In this document: in pieces, positions 1 to 64,000 of the stretch
How the letters are laid out: each line of letters opens with the position of its first letter
Position numbering within the stretch: position 1 is the first letter of the stretch
NCBI RefSeq assembly: GCF_000622405.1
Contig: NZ_JASF01000005.1
Span: forward strand, 1,178,001 to 1,242,000
DNA length: 64,000 nt
Direction of reading: 5' to 3'
Source: Sulfitobacter donghicola DSW-25 = KCTC 12864 = JCM 14565
GTDB taxonomy: Bacteria > Pseudomonadota > Alphaproteobacteria > Rhodobacterales > Rhodobacteraceae
The notes under the pieces: model-generated
Told to the model about the DNA's origin: nothing
Seen by the model: the letters and a program-made list of their open reading frames with translations, nothing else
Databases searched by the model: none
Position numbers and translations under genes: made by a program

Positions 1-557
1 GCGATGACCCAGATCGCGACAACAGGTTCTGTGGTTCGGTTTGCCCAGCGAAAGGCCTCCCCCCGAATGCGAAAACTATCTCCTGCATCCAGCGAATGCA
101 CAACGCCGTCAATCTCGATCTCAAGCGTGCCAGAGATGATGTAACCCACTTCTTGGGTCGGCCGCTGAACGAAGTTTTTGATGTGGCTGTGGGGCAGAAA
201 GGTTGAATGGACCATCTCGAAATCATCGCTAAGGTCGGGGGATAGCAGTTCCTCTACCAAGCCTTCCATTGATGATCCAATGGGGCGGCGCGCGGTAGCC
301 CGCACAATAAAACCTGCTTCGGCCGCTGGCGCTGCATCATGGCGAAACAACATGGATACGGGAATATCAAAATGCGCTGCCATCAGGCGCAAATCGGTAA
401 TGGAAGGTTCGGATTTGTCCCGCTCAACTTGGCTAAGCCACCCGACGGATCGCCCCAGCGCCTGCGCCGTCTGTGCCAATGTAAATCCGCGAGCACGCCT
501 TAGCGCGCGCAGATCAACACCCAGCGTGTGTGATGTTTGTGGCGGATCGTGACGCAT
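1..557 (-). CDS. XRE-family transcriptional regulator with C-terminal cupin domain (partial)
   Basis: The reading frame starts at an ATG at 557 and runs off the left edge, so about 185 residues are visible. Residues about 12-66 form a helix-turn-helix of the XRE/Cro type (RRARGFTLAQTAQAL, then SVGWLSQVERDKSEPS). After a linker, residues about 115 to the edge form a cupin barrel with the GYIISGTLEIEIDG strand pair and a DAGDSF turn. This two-domain layout is known from PuuR/SutR-like regulators that sense a small ligand through the cupin and repress a neighbouring catabolic or transport gene. The target probably lies to the left, outside the window, because the divergent side holds the thiolase terminator. 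The fold call is firm and the ligand unknown. Confidence 0.9.
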   Translation of the reverse strand, partial: MRHDPPQTSHTLGVDLRALRRARGFTLAQTAQALGRSVGWLSQVERDKSEPSITDLRLMAAHFDIPVSMLFRHDAAPAAEAGFIVRATARRPIGSSMEGLVEELLSPDLSDDFEMVHSTFLPHSHIKNFVQRPTQEVGYIISGTLEIEIDGVVHSLDAGDSFRIRGEAFRWANRTTEPVVAIWVI

Positions 558-856
558 TGAACCTCTGTTAGGTTAGATTTCCCACACCTCCGAATCCCAG
601 TGGATTTGGCGAATTTGAAATTCTTGTCAGAGGTTCGTGAAAAAATCTAGAATTATTTCATCTGCGTGAATATTTTGCCTATAGCTTTTACGATCCGTTC
701 ATTTCTCATCGAAATATGAGTACCCCCACCACATCAGCGCAAAATTTCCACGCTACCGCAGATGCCGTTTCTGAAAACCAATTCTCTCTCAACTGCTAGA
801 AACAAAAATCGCGGCCACTGGGGGCCGCGATTTGTTTCGCTTTCTTGGCTGTTCCC
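558..856. other. AT-rich intergenic region upstream of the XRE regulator
   Basis: This 299-bp stretch has no convincing gene. It must hold the promoter of the leftward XRE-cupin gene. It contains one GANTC site (GAATC at 592-596) and, at its right end, the terminator of the thiolase gene. Confidence 0.5.
795..833 (-). terminator. Rho-independent terminator of the thiolase gene
   Basis: An 11-bp perfect stem (806-816 paired with 823-833, arms AAATCGCGGCC/GGCCGCGATTT) has a 6-nt loop. Read on the minus strand it is followed by TTGTTTCT, which continues the T run of the arm. It lies just past the thiolase stop codon. Confidence 0.85.
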
Positions 857-2029
857 CTAGCCCCGCTCAATTGCGATTGCAGTGCCTTCACCACCGCCAA
901 TGCAAATAGCCGCGACACCGCGTTTCAACCCGCGTTTTTCAAGCGCGTTCAGCAATGTGACCATGATCCGTGCGCCAGACGCCCCGATAGGATGACCCAA
1001 AGCACATGCCCCCCCATTTACGTTCACGACATCATGGGACAGACCCATTTCATGCATAAACGCCAAGGGCACGACGGCAAAAGCTTCGTTTACTTCCCAT
1101 AGATCCACGTCTTCCTTTGTCCAGCCAAGGCGATCCAGTAATTTTTGCGCGGCGGGAACCGGTGCTGTTGTGAACAGACCAGGGGCCTGCGCATGGCTTG
1201 CATGGCCCATAATTCGCGCACGGATCGGTAACCCCTTTTCCTTTGCTGCCTCTTCGGATGCGAGAACCAAGGCAGCCGCCCCATCAGAAATAGATGATGA
1301 GTTCGCCGCCGTTACTGTACCACCTTCTCGAAAAGCGGGCTTCAGTTGAGGGATTTTATCAGGACGCGCTGTTGCAGGCTGTTCATCCGCATCTACGGTA
1401 ATGGCACCTTTTCGAGTTTTCACTTCAACCGGTGCTACCTCTTCTGAAAAGGCCCCGCTCGACTGAGCCTCTAACGCGCGGCTAAGAGAGGCCAGTGCAT
1501 ATTCATCCTGACGTTCGCGCGTAAACTGAAAAGTCTCGGCACAATCTTCAGCGAACGTGCCCATCAAGCGACCTTTGTCATAGGCATCTTCCAGACCGTC
1601 CAAGAACATATGGTCGATCACCGCCGCATGGCCCAAACGCGCACCGCCGCGCATTTTGGGCAAAACATAAGGCGCGTTGGTCATGCTTTCCATGCCGCCT
1701 GCAACCATGACATCCGTATGGCCAACCGCAATTTGGTCAAATCCAATCATCGCGGCCTTCATGCCAGAACCGCACATCTTGTTCAGCGTGGTTGCTGGAA
1801 CGTCCTCACCTAATCCCGCTGCAAAGCCAGCCTGCCGTGCAGGGGCCTGCCCTTGACCGGCGGGTAAAACACACCCCATTAAAACTTCTTCTACGATTGA
1901 TGGGTCTACATCACCCAGTGCTGCGCGTATCGCGGCGCCGCCCAGTTGGGATGCAGGCATTCCATCAAACGCTCCCTGAAAGCCCCCCATCGGCGTTCTT
2001 GACGCCCCTGCTATCACTACTTTGCGCAT
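857..2029 (-). CDS. Acetyl-CoA C-acyltransferase (thiolase)
   Basis: Thiolases condense two acyl-CoAs or cleave 3-ketoacyl-CoA. This 390-residue protein has the acyl-accepting cysteine (C86 in LNKMCGSGM), the C-terminal GHPIGASG histidine motif and a GGGEGTA loop with the second cysteine (CIGGGEG). Length and motifs fit the biosynthetic AtoB/PhaA branch better than long-chain FadA, but no phaB or crotonase gene is adjacent to settle the pathway. The start at 2029 (MRKVVIAG) is chosen because GGGAGA lies 6 nt upstream; the frame is open farther upstream without a ribosome site. It is divergent from the STAS gene with only 84 bp between, and ends in a strong terminator. Confidence 0.93.
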   Translation of the reverse strand: MRKVVIAGASRTPMGGFQGAFDGMPASQLGGAAIRAALGDVDPSIVEEVLMGCVLPAGQGQAPARQAGFAAGLGEDVPATTLNKMCGSGMKAAMIGFDQIAVGHTDVMVAGGMESMTNAPYVLPKMRGGARLGHAAVIDHMFLDGLEDAYDKGRLMGTFAEDCAETFQFTRERQDEYALASLSRALEAQSSGAFSEEVAPVEVKTRKGAITVDADEQPATARPDKIPQLKPAFREGGTVTAANSSSISDGAAALVLASEEAAKEKGLPIRARIMGHASHAQAPGLFTTAPVPAAQKLLDRLGWTKEDVDLWEVNEAFAVVPLAFMHEMGLSHDVVNVNGGACALGHPIGASGARIMVTLLNALEKRGLKRGVAAICIGGGEGTAIAIERG

Positions 2030-2113
2030 GTTTGTTCTCCCTATGCGGTGCTTACCACTTCTTAGCCATTTGTCGCTAAGTAGGCTCGTACACAATCTTT
2101 GCAGGAATATATC

Positions 2114-2452
2114 ATGGAACTTACCAGCTCAACAGAAGCCGACTTGCAGATCGTTACGGTTCAAGAACCACGTATCGACGCGCCCGTCGCCACGGCGTTC
2201 AAGGACAACATGCGTGACCTGACGGAAGCAGGTAAAGACACCGTTTTGCTGGACCTAAACCACGTCAAATTCATCGATTCTAGCGGATTAGGGGCCATCG
2301 TTGCTGCAATGAAATCACTTGGGCCTGGCCGCCGCCTGATTTTGGCGGGCCTGACCCCTGCTGTCGATAAGGTGTTCAAGCTCACACGCATGGATTCTGT
2401 CTTTGGTGTTTTTTCTACCGTTGACGCCGCTCTTTCCGAGTTGCGGGGATAG
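2114..2452 (+). CDS. STAS-domain anti-sigma factor antagonist
   Basis: This 112-residue protein is a single STAS domain of the SpoIIAA/RsbV type. The conserved phosphorylation motif DSSGLG is at residues 55-60, with S56 the expected site. In this family the unphosphorylated form binds the anti-sigma kinase and frees a sigma factor or other target. The start at 2114 has AGGA 8 nt upstream; a longer frame to 2099 lacks one. The HATPase partner follows 24 bp downstream, so the two form a partner-switching pair. No sigma factor and no PP2C phosphatase is encoded nearby, so the output is unknown. Confidence 0.92.
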   Translation: MELTSSTEADLQIVTVQEPRIDAPVATAFKDNMRDLTEAGKDTVLLDLNHVKFIDSSGLGAIVAAMKSLGPGRRLILAGLTPAVDKVFKLTRMDSVFGVFSTVDAALSELRG

Positions 2453-2476
2453 AAATCTACGATCAAGGAGCCTGCA

Positions 2477-2944
2477 GTGCCAAAACACACACTCCCCTTT
2501 TCATTCGTCGTCACTTTGGCGGGAAAAGAAGATGCTATTCGAAGCGGATTGGCCCAAACTCTTGCTGGGTTGGAACCCCTTGGTTTGAACAACGATGAGA
2601 CCACAACTGTGGAGCTTGTTCTGGCAGAGGCATTAAACAATGTCGTTGAACATGCTTTGGCCTCGACCAATGGGGAAACCGAAATAGAAATTCGAACCAC
2701 TCATGACGATCAGGGCCTCCTATTGGTCATCGTCGATCAAGGCGTGCCAATGCCAACCGGTACGGCGCCTGCTTGCCGTGAGCCGGAACTGGCTGTTGCC
2801 TTGGATGACATGCCCGAAGGCGGGTTTGGCTGGTTTATGATCCACACGCTTACACAGGAAATCGATTACAAACGGGTAGAGGATACGAACCAACTCAGCC
2901 TGCGCTTGCCTGTTGGCCTGCAACCTCAAACACCGACACCCTGA
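2477..2944 (+). CDS. RsbW/SpoIIAB-like HATPase (anti-sigma factor kinase)
   Basis: A 155-residue GHKL ATPase domain. The N box is visible in ELVLAEALNNVVEHA (about residues 46-60), the G1 box in VDQG and the G2 box in GGFGWFMI. Such proteins phosphorylate the partner STAS protein and hold a sigma factor or other regulator. The GTG start at 2477 is supported by AAGGAG 6 nt upstream. It is co-directional with the STAS gene and almost certainly in one transcript. The C-terminal tail (PVGLQPQTPTP) is extra to the domain. Confidence 0.9.
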   Translation: MPKHTLPFSFVVTLAGKEDAIRSGLAQTLAGLEPLGLNNDETTTVELVLAEALNNVVEHALASTNGETEIEIRTTHDDQGLLLVIVDQGVPMPTGTAPACREPELAVALDDMPEGGFGWFMIHTLTQEIDYKRVEDTNQLSLRLPVGLQPQTPTP

Positions 2945-2960
2945 AATGGTCGCGTCAATA

Positions 2961-2983
2961 CCTTAGACATGCCCCTAAGGCAT
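2961..2983 (+). terminator. Possible weak terminator after the STAS/HATPase pair
   Basis: Two mutually exclusive short hairpins overlap here: CCTTAG/CTAAGG (2961-2966 with 2975-2980) and ATGCC/GGCAT (2969-2973 with 2979-2983). They are followed by CACATTTT. The stems are only 5-6 bp and the T run is short, so termination is a guess. Confidence 0.3.
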
Positions 2984-3038
2984 CACATTTTCGCCACGCT
3001 TGGCCGTCATACCTGTTCTTGTAGCTGCATATAGCTTC

Positions 3039-3085
3039 CTCCGGCGTCGCGTTTAATTGCCCCCACCCAGTACGCGATGCCGGAG
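3039..3085. repeat. Long inverted repeat / RNA hairpin upstream of the gamma-glutamyltransferase gene
   Basis: Positions 3039-3051 (CTCCGGCGTCGCG) pair with 3073-3085 (CGCGATGCCGGAG) over 13 positions, with a single G-T pair that would be a wobble in plus-strand RNA. The 21-nt loop is C-rich (GCCCCCACCC). There is no T run, so it is not a normal terminator. It sits about 94 bp before the start of the next gene. Confidence 0.6.
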
Positions 3086-3178
3086 CACTAACCTCCCCAA
3101 ATAGCAGATATTCACATTGGTTCTCCTTCACAGAGCCTCTAAGCTTTGCTCAACACATGTTTGAGCGAGGTATTTCTG

Positions 3179-4756
3179 ATGCGGGATTTTCATTTCCCTG
3201 GCCGATCCGCCGTTTTGGCAACTGGAGGTATGTGCGCCACCTCCCACCCCCTTGGGGCAAAGGCCGCCGTTGACGTTTTGCAGCGTGGCGGTAACGCGAT
3301 GGACGCGGCTATTGCCGGCGCAGTGCTGCTGGGGATTTGCGAACCCCAGATGACAGGCATCGGTGGGGATTGTTTTGTACTTTGGTCAGAGGCGGGCAGC
3401 ACCGAAGTCAGAGCGCTAAACGGATCTGGGCGCGCGCCGGCTGCGTTGGATGCGGCGGAACTGCGCAACGGGGGTGAAAAAACAGTTCCTCTGCGCTCTG
3501 CGCATGCGGTAACCATCCCCGGTGCTATTGATGCCTTCTGCTTCCTCTCGGAAAATGTTGGAAAGCTCGGCATTGACGCGCTTCTGGCTCCCTCTATTCA
3601 CTATGCTGAAAACGGCGTGCCTGTTGCGCCCCGTGTTGCCTTTGACTGGGAGCAGGACCAAAGCACCCTACAAGGGGTCGCGCGCGATCACTTCTTGATC
3701 AACGGTCGCACCCCAAAGGTTGGTGACATCTTCCGCGCCCCCGGTCAGGCCGAGGTTCTGCGCCGCATCGCCAAAGATGGTAGGGATGCCTTTTATACCG
3801 GTGAAGTCGCCGACGACATGTTGGAGGCCCTGAACGCGATGGGTGGCAAACACACAGCAGCAGATTTTGCCGCAGTCGCCTGCACCCAGACAACGCCAAT
3901 CGCCGCAGCCTACAAAGATATCGAAGTTGTCGAGCATCCGCCAAACGGCCAAGGTGCCACCGCGTTGCTGATGCTCAACATCCTCTCGCAGTTTGATATC
4001 GCCGCCATGGACCCGCTTGGCGCGCAACGCATTCACATTGAGGCCGAAGCCGCGAAACTGGCCTATGACGCCCGCAACCGCTTTCTTACCGATGCAGATT
4101 ACGCCACCCGCACCGAATACATGTTGGACATGAGCACTGCACAGCAGCTGGCAGCCCTGATTGACCCAAACAAAGCAATGCAAAGCCCTGCTGCATTGTC
4201 CGAGGCAGTTCATAAGGACACGATTTATATCACCGTCGTTGATGGCGATGGGATGTCTGTTTCCTTGATCTATTCCATCTTCCACGGTTTCGGGTCTGGC
4301 ATCGCGTCAAACAAATTTGGGCTATTGATGCAAAACCGTGGGGCGGGCTTTACTTTGGAACAAGGGCACCCGAACGAACTAAAAGGGGGGAAGCGACCAA
4401 TGCACACCATTATCCCCGGTATGATCCGCCGCAATGGCAAGGTAGAAATGCCATTTGGAGTGATGGGCGGAGCCTATCAGCCTTGCGGCCATGCGCGATT
4501 CGCCTCCAACCTCTGTGACTTTGGCATGGACCCACAGGCGGCGATTGATGCGCCCCGTGCATTTTCCGACAATGGCACCTTGAATGTTGAACGCGGTTAC
4601 TCAGATGCAATTCGTTCTGAGCTGTCCGACATGGGCCACAACGTGGCGATCCCCAACGTTGCCATTGGCGGCGCACAGACAATCAAAATTCATGAAAGCG
4701 GTGTTTTGGAAGGCGCATCTGATCCGCGCAAAGACGGATGTGCATTGGGCTACTAA
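3179..4756 (+). CDS. ggt: Gamma-glutamyltransferase family protein
   Basis: Gamma-glutamyltransferases are Ntn-hydrolases that process themselves at an internal threonine and then transfer or hydrolyse gamma-glutamyl groups. The 525-residue protein shows the expected split: T348 in KDTIYITVVDGDG is the likely cleavage and nucleophile residue, leaving a small subunit of about 178 residues. The large-subunit signature (GGNAMDAAIA, then TGIGGDCF) and the late GKRPMHTIIPG motif are present. The start at 3179 (MRDFHFPGRS) has GCGAGG upstream; an extended frame to 3146 gives no signal peptide either. Classical Ggt is periplasmic, so the missing signal suggests a cytoplasmic member. It converges with hspQ. 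Confidence 0.9.
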   Translation: MRDFHFPGRSAVLATGGMCATSHPLGAKAAVDVLQRGGNAMDAAIAGAVLLGICEPQMTGIGGDCFVLWSEAGSTEVRALNGSGRAPAALDAAELRNGGEKTVPLRSAHAVTIPGAIDAFCFLSENVGKLGIDALLAPSIHYAENGVPVAPRVAFDWEQDQSTLQGVARDHFLINGRTPKVGDIFRAPGQAEVLRRIAKDGRDAFYTGEVADDMLEALNAMGGKHTAADFAAVACTQTTPIAAAYKDIEVVEHPPNGQGATALLMLNILSQFDIAAMDPLGAQRIHIEAEAAKLAYDARNRFLTDADYATRTEYMLDMSTAQQLAALIDPNKAMQSPAALSEAVHKDTIYITVVDGDGMSVSLIYSIFHGFGSGIASNKFGLLMQNRGAGFTLEQGHPNELKGGKRPMHTIIPGMIRRNGKVEMPFGVMGGAYQPCGHARFASNLCDFGMDPQAAIDAPRAFSDNGTLNVERGYSDAIRSELSDMGHNVAIPNVAIGGAQTIKIHESGVLEGASDPRKDGCALGY

Positions 4757-4763
4757 AGTGATC

Positions 4764-4787
4764 AAGGGGTGCCTAGCGGCGCCCCTT
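4764..4787. terminator. Bidirectional hairpin between ggt and hspQ
   Basis: A 10-bp stem (4764-4773 with 4778-4787, one G-T pair) closes a TAGC tetraloop between two converging genes. The arm reaches into the hspQ stop codon. No long T run follows on either strand. The inner 9-bp arms (AGGGGTGCC/GGCGCCCCT) are identical to those of the asd terminator at 50308. Confidence 0.6.
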
Positions 4788-5112
4788 AGTTCAATTGGAA
4801 ATGCAGCGGGTAGGCGCCATTTTCAAACGGGCCAAACAGATCGTGGATATCCGGATGATCCACTGGTTCGCCCGAATAATCCGCAACAAGGTTTTGTTCG
4901 GAGACATAAGCCACATAATAGCTTTGGTCGTTTTCAGCCAACAAATGGTAGAACGGCTGCCCTTTAATCGGGCGGCTTTCTTCGGGAATCGACTCATACC
5001 ATTCTTCGGTATTAGCAAACTCTGGGTCCACATCGAAAATCACCCCTCTAAATGGGTGTTTCTTGTGGCGGACAACCTGCCCTAGGTGATATTTTGCGCG
5101 TGTTCGGATCAT
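4786..5112 (-). CDS. hspQ: Heat shock protein HspQ (YccV-like, hemimethylated-DNA-binding fold)
   Basis: The 108-residue protein matches the HspQ/YccV family: an N-terminal KYHLGQVVRHKKHPFRGVIF strand pair, then a central FYHLL and YVAYVSEQNL region and a C-terminal DLFGPFENG. Known members bind hemimethylated oriC DNA or act as adaptors that modulate Lon specificity; which applies here cannot be seen. The start at 5112 (MIRTRAKYHL) matches the usual family N-terminus, and an extension to 5166 adds unlike sequence. It is divergent from the AEC permease gene. Confidence 0.9.
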   Translation of the reverse strand: MIRTRAKYHLGQVVRHKKHPFRGVIFDVDPEFANTEEWYESIPEESRPIKGQPFYHLLAENDQSYYVAYVSEQNLVADYSGEPVDHPDIHDLFGPFENGAYPLHFQLN

Positions 5113-5196
5113 AGCAGTGCGTTCCCTACTCTTGGTTCCTATCCGAAACAAGGGCGTTCTGTCCAATTATTGCAGCTTTATGAAAGGAAACAGTCT

Positions 5197-6078
5197 GTGA
5201 ACTTGACACTGATGGTTCTAGAGATCGTAGCCCCTGTTTTCCTATTAGCTGCCGTTGGGTTTGGTTGGGTAAAGCTAGGGTTTGAATACCGGATCAACTT
5301 CGTCACTCAGTTGGCCACAATGCTTGCTGTTCCTTGCCTCATCTTCACATCCTTGATGCAAACGAAAATCGATCCCGCTGCGCTCACGGCGCTTTCGCTG
5401 GCCTCAATCGCCGCTTATTTTGCGGTTTCTTTGGCTGCTGCCGCTTTGGTTTGGGGGGCCGGCCTCAATCGGCGCACCTACCTTGCGCCTATGATTTTTG
5501 GCAATACCGGCAACCTTGGCCTCCCCCTCGCGATGTTCGCCTTTGGAGCGGAAGGGCTAAGCTATGCGGTGGTTGTGTTTGCGATCATGGCCGTCTGGTC
5601 GTTCACTTTTGGCATATGGCTGGTCGCTGGCGCAGGCAGCTTGGGAAAGGTGCTGCGGGAACCTTTGGTTTGGGCGACGTTGTTGGGTGGATTGTTTTTG
5701 TGGCGAGGATGGGAAACCCCCGCCTTCCTCACCAACACATTGGAACTCATTGGGCAAATGGCCATTCCGATGATGTTGATCACATTAGGCGTCGCTGTTG
5801 CACGCCTATCTCCCAAAGGGGTTGGGCGCGCGGTTATTCTATCTGTCTTAAAGCTGGCACTGTGTACTGGTATCGCATGGCTCTGTGCCTCTGTTTTTGG
5901 ATTAGGGCATATCGCCTTTGGTGTGCTCGTTTTGCAAATCGCAACGCCCGTCGCCGTCACATCCTATATGCTGGCCGAGAAATATGGCGCCGATTCGCAG
6001 GCTGTTGCTGGGCTGGTCGTCGTTTCCACATTGATTTCAGTCGGCGCTTTACCGCTTCTTTTGGCGGTGTTGCTGTAG
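5197..6078 (+). CDS. AEC-family (auxin efflux carrier-like) permease
   Basis: A polytopic inner-membrane protein of 293 residues with about ten hydrophobic segments in the 5+5 arrangement of the AEC family. Conserved features include the MIFGNTGNLGLPLAMFAFG helix (about residues 98-116) and the late QIATPVAVTSYMLAEKYG. AEC members move organic anions such as malate or malonate; the substrate here is unknown. The GTG start at 5197 is preferred because AAAGGA lies 8 nt upstream. A second AEC gene is at 58403. No adjacent gene suggests a substrate. Confidence 0.88.
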   Translation: MNLTLMVLEIVAPVFLLAAVGFGWVKLGFEYRINFVTQLATMLAVPCLIFTSLMQTKIDPAALTALSLASIAAYFAVSLAAAALVWGAGLNRRTYLAPMIFGNTGNLGLPLAMFAFGAEGLSYAVVVFAIMAVWSFTFGIWLVAGAGSLGKVLREPLVWATLLGGLFLWRGWETPAFLTNTLELIGQMAIPMMLITLGVAVARLSPKGVGRAVILSVLKLALCTGIAWLCASVFGLGHIAFGVLVLQIATPVAVTSYMLAEKYGADSQAVAGLVVVSTLISVGALPLLLAVLL

Positions 6079-6153
6079 GATTTTGCTGTAAAGCAAGATT
6101 CCGTTAAGGTATGGTTGCTCAAAATATAAAAATAAAACTTGAGGCGATTGGTA

Positions 6154-6738
6154 ATGAAAACACCCCTTCGCGCATTGATAGTCGTGCTACTGCTGGCAAG
6201 CTGTGGCGGTTCTTCCAGTTCCCCTCCGCGGAATCTGGATAACGCCTGTACGATTCTCAAACAGCGCCCCGAATATCGTAGAGCGTTCAAAGCTGTTGAG
6301 CGGAAATGGGGTGTCCCCGTTCACGTTCAGATGGCAACGATCCACCAAGAGAGCAAATTTGTCTCGGATGCGCGCACACCGTTTCGCTACGTCTTGGGCG
6401 TGATCCCCATGGGGCGCCAATCTAGCGCCTTTGGCTATAGTCAGGCGCTAGATGCAACATGGGACGAATACCGCAAGGCCGAAGGCCGCCTAGGTGCGCG
6501 CCGGAACAAAATCAAAGACGCGTCAGATTTCATGGGTTGGTATATGAACATCAGCCGTGACCGAAACGGGATCGCCCTAACGGATGCGCGCAACCAATAC
6601 CTCGCCTATCACGAAGGGCACACCGGTTTCAGAAAAGCGACCTACAACCGCAAGCCTTGGTTGGTGGATGTTGCAGGCAAGGTCGAAGCGCGATCAGTCA
6701 TGTATCAAGAGCAGCTTGCCAGCTGTAGATTGCGCTAA
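6154..6738 (+). CDS. SLT-domain (lytic transglycosylase-like) lipoprotein
   Basis: The 194-residue product begins with a lipoprotein signal (LIVVLLLASC, lipidated C17) followed by a serine-rich linker. Residues about 40-160 form a soluble lytic transglycosylase fold with the catalytic glutamate in TIHQESKF (E66) and the following SSAFGYSQALDATWDEY, which matches the family's GYGQ-x-x-TWD region. The likely role is cleavage of peptidoglycan glycan strands from the inner face of the outer membrane. The ATG at 6154 is preceded by GAGG; an in-frame TTG at 6139 overlaps that site. A DUF1304 gene follows after a hairpin. Confidence 0.88.
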   Translation: MKTPLRALIVVLLLASCGGSSSSPPRNLDNACTILKQRPEYRRAFKAVERKWGVPVHVQMATIHQESKFVSDARTPFRYVLGVIPMGRQSSAFGYSQALDATWDEYRKAEGRLGARRNKIKDASDFMGWYMNISRDRNGIALTDARNQYLAYHEGHTGFRKATYNRKPWLVDVAGKVEARSVMYQEQLASCRLR

Positions 6739-6745
6739 TTTTGGC

Positions 6746-6768
6746 GAGGCACCCTTATTCGGTGCCTC
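6746..6768 (+). terminator. Intergenic hairpin between the SLT lipoprotein and DUF1304 genes
   Basis: An 8-bp perfect stem GAGGCACC/GGTGCCTC has a 7-nt loop. It is followed by C residues rather than T, so it may attenuate, protect the 3' end, or terminate only weakly. Confidence 0.35.
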
Positions 6769-6796
6769 CCCCCTCTGGTTTTCAAAGGATAATCCC

Positions 6797-7174
6797 ATGC
6801 TTACTGCCGCGCGTACCCTTATCGGCGTTATTGCCGCGCTTCATTGTTACATCGCCTATTTCGAGATTTTCGCATGGGAAGAAAGAGGGCCGCGGGTCTT
6901 TTCCACATTCCCACCTGAACTGTTTTCCAAAACGATCGCGCTGGCGGCTAATCAGGGCACATACAACGCGTTCCTTGCCGCCGGTTTAATCTGGGCTTTG
7001 ACGATCACCGACAGAATCTGGCAGCGCAAAATCGCTACGTGTTTTTTGATTTTTGTGATGGTTGCTGGCGTGGCTGGGGCAATCACGGTCTCGCCCCGTA
7101 TCATGATGGTTCAAACATTGCCCGCCCTGATCGCAACCGTGTTGCTGTGGTGGTCAGCGGCGCGCCAGAAATAG
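6797..7174 (+). CDS. DUF1304 integral membrane protein
   Basis: A 125-residue protein with four predicted membrane helices (about residues 5-22, 48-68, 77-97 and 102-120). The first helix carries the family motif HCYIAYFEIFAWEERGPRVF, which fits DUF1304, a small inner-membrane family of unknown function. The ATG at 6797 has AAAGGA 6-7 nt upstream. It converges on lolA with only 14 bp between stop codons. Confidence 0.85.
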   Translation: MLTAARTLIGVIAALHCYIAYFEIFAWEERGPRVFSTFPPELFSKTIALAANQGTYNAFLAAGLIWALTITDRIWQRKIATCFLIFVMVAGVAGAITVSPRIMMVQTLPALIATVLLWWSAARQK

Positions 7175-7188
7175 CGCGCCACCCAAGG

Positions 7189-7788
7189 TTATCGGTTGGC
7201 GGAACCGGGGCTGCCAACATCAAACAACTTATTTGGCAGCGAGCCCCCTTTTTTCAGCTCGCCCAAAACAACAGTTGTCTGGCTACCGTTACCGTCATTG
7301 ATAATCCATTGACGTAGTTCGGGGCTGGGCCCTGTGAACTTCATCTGAATATTGCCGTATTGCGGATTTTCCGGATCTTGTGCTGTGACCGTTGTGGCCG
7401 TGCCGTCATAGGCGTGGCCCGTGACCATTTTCGCTTGGTTCAGGTTCACGTTTCGCGCCAAAATGATAGACAAAGGCGTGCGGGACAACGGATAGCTTTC
7501 TGGCGGCTGGTTCGATTTTGTGTCGTAAATTACCACGGTGTTTGACCCTGCAATCACCAGCCCCGTATCAGGCGCATTGTATTCAAAACGAACCCGCCCC
7601 GGGCGCTTGATATAAATGGTTCCGGTTGAGATCGTGCCATCGGCGTTGATCTGCGTAAATTCACCTTGTGCGGTCGTCATCGCATTGAGGTAGCTGCTGA
7701 TGTTGCTCAAAGGCAATTTATCCGCCATCGCCGTCGTTGCTGCTGCCGCAAATACCGCGCCTAGCGCAATCGTTTTCAGAAATCGCAT
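7189..7788 (-). CDS. lolA: Outer-membrane lipoprotein carrier protein LolA
   Basis: LolA ferries lipoproteins across the periplasm from LolCDE to the outer membrane. The 199-residue protein has a Sec signal peptide ending in TAMA-D (about residue 22). The mature part has the LolA signature: SSYLNAMTTAQGEFTQ, then GTIYIKRPGRVRFEY. The late DPENPQYGNIQMKF strand follows. It lies downstream of ftsK on the same strand but behind a strong terminator, so the 130 bp between must hold its own promoter. Synteny of lolA with ftsK is common in Rhodobacterales. Confidence 0.93.
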   Translation of the reverse strand: MRFLKTIALGAVFAAAATTAMADKLPLSNISSYLNAMTTAQGEFTQINADGTISTGTIYIKRPGRVRFEYNAPDTGLVIAGSNTVVIYDTKSNQPPESYPLSRTPLSIILARNVNLNQAKMVTGHAYDGTATTVTAQDPENPQYGNIQMKFTGPSPELRQWIINDGNGSQTTVVLGELKKGGSLPNKLFDVGSPGSANR

Positions 7789-7920
7789 GTTGTGTTCCTG
7801 TATTCTAAAATACTGCATTACAATCAACATAGGATGCTATGCATTGATATGCGATATCAACAGGCCCGTTTGCCGACAGGTTGACCAATTTCCCCATAAA
7901 TCGGCAGTCACCCGCCAACC

Positions 7921-7961
7921 TGAAACAAAAAAGGCCTCCCTCTGAGCAGGGAGACCTTTTT
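7921..7961 (-). terminator. Rho-independent terminator of ftsK
   Basis: On the minus strand a 14-bp stem (AAAAAGGTCTCCCT with AGGGAGGCCTTTTT, one G-U pair) closes a 6-nt loop and runs into a T tract. It lies 24 bp past the ftsK stop and separates it from lolA. Confidence 0.88.
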
Positions 7962-7984
7962 CTACGAGGGCCAGAGGGGCGTTA

Positions 7985-10900
7985 TCAGCCGTGCTCGGGC
8001 ACAAGAATTTCACGCTTACCAACGTGGTTGGCCGGAGAGACGAGACCTTCGTCTTCCATCTGCTCGACCAATCGCGCGGCCTTGTTATAGCCGATCGCCA
8101 GTTTGCGCTGGATATATGAGGTCGAGCATTTGCGATCTTTGGTAACGATGTTTACCGCCGTATCGTACAAGGCGTCTTCACCATCAGTGTTGCCACCAGT
8201 GTTCAGACCAAGAACCGTATCGATGTCCGCTTCTTTGCCTTCCGCTGGCCCTTCGACCACGCCAGAAACATAATCAGGCTCGCCGAATTGCTTGAGGTGG
8301 TTGACGATCTCTTCAACCTCTTCATCGCTTACAAACGGGCCGTGGCAACGTACGATTTTCGAACCACCTGCCATGTACAACATGTCACCCATACCCAGCA
8401 GCTGTTCGGCGCCCATCTCACCCAAAATGGTGCGGCTGTCGATCTTGCTGGTAACTTGGAACGAAATCCGTGTGGGGAAGTTCGCTTTGATCGTACCGGT
8501 GATAACATCAACAGACGGACGCTGTGTTGCCATGATCAGGTGAATACCAGACGCACGCGCCATTTGTGCCAGACGCTGAATGCAGGCTTCGATTTCCTTA
8601 CCTGCAACCATCATCAGGTCCGCCATTTCATCGACGATCACAACGATGTAGGGTAGCTTTTCCGGTGCGTTCTCTTCCGTCTCGAAAATCGGCTCGCCCG
8701 TGTCTTCGTCAAACCCAGTCTGAACCGTACGGCTAAACATCTCGCCTTTTTCCAAGGCTTCTTTCACGCGGCCATTATAACCCTCGATGTTGCGCACGCC
8801 CATCTTGGACATTTTGCGATAGCGGTCTTCCATCTCGCCAACAGTCCATTTCAACGCAACCAGCGCTTTTTTCGGGTCTGTCACAACGGGGGAAAGAAGA
8901 TGTGGGATGCCGTCATAGACGCTGAGTTCCAGCATCTTGGGGTCGATCATAATCATGCGGCAATCTTCTGGGCTGAGCTTGTACAGCAAAGACAGGATCA
9001 TCGTGTTAATCGCCACAGATTTACCGGAACCAGTCGTACCCGCAATCAACAGGTGAGGCATCTTGGCAAGGTTGGCCACAACGGGCTCGCCACCAATGTC
9101 TTTACCCAACGCGAGCGGTAGGTTCTGGTTCCCGTCGCCAAAATCACGGCTGCTAAGAATTTCGCGCAGCACAACTTTTTCACGGTTTTCATTCGGCAGT
9201 TCGATCCCGATGACCGAGCGCCCCGGCACGGTGGATACACGCGCAGACAGCGCTGCCATTGAGCGTGCGATATCATCGGCCAAACCGATCACACGGCTGG
9301 CTTTCAAACCAGGGGCTGGCTCTAATTCATACATGGTAACAACCGGACCAGGACGAACGGCGACGATCTCACCTTTTACGCCATAATCATCCAGAACAGT
9401 CTCCAGCATGCGGGCGTTTTCTTCCAATGCTTCATCGCTCAGGTGCAACCGCGGGCTATCTTCGGGCGATTCCAAAAGGCTTAGTGGCGGCAGTTCGAAA
9501 CCCGGATGGCTGTCGTCGAAAGACAATGCGGGTTGCGCTTCGGCCTTGGCCTGTTTGCTTTGTGGCACAGGTTTACGCGTCATGGGCATGACAACACGCT
9601 TTGGCTCTGCCACAGGAATTTGAGGGGCCGCCACGGGCGCTGCTACCGGAGCAGGTGTCGGTTCAACAGGAAGAGCCTCTTCGACGACCGCAGGTTCAAC
9701 AAAGATGTTCACTTCATCCGCTTCAAAGCTTTCTGTAACCGCATCATAGCTCTCACTGGGTGCGGCATCGGCATAAACTGGGGCAGCAGGCGCCGTTGGG
9801 ATCGCACGCGCGGTCAACGGAGGCTCGGCTGGCATAGGCGCAGGAGCAGCACGCGCAGTTAGCGGTGGTTCAGCGCGTGAGGTGTTCAACAAAAGCGGGT
9901 CAGGACCACGGCCGCGGCCACGGGTCAAAGGCGCCGTTGCAGGAACATGAACAGCGTTCGTTGTCCGAACTCTGTTTTTGATAACGTCTGAAATCTTTGA
10001 TTTGATCCGTTCGTCATCAGGCGCTTCTTCCAAAACGACATCGTTTTGCGGCTCTACCAATTCCGGTTCTGGCATAACGTCAGGCCGTTTGATCAGGCCA
10101 GGCATGCGGGCAAGCAAACCGGTTTTGGCTTCCTGCGTCATTTCTGGTTGGGTTTCGTATTCCATGACATCTTCGACAACCGGCTCAGGCGCCCGTTTGC
10201 TGGAAATAATCATTGGTGCGCGGGCAGCGACAGGTGCAGTCGCTTGAACCTGTGCCTCGGCTTGGGCTTGCTCGGCAGCATAGGCTGCAGCCTGTTCATA
10301 TTCGGCACGACGCTGTTCGCGACGTTCGGCTTGTTTAACCTGAAGGCCCTGTGCAGCGCCCACCGCACCAGCAGCGCTGCGGCCCAGAATATTCATCAAT
10401 GTTGCGTAAACCATAATGGTTCCGACCAGCAAAAAGCGGCCAAAACGGGAAAGTTCCGCACGGGTGAAACCCAAAACAAAAGCGCCAAACACGAGGATAC
10501 CCGCCCCCATAAGAAGGGACATCAATTTGATCGCAAAGGTCGACCCAATCGGCAAAATCGTCAGGATTACACCCATGATCGTGTCACCAAACAGGCCACC
10601 CAAACCAAAATTATGCGTTTGCACCCACTCGGCGCCCGGTGTCAGGGTTGCCGCATAGATAGACCCAAATGCCAAAGCGATCGGAGCAAAAATCACACGC
10701 CCCATGGCGCGTTCTTGGCCGCGGTGGAATGCAAAACGAAGCCCCCAAACCAGCAAAACCAAAGCAAGGCCCCATGCCCCCCAACCAACAATCATAAACA
10801 GCGGCGCGGCAAGAGAAGCGCCCATGCGCCCCAGCCAGTTTTGCGCTGGTGCATCCGTGGCAAGCATCCAGTTTGGATCATCTGGCGTATAGCTGCCGAT

Positions 10901-11026
10901 CATCATTGCAGCCATGACACCCAGCACCACCAAACCGATGCCCAGCAATTCCTTGCCACGTTTTTCAATCGCTTCAGCTGTTGTGCTGTCTAGTAGTGGC
11001 TCGCGCCCGCGTGTTTGAAATGCCAT
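7985..11026 (-). CDS. ftsK: DNA translocase FtsK
   Basis: FtsK couples cell division to clearance and dimer resolution of the chromosome terminus. The 1013-residue protein has four to five N-terminal membrane helices (about 28-215), a coiled Ala/Gln-rich segment (about 230-265) and a Pro/Ala-rich linker to about 530. The RecA-like motor follows, with Walker A GTTGSGKS near residue 662 and Walker [11 protein letters not shown] near 793. A C-terminal winged-helix gamma domain (about 945-1008) would read KOPS and contact XerD. The linker holds a short repeat, AEPPLTARA, twice around residue 385. Start ATG 11026 follows AGAGGGACGAG. The aminotransferase gene is 12 bp upstream. Confidence 0.96.
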
Positions 11027-11038
11027 AACTCGTCCCTC

Positions 11039-12226
11039 TTAAACCGCATAAAGACAGTCACGGATGGCTTGCAGCCCCCGCTCTGTCTCTTCTTTTGGGG
11101 CCACGAGGGCCGCTCTTATATATTTCTTGCCGGGGTTTTCGACGCCCGGAACGTCTTGCGCTAGGTAGCCGCCGGGCAAAACCTTTACGCCTGTTTCGCG
11201 CCACAGCTTTACGGCTGCTTCTTCATCATCTTCGACAGGAAGCCACAAAAAGAAACCTGCCTCAGGGCTTACATAGCCCGGAACATTTCCAAAGATGCGA
11301 TCTGCGATGTCGAATTTTTCCGCGTATAGTGCGCGGTTCTCTACAACGTGATCTTCGTCGTTCCAGACCGCTGCCGCAGCCTCCTGAAGTGGAAGCGGCA
11401 GAGGCGCACCAGAATAATTGCGCAGCTGCTTGATCTCGCTGATCGACTTGGCCCCTGAAGCCACAAACCCCGATCTGAGACCAGGAAGATTGGATCGTTT
11501 GCTGAGGCTGTGGAAAATCGCAACACGGTTCAGATCAACGCCCATTTCATACGCGACCTGCAAGGCACCCACTGGCGGCTCGTTCCGATAAACCTCTGAA
11601 TAGCACTCATCCGCGAAAATCAGGAAATCGTGCTGTTCAGCCAGACGAATTAGGTTTTCCCAATAGCTGCGCGTTGCAACTGCGCCTTGAGGGTTTGCAG
11701 GAGAGCAAACATAAACCGCAACAGTGCGATCCAACGTGGCCGCATCAACCGCATGGAAATCAGGCAAATGCCCCGTCTCGACGGTGGCGTTCACCATCAC
11801 AGGGTCACACGCGCCAGAAATCGCCCCGATCATATAGACCTGATAAAACGGGTTCGGCATCAGGATCGCAGGCTTTTGGCCATTCTTGGTTTCAGGGCAC
11901 AGCGCGATCACCGCGTTATACAAACCCTCACGCGTACCGTTCAGCGCCATAACCTGCGTTTCGGCATCTACCGGAACGCCGTAGCGGCGATTAACCCAGC
12001 CAGCGATTGCCGCCTTTAGGGTCGGACTGCCGTCGTTTGGTGGATAGCGGTTAAACCCCGCCGCATTCTCGACGATCACGTCGGTTACCCAAGCCGGAAA
12101 CACATGTTTCGGCTCGCCTATGGTCATCTGGATCAGCGGACCCCCCCCCTCGTGCACGTCTAAAAGAGCACGCAAACGGGGCCACGCATGAGCAGGAAGG
12201 TTCGAAAACCGCTCAGGAAAATTCAT
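11039..12226 (-). CDS. Class I/II PLP-dependent aminotransferase (DapC-like)
   Basis: A fold-type I aminotransferase of 395 residues. The Schiff-base lysine is K243 in HSLSKRSNLPGLR, the cofactor aspartate and tyrosine are in FADECYSEVY (D206, Y209), and the substrate arginine region is near KYIRAALV. The pattern resembles the DapC/succinyldiaminopimelate transaminase branch, which would place it in lysine and peptidoglycan precursor synthesis, but assignment within class I/II from motifs alone is unsure. The ATG at 12226 has GAGG 8 nt upstream. It stands 12 bp before ftsK and is probably co-transcribed with it. The 116-bp gap upstream (12227-12342) likely contains its promoter. Confidence 0.88.
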   Translation of the reverse strand: MNFPERFSNLPAHAWPRLRALLDVHEGGGPLIQMTIGEPKHVFPAWVTDVIVENAAGFNRYPPNDGSPTLKAAIAGWVNRRYGVPVDAETQVMALNGTREGLYNAVIALCPETKNGQKPAILMPNPFYQVYMIGAISGACDPVMVNATVETGHLPDFHAVDAATLDRTVAVYVCSPANPQGAVATRSYWENLIRLAEQHDFLIFADECYSEVYRNEPPVGALQVAYEMGVDLNRVAIFHSLSKRSNLPGLRSGFVASGAKSISEIKQLRNYSGAPLPLPLQEAAAAVWNDEDHVVENRALYAEKFDIADRIFGNVPGYVSPEAGFFLWLPVEDDEEAAVKLWRETGVKVLPGGYLAQDVPGVENPGKKYIRAALVAPKEETERGLQAIRDCLYAV

Positions 12227-12342
12227 CAAAACTGCCTCGGATCGGGATCGTTATCGCCCCGTTTGTCCCAAGGTAGCTTAATTCGCCGCCTGTCGTCTAG
12301 GAAAAATCCGATGGAAATGCGCCGCTTGTGGCATTTTCGCCG

Positions 12343-13671
12343 TTAACGAAGTGCCGCCGCAGCTGCCTCGCCCAAACGCAGTACCGCACTGTCCTGATCA
12401 GGTGCGGCAAGGATCATTAAACCACAGCTAGGCGTGTCTGTTGGTAGGCTTAAACTGCACAGACCCAGCAGATTTCCCAGCCGCGTATTGCGCAACGCCA
12501 GCAGGTTTTCCGTCACATAATATTCAGGGTCTGAATTCAGCCGCTCCAAATTCGGTGGCAGGATCGGTGCCGTTGGGGCCAGTACCGCGTCATAGCGGGC
12601 CGTTGCCTGATCATAAGCCACCCGCGCCGCCTCCAGCTTGGCCCATGCAGCCACATAATCAGGGCCCGAATATTCCGTTCCCAATCGGAAACGGCGCAAG
12701 ATTTCCGAATACATTTTTTCAGGAGCCGCTTCGATAACGTCACGCCACAGGCCATAGGCCTCGGATGTCATGAGCTGGCCCGAAACATCCAAAGCCTGCT
12801 GCGCCGCGGGCACCTTGATGGTTTCGATGACCGCTCCGGCTTCTTTTAGCTTTTCGACGGCCCGCAAGAATGCCCCTTTTGGCGCGTCCCGCTGGTCTTC
12901 CATCATGACCGTTTCCATAATGGCAAAGCGGCGCCCTTCTAGTGACGCGCCACGCAAATCTGGCGCTTTACTACCTTCCATCGCAGCGGTCAGCAGCGCC
13001 GCATCTTCGACCGAGCGACACAAAGGGCCAACCGTGTCGAATTTTAGCGCCAACGGAACAACCCCTTCAAGGCTAAGCCGCCCATGCGTTGTTTTGAGCC
13101 CAACCAGATCATTCCATGCAGCGGGAATGCGAACGGATCCCCCCGTGTCTGATCCAATGCTGGCCGCAGCCAATCCAAAGGCAACCGACGCCGCTGATCC
13201 AGATGATGACCCCCCTGGCACCGCATCAGCGTCATTCACACAGGGTGGTGTATTTGTTGACGGGTTATAGCCCAGACCAGAAAAGGCCAATTCGCTCATG
13301 TGAACCTTACCCAAGCAGACCAAACCGGCAGCGGTAGCGTTCTGCAACACCAGCGCGTCATGTTCTGGCACGCGCCCCTCTAACAGCTTGGTGCCTGCTT
13401 CGGTAACAATCCCCGCCGTATCGTACAGGTCTTTCCAGCTGATCGGCACGCCATCCAGCAAAGACAATCGGTGACCAGACTGCGCGCGGGCCGCTGCAGC
13501 CTTTGCCTCGGCGCGGGCACGATCTGCCGTAACACGCGCATAAATTTTGTCCCGCAGCGGGTGGGCATCGATTGCCGACAGATAAGTCTCACACAGGGCG
13601 ACCGGATCAATTTCACCCGCGCCTATTCCCCGCCCCAGATCTGCCGCCGTCATTTCCAACCAAACTTGCAT
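12343..13671 (-). CDS. Amidase signature family hydrolase
   Basis: A 442-residue amidase of the GatA/AtzF/fatty-amide family with the full Ser-cisSer-Lys triad. K80 is in PISWKDLYD, the cis serine S155 is in PGGSSSGSAAS and the nucleophile S179 is in SDTGGSVRIPA; the spacing of 75 and 24 residues fits the family. The substrate cannot be read. It is not the GatA subunit by context, since gatB and gatC are absent. The start at 13671 (MQVWLEMTAADL) has AAAGGTGA upstream. It is divergent from the UbiH-type gene. Confidence 0.9.
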   Translation of the reverse strand: MQVWLEMTAADLGRGIGAGEIDPVALCETYLSAIDAHPLRDKIYARVTADRARAEAKAAAARAQSGHRLSLLDGVPISWKDLYDTAGIVTEAGTKLLEGRVPEHDALVLQNATAAGLVCLGKVHMSELAFSGLGYNPSTNTPPCVNDADAVPGGSSSGSAASVAFGLAAASIGSDTGGSVRIPAAWNDLVGLKTTHGRLSLEGVVPLALKFDTVGPLCRSVEDAALLTAAMEGSKAPDLRGASLEGRRFAIMETVMMEDQRDAPKGAFLRAVEKLKEAGAVIETIKVPAAQQALDVSGQLMTSEAYGLWRDVIEAAPEKMYSEILRRFRLGTEYSGPDYVAAWAKLEAARVAYDQATARYDAVLAPTAPILPPNLERLNSDPEYYVTENLLALRNTRLGNLLGLCSLSLPTDTPSCGLMILAAPDQDSAVLRLGEAAAAALR

Positions 13672-13757
13672 GTGCTCACCTTTGAAAATCATTTTGTGTG
13701 ACGGTAGCGGCGCTTAGGCGCATGGACAATCCCCCGCTAGCCACCATATTTAGCGGT

Positions 13758-14984
13758 ATGAGTTTTGATACAGATATCGTGATCGTCGGAGGGGGGCTTA
13801 GCGGCCCTACCCTTGCCCTTGCTTTGGCTGCCAGCGGCCTGAACGTTACCGTGATTGACGCCCAAAAGGCGCAACTACGCACCGCTGACGATTTTGATGG
13901 GCGTTCATATGCTTTGGCGCTCACCTCGGTTCGGCTTCTCGAAGGGATCGGCCTTTGGCAGGCTGTCGCTGAGCATGCGCAGCCCATGTTAGAGATCAAA
14001 GTCACCGACGGGCGCGCAGGCGAGGGGCCGTCGCCTTTCTTCATGCATTTTGACCACGCCGAAATCGAAGAAGGCCCGATGGGCCATATGATCGAAGACC
14101 GCTACCTGCGCCGCGCCTTGATGGAGGCGATGGCCAACGATGACCGCGTGCAGGTGATGAACGGTGAAACGGTTGTGGGTCAAACACCAGATACAACGGG
14201 CGTGACGCTGACCCTCGCGTCAGGCAAACAAATCCGTGCGCGTCTATGTGTTGCGGCGGATGGTCGATCATCAGGCACCGCCGCCCGCGCGGGTATCAAA
14301 AGGACGGGTTGGGGATATGGCCAAACCGCACTGGTTTGCGCGGTTAATCACGAGCTGCCTCACGATGGGATTGCGCATCAGTTCTTTATGCCCCCCGGAC
14401 CTTTGGCGATCTTACCCCTTACTGGAAACCGCAGTTCGATCGTTTGGTCGGAAACAACCGATAACGCGGCGCGGATACACGGCCTGCCCGATGCAGAATA
14501 CCTAGATGTTCTGCGCCCCCGCTTTGGCGATTTCTTGGGCGATATTTCCCTTGCCGGAGCACGCTATACCTACCCGCTCAGCCTGTCTTTGACTCATGAC
14601 ATGATATCAGACCGGATTGCCCTGTTGGGCGATAGCGCCCATGGCGTGCACCCGATTGCGGGACAAGGTCTGAACGCTGGTTTCCGCGATATCGCGGCCC
14701 TATGCGAAGTCATCGTAGACGCGCAACGGCGCGGTGAAGACTTTGGCGCAAGCGTCGCCTTGGGGCGGTACCAAGAATGGCGGCGTTTTGACAACGTATC
14801 CCTCGCCCTTGCGACAGATAGCTTTAACCGCATGTTTTCAAATGATAATGCGTTTATTCGGCTTGCCCGTGATATCGGCATGGGAGTTATCAACTCGCTC
14901 CCCGGTTTGCGCCGCACCTTCATTCGCGAGGCCGCTGGCCTGAACGGAGACCTGCCACGTTTGATGCGCGGCCTCCCGTTATAA
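13758..14984 (+). CDS. UbiH/UbiF/COQ6-family FAD-dependent hydroxylase
   Basis: Aromatic-ring flavin monooxygenases of this family hydroxylate ubiquinone precursors. The 408-residue protein has the N-terminal dinucleotide fold DIVIVGGGLSGPTLALALA (about 5-23), the middle CVAADGRSS (DG motif) and the C-terminal FAD motif GDSAHGVHPIAGQGLN. No other ubi gene is adjacent, so which ring position it hydroxylates is open. The start at 13758 (MSFDTDIV) matches usual family N-termini; ATGs at 13698 and 13722 in the same frame are alternatives, and none has a strong ribosome site. It converges on Trm112 with an 11-bp gap. Confidence 0.9.
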   Translation: MSFDTDIVIVGGGLSGPTLALALAASGLNVTVIDAQKAQLRTADDFDGRSYALALTSVRLLEGIGLWQAVAEHAQPMLEIKVTDGRAGEGPSPFFMHFDHAEIEEGPMGHMIEDRYLRRALMEAMANDDRVQVMNGETVVGQTPDTTGVTLTLASGKQIRARLCVAADGRSSGTAARAGIKRTGWGYGQTALVCAVNHELPHDGIAHQFFMPPGPLAILPLTGNRSSIVWSETTDNAARIHGLPDAEYLDVLRPRFGDFLGDISLAGARYTYPLSLSLTHDMISDRIALLGDSAHGVHPIAGQGLNAGFRDIAALCEVIVDAQRRGEDFGASVALGRYQEWRRFDNVSLALATDSFNRMFSNDNAFIRLARDIGMGVINSLPGLRRTFIREAAGLNGDLPRLMRGLPL

Positions 14985-14995
14985 ACGCTGACTGA

Positions 14996-15181
14996 TCAAT
15001 CTAGGACCCGCGCCTCATCGATCAGCATAACGGGGATGCCATTGCGGATCGGATAGGCAAGCCCTGCGGATTTTGACACCAGCTCCTGCGCTTCGGCGTC
15101 ATATCTAAGGGTTTCATGGCTGCGAGGGCAAATCAGCGCCTCCAGCATCCGGCGATCAAATTCAATAACTGTTTCTATCAT
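14996..15181 (-). CDS. Trm112-family small protein (UPF0434)
   Basis: A 61-residue protein of the Trm112/YcaR family. The core [15 protein letters not shown] and the [12 protein letters not shown] motif are clear; only one of the usual zinc-ligand cysteines remains (C18). Eukaryotic Trm112 activates methyltransferases; the bacterial role is not settled. Its ATG overlaps the stop codon of the LON-domain gene by 4 bp, so translation is coupled. Confidence 0.88.
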
Positions 15182-15822
15182 TGCAACAACTCTCCGTCTG
15201 ATCCGCCGCGCAGGGCAAATTCTATCAAAGTGACAAGCGTTTCACGCCGCGTGCTGAGCGAAGGCGCCTCAAGCAACGCTTGTTTATCCTCTTCGTCGAA
15301 ATCCAACATCATCGACAACGAATTGATCAGCAGCTCATCTTCAGCGTCTTTCAGTGTTTCCCAATCCGCAGAAAGGCCGCGTTCGTCAAAATAGCGCGAC
15401 AAAGCCTCAAGGAAATTTGCCCGATCAAAAGCATCGTCAACTTCCGCACCTTCCAGATCAAGGTCGAAACCCTCCCAAGACACATCGCAGCGACGGTAGG
15501 GGGCAAAACTCTCTACCTCTTTTAACACGCGGAACCGTGAGACACCTGTAAGGGTGATCATATAGCGGCCGTCTTCGGTTTCTGAAAACTGGCTGATCCG
15601 ACCGACGCAGCCGATTGTTTGCAACCCCGGCCCGTCACGCCCTGGAACCACATTGGGCTGAACCATGCCGATCAACCGTGTCCCTGTCTTCAACGCATCT
15701 TCAACCATCTGAAGATAGCGGGGTTCAAAGATGTTTAATGGAAGACGAGAGCGCGGCAATAGCAGCGCCCCCTCTAGCGGGAAAATCGATAGCGTGTCTG
15801 GTAGATCAGCAGCATTGGTCAT
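15178..15822 (-). CDS. LON substrate-binding domain protein
   Basis: A 214-residue protein made of a Lon N-terminal (LON) domain without ATPase or protease parts. It starts with [20 protein letters not shown], continues with [15 protein letters not shown], and the GRI and [13 protein letters not shown] strands follow. Stand-alone LON proteins are common in proteobacteria; they may bind misfolded proteins or peptides, but the role is unproven. It is the first gene of a two-gene overlap with Trm112, and 25 bp downstream of the thioredoxin-TPR gene on the same strand, so three genes may share a transcript. Confidence 0.9.
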
Positions 15823-15847
15823 TGATGGCAGGTCGTTCTCCGAAGGG

Positions 15848-16765
15848 TTAAGCGAAGATCATCGAGCTGAGCTTGCGCCGCCCGTTGAGCGCGACAGGGT
15901 CATTTGGTTTTAGCGCGTCAAAGATGGTGAAAAGCTGGGCCTTAGCCGCGCCATCATTCCATTCGCGGTCCCGTTTGAACAGCTCTAACAATTGCTCGAC
16001 ACCCGCCTCTGCATCGCCATTCGCATATAGCGCCTGAGCCAGATCAAATCGGGCTTGGTGGTCATCTGGGTTCGCCTCAACAGCGGCTGTCAATTCAGCG
16101 ACCGGCCCCGCGTCTGCAGCTTGGCGGGCAAGTTCAAGCTGCGCGTGGGCTGCTTCGAGTTCGGGTGTTGTGGAAATTTCGATCGGCGCACCGTTCAGCA
16201 GCCCCTCTGCCTGATCCAGATCACCCAAAGCGATATGCGCGCGCACCGCGCCACCGTAGGCAGCAGCGTGCTGTGGGTCTTCGCCCAAGATCGCCGCAAA
16301 AGTCTGCGCCGCATCTTCGGCCTGCCCCTCGGCCAACATTTCTTCGGCGGCCTCGACAGCGTCATTCAGCGTATCCGTAGCGGATTCGCCGCCAGATGCC
16401 TTGATCACGCGATCAATAAATTCAACCATTTCCGACTGGGGAACAGCGCCCTGAAAGCCATCAATCGGCTGGCCTTGCCAAAAGGCATAGACGGTCGGGA
16501 TAGATTGAATTTGCAGCTGACCCGCGATCATCTGCGCTTCATCTACGTTGACCTTCACCATCTTCACCGCGCCTTTGGCTGCGGTGACCGCCGCCTCAAG
16601 CTGAGGCCCAAGGGTTTTGCATGGGCCGCACCAAGGCGCCCAGAAATCCACGATGATCGGGGTCGTCTGGGACGCCTCGACAACATCGGCCATGAAATTG
16701 GCTTCGGTTGTGTCCTTGATCAAGTCATCGGCTGGGGCAGCTGCGGAAAGGTTGAGATCCATCAT
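15848..16765 (-). CDS. Thioredoxin-TPR co-chaperone (YbbN/CnoX-like)
   Basis: The 305-residue protein joins a thioredoxin domain (about residues 20-125) to a tetratricopeptide-like helical C-terminus (about 130-300). The active site is complete, DFWAPWCGPCK with C46 and C49. E. coli CnoX lacks a functional pair of these cysteines, whereas Caulobacter-type CnoX keeps them. Known CnoX proteins hold unfolded clients under hypochlorous or oxidative stress and pass them to GroEL or DnaK. The ATG at 16765 has AGGA 8 nt upstream; a second ATG follows directly. It heads the run thioredoxin-LON-Trm112. Confidence 0.9.
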   Translation of the reverse strand: MMDLNLSAAAPADDLIKDTTEANFMADVVEASQTTPIIVDFWAPWCGPCKTLGPQLEAAVTAAKGAVKMVKVNVDEAQMIAGQLQIQSIPTVYAFWQGQPIDGFQGAVPQSEMVEFIDRVIKASGGESATDTLNDAVEAAEEMLAEGQAEDAAQTFAAILGEDPQHAAAYGGAVRAHIALGDLDQAEGLLNGAPIEISTTPELEAAHAQLELARQAADAGPVAELTAAVEANPDDHQARFDLAQALYANGDAEAGVEQLLELFKRDREWNDGAAKAQLFTIFDALKPNDPVALNGRRKLSSMIFA

Positions 16766-16834
16766 GTCATCGGTCCTAATGTGCGGTTCTTAAACAGTTG
16801 AGACACATATGTGACCTCAACGCTTGGTTTCAAA

Positions 16835-16847
16835 GAGGCTTAGCCTC
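16835..16847 (-). terminator. Possible short terminator of the exonuclease III gene
   Basis: A 5-bp stem GAGGC/GCCTC with a 3-nt loop overlaps the xth stop codon and is followed on the minus strand by TTTG. The stem is short, so confidence is low. Confidence 0.3.
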
Positions 16848-17634
16848 AAACATCAAAAGTTGCAAAAACTGGCGCGTGGTCGGATGGTTTTTCCCAACCC
16901 CGTGCTGGGCGCAAAACACGGCTGCTGTGGGCGGATGTGGAAATATCCGGCGTGGACCACACATGATCCAATCTGCGACCTTTGTCAGCGGCATCCCAAT
17001 CTTTGGCGCGGTAGCTCCACCAGCTGTAAAGAAGCCCATCCGGAATGTCCTGACGCGTGATATCAATCCATTTACCTGCGTCTTGTGTTTGGGCCAGCGC
17101 CTCAACCTCAACAGGGGTGTGGCTCACAACTTTGAGCAGCTTTTTATGATCCCAGACATCATCCTCGCGGGGGGCAATGTTCAGATCGCCCACAAGGATG
17201 GATTTCTTTGGCGATTCCGCGTGGAAAAAATCGCGCATCTCGGCGAGGTAATCCATCTTCTGGCCGAACTTTTCATTCACCTCCCGATCCGCAACATCGC
17301 CCCCTGCTGGGACGTAGAAATTGTGAACCGTCACGCCATTCGGCAGCTTTGCCGCAACATGGCGCGCATGGCCTAGTTGAGCAAAATCATGTGCGCCCGC
17401 TGGCTCAAGCGGCAGCTTGGACAGGATCGCAACGCCATTATAGCCCTTTTGCCCTTCGGCAACCATATGGCTGTATCCCAGCGCGCTAAAAGCCTCCATC
17501 GGGATCTTATCAACAGGGCTTTTGCATTCTTGCAGGCACAGAACATCCGGCCCTTCTTCCTCCAATAGTTTGCACACAATGGGTTCGCGCAAACGAACTG
17601 AATTGATGTTCCAAGTGGCAAGGGTAAAGGACAT
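16846..17634 (-). CDS. xth: Exodeoxyribonuclease III
   Basis: A 262-residue endonuclease/exonuclease/phosphatase-fold enzyme. The DNA-repair signature is complete: TLATWNINSVR at the start, LCLQECK (metal-binding Glu), VHNFYVPAGGD, VGDLNIAPREDDVWD, and the closing PSDHAPVFATFD. Xth acts as a 3'-5' exonuclease and AP endonuclease in base-excision repair. The start at 17634 has AGGAG 8 nt upstream; the open frame farther upstream lies in the non-coding tail of the response-regulator transcript. Confidence 0.94.
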   Translation of the reverse strand: MSFTLATWNINSVRLREPIVCKLLEEEGPDVLCLQECKSPVDKIPMEAFSALGYSHMVAEGQKGYNGVAILSKLPLEPAGAHDFAQLGHARHVAAKLPNGVTVHNFYVPAGGDVADREVNEKFGQKMDYLAEMRDFFHAESPKKSILVGDLNIAPREDDVWDHKKLLKVVSHTPVEVEALAQTQDAGKWIDITRQDIPDGLLYSWWSYRAKDWDAADKGRRLDHVWSTPDISTSAHSSRVLRPARGWEKPSDHAPVFATFDV

Positions 17635-17703
17635 GCGCCGCGCTCCTGAGTTGACTTGCGCCACCCTAACCCGACCAGCCAACAGCAACCACAAGAAACA
17701 CAA

Positions 17704-17731
17704 CAAAAAAGACCGGGCACAATGGCCCGGC
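17704..17731 (-). terminator. Rho-independent terminator downstream of the response regulator
   Basis: On the minus strand CCGGGC/GCCCGG closes a 6-nt loop, can extend by one G-U pair, and is followed by CTTTTTT. It is the only terminator between the regulator and xth. Confidence 0.8.
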
Positions 17732-17837
17732 CAAGTCCAACAGGGAGTTAGAGTGGAAATTGACCCGTCCACTCTTCTTCGGGCTCAAACCGACAGGAAA
17801 CTCATGAAAAAAACCTGTCCGGAATTCTATAGAAAGC
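17704..17837 (-). ncRNA. Candidate structured 3' UTR or small RNA downstream of the response regulator
   Basis: Between the response-regulator stop and exonuclease III the minus strand holds three successive stem-loops. SL1 pairs CCTGTC (17814-17819) with GACAGG (17792-17797). SL2 is a 7-bp perfect stem (17751-17757 with 17768-17774). SL3 is a terminator (17713-17718 with 17725-17730) followed by six T. About 106 nt separate the stop codon from the terminator, long for this gene-dense window. This could be a 3' UTR-derived small RNA or a long 3' UTR; no promoter was identified with confidence. Confidence 0.45.
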
Positions 17838-18524
17838 TTAGACCATCAAGCGATAGCCGCCGGATTCAGTAATCAGCAACCGCGCGTTGGATGGGTCGGG
17901 TTCGATTTTCTGGCGCAAGCGGTAAATATGCGTTTCCAGCGTGTGCGTGGTTACTCCGGCGTTATAGCCCCACACCTCATGCAGCAGCACATCCCGCGCA
18001 ACGACCCCTTCGGATGAGCGGTGCAGGAATTTGAGGATGTTTGTTTCTTTCTCGGTGAGGCGAACCTTGGTTTCATCTTCGCGGATCAACATCTTCATGG
18101 ATGGTTTGAAGGTATACGGCCCAAGCTGGAAAATCGCGTCTTCGGATTGTTCATGCGTACGAAGCTGGCTGCGAATGCGCGCCAAAAGAACAGGGAATTT
18201 GAACGGCTTGGAAACATAATCATTTGCGCCAGCATCCAGACCCAAAATTGTGTCGGCATCGCCATCATGGCCCGTCAGCATCATGATCGGGCTTTTGATA
18301 CCTTGCTTGCGCAGCAGGCGGCACAGCTCACGGCCATCTGTGTCTGGCAGGCCCACATCGAGGATCAGCAAATCATAGATCATTTCCTTGGCGCGGGTCA
18401 TTGCCTCGGCACCATTTGCGGCCTCAAAGACATCAAAGTCTTCGGTCATGATCAACTGCTCACTTAACGCTTCGCGCAGGTCGTCGTCGTCATCTACAAG
18501 CAATATCTTTTTGAGCTGGGCCAT
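17838..18524 (-). CDS. OmpR-family response regulator
   Basis: The 228-residue protein has an N-terminal receiver (acid cluster DDDDD at residues 11-15, phosphorylated D56 in ILDVGLPDTDG, K106 in YVSKPF). The C-terminal winged helix spans about 135-226 and ends in LLITESGGYRLMV. No histidine kinase gene is next to it, so it is an orphan by position. Orphan regulators of this type include the envelope regulator CenR of alphaproteobacteria, which is one possible identity that an alignment would settle. The ATG at 18524 follows GGAGAAGCACG. A GANTC site lies 20 bp upstream of the start. Confidence 0.9.
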   Translation of the reverse strand: MAQLKKILLVDDDDDLREALSEQLIMTEDFDVFEAANGAEAMTRAKEMIYDLLILDVGLPDTDGRELCRLLRKQGIKSPIMMLTGHDGDADTILGLDAGANDYVSKPFKFPVLLARIRSQLRTHEQSEDAIFQLGPYTFKPSMKMLIREDETKVRLTEKETNILKFLHRSSEGVVARDVLLHEVWGYNAGVTTHTLETHIYRLRQKIEPDPSNARLLITESGGYRLMV

Positions 18525-18543
18525 CGTGCTTCTCCATTCCGTT

Positions 18544-18548
18544 GAGTC
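18544..18548. promoter_or_regulatory. GANTC (CcrM) site just upstream of the response regulator
   Basis: GAGTC lies 20 bp before the start codon, within the leader or promoter. As ccrM is encoded in this window, the adenine is probably methylated. Whether it affects expression cannot be read from sequence. Confidence 0.4.
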
Positions 18549-18689
18549 AAAGATATGGATGTGTAGCCATACAACAAGGGGGTGAAGTATTTCCTCACAT
18601 CGCTGTGTCGCAATGCGGTCAAATGTTTCAATTCCCGCCCTCATGACCTAAATATCAGTCAACAGACCTGATGAGTTGTAACATTCGCC

Positions 18690-19769
18690 ATGCCTTTCGC
18701 CCCAGATGTCACCGAAACACTGGCCCGTTCACGGGCTGATTTGCGTATGGGCGTGCCGATTGTATTAGGTACCATGTTGGTCTTTGCCGCTGAAACGCTG
18801 ACACCTCAGCGGCTTGCCGATGCGTTGTCGCTGGAAGGCGATCCTGTGTTGGCGATCACCGCACGGCGCGCTGAGACGCTAAAGGCACGTGCCTATGATG
18901 GTGATCTCGCGCGGCTGCGCCTACCGCAGGACGCTTCGCTTTCTTGGATTCAAAGCATCGCTGACCCCGCGGATGATCTTCGCGCGCCCCTAAAAGGGCC
19001 TCTGATCGCGGAACGCGAAGGGGATGCATCGACCCATAGAACAGCATTGAACGTTGTAAAATCAGCGCGGCTATTGCCCGCTGCTGTGATTTTGGAACTG
19101 GCAAATCCAGCTGAATTTGCCGCGACCCATTCACTGACCCACGTCGATAGCGCTGCTGCTGCCGTGTTGCTGCAAGCAAATAGCCCCCTACATTCGACCG
19201 TTCACGCCCGCCTGCCCATCGAGGTTTCCGAAAAAGGGCGGCTTCATATCTTTCGTCCCGAAAACGGGGGCGAAGAGCATTACGCGATCGAGATCGGCCG
19301 CCCAGATCGTCAGGCTCCTGTTTTGTGCCGCCTCCATTCCGCCTGCTTTACCGGTGATGTTATGGGCAGCATGAAATGTGATTGCGGCCCGCAGCTCCAC
19401 GCGGCGCTTGCCCAAATGGGCAAAGAAGGCCACGGCGTCTTGTTGTACCTTAACCAAGAGGGGCGCGGCATTGGGCTTGCAAACAAAATGCGGGCCTATT
19501 CGCTGCAAGATCAGGGGTTTGACACAGTCGAGGCGAACCACAGATTGGGGTTTGAAGACGACGAACGCGATTTCCGCCTTGGGGCTGACATTTTGAAAAA
19601 GATGGGTTTTTCCGCTGTGAACCTGCTGACGAATAACCCCCGCAAGGTTGATATGATGGAGCAATCTGGCGTTCACGTCGCGCAACGTGTTCCGCTAGTG
19701 GTTGGCGAGAATCGCTTCAACACAGACTACCTCGCGACCAAAGCCGCCAAATCGGGGCACTTTTTGTGA
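18690..19769 (+). CDS. ribA: GTP cyclohydrolase II
   Basis: RibA opens GTP to start riboflavin synthesis. The 359-residue protein carries the catalytic module in the second half: zinc ligands in CRLHSACFTGDVMGSMKCDCG, then YLNQEGRGIGLANKMRAY, DTVEANHRLGFEDDERDF and LLTNNPRKV. The N-terminal 180 residues are not a DHBP synthase (RibB) domain; they are a lineage-type extension seen in rhodobacterial RibA. The downstream L,D-transpeptidase overlaps by 4 bp (GTGA). The 165-bp divergent region to the response regulator holds its promoter. No FMN riboswitch pattern is seen there. Confidence 0.93.
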   Translation: MPFAPDVTETLARSRADLRMGVPIVLGTMLVFAAETLTPQRLADALSLEGDPVLAITARRAETLKARAYDGDLARLRLPQDASLSWIQSIADPADDLRAPLKGPLIAEREGDASTHRTALNVVKSARLLPAAVILELANPAEFAATHSLTHVDSAAAAVLLQANSPLHSTVHARLPIEVSEKGRLHIFRPENGGEEHYAIEIGRPDRQAPVLCRLHSACFTGDVMGSMKCDCGPQLHAALAQMGKEGHGVLLYLNQEGRGIGLANKMRAYSLQDQGFDTVEANHRLGFEDDERDFRLGADILKKMGFSAVNLLTNNPRKVDMMEQSGVHVAQRVPLVVGENRFNTDYLATKAAKSGHFL

Positions 19770-20260
19770 CGCCCTATGATCTGGTCCTTACCCCCAAGGG
19801 TGTGCGATTTCAGGGGAAAATCTGGCCCTGCACCATCGGCAAAGGGGGCATAAAAACAGACAAACGCGAAGGTGATGGCGCGACCCCGCGTGGGGTACAC
19901 CGCATTGTCGGGATGCTCTACCGTGCGGATCGGATCGCAAAGCCAACAGCCTGGGCTATCCCGATTGGGCCACGGGACCTGTGGTCAGACGCGAGTGAAG
20001 ATATACACTACAACAGCTTGGTGCGTGCGCCTTATGGCCCTAGCCATGAAAAACTGCGCCGCGCCGACCCGTTGTACGATCTTGTTCTGCTCACTGATTG
20101 GAACTGGCCCAATGCCACCAGCGGGAAAGGATCTGCGATCTTTATCCACCAATACCGCAGACCAGGATACCCCACCGAAGGCTGTGTGGCATTTTCGAGA
20201 GCAGATTTACACGAAATCGCGCGCCGAATTTCCCCACACAGCCGACTGATCGTTCCTTAA
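19766..20260 (+). CDS. YkuD-type L,D-transpeptidase family protein
   Basis: The 164-residue protein is an L,D-transpeptidase catalytic domain: early TIGKGGIKTDKREGDGATP, middle WAIPIGPRDLWSD, and the catalytic H128 and C140 in IFIHQY and YPTEGCVAFSRADL. Family members make 3-3 peptidoglycan cross-links or attach proteins to peptidoglycan. There is no signal peptide in the frame that begins with the GTG at 19766, so export is unclear; a compact cytoplasmic-looking subfamily is known in alphaproteobacteria. It is coupled to ribA by a GTGA overlap and converges on yggS with a 4-bp stop overlap. Confidence 0.88.
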   Translation: MTPYDLVLTPKGVRFQGKIWPCTIGKGGIKTDKREGDGATPRGVHRIVGMLYRADRIAKPTAWAIPIGPRDLWSDASEDIHYNSLVRAPYGPSHEKLRRADPLYDLVLLTDWNWPNATSGKGSAIFIHQYRRPGYPTEGCVAFSRADLHEIARRISPHSRLIVP

Positions 20261-20910
20261 CCGACCACTCGATCGCCAAAGATTGCCGAACCCACGCGAA
20301 CATGAGTCGCGCCCAAGGCGATCGCTTTTTCGAAATCACTGCTCATCCCCATTGATAGACCCTGCAAACCATTGCGTTTCGCAATTTTAGCAAGCAGCGC
20401 AAAGTGAAGCGCGGCTTCTTCCTCAACAGGGGGGATGCACATCAGGCCCTTTACCGGCAGATCCAGCGCCAGACATTCGGCAATGAAACCATCCGCATCC
20501 ATCGGCAAAACACCCGCCTTTTGCTCTTCCTCACCGGTATTCACCTGAATGAACAGATCAGGGCATTTACCGATTTCTTGTGCGATTCGTGCCATTGTGT
20601 TTGCCAGTTTGGGGCGGTCGAGCGTGTGAATGCTGTCAGCCAGCTCCATCGCTTGTCTGGTCTTGTTGGTTTGCAGGGGGCCGATGAGGTGGAGTTCGAT
20701 GTTTTCGAAGCGTTCGCGAAAGGCAGGCCATTTGCCCGCTGCTTCCTGTACTTTGTTTTCACCAAAAACGCGGTGACCTTCTTCCAATACAGCCTCAACA
20801 CGTCCGTTTGGTTGCACCTTACTAACAGCGATCAGTGAAACAGATCCCGCTTCGCGGCCTGCTTTGGCTTCGGCTTTTGTAATTTTTGAAGTGATGTCAC
20901 GCAGTGTCAT
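20257..20910 (-). CDS. YggS/PLPBP-family pyridoxal phosphate homeostasis protein
   Basis: A 217-residue fold-type III PLP protein. The PLP lysine is in LIAVSKVQP (about residue 31), followed by FGENKVQEA, the ELHLIGPLQTNKTRQ strand, IQVNTGEEEQKAG, GLMCIPP, and the late GMSSDFEKAIALGATHVRVGSAIFG. These match YggS/PROSC, which buffers free PLP and affects amino-acid pools rather than catalysing a known reaction. It stands between two convergent or terminator boundaries and so is probably monocistronic. Confidence 0.94.
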   Translation of the reverse strand: MTLRDITSKITKAEAKAGREAGSVSLIAVSKVQPNGRVEAVLEEGHRVFGENKVQEAAGKWPAFRERFENIELHLIGPLQTNKTRQAMELADSIHTLDRPKLANTMARIAQEIGKCPDLFIQVNTGEEEQKAGVLPMDADGFIAECLALDLPVKGLMCIPPVEEEAALHFALLAKIAKRNGLQGLSMGMSSDFEKAIALGATHVRVGSAIFGDRVVG

Positions 20911-20953
20911 AGTTTGGCTCCTGTTCTAGGGCCTACAAATAACAGCAATGCGG

Positions 20954-20984
20954 AAAAGAAAAGGGGCAGACCGAAGTCTGCCCC
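20954..20984 (-). terminator. Rho-independent terminator of the porin gene
   Basis: A 9-bp perfect stem GGGGCAGAC/GTCTGCCCC closes a stable UUCG tetraloop on the minus strand and is followed by TTTTCTTTT. This is the cleanest terminator in the window, as expected for an abundant mRNA. Confidence 0.93.
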
Positions 20985-21010
20985 AAATCTATTAGATAGT
21001 ATTGTTCAAC

Positions 21011-21907
21011 TTAGAAGTTGAAGCGAACACCCAAGTCAACCATGGTCTCGTCGCCCAAGGAACCGCCTGTGGAAACACCACCGCGCAGGGATGTACCGCC
21101 ACCCATGTCGTGGTTGAAGTCGATACCGAAGGATGTGTCAGCCCACTGGTCAGCGTCTGCAACATAAGCTTCGATGTTTGTTGCTGCGCCTACGTCAACA
21201 CGACCGGCCAGAACGATGTGATCGCCTGCTGTGCCGTTGTCTGCGTATGCCAATGTAACGTCTGCGATACCGAAGGAACCACCAACAGATGCTGCGAACT
21301 CTGTGTCAGCTGCGTTGTCGGAATCCTGTGCACCCAATGCGAATGTCCAGCCGTTCCATGTGTATGCAACGTGTGCTGCGATACGGTCGTCTGTGTCAGA
21401 CGCAGATACGTGCAAGGAGAAGTCGCCTGCGGAGTACAGAACTTCTACACCGTTGTCGCCACCGTCGCCGAGGCCACCGGAGGAGTACGCGTCGCCGCGG
21501 AAGTTGTATGCGGTGTAGTCATAGTTGTGACCGGTCAGACCGATGTCGATTGGGTACATGCCAGGCATGAACTCAAGCGCGCCGAAGATGTTACCAACAC
21601 CGATTTCCAGACCACCGGAACGTGCGAAGTAACGAACGCCGTTGAACTGTGGGCGGTTGCCGTTTGCTGCGTCGCGCTCTTCGCCTTCAAGACGAACACG
21701 TGCACCGAAAGTAACGCCAGCGTCGGATTCAGCTGTCGCGTCGATCTGCAAGCGGAAACGGCTTGTCAGGTCTGTGGAGCTGTCGCCTGTGCCATCGTCA
21801 GAGTTGTATACGATACCAAAGCGGCCGTAGCCGGAGAATGATACGTCTGCTGCTGCAACTGAAGCTGTGGCGACCAGAGCTGTTGTTGCGAAGAGAACTT
21901 TTTTCAT
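21011..21907 (-). CDS. Outer-membrane porin
   Basis: A 298-residue porin with a signal peptide (cleavage after ASVAAA, about residue 20), the start DVSFSGYGRFGIVY, alternating beta-strand pattern, and the C-terminal phenylalanine (LGVRFNF) used for BAM recognition. It fits the rhodobacterial general-porin family. Acidic residues and glycine dominate the loops. Codon use is strongly biased, as for a highly expressed gene. The ATG at 21907 has GAGGG 8 nt upstream. A strong UUCG terminator ends the transcript. Confidence 0.93.
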   Translation of the reverse strand: MKKVLFATTALVATASVAAADVSFSGYGRFGIVYNSDDGTGDSSTDLTSRFRLQIDATAESDAGVTFGARVRLEGEERDAANGNRPQFNGVRYFARSGGLEIGVGNIFGALEFMPGMYPIDIGLTGHNYDYTAYNFRGDAYSSGGLGDGGDNGVEVLYSAGDFSLHVSASDTDDRIAAHVAYTWNGWTFALGAQDSDNAADTEFAASVGGSFGIADVTLAYADNGTAGDHIVLAGRVDVGAATNIEAYVADADQWADTSFGIDFNHDMGGGTSLRGGVSTGGSLGDETMVDLGVRFNF

Positions 21908-22183
21908 GAGTTTTCCCTCGATTTGAATTCAATAGGACCCGACCGGGGAATTCCGATCAAGGTATGATGCTCTTTTGCGCCGCGCCTCGGCTTTTGGCAA
22001 GCAAACCAGTTCGCCAGAAAGCAATGTCGTCATTGATGGTGCAGCTTTGCCACACCTTCCCCTTTCGCCTGCAGCTTTCCCGTTCGGCAACAGGGCGCCC
22101 TACCGACGCACTATATATACATTGACCTTGCCCAGATGCCTTTGCTTGGGTATTGCATAGAAAACAACGGTAAGGTGGCGACA
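21908..22183. other. Divergent promoter region between porin and DUF3576 genes
   Basis: This 276-bp region carries the promoters of two divergent genes. It contains two GAATTC palindromes near the porin start. I see no defined operator, small RNA or short coding frame with a ribosome site. Confidence 0.4.
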
Positions 22184-22681
22184 ATGGCGCGCATTCGGGC
22201 ACGAAATATAGTGATACTGGCGGTAGCGCTTGGCGCATTGTCGGCCTGTGGATCAATCGGGAAGATCGGCAAACCCGCGACTGAGCGGCCTGCTCAGTAT
22301 CAAAACCCTAATGTTCCTTCAGTTGTCGAAACTGATTCGAGCAATACAATCTGGTCGCTGTTCAATAATAAGAGCACCGAAAGCACCGTAGCCGTAAACA
22401 AATACCTATGGAGCGCCTCACTGGAGGTGCTTAGCTTCTTGCCCGTAACTTCTGTTGACCCATTCACTGGTGTGATCGTCACCGGCTTTGGAACACCTCC
22501 GGGTGGCGGCCGTTCTTATCGTGCGACTGTCTTGATCGACGATCCTGCGTTAGATGCACGTTCTTTGCATGTTGCATTGCAATCCCGCGGTGGCGCAGTG
22601 AGCAGAGCAACGACACGCGCCGTCGAAGACGCGATTCTTTCGCGCGCGCGTGAACTGCGGATTTCTGACAACAAACTCTAA
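22184..22681 (+). CDS. DUF3576 lipoprotein
   Basis: The 165-residue protein has a lipoprotein signal (ILAVALGALSAC, lipidated cysteine at about residue 21) and a globular DUF3576 domain: NKYLWSASLEVLSFLP, then TGVIVTGFGTPPGGGRSYRATVLI and the C-terminal LSRARELRISDNKL. The function of DUF3576 is unknown; placement before leuS and lptE is commonly seen in Rhodobacterales. The ATG at 22184 has AAGG 8-9 nt upstream. Confidence 0.88.
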   Translation: MARIRARNIVILAVALGALSACGSIGKIGKPATERPAQYQNPNVPSVVETDSSNTIWSLFNNKSTESTVAVNKYLWSASLEVLSFLPVTSVDPFTGVIVTGFGTPPGGGRSYRATVLIDDPALDARSLHVALQSRGGAVSRATTRAVEDAILSRARELRISDNKL

Positions 22682-22710
22682 TCGCCCCACCAACCGAATT
22701 GATTTTTTAC

Positions 22711-22746
22711 AGCGCCGGGCATTGTGAACACCACACGTCCGGCGTT
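22711..22746 (+). promoter_or_regulatory. Leader hairpin upstream of leuS
   Basis: CGCCGG pairs with CCGGCG around a loop of about 20 nt that can itself pair TGTG with CACA. It lies between the DUF3576 stop and the leuS start. It could act as an attenuator or as an RNA processing site. No leader peptide rich in leucine was found, so classical attenuation is not supported. Confidence 0.3.
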
Positions 22747-22770
22747 GCTGCGTAAAAAGGCCTGCCTAAA

Positions 22771-25344
22771 ATGACCTCTACCACCCGTTACACCCCATCC
22801 GAGATCGAAGCCCGCTGGCAAGCCGCCTGGGAAAAGGACGAGATATTCAAAGCTGTTCGTTCGGCGGATAAGCCCAAGTATTACGTCCTTGAGATGTTTC
22901 CCTATCCTTCGGGGCGGATTCACATGGGCCACGTACGTAACTATACGTTGGGCGATGTCATTGCGCGCTATAAACTCGCCAAAGGGTTTAACGTCTTGCA
23001 CCCGATGGGTTGGGATTCGTTTGGTTTGGCCGCTGAAAACGCAGCGATGCAAAAAGGTATTCACCCCGGTGAGTGGACCTATCAAAACATCGAAGACATG
23101 AAAAACCAGATGAAGCCGTTAGGCTTTTCGTTGGATTGGTCGCGTGAAATCGCAACATGCCACCCAGATTACTATCAGCACCAGCAGGCGATGTTCATTG
23201 ATATGATCGATGCTGGCCTGATTTATCGCAAGAACGCCATCGTGAACTGGGATCCGGTAGATATGACCGTTCTGGCGAATGAACAGGTTGAACAAGGGCG
23301 CGGCTGGCGCTCGGGGGCGCTGGTGGAACGGCGCGAGCTCACACAGTGGTTCTTTAAGATCTCGGATTACTCCGAAGAGCTGCTTGCCGGGCTGGACACG
23401 CTAGAAAACTGGCCTGCCAAGGTACGCCTGATGCAGGAAAACTGGATCGGGAAATCGCGCGGCCTGCAATTTGCCTTTTCCGCAATCAACGCCCCTGATG
23501 GCCATGACCGCATCGAAGTCTATACAACGCGGCCTGATACGCTGAACGGCGCCAGCTTTGTTGGCATCTCACCAGATCACCCGATTGCCAAACTGCTGGA
23601 ACGTGACAATCCCGAAGTTGCGGCCTTTACGGCAGAATGCCGCAAAGGCGGCACAACAGAAGAAGCGATCGAAACAGCCGAAAAACTGGGCTTTGATACA
23701 GGTATCCGCGTCCGTCATCCGTTTGACACCTCACAAGAGCTGCCAGTCTACATCGCGAACTTCATCTTGATGGATTACGGTACAGGCGCAATTTTTGGCT
23801 GCCCTGCCCATGACCCGCGCGATTTTGAATTCGCGACGAAATATGGCCTGCCGATCATCTCGACCTTCCTGCCCAGCGAAGACGCGAATGAAGAACTAAC
23901 CGAAGCCTTTGTGCCTGCCAAAACCGAAAAGGTTTTCTTCAACCGCGGTTTTGCGGGCGAGCAGTGGCAAACGGGCCTAGAGGCGATTGATGCCGCGATC
24001 ACGTTCTGCGAATCTCAGGGTGTTGGCCAAGGTGTCACTAAATACCGCCTGCGCGACTGGGGTCTGTCCCGCCAGCGCTATTGGGGCTGCCCTATTCCTG
24101 TTGTGCATTGTGATGACTGCGGCGTTGTTCCCGAAAAGAAAGAGAACCTGCCCGTTAAATTGCCCGAAGACGTCACCTTTGACGTACCAGGAAACCCGCT
24201 GGACCGTCACACGGAATGGCGCACAACGCCTTGCCCGTCTTGTGGTAAGCCTGCGCAACGTGAAACCGACACGATGGATACCTTTGTGGATTCGTCATGG
24301 TATTACGCACGCTTTACTGCGCCTCATGCCGATACGCCTACCGTGATGGATGATGCCGAGTATTGGATGAACGTCGATCAATACATCGGCGGGGTCGAGC
24401 ACGCGATCCTTCACCTACTTTACGCACGCTTCTTTGCGCGCGCGATGGAGATCACGGGGCATTTGCCAAAATCAGCCGCCGAACCTTTTGATGCGCTGTT
24501 CACTCAGGGCATGGTGACCCACGCGATCTACAAGACCGAAGCAGGCGCAGATGGGCGCCCTGTCTTCCACTATCCCGAAGAGGTGGACCTAAAAGGGGAC
24601 AAGGCCTTCCTCAAAGAGGGTGGTTCAGAGGTTGAGATCATCCCATCGGCCAAAATGTCCAAATCCAAGAACAACGTTGTTGATCCACTCAGCATCATTT
24701 CCGCCTTTGGTGCGGATACGGCCCGCTGGTTTGTGCTCAGCGATTCGCCTCCCGAACGTGACGTCGAATGGACAGCCTCAGGCGCTGAAGCCGCCTATAA
24801 ACACCTCACTCGTGTTTGGAACATCTGTGACCGTATCGGTGCGATGGAAGACGGGGCAAAGGGCGAAGGTGATGATGATCTGCTGAGACAGATGCATAAA
24901 GCCATCCACGATGTGACCATGGCGATTGAAAGCTTTGGATTTAACGCCGCCATCGCCAAGCTGTACGGCTTTACCGCGACTTTGCAAAAATCCAAAGCAT
25001 CCAAAGCCGCGCAGCGCGAGGCAGTAATGACGCTGGCACAGCTGATGTCACCGATGACGCCACACTTGGCCGAAGATATTTGGGCGAACCAAGGCGGCGA
25101 GGGCCTGATCGCCAAAGCCCCTTGGCCGGTTGTTGATGAATCCATGCTGAAGGACGACAATGTCACCCTGCCTATTCAGGTGAACGGCAAACGTCGCGGC
25201 GAAATCAACGTTCCTGCCGAGATGCCAAAGGATGAGGTCGAAAAGCTGGCCCTTGCCCATGAGGCTGTTATCCGTATCCTTGACGGCGGAACACCCAAGA
25301 AGGTGATCGTTGTCCCGGGGCGGATTGTGAATGTCGTTGTTTAA
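22771..25344 (+). CDS. leuS: Leucyl-tRNA synthetase
   Basis: The 857-residue class I synthetase has the HIGH motif as HMGH (51-54, in [13 protein letters not shown]), the CP1 editing domain with [15 protein letters not shown] and [12 protein letters not shown], a zinc-type [18 protein letters not shown] insert and the KMSKS loop at 628-632. The C-terminal tRNA-binding part ends in GRIVNVVV. The ATG at 22771 is the family start; its ribosome site (AAAGG) is about 11 nt away, slightly far. A hairpin in the leader at 22710-22750 is described separately. The stop overlaps lptE by 14 bp. Confidence 0.97.
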
Positions 25345-25816
25345 CCGCCGAAGCCTGATCGCGCTGCCCTTTGCGTTGGCCGCCTGTGGTTTTACGCCTG
25401 CATATGGCCCTGAGGGCGCGGGAACAAAGCTGCGCGGGCAGGTGTTGGTGCAAGAGCCGTCTTCACAAGCGGGCTACCTGCTGACACGCCATCTGGAAAC
25501 CCGACTGGGGCGTAGCGGTAGCTCGGCACGGTATGCGTTAGACCTGAACATCGTGTTGAAGCAAGACGGGCTGGCAATTAACACGGCGGGTGACACGACG
25601 CGGTTTAATTTGACGGGTCGTGTCAACTATGCGTTGCGTGACACTAATTCTGGTGATGTTCTCTCTTCTGGCGAAGTCGAGAATTTTACCGCTTACTCGG
25701 CCACAGGCACCACTGTTGCATCTTTGGCTGCTGAGCGGGACGCCGTTGAGCGGCTGATGAACATCCTTGGCGACCAAATCACCGCCCGCTTGTTTGCTAC
25801 GGACCTGCCCTCATGA
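25331..25816 (+). CDS. lptE: LPS-assembly lipoprotein LptE
   Basis: LptE plugs LptD and helps place lipopolysaccharide in the outer leaflet. The 161-residue protein has a lipoprotein signal ([11 protein letters not shown]19) followed at once by [12 protein letters not shown], the family's usual start of the mature protein, and a two-strand, two-helix pattern with the late [18 protein letters not shown]. It overlaps leuS by 14 bp and holA by 4 bp, so the three are co-translated in sequence. Conserved placement between leuS and holA supports the call despite low sequence identity in this family. Confidence 0.9.
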
Positions 25817-26820
25817 AACTAGGTCGCCGCGATGGCGCTGGGATCGTCGCGAAACCGCCCAAGGATAAGCTTGGGCTGTTGTTATACGGCAGCGACGCCA
25901 TGCGCGTGGCCCTCAAACGGCAAGAGTACCTAAAAGCGCTGCTCGGCCCTGCCGCCGAAGAGGAAATGCGACTCACCCGCATTCCTGCAGGCGAGCTGCG
26001 GCGCGAACCTGCGCTGTTGATGGATGCCATCAAAGCTGTCGGCTTTTTCCCTGGTCCCCGCGCTGCCTTTGTAGAGGGCGCAACCGAACTGGTGGCGCAA
26101 ACCATAATCCAAACGATGGAGGATTGGCAGGCGGGGGATGCGCAAATCATCATCACCGCAGGGGATTTGAAAAAAACGTCCAAACTGCTCAAGGCCTTTC
26201 AAACCCACAGCAACGCCTATGCGTGGGGTATCTTTGATGATCCCCCTGACCGCGCCGAAATTGAGCGCCTTTTAAACGAGGCAAAGCTTCGGGCGGATGG
26301 ACCAGCAATGACCGCGCTGGAAGACCTTGCTCGCAGCCTTGATCCAGGTGATTTTCGCCAAACCCTTGAAAAGCTGTCGTTGTACAAACTCAGCGATACG
26401 GACACGGCGGTATCTCTTGATGATCTTGCGGCTTGTTCCCCTGCCTCGGTTGAGGCCGCTGTCGATGACATCATCAACGTCATCGCTGAAAAACAGATCA
26501 AGCTGATCGGCCCCTTGATGCGCCGCCTGCAAAGCCAAGGCGTGAACGCTGTGACCCTGAGCATCATGGCCATGCGCCATTTCCGCACCCTCCACCGTAG
26601 TGCCTGCAACCCTGGTGCCCCGATCTGGGGCGTACGCGACCGCGACCGTGTGATGCGCCAAGCCCGCGATTGGGGGACACCGAAATTAGAGACCGCCCTG
26701 ACGATTTTGACAGACACTGATTTGCAACTACGCTCAGCAGGGCAAACTGCCCCTGCAATGGCGATCATAGAACGCACGTTCATTCGCCTCGCCATGTTTG
26801 GGGCCAGCAGAGGAGGCTAA
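25813..26820 (+). CDS. holA: DNA polymerase III subunit delta
   Basis: HolA is the wrench of the clamp loader that opens the beta clamp. The 335-residue protein starts with LLYGSDAMRVALKRQEYLK, has the IIITAGDLKKTSKLLKAF strand-helix, and a C-terminal helical collar domain (MAMRHFRTLHRSA, later RTFIRLAMFGASRGG). Length and placement after lptE match the family. The ATG at 25813 overlaps lptE by 4 bp. A GST gene follows by 4 bp. Confidence 0.92.
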   Translation: MKLGRRDGAGIVAKPPKDKLGLLLYGSDAMRVALKRQEYLKALLGPAAEEEMRLTRIPAGELRREPALLMDAIKAVGFFPGPRAAFVEGATELVAQTIIQTMEDWQAGDAQIIITAGDLKKTSKLLKAFQTHSNAYAWGIFDDPPDRAEIERLLNEAKLRADGPAMTALEDLARSLDPGDFRQTLEKLSLYKLSDTDTAVSLDDLAACSPASVEAAVDDIINVIAEKQIKLIGPLMRRLQSQGVNAVTLSIMAMRHFRTLHRSACNPGAPIWGVRDRDRVMRQARDWGTPKLETALTILTDTDLQLRSAGQTAPAMAIIERTFIRLAMFGASRGG

Positions 26821-26824
26821 CACC

Positions 26825-27418
26825 ATGTATAAAGTTATCGGAGCACCAGCCACACGCGCCTTTCGCGTCATGTGGATGCTCGAAGAGCTTGGCCAGCCCT
26901 ATGAAGTTATCCCAGTAAAGCCCGCCTCAAAAGAGGCTCGCGACTATAACCCTTCGGGCAAAGTACCCGCCCTTGTGGATGGTGAGGAAACCCTCACCGA
27001 CTCTGTCGCGATCATGCAGTACCTTGCGGATAAACATGGCGGTTTGACTGCACCTGCAGGCACCCCGCAACGCGCACGCCAAGATGCGATGCTGTTCTGG
27101 TTGATCGACGAATTCGACGCGATTCTCTGGGCCGCTGCCAAACACAGCTTTGTCTTTCCAGAAGACATGCGTGTGCCGATCATCAAAGACAGTTTGAAGG
27201 CCGAGTTCCTGCGCGCGTCAACCGTGCTGGCCAATCGTCTGGATGGCCCTTTTTTGATGGGTGACGAGATAACCGTACCTGACCTATTGGCCGTTCATTG
27301 TATCAACTGGTCCATCGGCGCAAAGTTCCCAAAGGTGGATGAGCGCCTTGGCTCTTGGGCGGCAGAGCTGCGCAAACGCGACGCGTTCAAAGCGGTTCGA
27401 GCGCAAACCAGTTCTTAA
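26825..27418 (+). CDS. Glutathione S-transferase family protein
   Basis: A 197-residue GST with an N-terminal thioredoxin-like domain (YKVIGAPATRAFRVMWMLEELG, then PSGKVPALVDGEETLTDSVAI carrying the cis-proline and the glutathione-binding DS) and a helical C-terminal domain. The catalytic position at the N-terminus shows no clear Tyr, Ser or Cys, as in several bacterial GST classes. The ATG at 26825 follows AGGAGG 9 nt upstream. It ends the leuS-lptE-holA run and converges on the flavoprotein gene with a 4-bp stop overlap. Confidence 0.88.
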   Translation: MYKVIGAPATRAFRVMWMLEELGQPYEVIPVKPASKEARDYNPSGKVPALVDGEETLTDSVAIMQYLADKHGGLTAPAGTPQRARQDAMLFWLIDEFDAILWAAAKHSFVFPEDMRVPIIKDSLKAEFLRASTVLANRLDGPFLMGDEITVPDLLAVHCINWSIGAKFPKVDERLGSWAAELRKRDAFKAVRAQTSS

Positions 27419-28590
27419 CCAATCTTCGCGGCTGCATGGCGCCCTGCCCATGCGCCTGTCGCAAGGCATGCCGTGATCAAATAGCCTCCGGTGGGGGCTT
27501 CCCAATCCAACATTTCCCCCACAACATAGGTTGCTGGCATGCTTTGCAGCATCAACGTCTCATCCACCCCGCTCCACGCAACGCCCCCCGCGGTCGAGAT
27601 CGCCTCGTCCATGGGTCGAAGCCCTGAATGTTGCACAGGCACTGCTTTTATCAGTTTCGCCAATTGCTTTGGGTCTTTTGGCAGTGGCTTTGCCATCTCT
27701 TGCAGCAAGGCAATCTTTGCCGGATCCAGCTTGAGCACCTTTCGCATGTGGTTGGTGAGCGTGGCCTTGCCCTGAGGTTTGGACAGTTTCTTTCCAATGT
27801 TTTCCAGCGTTTGGTCGGGCGCCAGATCAACAACCAGTTGGTGGCCGTCCCTCACGCCGCGAGAAACGGAATAGACCCCTCCGCCTTCGATCCCCTGCCG
27901 CGATATGACCGCTTCGCCACGAGATGTGAAAGGGCCAGAGGATAGTGCAATCCCCTTCAACGCAAAGCCAAAATGTTTCTCCATAAAGGAGGACCAGTCG
28001 ATTTTGATCCCAGCATTGGCAGCCGAGAAGGGGGTCACTGGCACGTTTTTTGCCTGAAACGCCTCAGCCCAAACACCATCCGAACCCAATCTTTTCCAGC
28101 TTGCTCCGCCCAGCGCAAAAATCGTGACATCAGCACCCAGCGTTTGCACGCCCTCAGGGGTGTCAAAGCGCAGGCCGCCGTCGCTCCAACCCGTCCAGCG
28201 CCAACGCGTGTTAAACGTGACACCCAACGCATCAAGACGTCCAAGCCACGCACGCAGCAAAGGCGAAGCTTTCATCGCTTTTGGAAACACGCGGCCCGTT
28301 GAACCTGTGAACAGCTCTTGCCCCAACTCGGCTGCCCATAGCTTGATCTCATTCGGGCCAAAGGCTGCAATCATCGGGGCCAAATGCGGTGAAGCCTCGG
28401 TAAATGCTGCCAAAAATTGTTCGGGGGCCTCATCTTTGGTGATGTTCAAACCCGATTTCCCTGCCATCAGGAATTTACGTCCAACTGATGGCTTTGCCTC
28501 GCAAACTGTGACGGACACACCCGCCTTGGCCAATTCTTCGGCCGCCATTAGTCCCGCAGGGCCTGCGCCAATAATGATTGCTGTGTTCAT
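27415..28590 (-). CDS. BaiN/HI0933-family flavoprotein (NAD(P)/FAD-dependent oxidoreductase)
   Basis: The 391-residue protein opens with the FAD-binding AIIIGAGPAGLMAAEELAKAG and the family's VGRKFLMAGKSGLNIT. The middle contains FALGGASWKRLGSDG, and the end GGVAWSGVDETLMLQ and the second FAD contact GEMLDWEAPTGGYLITACLATG. It belongs to the HI0933/BaiN family (TIGR03862 branch). Some members reduce steroid or unsaturated substrates, but the substrate here is unknown. Its start overlaps the MscS stop by 4 bp; it is downstream in that operon. Confidence 0.9.
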   Translation of the reverse strand: MNTAIIIGAGPAGLMAAEELAKAGVSVTVCEAKPSVGRKFLMAGKSGLNITKDEAPEQFLAAFTEASPHLAPMIAAFGPNEIKLWAAELGQELFTGSTGRVFPKAMKASPLLRAWLGRLDALGVTFNTRWRWTGWSDGGLRFDTPEGVQTLGADVTIFALGGASWKRLGSDGVWAEAFQAKNVPVTPFSAANAGIKIDWSSFMEKHFGFALKGIALSSGPFTSRGEAVISRQGIEGGGVYSVSRGVRDGHQLVVDLAPDQTLENIGKKLSKPQGKATLTNHMRKVLKLDPAKIALLQEMAKPLPKDPKQLAKLIKAVPVQHSGLRPMDEAISTAGGVAWSGVDETLMLQSMPATYVVGEMLDWEAPTGGYLITACLATGAWAGRHAAAKIG

Positions 28591-29918
28591 GATGCGTCAG
28601 CAACCGGCAAGCCGCCTTTGATCTCTACAACTCGCTGCGGATAAGGGATGACAATGTCATTATCGCGAAGGGCGTTCCAGATCAGGAACAGCACATCAGA
28701 GGTGTATTTATTCGGGCCATCGTCAATGCCGTTCACCCAGAATTCCACCGCGAAATCGATGCCGCTATCACCAAATCCGCGCAATTCGCAATCTGGAGGA
28801 TACGGCAGGTCAAGGACCTCGGGGTGCTTTGCCACCGCAGCTTCGATGATGTCAGGGACAAGGTTAATGTCCGTGTCATAACTAACCGAGAATTCGGCCT
28901 CGTATCGGTTGGCTGAACCTGAGTCCGAATAGTTGACCACACGCGTTGTAATAAAGTCTTCGTTTGGAACAACGATCCAGCGGCCATCATAGGTTTCCAA
29001 GATAGCAGCCCGTGCGGTCATCTTGACGATAGTACCTGCTTCGCCGCCATCCAGCTCGACGTAGTCACCAACAGTTGCCTGCCCTTCGACCAACAGGATC
29101 ACACCCGAGATAAAGTTTGACGCAATCTTTTGCAGGCCAAAACCCAGACCAACACCAATGGCACCACCCAAGACGGCCAGCGCCCCTAGGTTAATCCCCA
29201 TGACATTCATCAGGATCAGGAACGCCGCGCCAAAAATCATGAACTCGACGACCTTGATCAAAAGCTGCCGCAACGATGGGCGCATCTCTTGCTTTTCAAT
29301 CAAGGCAGAGGTTTGGCTGTTTGACCATTGTCCCAGCCAGAACAGGATCGACCCTGCAATCACGCCACGCACAATCGAGATCAGGGAAAAGCGGATGTTC
29401 CCCACACCCACAACAGTTTCGGTCAGTTTGAGCGTGACAAGATCAAGCATGCCCAACGCATAAAGCCCCGCAATCGGCAGCAGAATAAAGCGGCCAAGAA
29501 GCTTTAGGAACGGGTCCGTCAGGATGTCGCGAACGAAAATACGCGCCGCGAGGAACATGAACACGCGCTTACCAAAGGCAATCACGGCACCGCTATCAAA
29601 GATGGACCTGACGATTTGCTCGCCGATCCCCGTCAACACATAGGCAAGCAGCGGTAGGACCAGCGGCAAGAATTGCAGCACAAATAGCCGCGAGGAGGTG
29701 AACAGGTTTTGCTTGTCGCCCGGATCAATCACCCTATGCAGCGTCGGCTTCACGCGCCGCGTGATGACAACAGCTAATAGATAGGCCCCAACCAAGATCC
29801 CAAACTGCGACCACGCAGCAGGACTCAGCAGCCACCCCATGGCCAACTCGTATCCCTGTACGCCATAGCCCGCGATTTGCTGAACGATGGGGGGATATTC
29901 AGAGAGGTCGAAATCCAT
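28587..29918 (-). CDS. MscS-family mechanosensitive channel
   Basis: The 443-residue protein has six or so membrane helices (about residues 30-50, 70-95, 110-140, 160-185, 215-240, 255-280). The pore helix region GALAVLGGAIGVGLGFGLQKIASNFISG matches TM3 of MscS, followed by a beta domain (VGDYVELDGGEAGTIVKMTARA) and the C-terminal vestibule. Such channels release osmolytes on hypo-osmotic shock. It is larger than MscS of E. coli, with extra N-terminal helices. It heads a two-gene overlap with the flavoprotein gene; 239 bp of upstream sequence separate it from the divergent small lipoprotein. Confidence 0.92.
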   Translation of the reverse strand: MDFDLSEYPPIVQQIAGYGVQGYELAMGWLLSPAAWSQFGILVGAYLLAVVITRRVKPTLHRVIDPGDKQNLFTSSRLFVLQFLPLVLPLLAYVLTGIGEQIVRSIFDSGAVIAFGKRVFMFLAARIFVRDILTDPFLKLLGRFILLPIAGLYALGMLDLVTLKLTETVVGVGNIRFSLISIVRGVIAGSILFWLGQWSNSQTSALIEKQEMRPSLRQLLIKVVEFMIFGAAFLILMNVMGINLGALAVLGGAIGVGLGFGLQKIASNFISGVILLVEGQATVGDYVELDGGEAGTIVKMTARAAILETYDGRWIVVPNEDFITTRVVNYSDSGSANRYEAEFSVSYDTDINLVPDIIEAAVAKHPEVLDLPYPPDCELRGFGDSGIDFAVEFWVNGIDDGPNKYTSDVLFLIWNALRDNDIVIPYPQRVVEIKGGLPVADAS

Positions 29919-30157
29919 GATGGTACCCTTAAATTAATTTTGGCTGCCCGATACTCTTGGCCTAGTGGTCAAATAGGATCAAGTCATCCATAGTTTGGCA
30001 GTAAATAATCAGGCCGAATTGCTTGATCTCTGCCTATACAGTGCTCTTGTCAGTGACTTTCCCCCTGTCACACGGCAAAGAGTATGCGAAGAATACAACC
30101 TGTGTTAAGCAAAGAAAAAGCCGCCGCCAAAGGCGCTACAACAAATGGAGCAGCAAA

Positions 30158-30232
30158 ATGCGTATCGCACTTATCCTCACTTCCCTATTGATGTTGGCCG
30201 CTTGTGATGTGCCGTTTGTTCCTTTGATCTAA
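30158..30232 (+). CDS. 24-residue predicted lipoprotein
   Basis: A very small frame encodes MRIALILTSLLMLAACDVPF followed by VPLI. It has a complete lipoprotein signal with the lipobox LAAC (C16). After processing only nine residues would remain. GGAG lies 7 nt before the ATG. It resembles entericidin-sized lipoproteins in size only; no toxin or antidote function can be read. The stop codon overlaps the end of the convergent crotonase gene by 4 bp, the same packing seen for other real genes in this window, which supports it being a gene. Confidence 0.6.
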   Translation: MRIALILTSLLMLAACDVPFVPLI

Positions 30233-30837
30233 CGACACATCTCTTTAATACCCTGCGCGATCTCAGCGGATGCCGATACGGTATCCGCACAAAGAGATTG
30301 TGCCGTCTCTAGCAGAACATCCCCCTCAACAACGCGGTCTATCAACCCGAACGACAGCGCCTCATCGGTTGGGATTTTCTGACCACCCATCAGGATCAAT
30401 TTCGTTCGGGATGGGCCAATCAGTACGGCCATGCGCGCCGGATCACTGGGTTGTGGTAAAAAGCCCAGTTTCATCACCGGATAAAAGAACTTGGCCCCCG
30501 GAACGGCGATGCGAATATCGCAGGCCAGCGCCATGCCCATCGCCCCACCAGCCAACGTGCCGTTCAAGGCGGCAATCGTCAGCCCTGGCAGCGCGGCGAT
30601 CGCGCCTGACAGACGTTCCCACAGGTCAGACACAGCGAGGCCAGCACGCGCCGCCTCTAGGTCGGCCCCCGCGCTAAACACCTTGCCGCGCCCTGTTAGG
30701 ATAACGGCACGCGCTTCGCCTGCGCTTTCCATGATTTCGCATAGCTCGCGCAGCATGGCTTCGGTAAGGGAGTTTGCCTTGTCCGGACGGTTTAACGTTA
30801 CCGTCCAGATGCCGTCATTTTGGTCTAGTTCAATCAT
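30229..30837 (-). CDS. Enoyl-CoA hydratase/isomerase family protein lacking both catalytic glutamates
   Basis: A 202-residue crotonase fold: VTLNRPDKANSLTEAM, the first oxyanion loop FSAGADLEA, and the second GTLAGGAMGMALACD. Hydratases carry a glutamate in GGCELAM and another in QPE; here these positions are glycine (G101) and valine (V121 in FYPVMKLG). The protein also lacks about 50 C-terminal residues of typical hydratases. It may be an isomerase, thioesterase or hydrolase of the superfamily, or a non-catalytic member. Its start overlaps the SDR stop by 4 bp (ATGA), so the two are co-translated. Confidence 0.85.
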   Translation of the reverse strand: MIELDQNDGIWTVTLNRPDKANSLTEAMLRELCEIMESAGEARAVILTGRGKVFSAGADLEAARAGLAVSDLWERLSGAIAALPGLTIAALNGTLAGGAMGMALACDIRIAVPGAKFFYPVMKLGFLPQPSDPARMAVLIGPSRTKLILMGGQKIPTDEALSFGLIDRVVEGDVLLETAQSLCADTVSASAEIAQGIKEMCR

Positions 30838-31583
30838 ATCAGCCCTACAGCCCGTCGAATTGTGTCTTCCCTCAGCGAGATTTCCTCGCCGAGATATTGA
30901 TCCGCTTCAGCGCTACACATCCAAAGCAAACATTTTGCTGGCCAGTCTGCGGGAATATGCACGTCCCAATCCAACTGGCTGACAGGGTTAATGCCTGATG
31001 CTTTGATCACCCGCTGCATTTCGGTTGCGACAGTCCCAGGAGACAGGCCAATAGCGCGAATGCCATTCGCGGCCTCTTCCAAATGCAAAGAGCGGTTCAG
31101 CATGTTCACCGCCGCCTTTGATGTGCAATACGCGCTCCACCCCTCAATGGCGTTATGGGCGGCCCCCGAACTGATGGTGAGGACAGAGCCTCCGCCCTGC
31201 GCCTTGAGCGCGGGAAGGGCAGCATGAACGCCGTTAAAGACACCCTTTACGTTGATATCAATCAGCTGGCCCCATGCATCTGGATCAGCTGCGCCCAGAT
31301 GGCTGATCGGATCCACAACGCCTGCGTTATTGATCAACACGTCCAAGCCACCAAATGCCTGAACCGTTGTCGCAACCGCCGATGACATTTCGCCATAGCG
31401 CGCAACGTTGCATGGAATCGCAATGGCGCGGTCACCAATTTCACCCGCAAGGGCAGCGATATCATCTTGAGAGCGCGCCAAAAGAGCGACGTTTGCGCCT
31501 GCACTGGCGAAAACCCGCGCAGCAGCAGCCCCGATCCCGCGGCTTGCCCCTGTGATCATTACTGTTTTTGAGGTCATATCCAT
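30834..31583 (-). CDS. Short-chain dehydrogenase/reductase
   Basis: A 249-residue classical SDR: cofactor motif TGASRGIGAAAARVF, NNAG (LINNAGVVDP), catalytic serine in ISSGAAHNA and YxxxK in SAYCTSKAA. The arginine after the first glycine motif (LARSQDD) suggests NADP(H). The substrate is unknown. The start at 31583 has GGGAGA 6 nt upstream; the frame is open to 31604. It is followed by the crotonase gene, and the pair may act on one acyl or carbonyl substrate. Confidence 0.9.
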   Translation of the reverse strand: MDMTSKTVMITGASRGIGAAAARVFASAGANVALLARSQDDIAALAGEIGDRAIAIPCNVARYGEMSSAVATTVQAFGGLDVLINNAGVVDPISHLGAADPDAWGQLIDINVKGVFNGVHAALPALKAQGGGSVLTISSGAAHNAIEGWSAYCTSKAAVNMLNRSLHLEEAANGIRAIGLSPGTVATEMQRVIKASGINPVSQLDWDVHIPADWPAKCLLWMCSAEADQYLGEEISLREDTIRRAVGLI

Positions 31584-31735
31584 TCGTATTCTCCCATAAA
31601 TCACCGGATTTGAGTCGGCATTTCCTTGTTCGTACCTTGCCAGAGCGGCAACAACCAGCCTGTGCCGCCCTCTTGACCCTAAACGCAGTTTGCCAGACGC
31701 TGGGATAAAGAATTGAAAGACGAGGAATTTTTATC

Positions 31736-33271
31736 ATGTCGCCCAGCCGATCTTTTTTAGCGTCTACAGCATTTGGCCTGTCGTTAGCGGCCACAACAGC
31801 CTCAGCCGATCTCACCTCTGCCGAAGTCTGGGGGGACTGGCGCGAATACCTTGAGGGTATGGGATATTCGGTCACTGCAAACGAAACCACATCCGGTGAT
31901 ACCCTTTCTGTTGCTGACATTGTTGTTCAAATCAATGGTGGTCCAGATATCAAAGAGATGTCGATCAGCATGGGAAGCGTTGATTTTGTACAGGGCGGTG
32001 ACGGTACCGTTGAAGTTGTCATGCCAACCACGCTTCCGATCGAGATTAATATTTCACCCGAAAGCACGGAACGTCCGGCGAAAATCGCGTTAAACTATTC
32101 TCAAAGCGGTCAGCGCATGCTGGTGAGCGGTGATCCAAAAGCGATGGAATATGACTATAGCGCCGAAACCTTTGGGCTGGATTTGACCAGCTTAACCATC
32201 GACGGAACTGCGTTTAATCAAGACACCGCCAAATTCTCCTTAACCGGCAACTCGATTACGTCTTTGACCAAAGTATCAGTCGCCGAAACCCGCAGCTATG
32301 ATCAAAGCATAAAATGGGGCGACATCGCCTATGATCTGTTTTTCAAATCCCCTGACAGCGTCGAGGCAATGACCGTTAACACCGTTGCAAAGAATCTGGA
32401 TTTCTCTGGGATCAGCACAATTCCTGCCGACGGCATGGATATGTCTCAGGAAATGGCCGCAATGCTTGCTTCTGGTTTTGGGTTCAAAGGGAACTTCACG
32501 ACCCAAGGCACCGAGACGAAGATGGAGATCACCTCCGAAGACGGAACATCAAAGATCAAAACCGGTTCTGGCAGCTCGGCTTTCGCGGTTTCGATGGGGG
32601 CTGAGGGCATCCACTATGATGTAGAAGCCTCCGGCGTTCAGATCGGAGGTCAGCTGGCTGGCGTCCCTTTCCCCCTGTTTATGGAAATGGAGAACTCGGG
32701 CTTTGAGCTGGCAATGCCGGTATTGAAATCAGATGATCCGCAGGACGTTTCGCTTGCGCTGAACATGACCAACCTCTCAATGTCCGATATCATCTGGGCG
32801 CTGTTTGATCCATCCAGCCAGCTGCCCCGTGATCCCGCGACGATCGCCGTTGACCTAAGCGGTAAGGTCAAGGTGTTGGTCGACACATTTGCACCCGAAG
32901 CGGTTCAAGAAATGGTGAAACGGGGCGAGACCGCGGGTGAATTGGAGGCCTTGAAAATCGAACGGATTCTAGTTGATGCTGTTGGTGCAAAGGTGGATGC
33001 AACTGGTGATCTGACTTTTGATAACAGCGACAAAACCACCTTGCCGGGCTTTCCGAAACCTGTCGGCGACATCAACATCAACCTATCCGGTGCAAATGCT
33101 TTGATCGACAAACTGGTTGCCATGGGCATGTTGCCACCAGAACAAGTGATGGGCGCGCGGATGATGATGGGTGTCTTTGCGGTACCAGGTGATGCGCCTG
33201 ACACATTGAAATCAAAGATCGAGTTTAACGAAGAAGGTCACATTTTGGCCAATGGCCAGCGCTTGAAATAG
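31736..33271 (+). CDS. DUF2125 exported protein
   Basis: A 511-residue protein with a signal peptide (AFGLSLAATTASA, cleavage near residue 24) and a long beta-rich body of the DUF2125 family found in Rhizobiales and Rhodobacterales. Recurrent strand-turn units (for example VSMGAEGIHYDVEASGVQ) suggest an extended beta structure in the periplasm. Function is unknown. GAGGA lies about 9 nt before the ATG. It is divergent from the SDR gene and ends in a good terminator, so it is monocistronic. Confidence 0.85.
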   Translation: MSPSRSFLASTAFGLSLAATTASADLTSAEVWGDWREYLEGMGYSVTANETTSGDTLSVADIVVQINGGPDIKEMSISMGSVDFVQGGDGTVEVVMPTTLPIEINISPESTERPAKIALNYSQSGQRMLVSGDPKAMEYDYSAETFGLDLTSLTIDGTAFNQDTAKFSLTGNSITSLTKVSVAETRSYDQSIKWGDIAYDLFFKSPDSVEAMTVNTVAKNLDFSGISTIPADGMDMSQEMAAMLASGFGFKGNFTTQGTETKMEITSEDGTSKIKTGSGSSAFAVSMGAEGIHYDVEASGVQIGGQLAGVPFPLFMEMENSGFELAMPVLKSDDPQDVSLALNMTNLSMSDIIWALFDPSSQLPRDPATIAVDLSGKVKVLVDTFAPEAVQEMVKRGETAGELEALKIERILVDAVGAKVDATGDLTFDNSDKTTLPGFPKPVGDININLSGANALIDKLVAMGMLPPEQVMGARMMMGVFAVPGDAPDTLKSKIEFNEEGHILANGQRLK

Positions 33272-33296
33272 GCTCTTAGCATTCTTGCAAGTGATC

Positions 33297-33329
33297 AGGC
33301 GGCCCAACGCGGGTCGCCTTTTCTTTTTG
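33297..33329 (+). terminator. Rho-independent terminator of the DUF2125 gene
   Basis: A 9-bp stem (AGGCGGCCC with GGGTCGCCT, one G-U pair) has a 5-nt loop and is followed by TTTCTTTTTG. Confidence 0.85.
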
Positions 33330-33390
33330 TTCACGCCCTTGCGGGTAAAGGTTACCACCGCTACCTCTATCCTCTAATCAGGAGAGAACG

Positions 33391-34737
33391 ATGACCCAAG
33401 CCCTTGATGCCTTAACAGCCCAGATGCTGGACGCCGCCAAATCGGCTGGTGCAGATAATGCTGATGCCATGGCTGTTCGCGGAACCTCCCTATCGGTCGA
33501 TGTCCGCGCAGGCGCGTTGGAAGAGGCCCAGCGCGAGGAAGGCACAGACATCGGGCTACGCGTATTTGTCGGGCAACGAAGCGCCATCGTTTCGGCCTCC
33601 GATACCTCATCGCGCACGCTATCTGAGATGGCTGAACGCGCCGTGGCTATGGCCAAGGAAGCGCCCGAAAACCCCTATGCTGGATTGGCTGCAAAAGATC
33701 AGATTGTTCAGGACTGGGATGCTTCCACGCTAGAGCTGTTTGACCCCACAGATGAACCCGCGCCTGCGGCCCTGCAGCAGGACGCCGCCGAGGCCGAGGC
33801 AGCCGCCCTAGAGATTGAGGGCATCACGCAGGTGCAATCCGCCAGCGCCGGCTATGGCGCACGCGAAGTGTTTTTGGCGGGATCAAACGGGTTTTCAGGA
33901 GGCTACCAGCGTTCAGATCGCGGACTTAGTTGTGTCGCGATTGCGGGAACTGGCACCGGCATGGAGCGTGACTATGACGGTGATAGCCGCATTTTTCAAA
34001 GCGATTTGCGCAGTGCTTCTGAGATCGGGCGCAGCGCAGCCGAGCGGGCCTTGCAACGATTAGATGCACGCAAACCGCCAACAGGTTCTTTTCCCGTGTT
34101 ATTCGACGAACGTGTTTCCACCACGTTAATCGGCCATTTGTTGGGTGCCATCAACGGTAGCGCCATTACCCGCGGGGCATCCTTCCTGCGCGATGCGATG
34201 GACACCCAAGTCTTGCCCAAAGGCCTATCCCTTATCGAGGACCCGCACCGCCCACGCATCACAGGCAGCCGACCTTTTGATGGCGAGTTTTTGCCAACGC
34301 AAAAACGTGCCATTATCGAAGATGGTATCCTAAAAAGCTGGACACTTGATCTTGCCACGGGGCGTCAATTGGACCTGCCCTCGACAGGGAACGCCGCGCG
34401 CGGCACCGGTTCTGGCCCCTCACCAAACCCATGGAACATGGCGCTCACCCAAGGTACCTCTAGTCGTGAGGATTTGATCCGCGATATGGGAACGGGGCTG
34501 CTGGTCACCTCGATGATCGGCTCTACGATCAATCCCAATACAGGCGATTATTCACGTGGCGCAGCGGGGCTGTGGGTTGAGAATGGTGAGGTGACGCATG
34601 CCATCAACGAATGCACAATCGCAGGCAACTTGCGCGATATGCTGTTGGCTATGATCCCTGCAAATGACGCCAGAACCCACCTAAGCCGTGTTGTGCCGTC
34701 ACTATTGGTGCCGGGGATGACCATTGCCGGCAACTGA
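33391..34737 (+). CDS. pmbA: TldE/PmbA metalloprotease-family protein
   Basis: TldD and TldE (PmbA) form a protease that trims modified peptides such as microcin B17 and CcdA. The 448-residue protein has the family's N-terminal RGTSLSVDVRAGALEEAQREEGTDIGLRVF region in two parts, the middle GYGAREVFLAGSNG, and the C-terminal TGLLVTSMIGSTINPNTGDYSRGAAGLWVENGE in succession. It lacks the HExxxH zinc site, as expected for TldE; the tldD partner is not in the window. AGGAGA precedes the ATG. It overlaps cysQ by 14 bp. Confidence 0.92.
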   Translation: MTQALDALTAQMLDAAKSAGADNADAMAVRGTSLSVDVRAGALEEAQREEGTDIGLRVFVGQRSAIVSASDTSSRTLSEMAERAVAMAKEAPENPYAGLAAKDQIVQDWDASTLELFDPTDEPAPAALQQDAAEAEAAALEIEGITQVQSASAGYGAREVFLAGSNGFSGGYQRSDRGLSCVAIAGTGTGMERDYDGDSRIFQSDLRSASEIGRSAAERALQRLDARKPPTGSFPVLFDERVSTTLIGHLLGAINGSAITRGASFLRDAMDTQVLPKGLSLIEDPHRPRITGSRPFDGEFLPTQKRAIIEDGILKSWTLDLATGRQLDLPSTGNAARGTGSGPSPNPWNMALTQGTSSREDLIRDMGTGLLVTSMIGSTINPNTGDYSRGAAGLWVENGEVTHAINECTIAGNLRDMLLAMIPANDARTHLSRVVPSLLVPGMTIAGN

Positions 34738-35500
34738 TCTACCCCTTTTGATTGATGCGGTGCGTATGGCTGGCCGTGTCGCGACCAGCTTTGTCGGGAA
34801 ATCCGCCAAGCGCTGGGATAAACCCGATGGTGCGGGCCCCGTAACCGAGGCAGATTTGGCCGTAAACGATCTGCTTCAACAGGTGCTTCTCAGGTCGCGC
34901 CCAGATTATGGCTGGCTATCGGAGGAAACCGAGGATGGCACGGTCAGGCTTGGCCATGATCGCGTCTTTATCGTCGATCCCATTGACGGCACGCGCAGCT
35001 TTACCGAAGGGGCAAACACATGGGCCCATGCTATTGCTGTGGCAGAACATGGTGAAGTAACAGCGGCCGTTGTATATCTTCCATTGCGCAACCTTCTGTA
35101 TACAGCTTCCCGTGGCGGCGGAGCCCAGCTGAATGGTGTTCCCATCATGGCCTCAGGCAATGATACCCTATCCAAGTCTAGTATTTTGGCGGCAAAGCCA
35201 GTTATGGCAGGTACGGTTTGGCGCGAAGGTGTTTGCCCGCCGTTTACACCCGCCTATCGGCCTTCGCTCGCCTACCGGTTGGGTCTGGTCGCACAGGCCA
35301 AATTTGATGCCATGCTCACGTTGCGACCCAGTTGGGAATGGGACATCGCGGCGGGCGCTCTTATCGTAGCAGAAGCAGGTGGCACCGTTACCAACCAACG
35401 CGGCGCGCCCCTGCGGTTTAACTCGGCTGATCCACGGTTGGACGGTGTTGTCGCAGGAGGCAATGCGATTCACACGGCGGTAATGGATGCGCTGGCATAA
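34724..35500 (+). CDS. cysQ: 3'(2'),5'-bisphosphate nucleotidase CysQ / inositol monophosphatase family
   Basis: A 258-residue lithium-sensitive phosphatase fold with the metal-binding LSEETEDG, DPIDGTRSFTEG and the late WEWDIAAGALIVAEAGG. CysQ removes PAP made in sulfate assimilation and sulfo-transfer; inositol or NADP phosphatase activity cannot be excluded. The likely start is a TTG at 34724, which has GGGGA 6 nt upstream and gives the family's MPATDLPLL-type N-terminus; the first ATG would be at 34766. The start lies inside pmbA. It begins the cysQ-DUF4170-waaA-lpxK run. Confidence 0.88.
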   Translation: MPATDLPLLIDAVRMAGRVATSFVGKSAKRWDKPDGAGPVTEADLAVNDLLQQVLLRSRPDYGWLSEETEDGTVRLGHDRVFIVDPIDGTRSFTEGANTWAHAIAVAEHGEVTAAVVYLPLRNLLYTASRGGGAQLNGVPIMASGNDTLSKSSILAAKPVMAGTVWREGVCPPFTPAYRPSLAYRLGLVAQAKFDAMLTLRPSWEWDIAAGALIVAEAGGTVTNQRGAPLRFNSADPRLDGVVAGGNAIHTAVMDALA

Positions 35501-35573
35501 AGGTTTGTCACCTTGACGGCACTAGGCATCGCCGTGCAAACAGACTTTACGTATAATCAAAGGACCTGATCCC

Positions 35574-35816
35574 ATGACACAACGCCTGCACCTCGTATTT
35601 GGTGGAGAGCTGGTAACCCCCAGCGAAAACACCTTTAAAAACGTCGATGATATTCATGTCGTTGGCATTTTTCCCAACTATGATGCGGCATATGATGCAT
35701 GGAAAAACGAAGCCCAGCGCACTGTAGACAACGCACATATGCGTTATTTCATTGCCCACCTGCACCGCCTTCGCGACGAAGAGGCGGCGGCCTCCTCAAC
35801 CGAAGAACTAGGCTAA
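35574..35816 (+). CDS. DUF4170 small protein
   Basis: An 80-residue soluble protein: RLHLVFGGELVTPSENTFKN, then VVGIFPNYDAAYDAWKNEAQ and RYFIAHLHRL. This is the DUF4170 family, which in Rhodobacterales and Rhizobiales sits between cysQ and Kdo transferase genes. Function is unknown; the placement suggests a link to envelope assembly. AAAGGA lies upstream of the ATG. The next gene follows after 7 bp. Confidence 0.88.
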   Translation: MTQRLHLVFGGELVTPSENTFKNVDDIHVVGIFPNYDAAYDAWKNEAQRTVDNAHMRYFIAHLHRLRDEEAAASSTEELG

Positions 35817-35823
35817 GCCCGAG

Positions 35824-37056
35824 ATGGCCCGCTCATTGGGCCTTGCCGCGTATCGCGCATTGGCGCGGCGCGGCGACGGGCGGATACCGTCCTATGACAC
35901 CATCCGCCCAAAGGGTGAGTTGCTGTGGATTCATTGCCCAGAGACCAACACCTTTCTTGCCGTGCTTGATTTGGCTCTGCGCCAGATTGCAAGCCGTCCA
36001 GGTTTGAATGTCCTGATAACGTCAATCTCACCGCCACGTACAGAAGACGAATTTGCAGCAACTTTGCCTAGCGGTATCTTTCTGGATATTATCTGCGAAG
36101 ATCACCCTGCAAGCGTACAAGCGTTCTTGGACCATTGGTCGCCCGATTGCTGCATTTGGACATGGGGCGATTTACGACCAAACCTCATCTTTGCCGCTCA
36201 TGATCTAGATATCCCTTTGTTCCTGATCGACGGAGAGGCTGCTGGCTTTGATGGGCGGCGAGATCGCTGGTTGCCTGATGTCGCGCGCAGTTTACTACCG
36301 CTTTTTCAGGCCGTTATGGTCCGCAATCCAGCTGCTGGGCGCAGGTTGGCGCAACTGGGCTTGGGCAAAGACGTTGTCGAAGTAACCAGTGCGCTTCGGG
36401 CCGGCGGCCATGCGCTGCCCTGCAATGAAACCGATTTGGCCGAACTTTCAGCGGCCTGTGTCGGGCGGGCGATTTGGTATGCAAATGGTGTTCATCAGGA
36501 AGAGCTGCACACCGTTCTAGCCGCCCATCGACAAGCGTTGAGCCTTTCTCATCGGCTTCTATTGGTTCTTAGACCTGCAGGAAACCTGAGCCCACAGGAG
36601 GCGCTCCCACAAATCATCTCTGAAGATTTCCGCGTGGCCTGTTGGGATGATGGCCAGTTTCCGGATGAAACGACCCAAATATTGCTCAGCGAAGATCCTC
36701 ACGATATCGGGCTTTTTTACCGGATCGCACCGGTTTCCTTTTTGGGCGGTTCATTGGTCGCGGGACGCAGAAACATCGACCCTCTAGAGGCCGCTGCGCT
36801 AGGGTCTGCGATCCTATATGGCCCGCGTGTTGGTCGTTTTTTGCAAAGCTACTCACGCTTGGCCGCTGCAGGAGCGGCCCGAATTATCAATGACAGCGCA
36901 GCCTTGGGCATGGCCGTGTCCCGTTTGGTGGCCCCTGATCAGGCCGCAATCATGGCGCATGCTGGTTGGGAGGTTGTCAGCGAAGGCGCCGCATTGATGG
37001 ATAAGATCACCGATCTGGTGCAGGATGCGCTAGACAGCCGGCAAGGAATTTATTGA
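35824..37056 (+). CDS. waaA: Divergent 3-deoxy-D-manno-octulosonic acid transferase (WaaA/KdtA-like)
   Basis: A 410-residue GT-B glycosyltransferase of the Kdo transferase family, expected to add Kdo to lipid IVA. The domain order fits (N-terminal domain to about 200, then a C-terminal domain with [21 protein letters not shown] and [13 protein letters not shown]). The usual N-terminal membrane anchor is missing, and key motifs differ: the canonical HAASVGE is WIHCPETN, and ETELWPN is TWGDLRPN. It is followed by lpxK with a 1-bp overlap, which supports the role. It could instead transfer another sugar acid. Confidence 0.78.
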
Positions 37057-38057
37057 TGCGTGCTCCTGATTTTTGGCACAAGCCAAAGCCCAGCCTTTTG
37101 GCGCGACTGTTGCAACCCCTTGGGATGCTATACGCCTATGCCACAGAACGCAGGCTTTCGCAGGGGCCGCGCAAGCGGATGGATATTCCGGTGATCTGTG
37201 TGGGCAACATTAACGCGGGCGGCACCGGCAAAACGCCAACTGTCATCGCAATTGTCGAACGCCTTCGGGATAAGTATTTCGAACCCCATATCGTGTCCCG
37301 TGGGTATGGTGGTACTTTGGAAGGGCCAGTTCGGGTTGATCCTGCCAAGCACACAGCGGCGCAGGTCGGCGATGAGCCGCTGTTACTGGCAGCCTTCGCC
37401 GAAGTCTGGGTCGCCAAGGATCGCGCAGCGGGAGCCTTGGCCGCCCAAGCGGAAGGTGCAAAGGTCATCGTTTTGGATGATGGGTTTCAAAATCCGGCTT
37501 TGGCCTATGATCTAAATGTCGTTGTTGTGGATGCTGACAAAGGCTTTGGTAACGGGCTTTGCCTTCCTGCGGGCCCCCTGCGTGAGCCTGTTGAAACAGG
37601 TCTAGCGCGCGCCGATATTTTATTGTCAATCGGAGGAGAAGAGGCGCATAGCCGCTTTGACGTATCCGTGGTTCCTAAAACGCTAGATCATGTTCGCGCC
37701 ACGTTGGCCCCTTTGCAAACGGGCATGGATTGGAGCGACACGCCCCTCTTTGCCTTCGCAGGTATTGCCCATCCCGAAAAATTCTTTGCAACCCTTCGCA
37801 GCCTAGGCGCAACCTTGATCCATGCCGAACCTCTGTCGGATCATCAAACCCTTACCAGCGCCTTGCTCAGCAGGTTAGAAACGGATGCCCGAGCCAAAGG
37901 TGCACAATTGGTCACAACGGAAAAGGATGCGGTTCGTCTACCTGCTGCGTACCGAACCAAGGTTATTACCCTACCTGTTCGTTTGCAGTTTAAAGAGGAA
38001 AACCCGCTTTGGGATGCCTTGGACACAATGGCCAAAAACGGAACTAGACAAAGCTAG
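37056..38057 (+). CDS. lpxK: Tetraacyldisaccharide 4'-kinase
   Basis: LpxK phosphorylates the lipid A disaccharide at the inner membrane. The 333-residue protein has a hydrophobic N-terminal stretch ([17 protein letters not shown]), Walker [13 protein letters not shown] (about residues 48-59), the family's [28 protein letters not shown] and the late [11 protein letters not shown]. The ATG at 37056 overlaps the waaA stop (TGATG) and has AAGGA 8 nt upstream. It converges on the CoA-transferase gene with a 4-bp stop overlap. Confidence 0.95.
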
Positions 38058-39166
38058 TCATCTTCCCCAAGTTTCGGCGCAGGCCGGTGATGGGCCAGTT
38101 CCGCATTCGAAAACTTAAAGGGGGAATTGATCCCCGGAACGCCATCTAGTTCAATTTGCATCCCCCGCGCTTTGACTTGGGGATCGTTGAACATATCTTC
38201 CATCGAGTTGATGGGGCCGGCGGGCACGTTGTGATCTTCGCAGGCTTGCAACAGATCATCGCTGGTGAATTTACGGGTCGCCGCCTCTAAGCGTGCATTC
38301 ATAGCAGGCCGATTGGCGACGCGATCCGCATTGCTGGCATAGTCTAGATCGTGGGCCATGTCGTCCAATCCCAAGAGAATGCAGAGGCGTTGAAATTGCC
38401 CGTCATTCCCTGTTGCGATGATGAGGTGACCATCAGAGGTTTCGAAAACCTCATAAGGGGTAAGGTTTGGATGCGCGTTACCCAACCGTGTCGGGGCAAT
38501 TCCGGTCGTGAGGTAATTCATCGCCTGATTGCCTGTGATCGCAACGGCGCAATCGAGCAGAGCCATATCAATGTGCTGCCCTACCCCTGTGGTTTGGCGC
38601 TGGTGAACTGCTGCCAGAATGGCTGTGGTCGAATAGATGCCAGTAAAGATATCGGTGATAGCCATGCCATGTTTTTGCGGCTGGCGGTCAGGCTCTCCGG
38701 TGATCGACATCAGGCCGGATATGCCTTGAATGATGAAATCATATCCCGCGCGGTGCGTATAAGGGCCCGTTTGGCCAAAGCCCGTGATCGAACAATAGAT
38801 CAGCTTGGGAAATTTATCCTTCAGGCTGTCGTAGTCCATTCCGTATTTCGCCAAGCCACCAGTCTTGAAATTCTCGATCAAGATGTCGGCGTCTTCCAGA
38901 AGGCCAAGCAGCTTTTGCTGCCCCTCAGCCGTTCGCAGATCAACCACAACAGATGCTTTGCCGCGATTAGCCGAGTGAAAATACGCCGCGGATTTATCTT
39001 CGTCTCGCTCAACAAAGGGAGGGCCCCACTGGCGAGTGTCATCGCCAGACGGGCTTTCTACTTTGATCACTTCCGCGCCCAGATCAGAAAGCGTTTGGCC
39101 AGCCCAAGGGCCAGCCAAAACACGGGCCAATTCAATGACCTTTAAACCTTCAAGCGGCGCTGCCAC
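38054..39166 (-). CDS. CaiB/BaiF-type (family III) CoA-transferase
   Basis: A 370-residue family III CoA-transferase: [49 protein letters not shown], the nucleophilic aspartate in [11 protein letters not shown] (D172) and the late [15 protein letters not shown]. Family members move CoA between carboxylic acids such as formate/oxalate, carnitine or C4-C5 diacids; the substrate is unknown. The GTG start at 39166 shares one base with the DsbA-like stop (TAGTG) with only a weak ribosome site, so translation is probably coupled. Confidence 0.9.
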
Positions 39167-39849
39167 TAGCCCGCCAAAGCGTCGTCGATGATCTTTTTCA
39201 TATCGTTGTAGTTCATGTTTGGTTGCTTTTTGCCATCAATCACAAAGCTGGGCGTGCTGTCGATGCCATCTGCTTCGGCATTTTTCTGATACCACGCAAC
39301 CATCGCCTGCGCCTGTTCACCGTCTTGCAGGCAGGCTTCTAGGGTTTCGGTATCTTGGCCCGACAAACGGCCGATCTTGCGCAGCTCTTCTACGATTGCG
39401 GCAGGATCACCTGCGCGGGTCCATTTGGACTGGTCGCCATAAAGCAGGTCAACGATGCCAAAATACTTTGCCTCACCACCACAGCGTGCCATCAAGGATG
39501 CCCATAGGCCAAAGCGGTCAAAGAAAACTTCGCGATAGACAAAACGCACCTTGCCCGTGTCGATATAGTCAGCCTTGAGCTGCTTAAACACAGTTTGGTG
39601 GAACGTCGCACAGTGCGGGCAGGTGAAGGATGCATATTCGATGATTTCAACGGGCGCATCAGGGCTGCCCATAACCATGTCCTGAATGCCTGATGTGTCG
39701 ATATCAGCGTTTGTACCTTGGGCGTTTGCCGCCCCAGGTAGAGGTGCGTCAGGGAAGGCAACTGTTGTGCTGCTTTTGTTGCTTGTCATGTACCAGCTGC
39801 CAAGGCCAAGCGCGGCGAAAGCGCCAAGGAGGATGTTTCTGCGGTTCAT
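39166..39849 (-). CDS. DsbA-family thiol:disulfide oxidoreductase
   Basis: A 227-residue exported thioredoxin-fold protein. A Tat-like or Sec signal/anchor with twin arginines (MNRRNILLGAFAALGLGSW) precedes a linker. The DsbA_2-type domain follows, with the active site SFTCPHCATFH and the cis-proline in DSTPSFVIDGK. It should introduce or shuffle disulfides in periplasmic proteins. No dsbB is adjacent. AAGGA lies 9 nt before the ATG. The single-base overlap with a CoA-transferase is odd, as the two functions seem unrelated. Confidence 0.9.
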   Translation of the reverse strand: MNRRNILLGAFAALGLGSWYMTSNKSSTTVAFPDAPLPGAANAQGTNADIDTSGIQDMVMGSPDAPVEIIEYASFTCPHCATFHQTVFKQLKADYIDTGKVRFVYREVFFDRFGLWASLMARCGGEAKYFGIVDLLYGDQSKWTRAGDPAAIVEELRKIGRLSGQDTETLEACLQDGEQAQAMVAWYQKNAEADGIDSTPSFVIDGKKQPNMNYNDMKKIIDDALAG

Positions 39850-39901
39850 TTCGATAGGTCCTTCGATCAGAGTTCTTAAGGGCTGGCGGTGCTAGGCACG
39901 C

Positions 39902-40408
39902 TCAGCTGTTTTGCTTGTTCAATATGTTTTCGCCCAGACGCGCCAACGCATCGCGAAGCGACTCGTCACCGATATGGGCGGCGTTTTCTTCGGCCTTTAC
40001 GCGCAGGGCTGGATCAGGTGCCTTGGATGCCTTTTTGGGGGCATGTTCAAAGGCCACGCGCCCTTCGGCAAATCCTGTTGCGGCGGTTTGTGTCACGCGG
40101 ACGCGCGCAATAGCGTTATACCCGTAGACGGCATTTACCTTTGCGCGCAGTTGTTCCTTTTGCATCTCTAAGACAGGAGCGTTTGCGCCAGTGGTCAACA
40201 GCGTCAGCGTCGCCCCCATGCCGCCACGCCCATAAGATACCTCAACAGGTCGCGAGATAGAGGCCGCATCATCGCCCACAACCTCGGCCCAATTGGTCAG
40301 CAACCGCGATTGCGCAAACCCGCGGCTTTCCGATGCTTTTCGGATTTTCGCCGTCAGCAGGCTTGCTGTTCGGGCAAATCCTTTTGTGGTGGTGCGACGG
40401 GGTGGCAT
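39902..40408 (-). CDS. DUF721 (DciA-like) protein
   Basis: A 168-residue protein with an N-terminal KH-like DUF721 domain (about residues 10-100: GFAQSRLLTNWAEVVGDDAA, then GATLTLLTTGANAPVLEMQ and AIARVRVTQT) and a lysine-rich tail. DciA, the characterised DUF721 protein, helps load the DnaB helicase in bacteria without DnaC. That role would fit the replication genes here but is inferred. It is divergent from mutY across 127 bp, a common arrangement in Rhodobacterales. No clear ribosome site precedes the ATG. Confidence 0.85.
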   Translation of the reverse strand: MPPRRTTTKGFARTASLLTAKIRKASESRGFAQSRLLTNWAEVVGDDAASISRPVEVSYGRGGMGATLTLLTTGANAPVLEMQKEQLRAKVNAVYGYNAIARVRVTQTAATGFAEGRVAFEHAPKKASKAPDPALRVKAEENAAHIGDESLRDALARLGENILNKQNS

Positions 40409-40535
40409 CAGGTTTGTTTGCTTTCTATTCCTAGCGGTGGCATCACATCTGCTACTGCGCTGTGTGACTCACCTCGTATCATAGCGCAACCTTGCGGCCC
40501 TGCCACTATGGCAATTCAGGATTGGTTCATAAACA

Positions 40536-41591
40536 GTGCGTGAAAAACATAACATGTCTGTAATCCTGCTGGGATGGTATGATGAAAATGCACGAGAAAT
40601 GCCTTGGCGTGTGGCGCCACAGGATCGGATGGCAGGTGTTACACCCGATCCATATGCCGTGTGGCTCAGCGAGATTATGCTGCAGCAAACTACGGTTGTA
40701 ACAGTCAAAGATTACTTTCAGCGTTTTATCGCCCACTGGCCCACGGTATTTGATCTGGCGAATGCCAAAGACGCCGATGTGATGGGCGAATGGGCTGGCC
40801 TTGGCTATTATGCCCGCGCACGGAATTTATTGAAATGCGCACGTACCGTGGTGGCTGATCATGGTGGGATATTCCCCGCAGATCACGACGCGCTTCTCAA
40901 GCTTCCCGGTATCGGCCCCTATACGGCGGCCGCGGTATCGTCGATTGCATTTGACCTGCCCTATGCAGTGTTGGACGGAAATGTTGAACGCGTGCTGGCC
41001 CGCCTGCATAATATCCACACCCCGCTACCAGAGGCCAAGCCAGAACTGCGCGCGCTTGCACAATCCTATACCCCTTCAAACCGAGCCGGTGATTATGCAC
41101 AGGCAATTATGGATTTAGGCGCAACAACATGCACACCCAAATCCCCGTCATGCGGCATCTGCCCTTGGCGTGATCCCTGTATTGCGCGTGAAAAAGGAAC
41201 CATGGCCGACCTTCCCCGCAAGGCTCCGAAAAAGGTAAAGCCAATCCGCCATGGCACCGTGTTTTTAGGCAAGCGAGAAGATGGCGCGTGGCTGTTGGAA
41301 ACGCGACCTGAAAAAGGGCTTCTCGGCGGCATGCTTGGCTGGCCAGGAACAGATTGGGTCGATACCAGCCTCCCCCTTCCAGAGGGGAACGCGCCAGCGG
41401 CTGGCCATTGGGCGGAACAAGCAGGAGAGGTTCGCCACACCTTTACCCATTTCCATTTAATCCTAAAGGTCATGGTTGCTGAGCTACCCAAAGATAGCAC
41501 ACCAAACAGAGGCACGTTCAGATCCCTTTCTGACTTTCGGCCCTCCGATCTGCCTACAGTGATGCGTAAGGCGTTTGATTTAGCGCAATAA
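40536..41591 (+). CDS. mutY: A/G-specific adenine DNA glycosylase
   Basis: MutY removes adenine mispaired with 8-oxoguanine. The 351-residue protein has the catalytic glutamate in WLSEIMLQQTTV, the helix-hairpin-helix LPGIGPYTAAAV, the catalytic aspartate in VLDGNVERV, and the [4Fe-4S] cluster ligands with C-x6-C-x2-C-x5-C spacing (CTPKSPSCGICPWRDPC). A C-terminal NUDIX-like domain (FLGKREDGAWLLETRPEKGLLGGMLGWPG in parts) reads 8-oxoG. The GTG at 40536 gives the usual N-terminal length; an ATG at 40554 is the alternative, and neither has a clear ribosome site. Confidence 0.95.
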   Translation: MREKHNMSVILLGWYDENAREMPWRVAPQDRMAGVTPDPYAVWLSEIMLQQTTVVTVKDYFQRFIAHWPTVFDLANAKDADVMGEWAGLGYYARARNLLKCARTVVADHGGIFPADHDALLKLPGIGPYTAAAVSSIAFDLPYAVLDGNVERVLARLHNIHTPLPEAKPELRALAQSYTPSNRAGDYAQAIMDLGATTCTPKSPSCGICPWRDPCIAREKGTMADLPRKAPKKVKPIRHGTVFLGKREDGAWLLETRPEKGLLGGMLGWPGTDWVDTSLPLPEGNAPAAGHWAEQAGEVRHTFTHFHLILKVMVAELPKDSTPNRGTFRSLSDFRPSDLPTVMRKAFDLAQ

Positions 41592-41663
41592 GGCATCATG
41601 TGATCAATGACATAGTCAAAGCCTCTGCTATGATCGTCCCATCAGATAACCAAGGCAAATGAC

Positions 41664-42815
41664 ATGAGCACCTCAACCGACCCTATCCCGCCCTCCGAAC
41701 TTGCCCGACTTAGCCGGGCGTTGCCGTTTTGGATGTCACTTGCTCTGGCTCCCTTGGCATGGGTTGGGGCCTTTTATGGCGGCTGGACGTTGCTCATTGT
41801 GCCTTTGACAACATGGTATTTGTTTACAGCCCTTGATTACGCCTTGGGCCTAAACACTGAAAACGCCGATCTATCAGCCACCGAAGACGATTTTTATTGG
41901 TACAAGATGATCACTCTTATCTGGACTCCGGTCCAGTTTCTGCTGTTGGCCAGCCTTCTTTGGTACGTCCCCCAAGCAGAACACTTAAGTACCCTAGAAA
42001 GCATCGGAGTCTTTTTCGGGATAGGTGTGATTACCGGCACTGTAGGGATCAATTACTCTCACGAGTTGATGCACCAAAAGAGCAAACTAGAACGCAATAT
42101 GGCGGATGTATTGCTGGCGATGGTCCTTTATTCGCATTTCCGTTCTGAGCATCTATTGGTGCATCACCGCTATGTTGGCACGCCACGTGATCCTGTTACC
42201 GCGCGCTATAACGAAGGGTTCCACCGCTTTTATCCTCGGGTCCTTCGCCAATGTTATCAAAGTGCCTTTAAGGCAGAAAAGGACATGCTGGCGCGCAAAA
42301 ACCTACCTTGGAACGACAAAAGCAACCCGTTTTGGCGCTATTGGGGGCTGCAACTGGCCTTTGTTGTCTTCGCTTTGATCTTGGGCGGCTGGGCTGGTTT
42401 GGGGCTATTCCTTTTTCAGGCAGGCACGGCGATCTGGCAGCTAGAATTAGTTAACTATGTCGAACACTATGGGCTGACCCGAAAACATCTGGGTGACGGA
42501 AAATACGAGCACGTTCGCCCCCATCACAGCTGGAACGCGGCCCATAAAGCTTCAAACTGGCTATTGATCAATTTGCAGCGGCACTCGGATCACCATTACA
42601 AACCCGACCGCCGTTTTGTCATTTTGCAAAACTATGCTGCAGATGAGGCGCCACAATTACCCTATGGCTATCCGCTAATGACAATGATGGCCATGGTGCC
42701 CCCTCTTTGGCGGCGCTTCATGAACCCTCGGGTGCGGAAATGGCGGGGTATGTATTACCCCGAGATAACCGATTGGCAGCCCTATAATCGCGCGACAAAC
42801 CCTTTTCCGCGCTAA
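41664..42815 (+). CDS. alkB: Alkane 1-monooxygenase (AlkB-type membrane hydroxylase)
   Basis: A 383-residue integral-membrane di-iron hydroxylase with about six helices. The histidine boxes are HELMHQ (133-138), EHLLVHHRYVGTPRDP (HH at 167-168), NYVEHYGL (264-271) and LQRHSDHH (304-311). Canonical AlkB has HELxHK in the first box. The enzyme should hydroxylate the terminal carbon of alkanes or a related hydrophobe using rubredoxin electrons. No rubredoxin or rubredoxin reductase gene is in the window. It is preceded by mutY and followed by a lone receiver. Confidence 0.92.
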   Translation: MSTSTDPIPPSELARLSRALPFWMSLALAPLAWVGAFYGGWTLLIVPLTTWYLFTALDYALGLNTENADLSATEDDFYWYKMITLIWTPVQFLLLASLLWYVPQAEHLSTLESIGVFFGIGVITGTVGINYSHELMHQKSKLERNMADVLLAMVLYSHFRSEHLLVHHRYVGTPRDPVTARYNEGFHRFYPRVLRQCYQSAFKAEKDMLARKNLPWNDKSNPFWRYWGLQLAFVVFALILGGWAGLGLFLFQAGTAIWQLELVNYVEHYGLTRKHLGDGKYEHVRPHHSWNAAHKASNWLLINLQRHSDHHYKPDRRFVILQNYAADEAPQLPYGYPLMTMMAMVPPLWRRFMNPRVRKWRGMYYPEITDWQPYNRATNPFPR

Positions 42816-42873
42816 GTGGTTTTTAATCCTTAACTGCCATACAGGCCCTATGTTGAATGGTTAGGGAACTCAT

Positions 42874-43338
42874 ATGCAGCAGGAAAACGTCGGGACAACT
42901 ACATCAAGTGAAATCTGCCTAATCGTCGAAGACAATACAGTGGACCAGCTTATGATGGCGCGTGTCGTTGCACGGTCACAAAAGAGCATGCGGATTCAGA
43001 TTGCACCATCCTTGCAGGCTGCGCGGGGCGCTTTGTCTTCGGGGGCGGTCAGACTGATTTTATTGGACAATGACCTCCCGGATGGTGTCGGGGCGGACTT
43101 TGCGATCGAATTGGCCTCGTACCCACAACTAAAACGAACCCCGATTGTGATGGTTAGTGATTGGCCCACACCCTTTATGTGGGAAAAGGCAGCTGTCGCT
43201 GGCGTAAACTATGTTGTGAGTAAATCCGACTTTAACGCGAGCTATCTGGAAGATGCCCTAAAGGGTCGGGCGGACCATCACAGCCGCATCCGTTACGCCA
43301 GACGCCCCCGCCGCGCCTCAATGCGCAGGGCTTCGTAA
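42874..43338 (+). CDS. Single-domain response regulator (CheY-like)
   Basis: A 154-residue receiver with complete chemistry: acid pair in IVEDN, phosphorylated aspartate in LLDNDLPDG, serine in VMVSDWP and lysine in YVVSKSD. No output domain follows; the last 20 residues are an arginine-rich tail (RIRYARRPRRASMRRAS) that could bind nucleic acid or another partner. No kinase is adjacent. The ATG at 42874 has a weak ribosome site (TAGGGAACTCAT). It lies downstream of alkB by 58 bp and converges on ccrM. Confidence 0.88.
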   Translation: MQQENVGTTTSSEICLIVEDNTVDQLMMARVVARSQKSMRIQIAPSLQAARGALSSGAVRLILLDNDLPDGVGADFAIELASYPQLKRTPIVMVSDWPTPFMWEKAAVAGVNYVVSKSDFNASYLEDALKGRADHHSRIRYARRPRRASMRRAS

Positions 43339-43360
43339 TCATAAATTTCAAACAAAGAAC

Positions 43361-43388
43361 AAAAAAAGCCCCGCCATAAAGGCGGGGC
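43361..43388 (-). terminator. Rho-independent terminator downstream of ccrM
   Basis: An 8-bp perfect GC stem (GCCCCGCC/GGCGGGGC) with a 5-nt loop is followed on the minus strand by seven T. It lies 77 bp past the ccrM stop codon, so the ccrM mRNA has a long 3' UTR. It can also hinder readthrough from the receiver gene. Confidence 0.88.
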
Positions 43389-43396
43389 CAAGGTGA

Positions 43397-43438
43397 GTGT
43401 CATCATTGCGGTCCTTCAATTGGAAGGCGCAGTGACAC
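43397..43438 (-). repeat. Long interrupted hairpin in the ccrM 3' UTR
   Basis: Three nested pairings share one axis: GTGTCA (43397-43402) with TGACAC (43433-43438), TGCG (43407-43410) with CGCA (43428-43431), and CCTTC (43413-43417) with GAAGG (43423-43427), around a 5-nt loop. Together they give 15 base pairs with small internal loops. The element lies between the ccrM stop and its terminator. Confidence 0.6.
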
Positions 43439-43464
43439 TGGCGGTGTTCGAATTTCGGGGTGGA

Positions 43465-45286
<1,822 letters not shown>

Positions 45287-45320
45287 AGGTCTTGGAAATC
45301 GAACTAAAGGCCCGCGTGCA

Positions 45321-45354
45321 AGAGAAAAGGGAGAGACGCCCGAACATCTCTCCC
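45321..45354 (-). terminator. Rho-independent terminator downstream of the Cys-rich secreted protein
   Basis: An 8-bp perfect stem GGGAGAGA/TCTCTCCC with a 10-nt loop is followed on the minus strand by TTTTCTCTTG. It is the second of two tandem hairpins in this 3' region. Confidence 0.8.
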
Positions 45355-45362
45355 CTCCCTAC

Positions 45363-45389
45363 CCCGTGCGGCGGGACATGTCGCACGGG
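45363..45389 (-). repeat. Perfect 8-bp hairpin preceding the terminator
   Basis: CCCGTGCG (45363-45370) pairs with CGCACGGG (45382-45389) around an 11-nt loop. It lies 43 bp past the stop codon at 45433 and only 8 bp from the terminator stem. Confidence 0.6.
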
Positions 45390-45432
45390 TGTCGGCGCAA
45401 AGGTGGTGATACTCAGCGCGCCGAATTCGGTA

Positions 45433-45948
45433 TTAGCGGCGCGCTAGGGTGTAACCGTTCTGGCGCAGGCATCGCGCACCAAAGCCTGAACGACGGCCAT
45501 CATGGGTGCGAACGCGCTGAGCGCAATTTTGCGGCAGGCGATTCACAAATTTATAATTCTGCTCGAGACACCGGCGCCCAAACATCCGCACCTTCCCATT
45601 GCGGGTGTTGAAACTGCGCAAACATTGCTGAGGCAGGTTTTTACGGTTCACACGCTGAGGCAGCGGACGCGGCGCCGCTCTTTGGCGGGGTTGGGTCTTG
45701 GTGCCGTGGCGGTGCACGCGCGGGGCTGGTTTACTCCGCACCTGTTGCTGATGCGTTTGGCGGCGTTCGTGTTTATCTTTGTTGTTCTCATGAATAAGGG
45801 CCCCAACAACCGCGAGCCCAAAAATAGTTGCCACTGTACGGGCAGTACGGTGGTCATCGGCAACGGCTGGTGTCGCGGTCGCTGCTGTTATAGCCATCAC
45901 GGCAGCTGTGAAAGTGCCTGCAATACGAGTAGGAAGCTGAAAGCGCAT
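45433..45948 (-). CDS. Secreted basic protein with a duplicated Cys motif, unknown function
   Basis: A 171-residue protein with a signal peptide (cleavage after TPAVA, about residue 30), a Gln/Arg/Pro-rich basic linker (about 55-103) and two C-terminal repeats of about 33 residues. The repeats align as LPQxC, then NG or DG, then FGxRCLxQN(x)Y: residues 106-138 and 139-171. Each has two cysteines 18 apart (C109/C127 and C142/C160), so two disulfides are likely. I do not recognise the family. AAGGA lies 8 nt before the ATG at 45948. Two tandem hairpins end the transcript. It is divergent from the secreted small protein at 46122. Confidence 0.75.
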   Translation of the reverse strand: MRFQLPTRIAGTFTAAVMAITAATATPAVADDHRTARTVATIFGLAVVGALIHENNKDKHERRQTHQQQVRSKPAPRVHRHGTKTQPRQRAAPRPLPQRVNRKNLPQQCLRSFNTRNGKVRMFGRRCLEQNYKFVNRLPQNCAQRVRTHDGRRSGFGARCLRQNGYTLARR

Positions 45949-46121
45949 CTGATTGATCCTTATACTTTGGGTGCAGCACGTTCGTTTTGTGCAGCGGGAT
46001 GAGATCAATCTGGCTGCGACCCTGTCAGACAGGCAATAACAGCCATTTGTTATCAGATAGCAGCCCGTATAACTGGCTATGGATATTGAATATCAATCCA
46101 GAAAAACGCATCCTGCCTCTT

Positions 46122-46412
46122 ATGAAACACATGCGCTTTCCCCTTTTTGTTACCGTCATGGTCATCCTGTCTGGACCTGCCCATGCTGCGGACTGCTATG
46201 CCGATTATAAGGCTAAACAGGACAACCCGTTGCGGCTACATTATGGCGTGGCCAAAGTTTCAGGCCAATGCACCAAGGCCGCTGCCAAAGCAGAGCTAAA
46301 GAACCGTCTAGGTGCCAATGGCTGGAAGCTGCTGAATGTTGTTTCAGTTTTCGGGCCAGAAGGGCTTGCGCAAAGGAAAAAGAGTGCCGGATCAAACTTC
46401 CTCCGCTTCTGA
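46122..46412 (+). CDS. Small secreted protein, unknown function
   Basis: A 96-residue product with a signal peptide (FPLFVTVMVILSGPAHA, cleavage near residue 22) and a mature part of about 74 residues with two cysteines, starting ADCYADYKAKQ and ending VFGPEGLAQRKKSAGSNFLRF (in parts). The conserved-looking core is LRLHYGVAKV and NGWKLLNVVSVFGPEG. I do not recognise a named domain. The 3' end overlaps the membrane winged-helix gene by 29 bp in another frame, so translation is likely coupled and the two may work together. An alternative ATG is at 46131; the ribosome site is weak. Confidence 0.7.
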   Translation: MKHMRFPLFVTVMVILSGPAHAADCYADYKAKQDNPLRLHYGVAKVSGQCTKAAAKAELKNRLGANGWKLLNVVSVFGPEGLAQRKKSAGSNFLRF

Positions 46413-47088
46413 TATACGCCGCAGCGGCGGCCGCTTTGTCATTTTGGGTATCAGCGCAATCGTCGGCCTTTTGGTGATTGGCGCAGTTGTGATGTTTCTG
46501 GCATTACCTGATGCCAATGCGTTTAACGCACGCGTTGAACATATCTTTATCCAGAACGACAATCTGACCTCCCCTGCCGAAATCAAGCTACTGGAGATCC
46601 TAGCGCAGTCAGGCACTGCTTTTTCTGACACGCTAATGAATTACCGCATTCTAATCGGCGTCCTGCTGATTTTTGCCGCCGCCATGTTGATTGCTGCGAT
46701 TATTTTTCTGACCCTGTTGATCACGTTCAACCGTCGCATGGCCCAGATTGAGAGGACAGGCATTCAGGTATCGTCTCTTTTGATCAGCCGCGAAGAAAAC
46801 AAAGTGTACCTGAACAATCTTGGTTTCAAGCTGACCGATGCGGCGATGGAAACGCTGGCCGTTTTGGCAGAGGCCCGCATGGATGATGATGTAATGTCTG
46901 GGTCCGAAATAGAGGCCGTCATTTCGGGGCGTTCTGCAGCGGATTGCGACGAAGCTGCTGGCGCGACACGGATCAAAAGGCTGCGCGATACTTTGGGCAA
47001 CCAAATGGTCAGCGAGCTGCTGGTAAAGAACATCGCGCGGCGCGGTTATATGCTGGCGATTGATAAGGACGTTATCAAGGTTCTTTAA
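46384..47088 (+). CDS. Membrane protein with C-terminal OmpR-type winged-helix-like domain
   Basis: A 234-residue protein with two membrane helices (about 18-41 and 88-115) enclosing a periplasmic loop of about 45 residues. The C-terminal 120 residues are cytoplasmic. Residues about 135-226 follow the Trans_reg_C pattern: a strand pair ENKVYLNNLGFKLTD, helices, then TRIKRLRDTLG and the closing hairpin ARRGYMLAI, like the recognition helix and GYRL wing of OmpR. ToxR/CadC regulators have the winged helix at the N-terminus, so this order is reversed. The GTG at 46384 has AAAGGA 6 nt upstream. DNA binding is inferred, not proven. Confidence 0.7.
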   Translation: MPDQTSSASDIRRSGGRFVILGISAIVGLLVIGAVVMFLALPDANAFNARVEHIFIQNDNLTSPAEIKLLEILAQSGTAFSDTLMNYRILIGVLLIFAAAMLIAAIIFLTLLITFNRRMAQIERTGIQVSSLLISREENKVYLNNLGFKLTDAAMETLAVLAEARMDDDVMSGSEIEAVISGRSAADCDEAAGATRIKRLRDTLGNQMVSELLVKNIARRGYMLAIDKDVIKVL

Positions 47089-47110
47089 GTTTAGCTTTGC
47101 GCATGGCGCG

Positions 47111-47128
47111 ACACTCGCGGGTGTTTTT
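47111..47128 (+). terminator. Possible terminator after the membrane winged-helix gene
   Basis: ACACT/GGTGT (one G-U pair) closes a CGCG loop and is followed by TTTT. The stem is only 5 bp. It lies 22 bp past the stop codon. Confidence 0.45.
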
Positions 47129-47233
47129 GCCGCCCGTGTTTAGGGGCGACTGATCGCATGGGAACGGCCCCTCTGGTAAATGCCGACAATCCGGCGCTAC
47201 TGTGCGGCGAACCTACGGAAAAGGAAGCCACCG

Positions 47234-48010
47234 ATGCCAGCCCCAGTGAACATGTTCAAGAAAGCCCTAGCGCAGGGTAACATTCAATTTGGCTGCTGGG
47301 CTGCTTTGGGCAATAGCTTTACCACCGAACTGATGGGCCAAGCGGGTTTTGACTGGCTCGTCCTTGACGGAGAACACGGGCCAAATGATCTGCTCTCTAT
47401 TCTATCTCAGCTACAGGTGATCGAGGGCACCGACACGCATGCCGTTGTCCGCGTTCCCGTTGGCGAAACCTATATGTTGAAACAGGTGTTGGATGCGGGT
47501 GCGCAAACGGTATTGGTGCCAATGGTCGAAAGCGCGGATCAAGCAAGGCAGTTGGTACGTGATGTCACCTACCCTCCGCACGGTGATCGGGGGGTGGGCT
47601 ATGCCCTAACCCGAGCCTCAAAATTCAGCACAATCGAGGATTACGGGAAAACCGCAGATGCAGAGATATGCCTGCTGGTGCAGGTGGAAAACCTAAAGGG
47701 ATTGGCAGCACTGGATGAAATCCTGACAGTTGATGGCGTTGACGGCGTTTTCATCGGCCCTGCAGATTTGGCGGCAGACATGGGGCATATTGGCAATGCC
47801 GATCACCCAGACGTACAAGCCGCCATTATGGAGGCACTGGCACGGATCAGCTCTGCCGGAAAAGCACCCGGCATTCTATCGACCCAAGATGGCATGACCA
47901 ATGACGCCATCGCAGCAGGTGCATTATTTGTCGCTGTAGGCGCAGATGTTTTGTTGCTGGGAAATGCTGCACGCGCCCTAGCAAGCAAATGGCAAGCTAC
48001 CAAAACATGA
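47234..48010 (+). CDS. HpcH/HpaI-family class II aldolase
   Basis: A 258-residue metal-dependent aldolase of the 4-hydroxy-2-oxoheptanedioate aldolase family: FGCWAALGNSFTTELMGQAGFDWLVLDGEHGPND, then VLVPMVESADQA, QVENLKGLAALDEIL and the metal site FIGPADLAADMG (quoted in parts). These enzymes cleave 2-oxo-4-hydroxy acids to pyruvate and an aldehyde. The natural substrate is unknown. AAGGA lies 8 nt before the ATG at 47234. The MFS gene overlaps its stop codon, and a paired aldolase and transporter suggest uptake and breakdown of a hydroxy or sugar acid. Confidence 0.9.
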   Translation: MPAPVNMFKKALAQGNIQFGCWAALGNSFTTELMGQAGFDWLVLDGEHGPNDLLSILSQLQVIEGTDTHAVVRVPVGETYMLKQVLDAGAQTVLVPMVESADQARQLVRDVTYPPHGDRGVGYALTRASKFSTIEDYGKTADAEICLLVQVENLKGLAALDEILTVDGVDGVFIGPADLAADMGHIGNADHPDVQAAIMEALARISSAGKAPGILSTQDGMTNDAIAAGALFVAVGADVLLLGNAARALASKWQATKT

Positions 48011-49182
48011 ATACTGGTATAGCGCTGCTAGCGTTCGCTTATGTCCTCAGCCAGTTTTTTCGCGCCTTTCTGGCGGTCCTTAGCCCGTTTTTGGCAACCG
48101 ATATCGGCGCGACACCAGAAGACCTGGCCTTTGCCTCTGGCCTTTGGTTTCTCACCTTTGCCGCGATCCAGCCTCCTGTTGGGTGGGCGTTGGATACCAT
48201 CGGTCCGCGGCGTACTGCGGCTGTGCTATTGCTTATCGGCGGCGGTGGCGGGGCTGCTGTCTTTGCAATGGCGATCGCACCTGCCCACGTCGCAATCGCA
48301 ATGGCACTGATTGGCATCGGCTGCGCGCCCGTTTTGATGGCATCATACTATATTTTTGCTTTGGACCATCCACCTGCGAGGTTTGCCTTTTTGGCCGCCC
48401 TGATGGTTGGCGTCGGGACCTTGGGCAATATCGTCGCTTCATACCCGACCACCATCGCAGCCGAGACCGTGGGCTGGCGCGCCTCGCTTTGGGGGTTGGC
48501 CGCCATATCCTGCGGCACAGCTATCGGCATCTGGTTTGCCGTGCGCGACCCTGTCAAAGAACCAACCGAGCAAAAAGGCAGCTTTGCCGAGGTGCTGCGC
48601 ATCCGCGCGCTTTGGTTCATCTTTCCCTTGCTGTTGGTCAGCTATGCCGAGGTCGGCGCCTTGCGCGGTCTATGGATTGGCCCTTACCTAACCGAAGTCT
48701 TCCACGCCGAACCACGTCTGATCGGGCAGGCCACATTGGCCATGGGCATTGCCATGGTCATCGGCCCAATGGCCTATAGCCCGCTGGACAGAATATTTAA
48801 CACCCGAAAATGGGTCGTCTTTGTTGGCAGTGCAGGTATCCTTCTTTCAACCATCGGGATGCTGCTGCTGATTGATACAGATGTGATGTGGATCATCATC
48901 CTGATGTGCGCAGTTGGTTTCTTTGGCTCGACCTACCCTGCCCTAATGGCCCATGGCCGCAGCCTTTTGCCGCGCCATCTGGTTGGCCGAGGCGTAACTG
49001 TTTTGAACCTGTGCAGTGTTGGCGGCGTGGGAATTGCGCAGGTCTTATCGGGGCGAATCCATTCTGCCTATTCCAAACAAGAGCTAGTCGCGCTTCCCTA
49101 CACGATGATCCTTCTTTTCTTTGCTGTGTTGGTGACTATTGGCCTCATCCTTTACCTGTTTTCAACAGATACAAAGCCGTAA
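48007..49182 (+). CDS. MFS transporter
   Basis: A 391-residue twelve-helix major facilitator: first helix NTGIALLAFAYVLSQFFRAFLAV, the loop 2-3 motif GWALDTIGPRRTAAVLLL, and a long central cytoplasmic loop near residue 185-195. The substrate is unknown. The ATG at 48007 gives an ATGA overlap with the aldolase stop; another in-frame ATG is at 47989. Neither has a clear ribosome site, so coupling to the aldolase is likely. Confidence 0.88.
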   Translation: MNTGIALLAFAYVLSQFFRAFLAVLSPFLATDIGATPEDLAFASGLWFLTFAAIQPPVGWALDTIGPRRTAAVLLLIGGGGGAAVFAMAIAPAHVAIAMALIGIGCAPVLMASYYIFALDHPPARFAFLAALMVGVGTLGNIVASYPTTIAAETVGWRASLWGLAAISCGTAIGIWFAVRDPVKEPTEQKGSFAEVLRIRALWFIFPLLLVSYAEVGALRGLWIGPYLTEVFHAEPRLIGQATLAMGIAMVIGPMAYSPLDRIFNTRKWVVFVGSAGILLSTIGMLLLIDTDVMWIIILMCAVGFFGSTYPALMAHGRSLLPRHLVGRGVTVLNLCSVGGVGIAQVLSGRIHSAYSKQELVALPYTMILLFFAVLVTIGLILYLFSTDTKP

Positions 49183-49260
49183 TGCCCCTGCCCCTTTCAA
49201 ATAGGGCAAAAGCGGTATAACAGGCCCGCACCATCATACACACAAACTGGAGAAAACGAG

Positions 49261-50283
49261 ATGGGTTATCGCGTTGTTATCGCCGGTGCCACAGGCAATG
49301 TGGGCCGTGAAATGCTGAACATTCTGGCCGAGCGCCAGTTCCCTGTAGACGAAATCGCAGTACTTGCCAGCCGCAGGTCACTGGGTACGGAAGTCAGCTT
49401 TGGCGACAAGACGGTTAAGACGCAAGACCTTGATACGTTCGACTTCACTGGCTGGGATATGGCGCTGTTCGCTGTTGGCTCTGACGCCACAAAGAAATAC
49501 GCGCCATTGGCGGCAAAAGCGGGATGTGTCGTGATCGATAACTCGTCGCTGTACCGCTATGACGCGGATATTCCGTTGATCGTCCCTGAGGTAAACCCAG
49601 AGGCCGTTCACCAGTATTCCAACAAAAACATCATCGCTAACCCCAACTGTTCGACCGCGCAGATGGTTGTGGCGCTAAAGCCGCTACATGACCGCGCAAC
49701 GATCAAACGCGTTGTGGTCAGCACGTATCAGTCCGTTTCCGGTTCCGGAAAAGAGGGCGCTGACGAGCTGTGGGAACAGACCAAGAGCATCTACAACCCG
49801 ATCAAAGATGTGCCACCGAACAAGTTCCAAAAGCAGATCGCGTTTAACGTAATCCCGCAGATCGACGTGTTCATGGATTCCGGCGACACCAAAGAAGAAT
49901 GGAAGATGATGGTTGAGACGAAGAAAATCGTCGACCCTTCCATCAAAGTGACAGCAACATGTGTTCGCGTTCCTGTCTTTGTTGGGCACGCGGAATCGAT
50001 CAACATCGAATTCGAAGACCATCTGGACGAAAACGAAGCCCGCGACATCCTGCAAGAAGCACCAGGTATCATGGTGATCGATAAGCGCGAAGCGGGTGGC
50101 TATGTTACCCCGATCGAATGCGTTGGCGACTTTGCCACGTTCATCAGCCGTATCCGTCAAGACAGCACGATCGACAATGGCATCAACCTGTGGTGCGTTT
50201 CTGACAACCTGCGCAAGGGTGCTGCCCTGAACGCGGTTCAGATCGCCGAACTCTTGGGTCGTGAAGTGCTCAAGAAAGGCTGA
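49261..50283 (+). CDS. asd: Aspartate-semialdehyde dehydrogenase
   Basis: Asd makes aspartate semialdehyde for lysine, threonine, methionine and diaminopimelate. The 340-residue protein has the NADP motif VVIAGATGNVGREML, the active-site cysteine C130 in NPNCSTAQM, the SVSGSGKEGADEL loop and the catalytic histidine region VFVGHAESINIEF. AACTGGAGAAAACGAG precedes the ATG. A strong terminator follows, so the gene is monocistronic or the end of the run. Codon use is strongly biased, fitting high expression. Confidence 0.96.
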   Translation: MGYRVVIAGATGNVGREMLNILAERQFPVDEIAVLASRRSLGTEVSFGDKTVKTQDLDTFDFTGWDMALFAVGSDATKKYAPLAAKAGCVVIDNSSLYRYDADIPLIVPEVNPEAVHQYSNKNIIANPNCSTAQMVVALKPLHDRATIKRVVVSTYQSVSGSGKEGADELWEQTKSIYNPIKDVPPNKFQKQIAFNVIPQIDVFMDSGDTKEEWKMMVETKKIVDPSIKVTATCVRVPVFVGHAESINIEFEDHLDENEARDILQEAPGIMVIDKREAGGYVTPIECVGDFATFISRIRQDSTIDNGINLWCVSDNLRKGAALNAVQIAELLGREVLKKG

Positions 50284-50307
50284 TTTCCGCCCAAATCAAA
50301 GACCTAG

Positions 50308-50340
50308 AGGGGTGCCTGAAAGGGCGCCCCTTTTTCTTTT
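50308..50340 (+). terminator. Rho-independent terminator of asd
   Basis: A 9-bp stem AGGGGTGCC/GGCGCCCCT (one G-U pair) with a 6-nt loop is followed by TTTTCTTTT. Confidence 0.9.
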
Positions 50341-50387
50341 CAACGACGCATTGCATGGTAACGGGACTTAAAAAGGACTTTGTGATT

Positions 50388-52010
50388 ATGCGTTTTCTTT
50401 CTGTTGCTCTTGTTGCTTTACCGCTGCCTATTATGGCGGAAACATTCACCACAACATCATCGCCCACGGCCGCGACTGTTTATTCTGGCTTTGCCATGGT
50501 GACTCGGGAAGTAAGCGTCGAGGTACCCGCTGGCGCGCATCAGATCATCTTGCCCGACCTGCCTCAATGGGTGGACGCAGGCAGCCTTCGCGCCAGCATC
50601 TCGGGCGCTGATATTACCAGCACAAGGTTGCGCACAGCGGCATTGCCACCCCAACCAGACAGCGACAGCCAAGCGGTTGTTGCTGCCAAAGAACAGATCA
50701 AACTAGCGGAACGCGCCCTGCGGGATTTGGATGACGCGATCCAAGACGCTGAGCTGGCCATTCAATCTGCTGAAGCGCGCCTCGCGTTTCTAGGCAACCT
50801 TTCTTCGAGTGAGACACTGCCCTCTGATCCCCTAGCGCTGGCCGAATTGGCCGCGATGATCGAGGCCCAGACCCTGACCGCCAAACAAACCCAGCTTAAC
50901 GCACAACGGGAAGCACGCCAGATTTCAGAGGCCCGCCCTGATTTGCTACGCGATCTAGAGGATGCAAAAGCCGCACTAGACGCGCTTACCCCTCCTGCGG
51001 AACCAAAGGCCTTACTGGCCTTGTCTGTTGACGCAAAAGAGGCTGGTACAATCATCGCAACCGTTAGTTACCCTGCGCGCGCGTCATGGCAACCAACCTA
51101 TGATGTCGCCCTCGCCACAGGCGACGACGCCACAATGACGCTGCGCCGCGCCGCGCTTGTGCATCAGAACACTGGCGAAAATTGGGACAACATCGCGCTG
51201 ACCCTTTCGACCCTGACACCTAGTGGCCAGATTGTTCCATCCGAGCTTTATCCGCCCCTCCTGCGGTTTGAAGACCCCCAGTTGCGGGCCAAACTTCAAC
51301 GATCAGTAAGCGGCCTCAGCGCCGGTATGGCTGAGGATGTTGCGGAACCTGCAATGATGGAAGCCGCCCCTAGTCCGCAACCCAATTTTGACGGACCCGG
51401 TGTTCGCTACACACTCCCCTCCCCGATCAGCATCGCCCAAAATGCCGAAGGGGCGCGTGTAGAGCTGGACGCGCTCGAATTTGGCGCACGCGTTTTCGCC
51501 CGTGCAGTGCCAGCCAGCGACCAGACAGCGTTTCTGATGGCGGAATCTGAAAACGCCAGCAAAGAGTCCCTTCTTGCCGCCAATAGCGCGCAGATTTTTG
51601 TGGACGGTACCCTTGTAGGGCAAAGCTATTTCTCGGCGGTGCCTGCGGGGGGCGAGATCGTTCAGGCCTTTGGCCCGATCGAAGATTTGCGGCTAAAACG
51701 AACAGTGCTTGACCTAAGTGAAGGGGATCGCGGCTTGATCAGCCGAACCAATGCGCAAACTCAGGAAATCCGCATGGAAATCGAAAACCTTGGCGCGAAA
51801 GCATGGGATGTCGAGCTGTTGGAGGCGATCCCTTACAGCGAACAAGACGATTTGGAAATCGAATGGAGCGCCAAGCCGCAGCCAAGCATCACCGACGTAG
51901 ATAACCGCCGCGGCCTTATGCAATGGAACTTTTCCATTGGTGCCAATGATAACAAAGAGATCACAACCGAGCAGTTCATTCGCTGGCCGGATGGCAAAGT
52001 GCTGCGTTAG
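50388..52010 (+). CDS. DUF4139 (mucoidy inhibitor MuiA-like) exported protein
   Basis: A 540-residue protein with a signal peptide (FLSVALVALPLPIMA, cleavage after residue 18 or so), an N-terminal DUF4140 domain (about 25-120: VTREVSVEVPAGAHQIILPDLP), a coiled coil (about 90-205, many Ala, Glu and Gln) and the C-terminal DUF4139 beta domain (from about 210: TIIATVSYPARASWQPTYDV, ending in NDNKEITTEQFIRWPDGK). MuiA-like proteins are poorly understood envelope proteins. The ATG at 50388 is preferred for the signal peptide; a GTG at 50382 is better spaced from AAAGGA. It converges on the RHH gene with a 4-bp stop overlap. Confidence 0.88.
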   Translation: MRFLSVALVALPLPIMAETFTTTSSPTAATVYSGFAMVTREVSVEVPAGAHQIILPDLPQWVDAGSLRASISGADITSTRLRTAALPPQPDSDSQAVVAAKEQIKLAERALRDLDDAIQDAELAIQSAEARLAFLGNLSSSETLPSDPLALAELAAMIEAQTLTAKQTQLNAQREARQISEARPDLLRDLEDAKAALDALTPPAEPKALLALSVDAKEAGTIIATVSYPARASWQPTYDVALATGDDATMTLRRAALVHQNTGENWDNIALTLSTLTPSGQIVPSELYPPLLRFEDPQLRAKLQRSVSGLSAGMAEDVAEPAMMEAAPSPQPNFDGPGVRYTLPSPISIAQNAEGARVELDALEFGARVFARAVPASDQTAFLMAESENASKESLLAANSAQIFVDGTLVGQSYFSAVPAGGEIVQAFGPIEDLRLKRTVLDLSEGDRGLISRTNAQTQEIRMEIENLGAKAWDVELLEAIPYSEQDDLEIEWSAKPQPSITDVDNRRGLMQWNFSIGANDNKEITTEQFIRWPDGKVLR

Positions 52011-52720
52011 GCGCCCGTCACCACAAAGCCATCTGGTGCTAAATATCCGGTAACATCTAGAGGGTGACCAGGCATGGCTGCCCTGAACCGTTTGACCAAA
52101 GTTTGATACCGCAGCCCAAGCGCGCCTAAGTTACACAGATGCCGCCCTGTAGAAGTGACATAGATCGCCAGACCAGCACCAACAGGCCGCAGCTCCATCC
52201 CCTCAACCGCGAGGCGGTTTATCAGATCTGGCCAGCTCTTGGCCTCTGCAAACAGGTTTTTCAGCAGGGCCAACCGCGTTGCATCAATGCGACCTGCAGG
52301 CATAGTTTCTGTTTTCATACTGCATTTAGGGTGAGCAGGAATCGGGCCAAGACGTTCTTTCAGGTCAGCATAAGGGTATCCGATATCGCGACCATGGCAC
52401 AGCTTGGTCCCACAGCTTTTCTTTATCAGCGCAATATCATCGCCTTCCTTGTGCACAGCATACCCGTGCAACCTTAAGCGAGTGGTCAATTCAGACCAAT
52501 CCGCAGCCTCTGCGAGGTCTCGCCCCACTAGAACGCGAAAGGCGTCCAACAGGCTATCACTGGAAACCTTGGAACCGCCTGCCAGCACCTGACGATCAAC
52601 TTCACGTTTCAAAAGCTGGCGAACCATATGCCCAACGCTCACATCCTGCGCGGTAGCAACACGTTGCGCGCCTGACAGCAATTCGCGCGGTAACCTAAGG
52701 GTGACTGATTCCAAATCCAT
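52007..52720 (-). CDS. RHH-like DNA-binding protein with two relaxase-associated repeats
   Basis: A 237-residue protein. Residues 1-45 look like a ribbon-helix-helix: strand SVTLRLPRELLSG, helix, SVGHMVRQLLKREVD. Two later segments (about 55-125 and 146-213) are internal duplicates: W-x-x-L-x-x-R-L with EG or HG, a short strand, LC, then LxxRxG/F. The same pattern (W-L-L-G-strand-SKLExRFG) is familiar from the middle part of MobA/TraI-type relaxases. No nuclease motif or mobility gene is present. The function is unknown. A CtrA box and an AACCTAGGTT palindrome lie directly upstream. Confidence 0.7.
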   Translation of the reverse strand: MDLESVTLRLPRELLSGAQRVATAQDVSVGHMVRQLLKREVDRQVLAGGSKVSSDSLLDAFRVLVGRDLAEAADWSELTTRLRLHGYAVHKEGDDIALIKKSCGTKLCHGRDIGYPYADLKERLGPIPAHPKCSMKTETMPAGRIDATRLALLKNLFAEAKSWPDLINRLAVEGMELRPVGAGLAIYVTSTGRHLCNLGALGLRYQTLVKRFRAAMPGHPLDVTGYLAPDGFVVTGA

Positions 52721-52745
52721 ACCTAAGCCTGCGACAACCTAGGTT
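52693..52745. promoter_or_regulatory. ACCTAAG repeats and AACCTAGGTT palindrome at the RHH gene start
   Basis: ACCTAAG occurs at 52693-52699 and 52721-52727, and the related AACCTAGGTT palindrome at 52736-52745, bracketing the start codon of the RHH gene. RHH proteins usually bind such short repeats near their own promoters, so autoregulation is plausible. Confidence 0.35.
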
Positions 52746-52758
52746 AATGACCCGTTAA
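52744..52758. promoter_or_regulatory. CtrA-binding box (TTAA-N7-TTAA)
   Basis: TTAA-TGACCCG-TTAA is an exact match to the CtrA consensus, 24-38 bp upstream of the RHH gene and 223-237 bp from the divergent HPt-like gene. The position is consistent with control of the leftward gene. Confidence 0.65.
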
Positions 52759-52980
52759 CATCGAGCCGCACCCTCAGGACGGATTGGATTTAAAAGGTAA
52801 AACAGCGCCATTGACGTGGCGCCCAACGACCCACATTGAAAAATCTCGACGCGTGAACGCCTCTAGCGATATGCAGAATTCACACCAAATTCGAAAGAAA
52901 ACGCTGTTCCTTGGCAACCATTTGAAAACCCTAAACCGTGATAACTCCATTTGCCGTGGGGGCGTACTTAGGGGTGAGAC

Positions 52981-53361
52981 ATGAACGAAGTAATCAAAAT
53001 CCGGCTATCCGAGCAGGTTCAGTTGGATCAGGGAAGGCTTGGGCTGCTCTATACGCAATTGGGTGACGCAGGCGCGGAAAGCGTTGTTTGCCGCGCGATG
53101 GAGGAACTCGCAGTGCGGCTTTCGCAATGTGAAACATTGTGGCGCAACAACAACCAGACCCAGCTGCGCAAACATGCGCGATCTCTCATTGCGATTTCCG
53201 ATCAGATCGGGATGGACAAACTGGCGCAGATTTCCAGCGATGTAACCCATGCAATTGATGCGCAGGATGATGTGGCGATCGCAGCCACCCTATCGCGGCT
53301 TTTGCGGATCGGTGAAAAATCTCTGGCAGCTATTTGGATCATGGATGATCTCAGCCTATGA
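52981..53361 (+). CDS. HPt-like helical protein
   Basis: A 126-residue all-helical protein. The segment QLRKHARSLIAISDQIGMDKLA (H65) with the following acidic helix resembles the histidine phosphotransfer motif, normally aHxLKGsaxxxGaxxL. The canonical KG after the histidine is replaced by RS. Such proteins relay phosphate between kinases and receivers or act as inactive adaptors. No kinase is adjacent; the lone receiver at 42874 is a possible but unproven partner. AGGGGTGAGAC precedes the ATG. The M17 peptidase gene follows after 71 bp. Confidence 0.65.
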   Translation: MNEVIKIRLSEQVQLDQGRLGLLYTQLGDAGAESVVCRAMEELAVRLSQCETLWRNNNQTQLRKHARSLIAISDQIGMDKLAQISSDVTHAIDAQDDVAIAATLSRLLRIGEKSLAAIWIMDDLSL

Positions 53362-53432
53362 GGGTGGTTGCAGCCTTTGCACGATGGGATAGTCTGCGTT
53401 GAAATAGATACCCACTGAAAGGTTGCCACCCT

Positions 53433-54815
53433 ATGACTCTCAGCTTTGCAGCACCCGCTGATAACGCAATTGATCTGAATGTAATATCTCAGGATGATCT
53501 AGGGAACTGGCTGGAAAACCAACCTGCAGCGACAAAGGCTTGGGTTTTGGCAAACGGGTTTTCTGGCCGGATTGGCGAAGCATTGGTTGTGCCGGATACG
53601 GAAGGGCAACCAAGGCTTGCGCTGGCGGGATACGGGTCAACTGCCGCGCGTGCGCGGGGTCGCTTCGCCTTGGCTGCTGCGGCGACAAAACTGCCATCAG
53701 GCGATTACCGCATCACCAGCGGATTGCCCGATGATCAAGCCGAGGTAGAGGCATTGGGGTGGTTGCTGAGCGGTTATCGTTTTGATCGCTATAAGTCAGC
53801 CACACCGATGCGGGCACATTTGGTTGCCCCTGATGGGATCGACGTTGCGAAGGTAGAAGCGATTGCGAATGGGGAAGCTTTGACCCGAACGCTGATCAAT
53901 ACACCTGCCTCTGATATGGGGCCGCCAGATTTAGAGAAAGCTGCGCGTGAACTTGCGGGCGCACATGGGGCCTCCATCAATGTGATCGTGGGCGACGAGC
54001 TGTTAAAAGAGAACCTACCGATGATCCATACGGTGGGACGCGCAGCAAATCGTGCGCCTCGGTTGATCGATATCCGCTGGGGTGGCTCTGGCCCGACACT
54101 CACCTTGGTTGGGAAAGGTGTTTGCTTTGACACGGGCGGCCTTAACATCAAACCCGGATCGTCGATGGGTTTGATGAAAAAAGACATGGGCGGAGCGGCG
54201 GCTGTGCTGGGGCTTGCCCATATGATTATGGCGGCCAAAGCGAATGTTCAGTTGCGGGTTCTCATTCCTGCAGTCGAAAATTCCATATCCGACAATGCTT
54301 ATCGCCCTCAGGATATCCTGACCTCCCGCAAGGGGCTAACCGTTGAAATCAACAACACCGACGCCGAAGGGCGGTTGGTTTTGGCAGATGCGCTGGCCCT
54401 TGCGGATGAGGAAAAACCGGATCAGATCATTTCTATGGCGACCTTAACAGGGGCCGCTCGTGTAGCTGTTGGCCCCGACCTTGCCCCGTATTTTAGCGAT
54501 GATGCAAATTTCGTAACCGCGCTGGAGGCTTCGGCCGCAAAGGTCAGCGACCCTGTTTGGCGCATGCCCTTCCACACGCCTTATGAATCGATGATCGAAC
54601 CCGACATTGCTGATCTAGATAACGCACCCAAAGGTGGCTTTGCAGGCTGCATCACAGCGGCTCTTTTCCTGCGCCGGTTCGTTACCGATAGTAACTACGC
54701 GCACTTCGACATATACGGCTGGCAACCCAGCGCTGCACCCGCACGCGCTAAAGGTGGCGTCGGGCAAGGAACCCGCGCGCTGCTAGATGCTATCGACAGG
54801 ATTTTGACCCCATGA
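53433..54815 (+). CDS. Leucyl aminopeptidase family (M17) peptidase
   Basis: A 460-residue M17 enzyme. The catalytic domain has VGKGVCFDTGGLNIKPG, the metal-binding MKKDMGGAA and the signature NTDAEGRLVLADAL, which supplies two-zinc ligands and the bicarbonate-binding arginine. It removes N-terminal residues from peptides in the cytoplasm. The N-terminal domain is shorter than PepA and lacks its DNA-binding features as far as can be seen. AAGG precedes the ATG. The C40 peptidase gene overlaps by 4 bp. Confidence 0.93.
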   Translation: MTLSFAAPADNAIDLNVISQDDLGNWLENQPAATKAWVLANGFSGRIGEALVVPDTEGQPRLALAGYGSTAARARGRFALAAAATKLPSGDYRITSGLPDDQAEVEALGWLLSGYRFDRYKSATPMRAHLVAPDGIDVAKVEAIANGEALTRTLINTPASDMGPPDLEKAARELAGAHGASINVIVGDELLKENLPMIHTVGRAANRAPRLIDIRWGGSGPTLTLVGKGVCFDTGGLNIKPGSSMGLMKKDMGGAAAVLGLAHMIMAAKANVQLRVLIPAVENSISDNAYRPQDILTSRKGLTVEINNTDAEGRLVLADALALADEEKPDQIISMATLTGAARVAVGPDLAPYFSDDANFVTALEASAAKVSDPVWRMPFHTPYESMIEPDIADLDNAPKGGFAGCITAALFLRRFVTDSNYAHFDIYGWQPSAAPARAKGGVGQGTRALLDAIDRILTP

Positions 54816-55603
54816 GCCACCCACGACTAACCCCCGATCCAGACCGCATGCCGCTAAAAGAAACGGCCCAAATCGGGCGCGGCGTTGTTAACCTATTGCG
54901 CAAACCAAACGGTGCGCGCGACCGCCAGTTGCTTTTGGGGACAGAAGTGACCGTTTATTCCCGCGAAGACGGTTGGGCCTATGTGCAATCCGCTGTTGAC
55001 GGGTATTGCGGTTTTGTTGGCGTATCGTCCTTGGCAAAGCCCCAGCCGATCACGCATAAGGTAACCGCCGCAGGCAGCCACGGTTATCAGAATGCCAATT
55101 TCAAGGCGATTGATCGTTGTGCCCTAAGCCACGGCAGCTTGTTGGCTTCGTTGGGCGAGAAAGACGGTTTCATAAACACCAGCCATGGTTTTGTGCCGAA
55201 ACAGCATATTGCGCCAATCGAGCATTTTGAGGACGACCCTGCCCAAGTCGCCGCGCAGTTTGTCGGCACGCCATACCTCTGGGGTGGCAACAGCCGCTGG
55301 GGCATTGATTGCTCTGGTCTGGTGCAGGCCGCCTGTCGTGCTTGCGCAATCCCTTGTGGTGGTGACACCGACATGCAGGAAGCCGAACTGGGAGAATTGT
55401 TGCCAGACGGGTCTCTTCCCCAACGCAATGACGTTCTATTCTGGAAGGGCCACGTAGCCATTGTATGGGATGAGGAAACCCTCATCCACGCCAATGCACA
55501 TTATATGGCGACTGTCTTTGAACCCATCGAAGAAGCGATTGCCCGCATTGAAGAAACAGACGGGCCCGTCACCTCGCACCGCAGGCTGCCTACGGCTGTT
55601 TGA
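54812..55603 (+). CDS. NlpC/P60 (C40) family peptidase with SH3-like domain
   Basis: A 263-residue protein: an SH3b-like N-terminal region (about 18-75: GVVNLLRKPNGARDRQLLLG, then VTVYSREDGWAYVQS) and a C40 cysteine peptidase domain (about 145-260). The catalytic cysteine is C167 in GIDCSGL, with histidines in KGHVAIVW and IHANAHYM. Family members cut D-Glu-gamma-diamino acid bonds of cell-wall peptides. There is no signal peptide, so it likely acts on recycled muropeptides in the cytoplasm, consistent with coupling to an aminopeptidase. Confidence 0.92.
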   Translation: MSHPRLTPDPDRMPLKETAQIGRGVVNLLRKPNGARDRQLLLGTEVTVYSREDGWAYVQSAVDGYCGFVGVSSLAKPQPITHKVTAAGSHGYQNANFKAIDRCALSHGSLLASLGEKDGFINTSHGFVPKQHIAPIEHFEDDPAQVAAQFVGTPYLWGGNSRWGIDCSGLVQAACRACAIPCGGDTDMQEAELGELLPDGSLPQRNDVLFWKGHVAIVWDEETLIHANAHYMATVFEPIEEAIARIEETDGPVTSHRRLPTAV

Positions 55604-55639
55604 ACTGCGCAGAGCTGTTCATGTTGCCCCTGCAAGATG

Positions 55640-55661
55640 CTCGCCCGTGTAAACGGGCGGG
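55640..55661. terminator. GNRA-loop hairpin between converging genes
   Basis: A 9-bp stem (55640-55648 with 55653-55661, one G-U pair) closes a GTAA tetraloop between the C40 peptidase and DUF2794 genes. No T run follows on either strand. It may end both transcripts with Rho or act as a 3' stabiliser. Confidence 0.5.
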
Positions 55662-55708
55662 TAAAAGTACAAGCCGTCTGCCCCCACCCCCTCTGGCGGT
55701 TGCTAGGT

Positions 55709-56068
55709 CTAGTCAACGGCCCGAATAAGCTTGCGCTCAAGCACCCACAAGACAGGCTTGAGCTCATGCCCCCGTTTCAAAGTCTGCCCATCGGCACCGA
55801 TCACAGCATATAGGCCTTGTTTCATCCGCAGCTTGGGGCGCTTTTCGATCCGGTACAGGGGGATTTCGGCGGTACGTCGAAAAACGGAAAAGACGGCGAC
55901 CTCCCTCAAACAGGAAATGCCATAGTCGCGCCACTCACCCGCGGCTACCATACGCCCATAAAGCGATAAGATCACAGAAAGCTCGGTCCGATGAAACGCG
56001 ACCTGCTCAACGGGGCGGGTCGCGTTGCCGCCTGTTGTCGTATGTGTCGGAATAGTAGGTATATTCAT
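55709..56068 (-). CDS. DUF2794 protein
   Basis: A 119-residue soluble protein with the DUF2794 pattern: VAFHRTELSVILSLYGRMVAAGEWRDYGI, VAVFSVFRRTAEIPLYRIEK and LKRGHELKPVLWVLERKL, here in parts. The family is confined to alphaproteobacteria and its function is unknown. The start at 56068 is uncertain, as ATGs at 56074 and 56110 share the frame and no clear ribosome site is present. A 9-bp inverted repeat lies directly upstream. It is divergent from paaI. Confidence 0.85.
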   Translation of the reverse strand: MNIPTIPTHTTTGGNATRPVEQVAFHRTELSVILSLYGRMVAAGEWRDYGISCLREVAVFSVFRRTAEIPLYRIEKRPKLRMKQGLYAVIGADGQTLKRGHELKPVLWVLERKLIRAVD

Positions 56069-56076
56069 ACCCATTA

Positions 56077-56102
56077 GATTTGCGTCAGGTGAAACGCAAA
56101 TC
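56077..56102. promoter_or_regulatory. Perfect 9-bp inverted repeat between DUF2794 and paaI
   Basis: GATTTGCGT (56077-56085) and ACGCAAATC (56094-56102) are exact inverted copies 8 bp apart. Their right half is part of GTGAAACGCA (56089-56098), which recurs exactly at 56161-56170 just before the paaI ribosome site. Between them lies the palindrome AACGCGTT (56127-56134). The layout suggests operators for a dimeric repressor of the paa genes, DUF2794, or both. Confidence 0.45.
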
Positions 56103-56185
56103 AAGCCCAAACCATCAATTTACTTGAACGCGTTACAAAACCGGGTACGGTAGAAAAATTGTGAAACGCATTGGAGGGGAGGACA

Positions 56186-56626
56186 ATGACACCACAGGAA
56201 CGCGCGGAGCGCGCAGCCGAAACGATGCTGGCCAAAGATTCAGCCTCTCGTGATCTCGGCATGAAGATCACCCATATCGCACCGGGAGCAGCGACGCTAA
56301 CCATGCCCGTAACAGCAAAAATGCTGAACGGGCACCAGATTTGCCATGGCGGATTCATCTTTACACTCGCAGACAGCGCATTTGCATTTGCCTGCAACAG
56401 CTACAATCGGCTGACCGTCGCGCAACAAAACCAGATCACCTATGTCACCTCTGGTAAAGCAGACGAGCTGTTAACCGCTACGGCCCTAGAAACGGCCCTG
56501 TCAGGGCGCTCAGGCGTATATGATGTTATGGTCACCGGAGAAGACGGGCGCATCGTTGCAACCATGCGCGGCCTATCACGCACGATAAAGGGGCAGTTGT
56601 TCCCCGAACACGGAGACGACACATGA
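56186..56626 (+). CDS. paaI: Hydroxyphenylacetyl-CoA thioesterase PaaI
   Basis: A 146-residue hotdog-fold thioesterase with the family motif QICHGGFIFTLADSAFAFA and NQITYVTSGKADELLTATA. PaaI rescues CoA from stalled ring-hydroxylated phenylacetate intermediates. The ATG at 56186 has a strong GGAGG site. It overlaps paaK by 4 bp. The remaining paa genes (ring epoxidase paaABCE, paaG, paaZ) are not in this window. Confidence 0.93.
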   Translation: MTPQERAERAAETMLAKDSASRDLGMKITHIAPGAATLTMPVTAKMLNGHQICHGGFIFTLADSAFAFACNSYNRLTVAQQNQITYVTSGKADELLTATALETALSGRSGVYDVMVTGEDGRIVATMRGLSRTIKGQLFPEHGDDT

Positions 56627-57933
56627 AAGACCTCACACCAGCCCGCGACAGCCTAGACGCCATCGAAACCGCCAGCCGTGATGAGATCAGCACCCTTCAA
56701 TTGGAACGCCTGAAATGGTCGCTGCGCCACGCCTATGACAACGTCCCTTTTTACAAAGAAAAATTTGATGCGGCAGGCGTGCACCCTGACGACCTGAAAG
56801 ACCTTAGTGATCTGTCCAAGTTCCCGTTCACCGTCAAAACCGACCTGCGCGACAATTACCCGTTTGGCATGTTCGCCGTGCCTCAGGAGCAGGTAAAACG
56901 CATCCACGCGTCATCTGGCACGACGGGGCAACCCACCGTTGTGGGTTATACCGCTAAGGATCTGGAAAACTGGGGTAGCGTTGTTGCACGCTCGCTGCGC
57001 GCTGCGGGTATGACGCCTGGTGATATGCTTCATAACGCATATGGCTACGGTCTGTTTACTGGCGGCATGGGCATCCATCTTGGGGCGGATACACTGGGGC
57101 TGAGCACGATCCCGATTTCGGGTGGTATGACCTCCCGTCAGGTTCGTTTGATCGAAGATTTCAAACCAAAGGGCATCACGGTAACCCCCTCTTACGCGCT
57201 ATCCATTCTGGATGAGTTCAACGCACAAGGGATCGACCCGCGCGATAGCTCTCTCGAAGTTGGTATATTCGGCGCCGAGCCATGGACCAACGCCATGCGC
57301 CAAGAGATCGAGCAAGCCTTTGATATGCACGCGGTTGATATCTACGGCCTATCCGAAATCATGGGGCCTGGTGTTTCGATGGAGTGTGTCGAAAGCAAAG
57401 ATGGCCTGCACATTTGGGAGGATCATTTCTATCCCGAAATCATCAACCCAGAGACCGGCGAAGTTGTGGCCGACGGTGAACAGGGTGAGCTGGTGTTTAC
57501 CTCGCTAACCAAGGAAGCGTTCCCCGTCATCCGCTACCGCACCCGCGATCTGACCCGCCTATTGGCTGGTACAGCGCGCAGCATGCGCCGCATGGAAAAG
57601 GTGACGGGGCGCAGTGACGATATGATCATCCTGCGGGGTGTGAATGTCTTCCCGACCCAGATCGAAGAGCTGCTGATGAAAATCGACGGCCTCGCGCCGC
57701 ATTTTCAAATCGAGCTGGCGCGCCCTGACCGGATGGATCAGATGCGTATCCTGACAGAGGTCACCGATAGCAATATCGGGTCAGACACCCGCGCGGATGC
57801 CGCAGCCCAGCTTTCTGCCGCCATCAAACAGTCTGTCGGCATTAGCGCCAAAGTCGATGTCGGGGATATCGGGGCAGTGCCCCGTTCAGAGGGCAAAGCC
57901 GTTCGCATTCTGGATAACCGCCCTAAGGCTTAA
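56623..57933 (+). CDS. paaK: Phenylacetate-CoA ligase
   Basis: PaaK activates phenylacetate with ATP and CoA. The 436-residue adenylate-forming enzyme has the P-loop-like HASSGTTGQPTVVGYT (about residue 91-106), DIYGLSEIMGPGVSMEC (A5 motif) and the C-terminal GRSDDMIILRGVNVFPTQIEE. Length and motif details match PaaK rather than fatty acyl ligases. It is coupled to paaI by a 4-bp overlap and converges on the I78 lipoprotein gene with a 4-bp stop overlap. Confidence 0.95.
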   Translation: MKDLTPARDSLDAIETASRDEISTLQLERLKWSLRHAYDNVPFYKEKFDAAGVHPDDLKDLSDLSKFPFTVKTDLRDNYPFGMFAVPQEQVKRIHASSGTTGQPTVVGYTAKDLENWGSVVARSLRAAGMTPGDMLHNAYGYGLFTGGMGIHLGADTLGLSTIPISGGMTSRQVRLIEDFKPKGITVTPSYALSILDEFNAQGIDPRDSSLEVGIFGAEPWTNAMRQEIEQAFDMHAVDIYGLSEIMGPGVSMECVESKDGLHIWEDHFYPEIINPETGEVVADGEQGELVFTSLTKEAFPVIRYRTRDLTRLLAGTARSMRRMEKVTGRSDDMIILRGVNVFPTQIEELLMKIDGLAPHFQIELARPDRMDQMRILTEVTDSNIGSDTRADAAAQLSAAIKQSVGISAKVDVGDIGAVPRSEGKAVRILDNRPKA

Positions 57934-58205
57934 CCGCAGGTGATACCGATAATCGTATCGGTATCATCCAATTGGATGTTCTTGCGCGCCGGATTGAAAT
58001 CGGTTGTGACAGCATCTGTCGGACCAACCAGACGTTTTGGTTCTGGCAGCGCAAGGGATGATGCGGCATCCAGCCCGATCAACCCCTGATGCACTGCTGC
58101 ATCACATGTATCCGGCCCCTTGGCGGCCGGTGCATTGCCGCCAGTGGTCCCAATCGTTGTCCCACAGCCCGCCAACAATAGCCCCGCAAGTATCGTGTAT
58201 TTCAT
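57930..58205 (-). CDS. I78-family peptidase inhibitor-like lipoprotein
   Basis: A 91-residue lipoprotein (signal ILAGLLLAGC, C14). The mature domain follows the inhibitor I78 pattern: CDAAVHQGLIGLDAA, then DAVTTDFNPARKNIQLDD and a terminal IIGITCG, with two cysteines likely paired. I78 proteins are related to potato inhibitor I and can block serine peptidases; many bacterial members are uncharacterised. It is probably anchored to the outer membrane. A 197-bp divergent region separates it from the AEC gene. Confidence 0.85.
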   Translation of the reverse strand: MKYTILAGLLLAGCGTTIGTTGGNAPAAKGPDTCDAAVHQGLIGLDAASSLALPEPKRLVGPTDAVTTDFNPARKNIQLDDTDTIIGITCG

Positions 58206-58402
58206 ATCTCTACCCCATTAATTTCTTGGCCCGAGTTTTCATCATCCCGCCAAGATTGACCAGTCTCTTCGCATTGATACTGCTGAATGATCGGCGGAGC
58301 CATAGCCCCCCCGTTTCTATCTGTGTCGGTTTGGCCATTTCCCGCTTCTTTAAGGTTTGGTTTTTACTAGCAAGCATTTCCTACTCAAGTTAACTAGCAA
58401 CC

Positions 58403-59332
58403 ATGTTAGCTATCTTTCTAAAAACGCTTCCGTTTTTTGCCATTATTGGTCTTGGCTATTTGGCGGGCCGCACGCGGTTTTTCACCGCCGAAGCCACGGC
58501 CTATCTCACCAAATTTGTGTTTTACTTTGCGCTATCGGCGATGCTGTTTCGCTTTGCTGCAAACCTGTCACTCGCCGAAGTCTGGGATACACGATTGGTT
58601 GTTGCCTACCTATGGGGCACCGCCTTTGCCTATGGCATTGCAACGCTGATCGGCTTTTACCGCAATCAAAGCATCGAAGTTACAGCGATGGAGGCGCAAT
58701 GTGCGGTGATCGGCAACGTGGGCTTCCTTGGCGTCCCGATGTTGACCCTACTGCTGGGCCCAGAGGCGATTGGCCCCGTGATGCTGGCGCTTGCGGTTGA
58801 TCTGATTGTTTTCTCCTCCCTAATTGTAATCCTAATCACCGGTTCCCGCGACGGCAGGATGAGCATTGCAGTCCTGCGTACCGTAGGCCTTGGACTGCTC
58901 AAAAATCCAATGATTGTCGCCATGGCCCTCGGGCTAGTCTGGTCCAGCCTGAGCATCCCTATCCCTACGCCAATGAATGAATTTCTGGCGCTGCTTGGTG
59001 CTGCCGCGACCCCCGGTGCGCTGTTTGCCATCGGGGCTTCGCTGGCATCCAAATCCGCTGAGCGGTTGACCGTGGCAGGGTGGCTTAGCTTTAGTAAACT
59101 GGTTGTGCATCCCCTGCTTGTTGCAATTGCCTGCTTTGTCTTTTTCAAGGTCGATCCCTATAAAGCCAGTGTGGTTATTTCTGCGGCAGCGCTACCTGTT
59201 GCCGGCAATGTTTACATCCTTGCGCAACACTATGGTGTGGCACCCCAACGGGCCTCTGCTGCGATCCTTATTTCTACTGCGTTCAGCATCGTTACGGTCA
59301 GCATGTGGATTGCTTGGCTGTCGACACCCTAA
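58403..59332 (+). CDS. AEC-family (auxin efflux carrier-like) permease
   Basis: A 309-residue permease with about ten membrane helices, paralogous to the protein at 5197. It has YLAGRTRFFTAEATAYLTKFVFYFALSAMLF in the first repeat, AVIGNVGFLGVPML at the broken helix, and ALPVAGNVYILAQHYG in the second repeat (quoted in parts). The substrate is unknown. The ATG at 58403 has no strong ribosome site. Confidence 0.88.
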   Translation: MLAIFLKTLPFFAIIGLGYLAGRTRFFTAEATAYLTKFVFYFALSAMLFRFAANLSLAEVWDTRLVVAYLWGTAFAYGIATLIGFYRNQSIEVTAMEAQCAVIGNVGFLGVPMLTLLLGPEAIGPVMLALAVDLIVFSSLIVILITGSRDGRMSIAVLRTVGLGLLKNPMIVAMALGLVWSSLSIPIPTPMNEFLALLGAAATPGALFAIGASLASKSAERLTVAGWLSFSKLVVHPLLVAIACFVFFKVDPYKASVVISAAALPVAGNVYILAQHYGVAPQRASAAILISTAFSIVTVSMWIAWLSTP

Positions 59333-59411
59333 ACCAATTTGAGCAAACAGAGCCCTTGCCCTAGGCCCCCGCTCTGGTTAGCCATAATCAACACCCGCAA
59401 AGGAGCCTTCA

Positions 59412-60245
59412 ATGGAAACGATCTCGTCCAACGCCTGCTTTGGCGGCACACAACACGTCATAAAACACGCCTCCAGCAGCTGCGCATGCGACATGACATT
59501 TGCCCTATTTCTACCGCCAGAGGCCAAAGACGGCCCCGTCCCTGTTTTGTGGTTCCTGTCGGGCCTCACCTGCACCCATGAAAACGCAATGGTCAAAGCA
59601 GGCGCACAGGCTTGGGCCGCCGAGCAAGGCATTGCTTTGGTCTTTCCCGACACGTCTCCGCGCGGCGAAGGCGTGGCCAATGACGAGGCCTATGATCTGG
59701 GCCAAGGCGCTGGTTTCTATGTGAACGCCACCCTAGATCCTTGGAAACCGCATTTCCAGATGTGGACTTATATCGCAGATGAACTACCTGCCTTGCTGGC
59801 CGAGAACTTTCCGTTGGATATGGAACGTCAATCGATCACTGGGCATTCGATGGGTGGGCACGGCGCGCTGACCCTTGCGATGTCATTCCCTGATCGTTTC
59901 ACCTCGGTCTCGGCCTTTGCGCCGATCACCCACCCAATCGCCAGCGATTGGGGTCGCAAGCAGCTAACGGCCTATCTAGGCGCGGATGAAAGCACATGGG
60001 TTGCACATGACGCGACGCTGCTGATGCAGGAAAAAGGGTTTGATGGGCCCGTTCTGATTGACCAAGGCACCGACGATCAATTCCTCGACCTGCTCCAGCC
60101 CGAAGCCCTAAGCGCGGCAATGGCCAAACGCCGCCAGAACGGGATGTTCCGGATGCAGCCGGGCTATGACCACAGCTATTTCTTCATCGCAACCTTCATG
60201 GAAGACCACGTTACCTTTCATGCTGACGCTTTGTGGTCCGCATGA
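59412..60245 (+). CDS. fghA: S-formylglutathione hydrolase
   Basis: FghA hydrolyses S-formylglutathione in glutathione-dependent formaldehyde oxidation. The 277-residue alpha/beta hydrolase has the nucleophile S146 in [12 protein letters not shown], the oxyanion segment [13 protein letters not shown], and the closing [17 protein letters not shown] with the catalytic histidine. AAAGGAG precedes the ATG. The formaldehyde dehydrogenase partner is not in the window. The UPF0178 gene overlaps by 4 bp. Confidence 0.95.
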
Positions 60246-60697
60246 CGGCCATCTACATTGATGCCGATGCCTGCCCCGTAAAGGAAGAGGCCGAGCGCGT
60301 GATAACGCGCCATAAGTTGAAGATGTTTGTTGTCTCAAACGGGGGGCTCCGCCCCTCGCAAAACCCCTTTGTAGAGACTGTTATAGTGCCTGATGGGCCT
60401 GATATTGCGGATATGTGGATTGCCGAACGTGCAGGCCGCGGCGACGTTGTTGTGACTGGTGATATTCCTTTGGCCGCCAAATGTGTCGAAGCGGGTGCCA
60501 AAGTGATCAAACACAACGGCGAGGCCCTAACCCAAGCCAACATCGGAAATGTTCTGGCCACCCGTGATCTAATGACCGATTTACGGGCTGCCGATCCCTT
60601 CCGCCAAGGGGGCGGAAAAGGGTTTACAAAGGCTGATCGCTCTCGCTTCCTAGAAGCGTTAGAGCGTGAGATCAGAGCCGCGCAAAAGCTAACTTAA
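60242..60697 (+). CDS. UPF0178/YaiI-family protein
   Basis: A 151-residue protein with the YaiI/YqxD pattern: [47 protein letters not shown] and the C-terminal [21 protein letters not shown]. The fold is PIN-like, suggesting a nuclease, but activity is unproven. The ATG at 60242 overlaps the fghA stop (ATGA). Confidence 0.92.
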
Positions 60698-60750
60698 CCT
60701 GTCGTGGCGGGTTCGCCTCGCGATCTTGCAAGCCAGTAGAAAGAATTCGA

Positions 60751-61371
60751 ATGACACCTAAAGCTGTAGTATTTGATATCGGAAACGTCCTCATCGAATG
60801 GCAACCCGAGCGGTTTTATGACGCGCAAATCGGTGAGGAGCGTCGGCGCGCTATGTTTGCTGAAATTGACCTGCACGGCATGAACGATCGCGTTGATACA
60901 GGCGAGAATTTCACCAAAGTCATTCGCGAAACCGCCGCGATCTATCCCCATTGGGCAGATGAAATTATGCTGTGGCATGACAACTGGATCGAAATGGCCG
61001 CGCCTGCGATCCCCCACTCCGAACGTTTGATGGACGCGCTACAGGCCAAAGGCATTCCTGTTTTCAGCCTGACGAATTTCGGCGTTGAGACGATGGTCAT
61101 TGCGCGCAAGAAATACGGCTTTTTGCACAAATTCGACCGCGATTTCATCTCTGGGCACATGCAGGTTATCAAACCCGCCGCGCGCATCTATGAATTGCTA
61201 GAGGAAGGCACAGGCCTGTCAGGCCCAGAGCTGTTATTCACCGATGATCGCCATGACAACATCAATGCCGCCAAAGATCGCAACTGGCAAACCCATCTAT
61301 TCGAATACCCTCAGGGTTGGGCGGATAAATTGGTGGCGTCAGGTTTGTTAACCGAACAGGAGGCCGTATGA
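60751..61371 (+). CDS. HAD-family hydrolase (YihX-like)
   Basis: A 206-residue HAD-IA phosphatase. Motif I is VFDIGNVLIEW, with glycine instead of the second aspartate, as is common in the YihX branch. Motif II is in VFSLTNFG, motif III is the lysine in IKPAARIYELL, and motif IV is LLFTDDRHDNINAA. The likely reaction is removal of phosphate from a small sugar phosphate. It overlaps the cyclodeaminase-family gene by 4 bp. Confidence 0.9.
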   Translation: MTPKAVVFDIGNVLIEWQPERFYDAQIGEERRRAMFAEIDLHGMNDRVDTGENFTKVIRETAAIYPHWADEIMLWHDNWIEMAAPAIPHSERLMDALQAKGIPVFSLTNFGVETMVIARKKYGFLHKFDRDFISGHMQVIKPAARIYELLEEGTGLSGPELLFTDDRHDNINAAKDRNWQTHLFEYPQGWADKLVASGLLTEQEAV

Positions 61372-62288
61372 GCAACATTCCCTTTATCCCGTTTGAGGCT
61401 GGTGAAAAGCTTCTCGATTGGATTGGCCTGACGGATGCATTGGCCGCAGGTCACAAACTGGCCCGCGCCGAGATAGGTGACACATTTTTATACCGTGATC
61501 CCGACACTCTGCTTAGCCGTGCCGCATGGATTGACGGCATGGGTATGGCGGTCAAGTCAGCCACGGTTTTCCCCAACAACACCAAACAGGGCAAACCCAA
61601 CATCAACGGCGGGGTTAGTCTCTATTCCGATGCCGATGGCACATTGGAAGCGATCATAGACTTTCACCTTGTGACCAAATGGAAAACCGCAGGCGATAGC
61701 CTGCTGGCGGCGCGGCGTTTGGCGCGGCCCGATGCCTCGAAAATCCTGTTGGTGGGTGCTGGTGCGGTGGCACAATCCCTGCACGAAGCTTACAGCGCGG
61801 TTTTCCCGAATGCTTCCTTTACGATCTGGAGCAGAACCCGTGCCAGTGCCGAAACGCTTGCCGCCACATTGCCAAATGTCTCGGTGGCTGATGATTTGGA
61901 AACCGCCATTAAATCTGCCGACATTATCGGCAGCGCCACGATGGCAACTGACCCAGTGATCAAAGGCGCTTGGCTTCAACCTGGTCAGCATCTGGACCTG
62001 ATCGGCGCCTATCGCCCTGACATGCGGGAAGTGGACGACGAGGCCCTTCAACGTGCACGCCTGTTTGTCGACAGCGTGGACACCACAATCGGCCATATCG
62101 GAGAGTTAAAAATACCGCTTGAGGCTGGGGCCATCTCTCGTGAAGACATCATAGCCGATTTTTACAATCTGGATGCCTTCAAACGCACCTCAGCCGATGA
62201 GATCACCATCTGTAAAAACGGCGGCGGGGCGCATCTGGATTTGATGACCAGCAAATATATCCTTGATCAGTGGCGCAAGGTCACGTGA
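61368..62288 (+). CDS. Ornithine cyclodeaminase/mu-crystallin family protein
   Basis: A 306-residue NAD(P)-binding protein of the OCD family: KSATVFPNNTKQGKPNINGGVSLYSDADG in the substrate domain, ILLVGAGAVAQSLHEAY in the Rossmann fold, and the family's ATMATDPVIKGAWLQPGQHLDLIGAYRPDMREVD, all quoted in parts. Members include delta1-pyrroline-2-carboxylate reductase and true ornithine cyclodeaminase; the sequence alone does not decide. It overlaps both neighbours by 4 bp. Confidence 0.9.
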   Translation: MSNIPFIPFEAGEKLLDWIGLTDALAAGHKLARAEIGDTFLYRDPDTLLSRAAWIDGMGMAVKSATVFPNNTKQGKPNINGGVSLYSDADGTLEAIIDFHLVTKWKTAGDSLLAARRLARPDASKILLVGAGAVAQSLHEAYSAVFPNASFTIWSRTRASAETLAATLPNVSVADDLETAIKSADIIGSATMATDPVIKGAWLQPGQHLDLIGAYRPDMREVDDEALQRARLFVDSVDTTIGHIGELKIPLEAGAISREDIIADFYNLDAFKRTSADEITICKNGGGAHLDLMTSKYILDQWRKVT

Positions 62289-63235
62289 TCTGGATTTTCC
62301 TATTCCTGCTTGCGGCAATCGCTGCGGCGCCCTTTGCCCTTGAACACTACCGCACGCAGATGAACGACGGCAGGCGCGGATCAGCACCTGGCCTGTTTGT
62401 AGAACTGAGCCAGGGCACGACCCATTACCGCCTGAACGGCCCCTCTGATGGGCCCTTAATCGTCTGTGTTCATGGCCTGACCAGTCCCAGCTTTGTCTGG
62501 GGCGAGCTTGCAAAAGAGCTCGTGGACAACGGCTTTCGGGTGCTGACCTATGATCTATATGGCCGCGGTTATTCTGATCGCCCTCACGGGGCGCAGGACA
62601 AGGCGTTCTTCAACAATCAACTGAATGACCTGTTAGAATACCTCGAGGTTGAGGAACCCTTTCACCTGATGGGTTATTCGATGGGCGGTGCGGTTGCAGC
62701 GGGTTTTGCGTCAACTTTTCCGACCCGTGTGCGGCGGCTTATCTTGATAGCATCAGCAGGGTTTGTCCTGCCTAGTTCCAAACCGCTTCACGTTATTCAG
62801 GACCAAGGACTGGCTGGGAATTGGTTGTTGCTGGCCGCCTACCCCAAGCAGCTTCGCAGTGGTATCCGTGCCGAACAGGAAAGCGGGACCGCCCCACCGC
62901 AAATTTCCCAAGCCCAAGAAGCCGAACTGGAATACCAAGGCTTTCTGCCTGCGGTCCTGTCCAGTTTGCGCGGGATTTTGCGCCACCCCTTGGAGGGTGA
63001 ACACCTTAGCATTGCAAAGGCCGAAATACCCGTCTTGGCAATCTGGGCAGAAGAAGACGACACCATTCCCGCAAGCGCGATGGGCCAGCTTGCTGCTTGG
63101 AACCGGAATGCCATCCATGAGGTCATCGAAGACGCGGGGCATGGCGTAACCTACACCCATAGCGAACAGGTTCTTGACCTTATCGGCGGCTTCCTACCTC
63201 TACCCGCAGGTGACGATTGGGGCCACGACCAATAG
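62285..63235 (+). CDS. Alpha/beta hydrolase with N-terminal membrane anchor
   Basis: A 316-residue hydrolase. Residues 1-19 form a hydrophobic segment (IWIFLFLLAAIAAAPFALE), probably an uncleaved anchor. The fold has the oxyanion HGLTSPSFVWGEL, the nucleophile in MGYSMGGAVAAGF, the acid in WAEEDDTIP and the histidine in EDAGHGVTYTH. The substrate is unknown. The GTG at 62285 overlaps the previous stop (GTGA), with AAGG 5 nt upstream. Confidence 0.9.
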   Translation: MIWIFLFLLAAIAAAPFALEHYRTQMNDGRRGSAPGLFVELSQGTTHYRLNGPSDGPLIVCVHGLTSPSFVWGELAKELVDNGFRVLTYDLYGRGYSDRPHGAQDKAFFNNQLNDLLEYLEVEEPFHLMGYSMGGAVAAGFASTFPTRVRRLILIASAGFVLPSSKPLHVIQDQGLAGNWLLLAAYPKQLRSGIRAEQESGTAPPQISQAQEAELEYQGFLPAVLSSLRGILRHPLEGEHLSIAKAEIPVLAIWAEEDDTIPASAMGQLAAWNRNAIHEVIEDAGHGVTYTHSEQVLDLIGGFLPLPAGDDWGHDQ

Positions 63236-63238
63236 GGG

Positions 63239-64000
63239 TTAGGCAAGTGCTGGTTGTGATCTGTCTTCTTTGACTGGCAAATGCACGATCGCGCTGAACG
63301 CCCCTACGGCGACACCAATCCACCAGACCGTCGTGTAGCTGCCATAGGCGTCATACATGCGCCCTCCCAGCCAGACACCGACAAAACTGCCTAATTGGTG
63401 GCTGAAAAAGATGATCCCGTACAAGGTACCCATATAGCGCAGCCCATAAATATGCGCGATCAACCCCGAGGTCAGCGGCACCGTAGCCAGCCACAAAGAC
63501 CCCATCGTAATCGAGAAAATAATCACACTTAACGGGGTGATCGGCAGCATGATGAACAAAGCTGCGATAATTGTTCGGCCAGTGTAGATACCCGCAAGCA
63601 GGTATTTCTTTGAATACCGCTTGCCAGCCCAGCCCGCCAACAACGTGCCACAGACATTTGCAGCACCAATCAAGGATATCGCAACAGCGCCCAACGCCGA
63701 GGTGGATGTGATCCCCATGTTATGCAGCACCCCACCCGCAAGGATCGGGCCGCACATCTCGGTCACAAAAGCAGGAAAATGGGCCGTGACGAAAGCCAGC
63801 TGATAACCGCAAGAAAAGAAGCCCAAAAAGATCAACGTATAGCTGGGGTCTTTGAAGGCGCGCAAAAGGATTGCCCCCATCGCCTCTTCGAGGTCTGCCT
63901 TATCGGCCTGCACAGGCGCGCGCATAAAGGGCAACAACAGGATCACCGACAGGATTAACGCGGCAAAGACGGTAAACACCATCTGCCAGCTCATCATACC
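63239..64000 (-). CDS. MFS transporter (partial, C-terminal part)
   Basis: The frame enters from the right edge and about 253 codons are visible. They hold the central loop and the last six or seven helices of a major facilitator carrier, with GAANVCGTLLAGWAGKRYSKKYLLA as the mid-protein loop and the last helices IIFFSHQLGSFVGVWLGG and VWWIGVAVGAFSAIVHLPV. The pattern resembles oxalate/formate antiporter-like carriers. The start lies beyond the window. It converges on the hydrolase gene with 3 bp between stop codons. Confidence 0.85.
   Translation of the reverse strand, partial: GMMSWQMVFTVFAALILSVILLLPFMRAPVQADKADLEEAMGAILLRAFKDPSYTLIFLGFFSCGYQLAFVTAHFPAFVTEMCGPILAGGVLHNMGITSTSALGAVAISLIGAANVCGTLLAGWAGKRYSKKYLLAGIYTGRTIIAALFIMLPITPLSVIIFSITMGSLWLATVPLTSGLIAHIYGLRYMGTLYGIIFFSHQLGSFVGVWLGGRMYDAYGSYTTVWWIGVAVGAFSAIVHLPVKEDRSQPALA

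Follow-up and report, generated by a model that had tools for sequence, protein, structure and literature searches.

A putative membrane-anchored transcription regulator with reversed domain order and a candidate secreted partner, probably controlling envelope genes in Rhodobacteraceae

Two overlapping genes of Sulfitobacter donghicola DSW-25, located in a stretch of 64,000 nt (contig NZ_JASF01000005.1, positions 1,178,001 to 1,242,000), which is called the window here, raise the question whether a membrane protein with a DNA-binding domain at its C-terminus and a small secreted protein can form a regulatory unit. Regulators of the ToxR/CadC type carry an N-terminal winged helix, one membrane helix and a C-terminal periplasmic domain, a layout which differs from that of the membrane protein described here. 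A preliminary description of the locus had therefore suggested a one-component membrane regulator with inverted domain order, whose secreted partner reports the periplasmic state. Our own reading, which we hold to be fairly probable, is that of a self-regulated membrane-anchored transcription factor with reversed domains and a secreted co-component, controlling envelope genes, with putative roles in binding and sensing.

Gene 1 (46122..46412, plus strand) extends from an ATG at 46122 to a stop codon ending at 46412 and encodes a secreted protein of 96 aa with a signal peptide at about residues 1-22, as judged by eye. Gene 2 (46384..47088, plus strand), coding for a membrane protein of 234 aa with a C-terminal winged helix, starts with a GTG inside gene 1, which results in an overlap of 29 nt. 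Its likely ribosome-binding site AAAGGA (46372..46377, plus strand) is located within gene 1 directly 5′ of the GTG at 46384. The overlap of 29 bp between a 96-residue secreted protein and a 234-residue two-helix membrane protein, as given in the preliminary description, was thus confirmed in the sequence. Taking as gene 2 start the one nearest to residue 1 of the query, the same 29-nt overlap was found in 38 of the 48 loci with both genes, the window's own included, so that a chance overlap of two open reading frames can be ruled out. An SD-like sequence precedes the gene 2 start in 42 of 49 loci. Among the database relatives of gene 2, some have a length of 250 aa, which fits a start at an ATG at 46336 deep in gene 1 (46336-47088). 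Furthermore, gene 1 is shorter by 16-20 residues and does not overlap gene 2 in six loci (L014, L015, L018, L023, L027, and L028), and in the same loci the loop of gene 2 reads ALSGTAF, the usual sequence being AQSGTAF. Since five of the six belong to one genus (g25), both features may be one event; a tie between the shortening and the loop change was set aside, as the leucine is also present in a locus without shortening (L040).

Sequence and model show the gene 2 protein to have two membrane helices and, at its C-terminus, a winged helix which is predicted to be cytoplasmic. Transmembrane helix 1 (residues 18-36, 46435..46491) was identified by hydropathy, and transmembrane helix 2 (residues 89-107, 46648..46704), identified by hydropathy and model, is part of a long model helix spanning residues 64-124. 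Both precede the winged helix in hydropathy and in the structure model, which is of middling confidence (pLDDT 71.4, pTM 0.44). The predicted periplasmic loop between them (residues 41-88, 46504..46647) carries a net negative charge and shows a mean column identity of 82% in the sequence alignment. The C-terminal part (residues 129-230, 46768..47073) is assigned to the OmpR/PhoB-type winged helices by Pfam, fold comparison and model, in agreement with the pattern that had been noticed in the sequence, and its third (recognition) helix comprises residues 190-204 (46951..46995; all features on the plus strand). NCBIfam gave weak, partial matches of gene 2 to winged-helix regulators and nothing stronger. 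The cytoplasmic location claimed earlier for the C-terminus is borne out by the charge bias, as a prediction. No receiver domain was found in the Pfam scan, and residues 1-128 are modeled as membrane helices and loop, which rules out a response regulator; the name 'response regulator receiver domain protein' of one relative of gene 2 (P0083) was judged to be a misannotation.

It could be argued that the winged helix no longer binds DNA and serves as a protein-binding adaptor of the membrane protein. The Pfam score of the window's protein is under the curated cut-off, and the domain stands well apart from typical OmpR domains, with 15-24% identity in the fold matches. Against this stands the recognition helix, which is the most conserved stretch among those tested in gene 2, with a mean column identity of 95.6% compared to 73% for the whole protein (50 sequences), and in which R196, K198, R199, and R201 are invariant in 50 members. 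Together with the candidate operator at the gene's own promoter, described below, this makes the adaptor reading very improbable.

By its predicted transmembrane region and its predicted DNA-binding domain in one protein, gene 2 falls under the sequence definition of a transmembrane transcription regulator, or TTR (PMC10269533). In this protein, two helices precede a C-terminal OmpR-type winged helix, and Table 1 of characterized members in that paper contains no organism of the Rhodobacteraceae. The predicted OmpR-type fold is shared with the ToxR/CadC type. Known pairs such as ToxR/ToxS and VtrA/VtrC resemble the locus in gene layout, having an adjoining or overlapping gene for a periplasmic partner, a role for which gene 1 is a candidate; in the VtrA/VtrC type, this partner is a lipocalin-like barrel which forms a heterodimer with the regulator (PMC9214523). 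However, the domain order of gene 2 is reversed, so that it is not a member of this group, and these regulators are described in PMC9214523 as fast-evolving and as having a folded periplasmic domain, whereas gene 2 is well conserved and is predicted to have a short helical loop and no folded C-terminal periplasmic domain.

The inverted domain order as such is not unprecedented. HigX of Caulobacter, which binds envelope gene promoters and has an inverted-repeat motif (PMC13384398), and CoxC of Afipia, whose operator overlaps the -35 box (PMC11347149), are likewise alphaproteobacterial proteins with an N-terminal membrane part and a C-terminal DNA-binding domain, and Rsp combines a membrane receptor with a C-terminal PilR DNA-binding domain (PMC10269533). 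In HigX and CoxC, however, the DNA-binding domain is of the LytTR type and the membrane parts are a four-helix bundle and MHYT, respectively, and no overlapping secreted partner gene is described in the relevant parts of the two papers, unlike for gene 1 and gene 2. A C-terminal winged helix is also common to OmpR/PhoB response regulators, e.g., CenR of Rhodobacter sphaeroides, which serves the envelope as well; as far as this paper covers CenR (PMC9275681), gene 2 differs from it by the lack of a receiver domain, by its membrane anchor and by a palindromic candidate operator instead of TGA-N8-TGA. A described case of the exact build of gene 1 and gene 2 was not found in the open-licence PubMed Central literature. 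Two neighboring Rhodobacterales-specific hypotheticals, TM1040_0586 and TM1040_0587, mentioned in PMC2241609, may be this gene pair, and the literature search gave no further paper with these tags. The ToxR/ToxS layout comprises one membrane helix and the partner gene in second position, in contrast to the two helices and the leading partner gene found here.

The distribution of the pair was determined in a sample from the order comprising 149 genomes, which their labels place in a single family. Of these, 137 were found to contain gene 2 and 136 gene 1, and 12 have neither gene; the genome scored without gene 1 (G087) contains, on reading the locus, a diverged version of 78 aa in the right place. 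Named relatives in the family include Sulfitobacter, Roseobacter, Ruegeria, Shimia, Roseovarius, and others. The two genes are no more than 60 nt apart in 133 of 136 genomes, the exceptions being G133 (3825 bp), G072 (1019), and G057 (123), so that the earlier expectation of conserved neighbors held. Outside the family no gene 2 was detected at E ≤ 0.001 among 289 genomes of the class, where the alignment search matched only four genomes of the own family; 235 of the 289 are at least 90% complete with at most 5% contamination. In the databases, at least 8000 candidate relatives of gene 2 were retrieved, all at E ≤ 0.001, and 1852 of 1853 scored candidates for gene 1 reached the same threshold. 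Among the matches listed, they are named 'hypothetical', generically 'winged helix-turn-helix protein' or, in one case, 'response regulator receiver domain protein'. In addition, a contig labeled as an unverified Flavobacteriia bin (L125) encodes a gene 2 with 73% identity and is probably a mislabeled Rhodobacteraceae contig.

An alignment of the 200 bp upstream of gene 1 from 121 distinct loci revealed a conserved putative operator, newly described here, with the arrangement GACAGGCAATAAC-N8-GTTATCNGATAAC followed by GTTATTGAATATC over the -35 box. Site 1, GACAGGCAATAAC, is located at 46028..46040, the palindromic site 2 (in the window GTTATCAGATAGC) at 46049..46061 and the likewise palindromic site 3 (in the window GATATTGAATATC) at 46082..46094, all on the plus strand. 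The conserved half-site within the palindromes is SAATAWC. Site 3 includes a -35-like TTGAAT (46086..46091), which is followed after a 17-nt spacer by a -10-like CANNNT (in the window CATCCT, 46109..46114; both on the plus strand). The two elements are recognized by conservation, the C and A of CANNNT being present in 100% of 54 and of 47 sequences, and their promoter role is putative. Because the -10-like element lies 8-13 nt 5′ of the ATG, the gene 1 message is probably leaderless with a start point on or next to the ATG. Such a promoter would explain the fixed distance of site 3, which starts 39 or 40 bp 5′ of the ATG in 101 of 117 loci. With site 3 over the -35 box and sites 1 and 2 upstream of it, the arrangement is compatible with activation, repression or both.

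The sites are strictly spaced. When each pattern was sought freely, the offset from AGGCAATAAC to TGTTATC was 17 in 110 of 120 loci. With the spacing between sites 1 and 2 fixed, 108 of the 121 loci passed all three filters and 13 were dropped. In these 108 loci, the offsets between sites 2 and 3 were 23 (8 loci), 33 (23), 34 (61), 43 (2), 44 (12), 54 (1), and 110 (1). In the freer count, eleven loci gave an offset of 1, both patterns having fallen on the same place. The values are about one helical turn apart, intermediate ones being absent, and the spacing changes by whole turns in 107 of the 108 loci, which include relatives and are therefore not independent. Phasing by helical turns is a requirement of proteins touching each other across one DNA face, and we know of no other simple reason for it, so that several molecules probably bind along a single DNA face.

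Gene 3 (45433..45948, minus strand), which flanks the operator on the opposite side, is divergent and encodes a small secreted protein whose repeat-like C-terminus contains cysteine. It is located between gene 1 and the genes for RNase HII (rnhB, 44672-45286) and a CcrM-type DNA methyltransferase (43465-44643), both on the minus strand and named by eye. These two divergent neighbors are kept in 93 and 91 of 100 loci, respectively, and the genes downstream of the pair in at most 23 of 100, counts in which some of the loci end before reaching those genes. Control of rnhB and ccrM by the module was considered and is not claimed. The protein search found gene 3 in 123 of the 149 genomes, namely in 123 of the 137 pair-bearing and in none of the 12 pair-less ones. 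In 121 of 122 genomes compared it lies no more than 2 kb from gene 1 and is divergently oriented, the remaining one (G008) having its sole gene 3 match on another contig; in the 123rd genome (G021) it is divergent by coordinates. Because gene 3 diverges fast, the 14 pair-bearing genomes in which it is missing or undetected may include undetected copies, and visual inspection revealed one in G087. There was no sign of a structured RNA in the neighborhood of the pair, as Rfam gave no match up to E 0.1 within 45300-47400.

The pattern SAATAWC-N6..10-GYTATYNRATAWC gave exact matches in 56 of the 149 genomes and none with the reversed control. Using the 8-bp spacer and allowing one mismatch, 121 sites were found in 100 of the 149 genomes versus one control match. 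Of these, 89 are located before gene 1, three before gene 2 and 29 elsewhere. The three sites before gene 2 lie directly 5′ of it in G133 and G072, and in G087 the diverged gene 1 lies between. With two mismatches at least 135 of the 149 genomes were matched; this search is noisier, and only single places were used from it. We infer that the gene 2 protein binds the operator, since no other DNA-binding protein was recognized in the module and the sites occur along with the module.

The main rival is that another regulator binds the operator and that gene 2, which may bind elsewhere, is one of its targets. It arises from the palindromic sites, which are not typical of OmpR-type domains: the best unit of the operator, a tight palindrome of 13 bp, suits an ordinary dimeric HTH protein, whereas OmpR-family domains often bind direct repeats, as stated in connection with CenR (PMC9275681). 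CenR itself, as an envelope regulator of Rhodobacter, is a poor candidate for the foreign binder, given the different motif TGA-N8-TGA reported in the same account. Further arguments against a foreign binder, beside the absence of a second recognized DNA-binding protein in the module, come from the distribution of the sites. In the 12 pair-less genomes no site was found at up to one mismatch, a result which is trivial for the module's own promoter and rests on too few genomes to be telling for the 29 other sites; at two mismatches four of the 12 were matched among the matches listed, where the control also matches often. In 285 genomes of other families, 16 genomes were matched versus 13 control matches, which is about the control level, with one exact match outside the family (G194). 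In addition, separated pieces of the module mostly keep their sites. In G133, a site is present at gene 1 as well as at gene 2, and in G072 sites were found before gene 2 (one mismatch) as well as before gene 1 and gene 3 (two mismatches each). Gene 3 is located at least 0.7 kb from gene 1 in seven genomes; in six of them (G007, G009, G029, G069, G072, and G079) a site with up to two mismatches was found just 5′ of it, with gene starts estimated from partial matches, and in the seventh (G119) none was found before gene 3 at up to two mismatches among the matches listed. Binding by a foreign regulator is thus rather unlikely. The claim of an inverted-order membrane regulator is well supported by the predicted fold, the predicted topology, the conserved neighbors and the candidate operator at its own promoter.

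Further candidate targets were sought among the 29 sites elsewhere. Leaving out one match in G074 and the gene 3 sites of G069 and G079, 26 matches remained, which represent 25 places, as two overlap. Sixteen of the 25 are located before secreted or lipoprotein genes, called by a simple signal-peptide rule with the gene start within 200 bp, compared to 200 of 950 shifted positions in the same loci (21%; p = 4e-6, ignoring kinship between genomes). The candidates include gene 3 of G007, a gene 3 match with a peptidoglycan-binding domain in G099, two proteins which resemble gene 3 by eye (L175 and L182), a BA14K protein, a DUF5333 protein, and a protein with a weak glycine-zipper match. In four genomes of one genus (L189-L192), the operator is found at a lipoprotein gene beside rpsL-rpsG-fusA-like genes, called three times by the lipoprotein rule and once by the signal-peptide rule. 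Two members of this lipoprotein show a weak, sub-threshold similarity to TbpB-like barrels. For nine of the 25 places, the rule gave no signal-peptide gene within 200 bp. Two of them are inside long reading frames (L180 and L188), a third is found close to where an aldehyde-dehydrogenase-like gene starts (L187), and of a pair of closely related places, one (L176) has a dodecin-like gene nearby; two related places face a regulator-like gene (these three gene names by eye), and in L185 a lipoprotein gene on the other side was missed by the rule.

In the window's own genome only the module's site was found at up to one mismatch. At two mismatches there were five matches versus one in the control, among the matches listed, and at three mismatches 23 versus 10; a wider regulon in this genome is not shown, since the latter excess is only about twofold. 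The off-locus and own-genome counts suggest that the core function is the control of the module itself, with extra targets differing between lineages.

The gene 1 protein contains two invariant cysteines (C25 and C50, 46 aligned members). No Pfam family was found for the window's protein. Weak, scattered matches to PepSY families were obtained for five of the 46 members (best PepSY_2, E 0.0027) and one to DUF4177 for a single member (E 0.066), and a PDB sequence search gave two weak matches (E 0.62 and 0.84); an assignment to PepSY, DUF4177 or lipocalin-like proteins is not claimed.

Assuming that gene 2 is the regulator, gene 1 might be a merely co-regulated envelope protein without sensing, the overlap securing co-expression. 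Gene 1 shares both secretion and the operator with gene 3 and most off-locus targets and could be one target among others, and it is less conserved than gene 2, with a mean column identity of 54% (46 sequences) against the 73% given above. However, gene 1 accompanies gene 2 in 136 of 137 genomes, in the last one by locus reading, and is kept in both genomes in which the genes are at least 1 kb apart, whereas gene 3 was not detected in 14 of the 137; moreover, it is exactly gene 1 and gene 2 whose overlap is conserved. The purely co-regulated role is therefore possible, albeit somewhat doubtful. The retention of both genes even where they are not neighbors is the strongest hint at gene 1 as the signal carrier. 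Together with the strict co-occurrence, it makes it plausible that gene 1 reports the periplasmic state as ToxS does; that it acts on the loop of gene 2 and thereby carries the signal is a conjecture.

In the favored mechanism, a self-regulated membrane-anchored factor, the winged helix of gene 2 would hang in the cytoplasm from two membrane helices, according to the predicted topology, and would bind the composite operator that separates gene 3 from gene 1, several gene 2 molecules probably sharing one DNA face. Judging from the conservation, phasing and placement of the operator, gene 2 would regulate the divergent gene 3 as well as the operon it belongs to, and some relatives would have additional targets among their genes for secreted proteins and lipoproteins. 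Gene 1, made from the same mRNA, might be the periplasmic partner which touches the conserved gene 2 loop and determines how active or how stable gene 2 is, and the likely role in the family would be the upkeep of the cell envelope. More tentatively, and quite conceivably although we would not presume it, both genes may constitute one signaling unit which reads the periplasm and, bound in phased multimeric form both at a leaderless promoter and next to the divergent gene, adjusts its own level and that of lineage-specific surface or periplasmic proteins; this unit would then be an undescribed core regulator of nearly the whole Rhodobacteraceae.

The Rhodobacteraceae are common in the sea and well studied, and the module is present in most of their sampled genomes, yet its relatives are named 'hypothetical' or generically. 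Most sampled members of the family probably carry a membrane-fixed regulator with a secreted partner, which controls itself and other secreted proteins via an operator beside its genes. The readable operator makes testable how a membrane-fixed DNA-binding domain reaches its promoter and by what means the envelope state is sensed in these bacteria, and the genomes with a split module are natural tests of which parts belong together. In two of the latter, which belong to two genera (G133 and G072), secreted proteins that are alike by eye are encoded divergently from gene 2 at its operator (L053:6046-6717 and L054:5158-5940).
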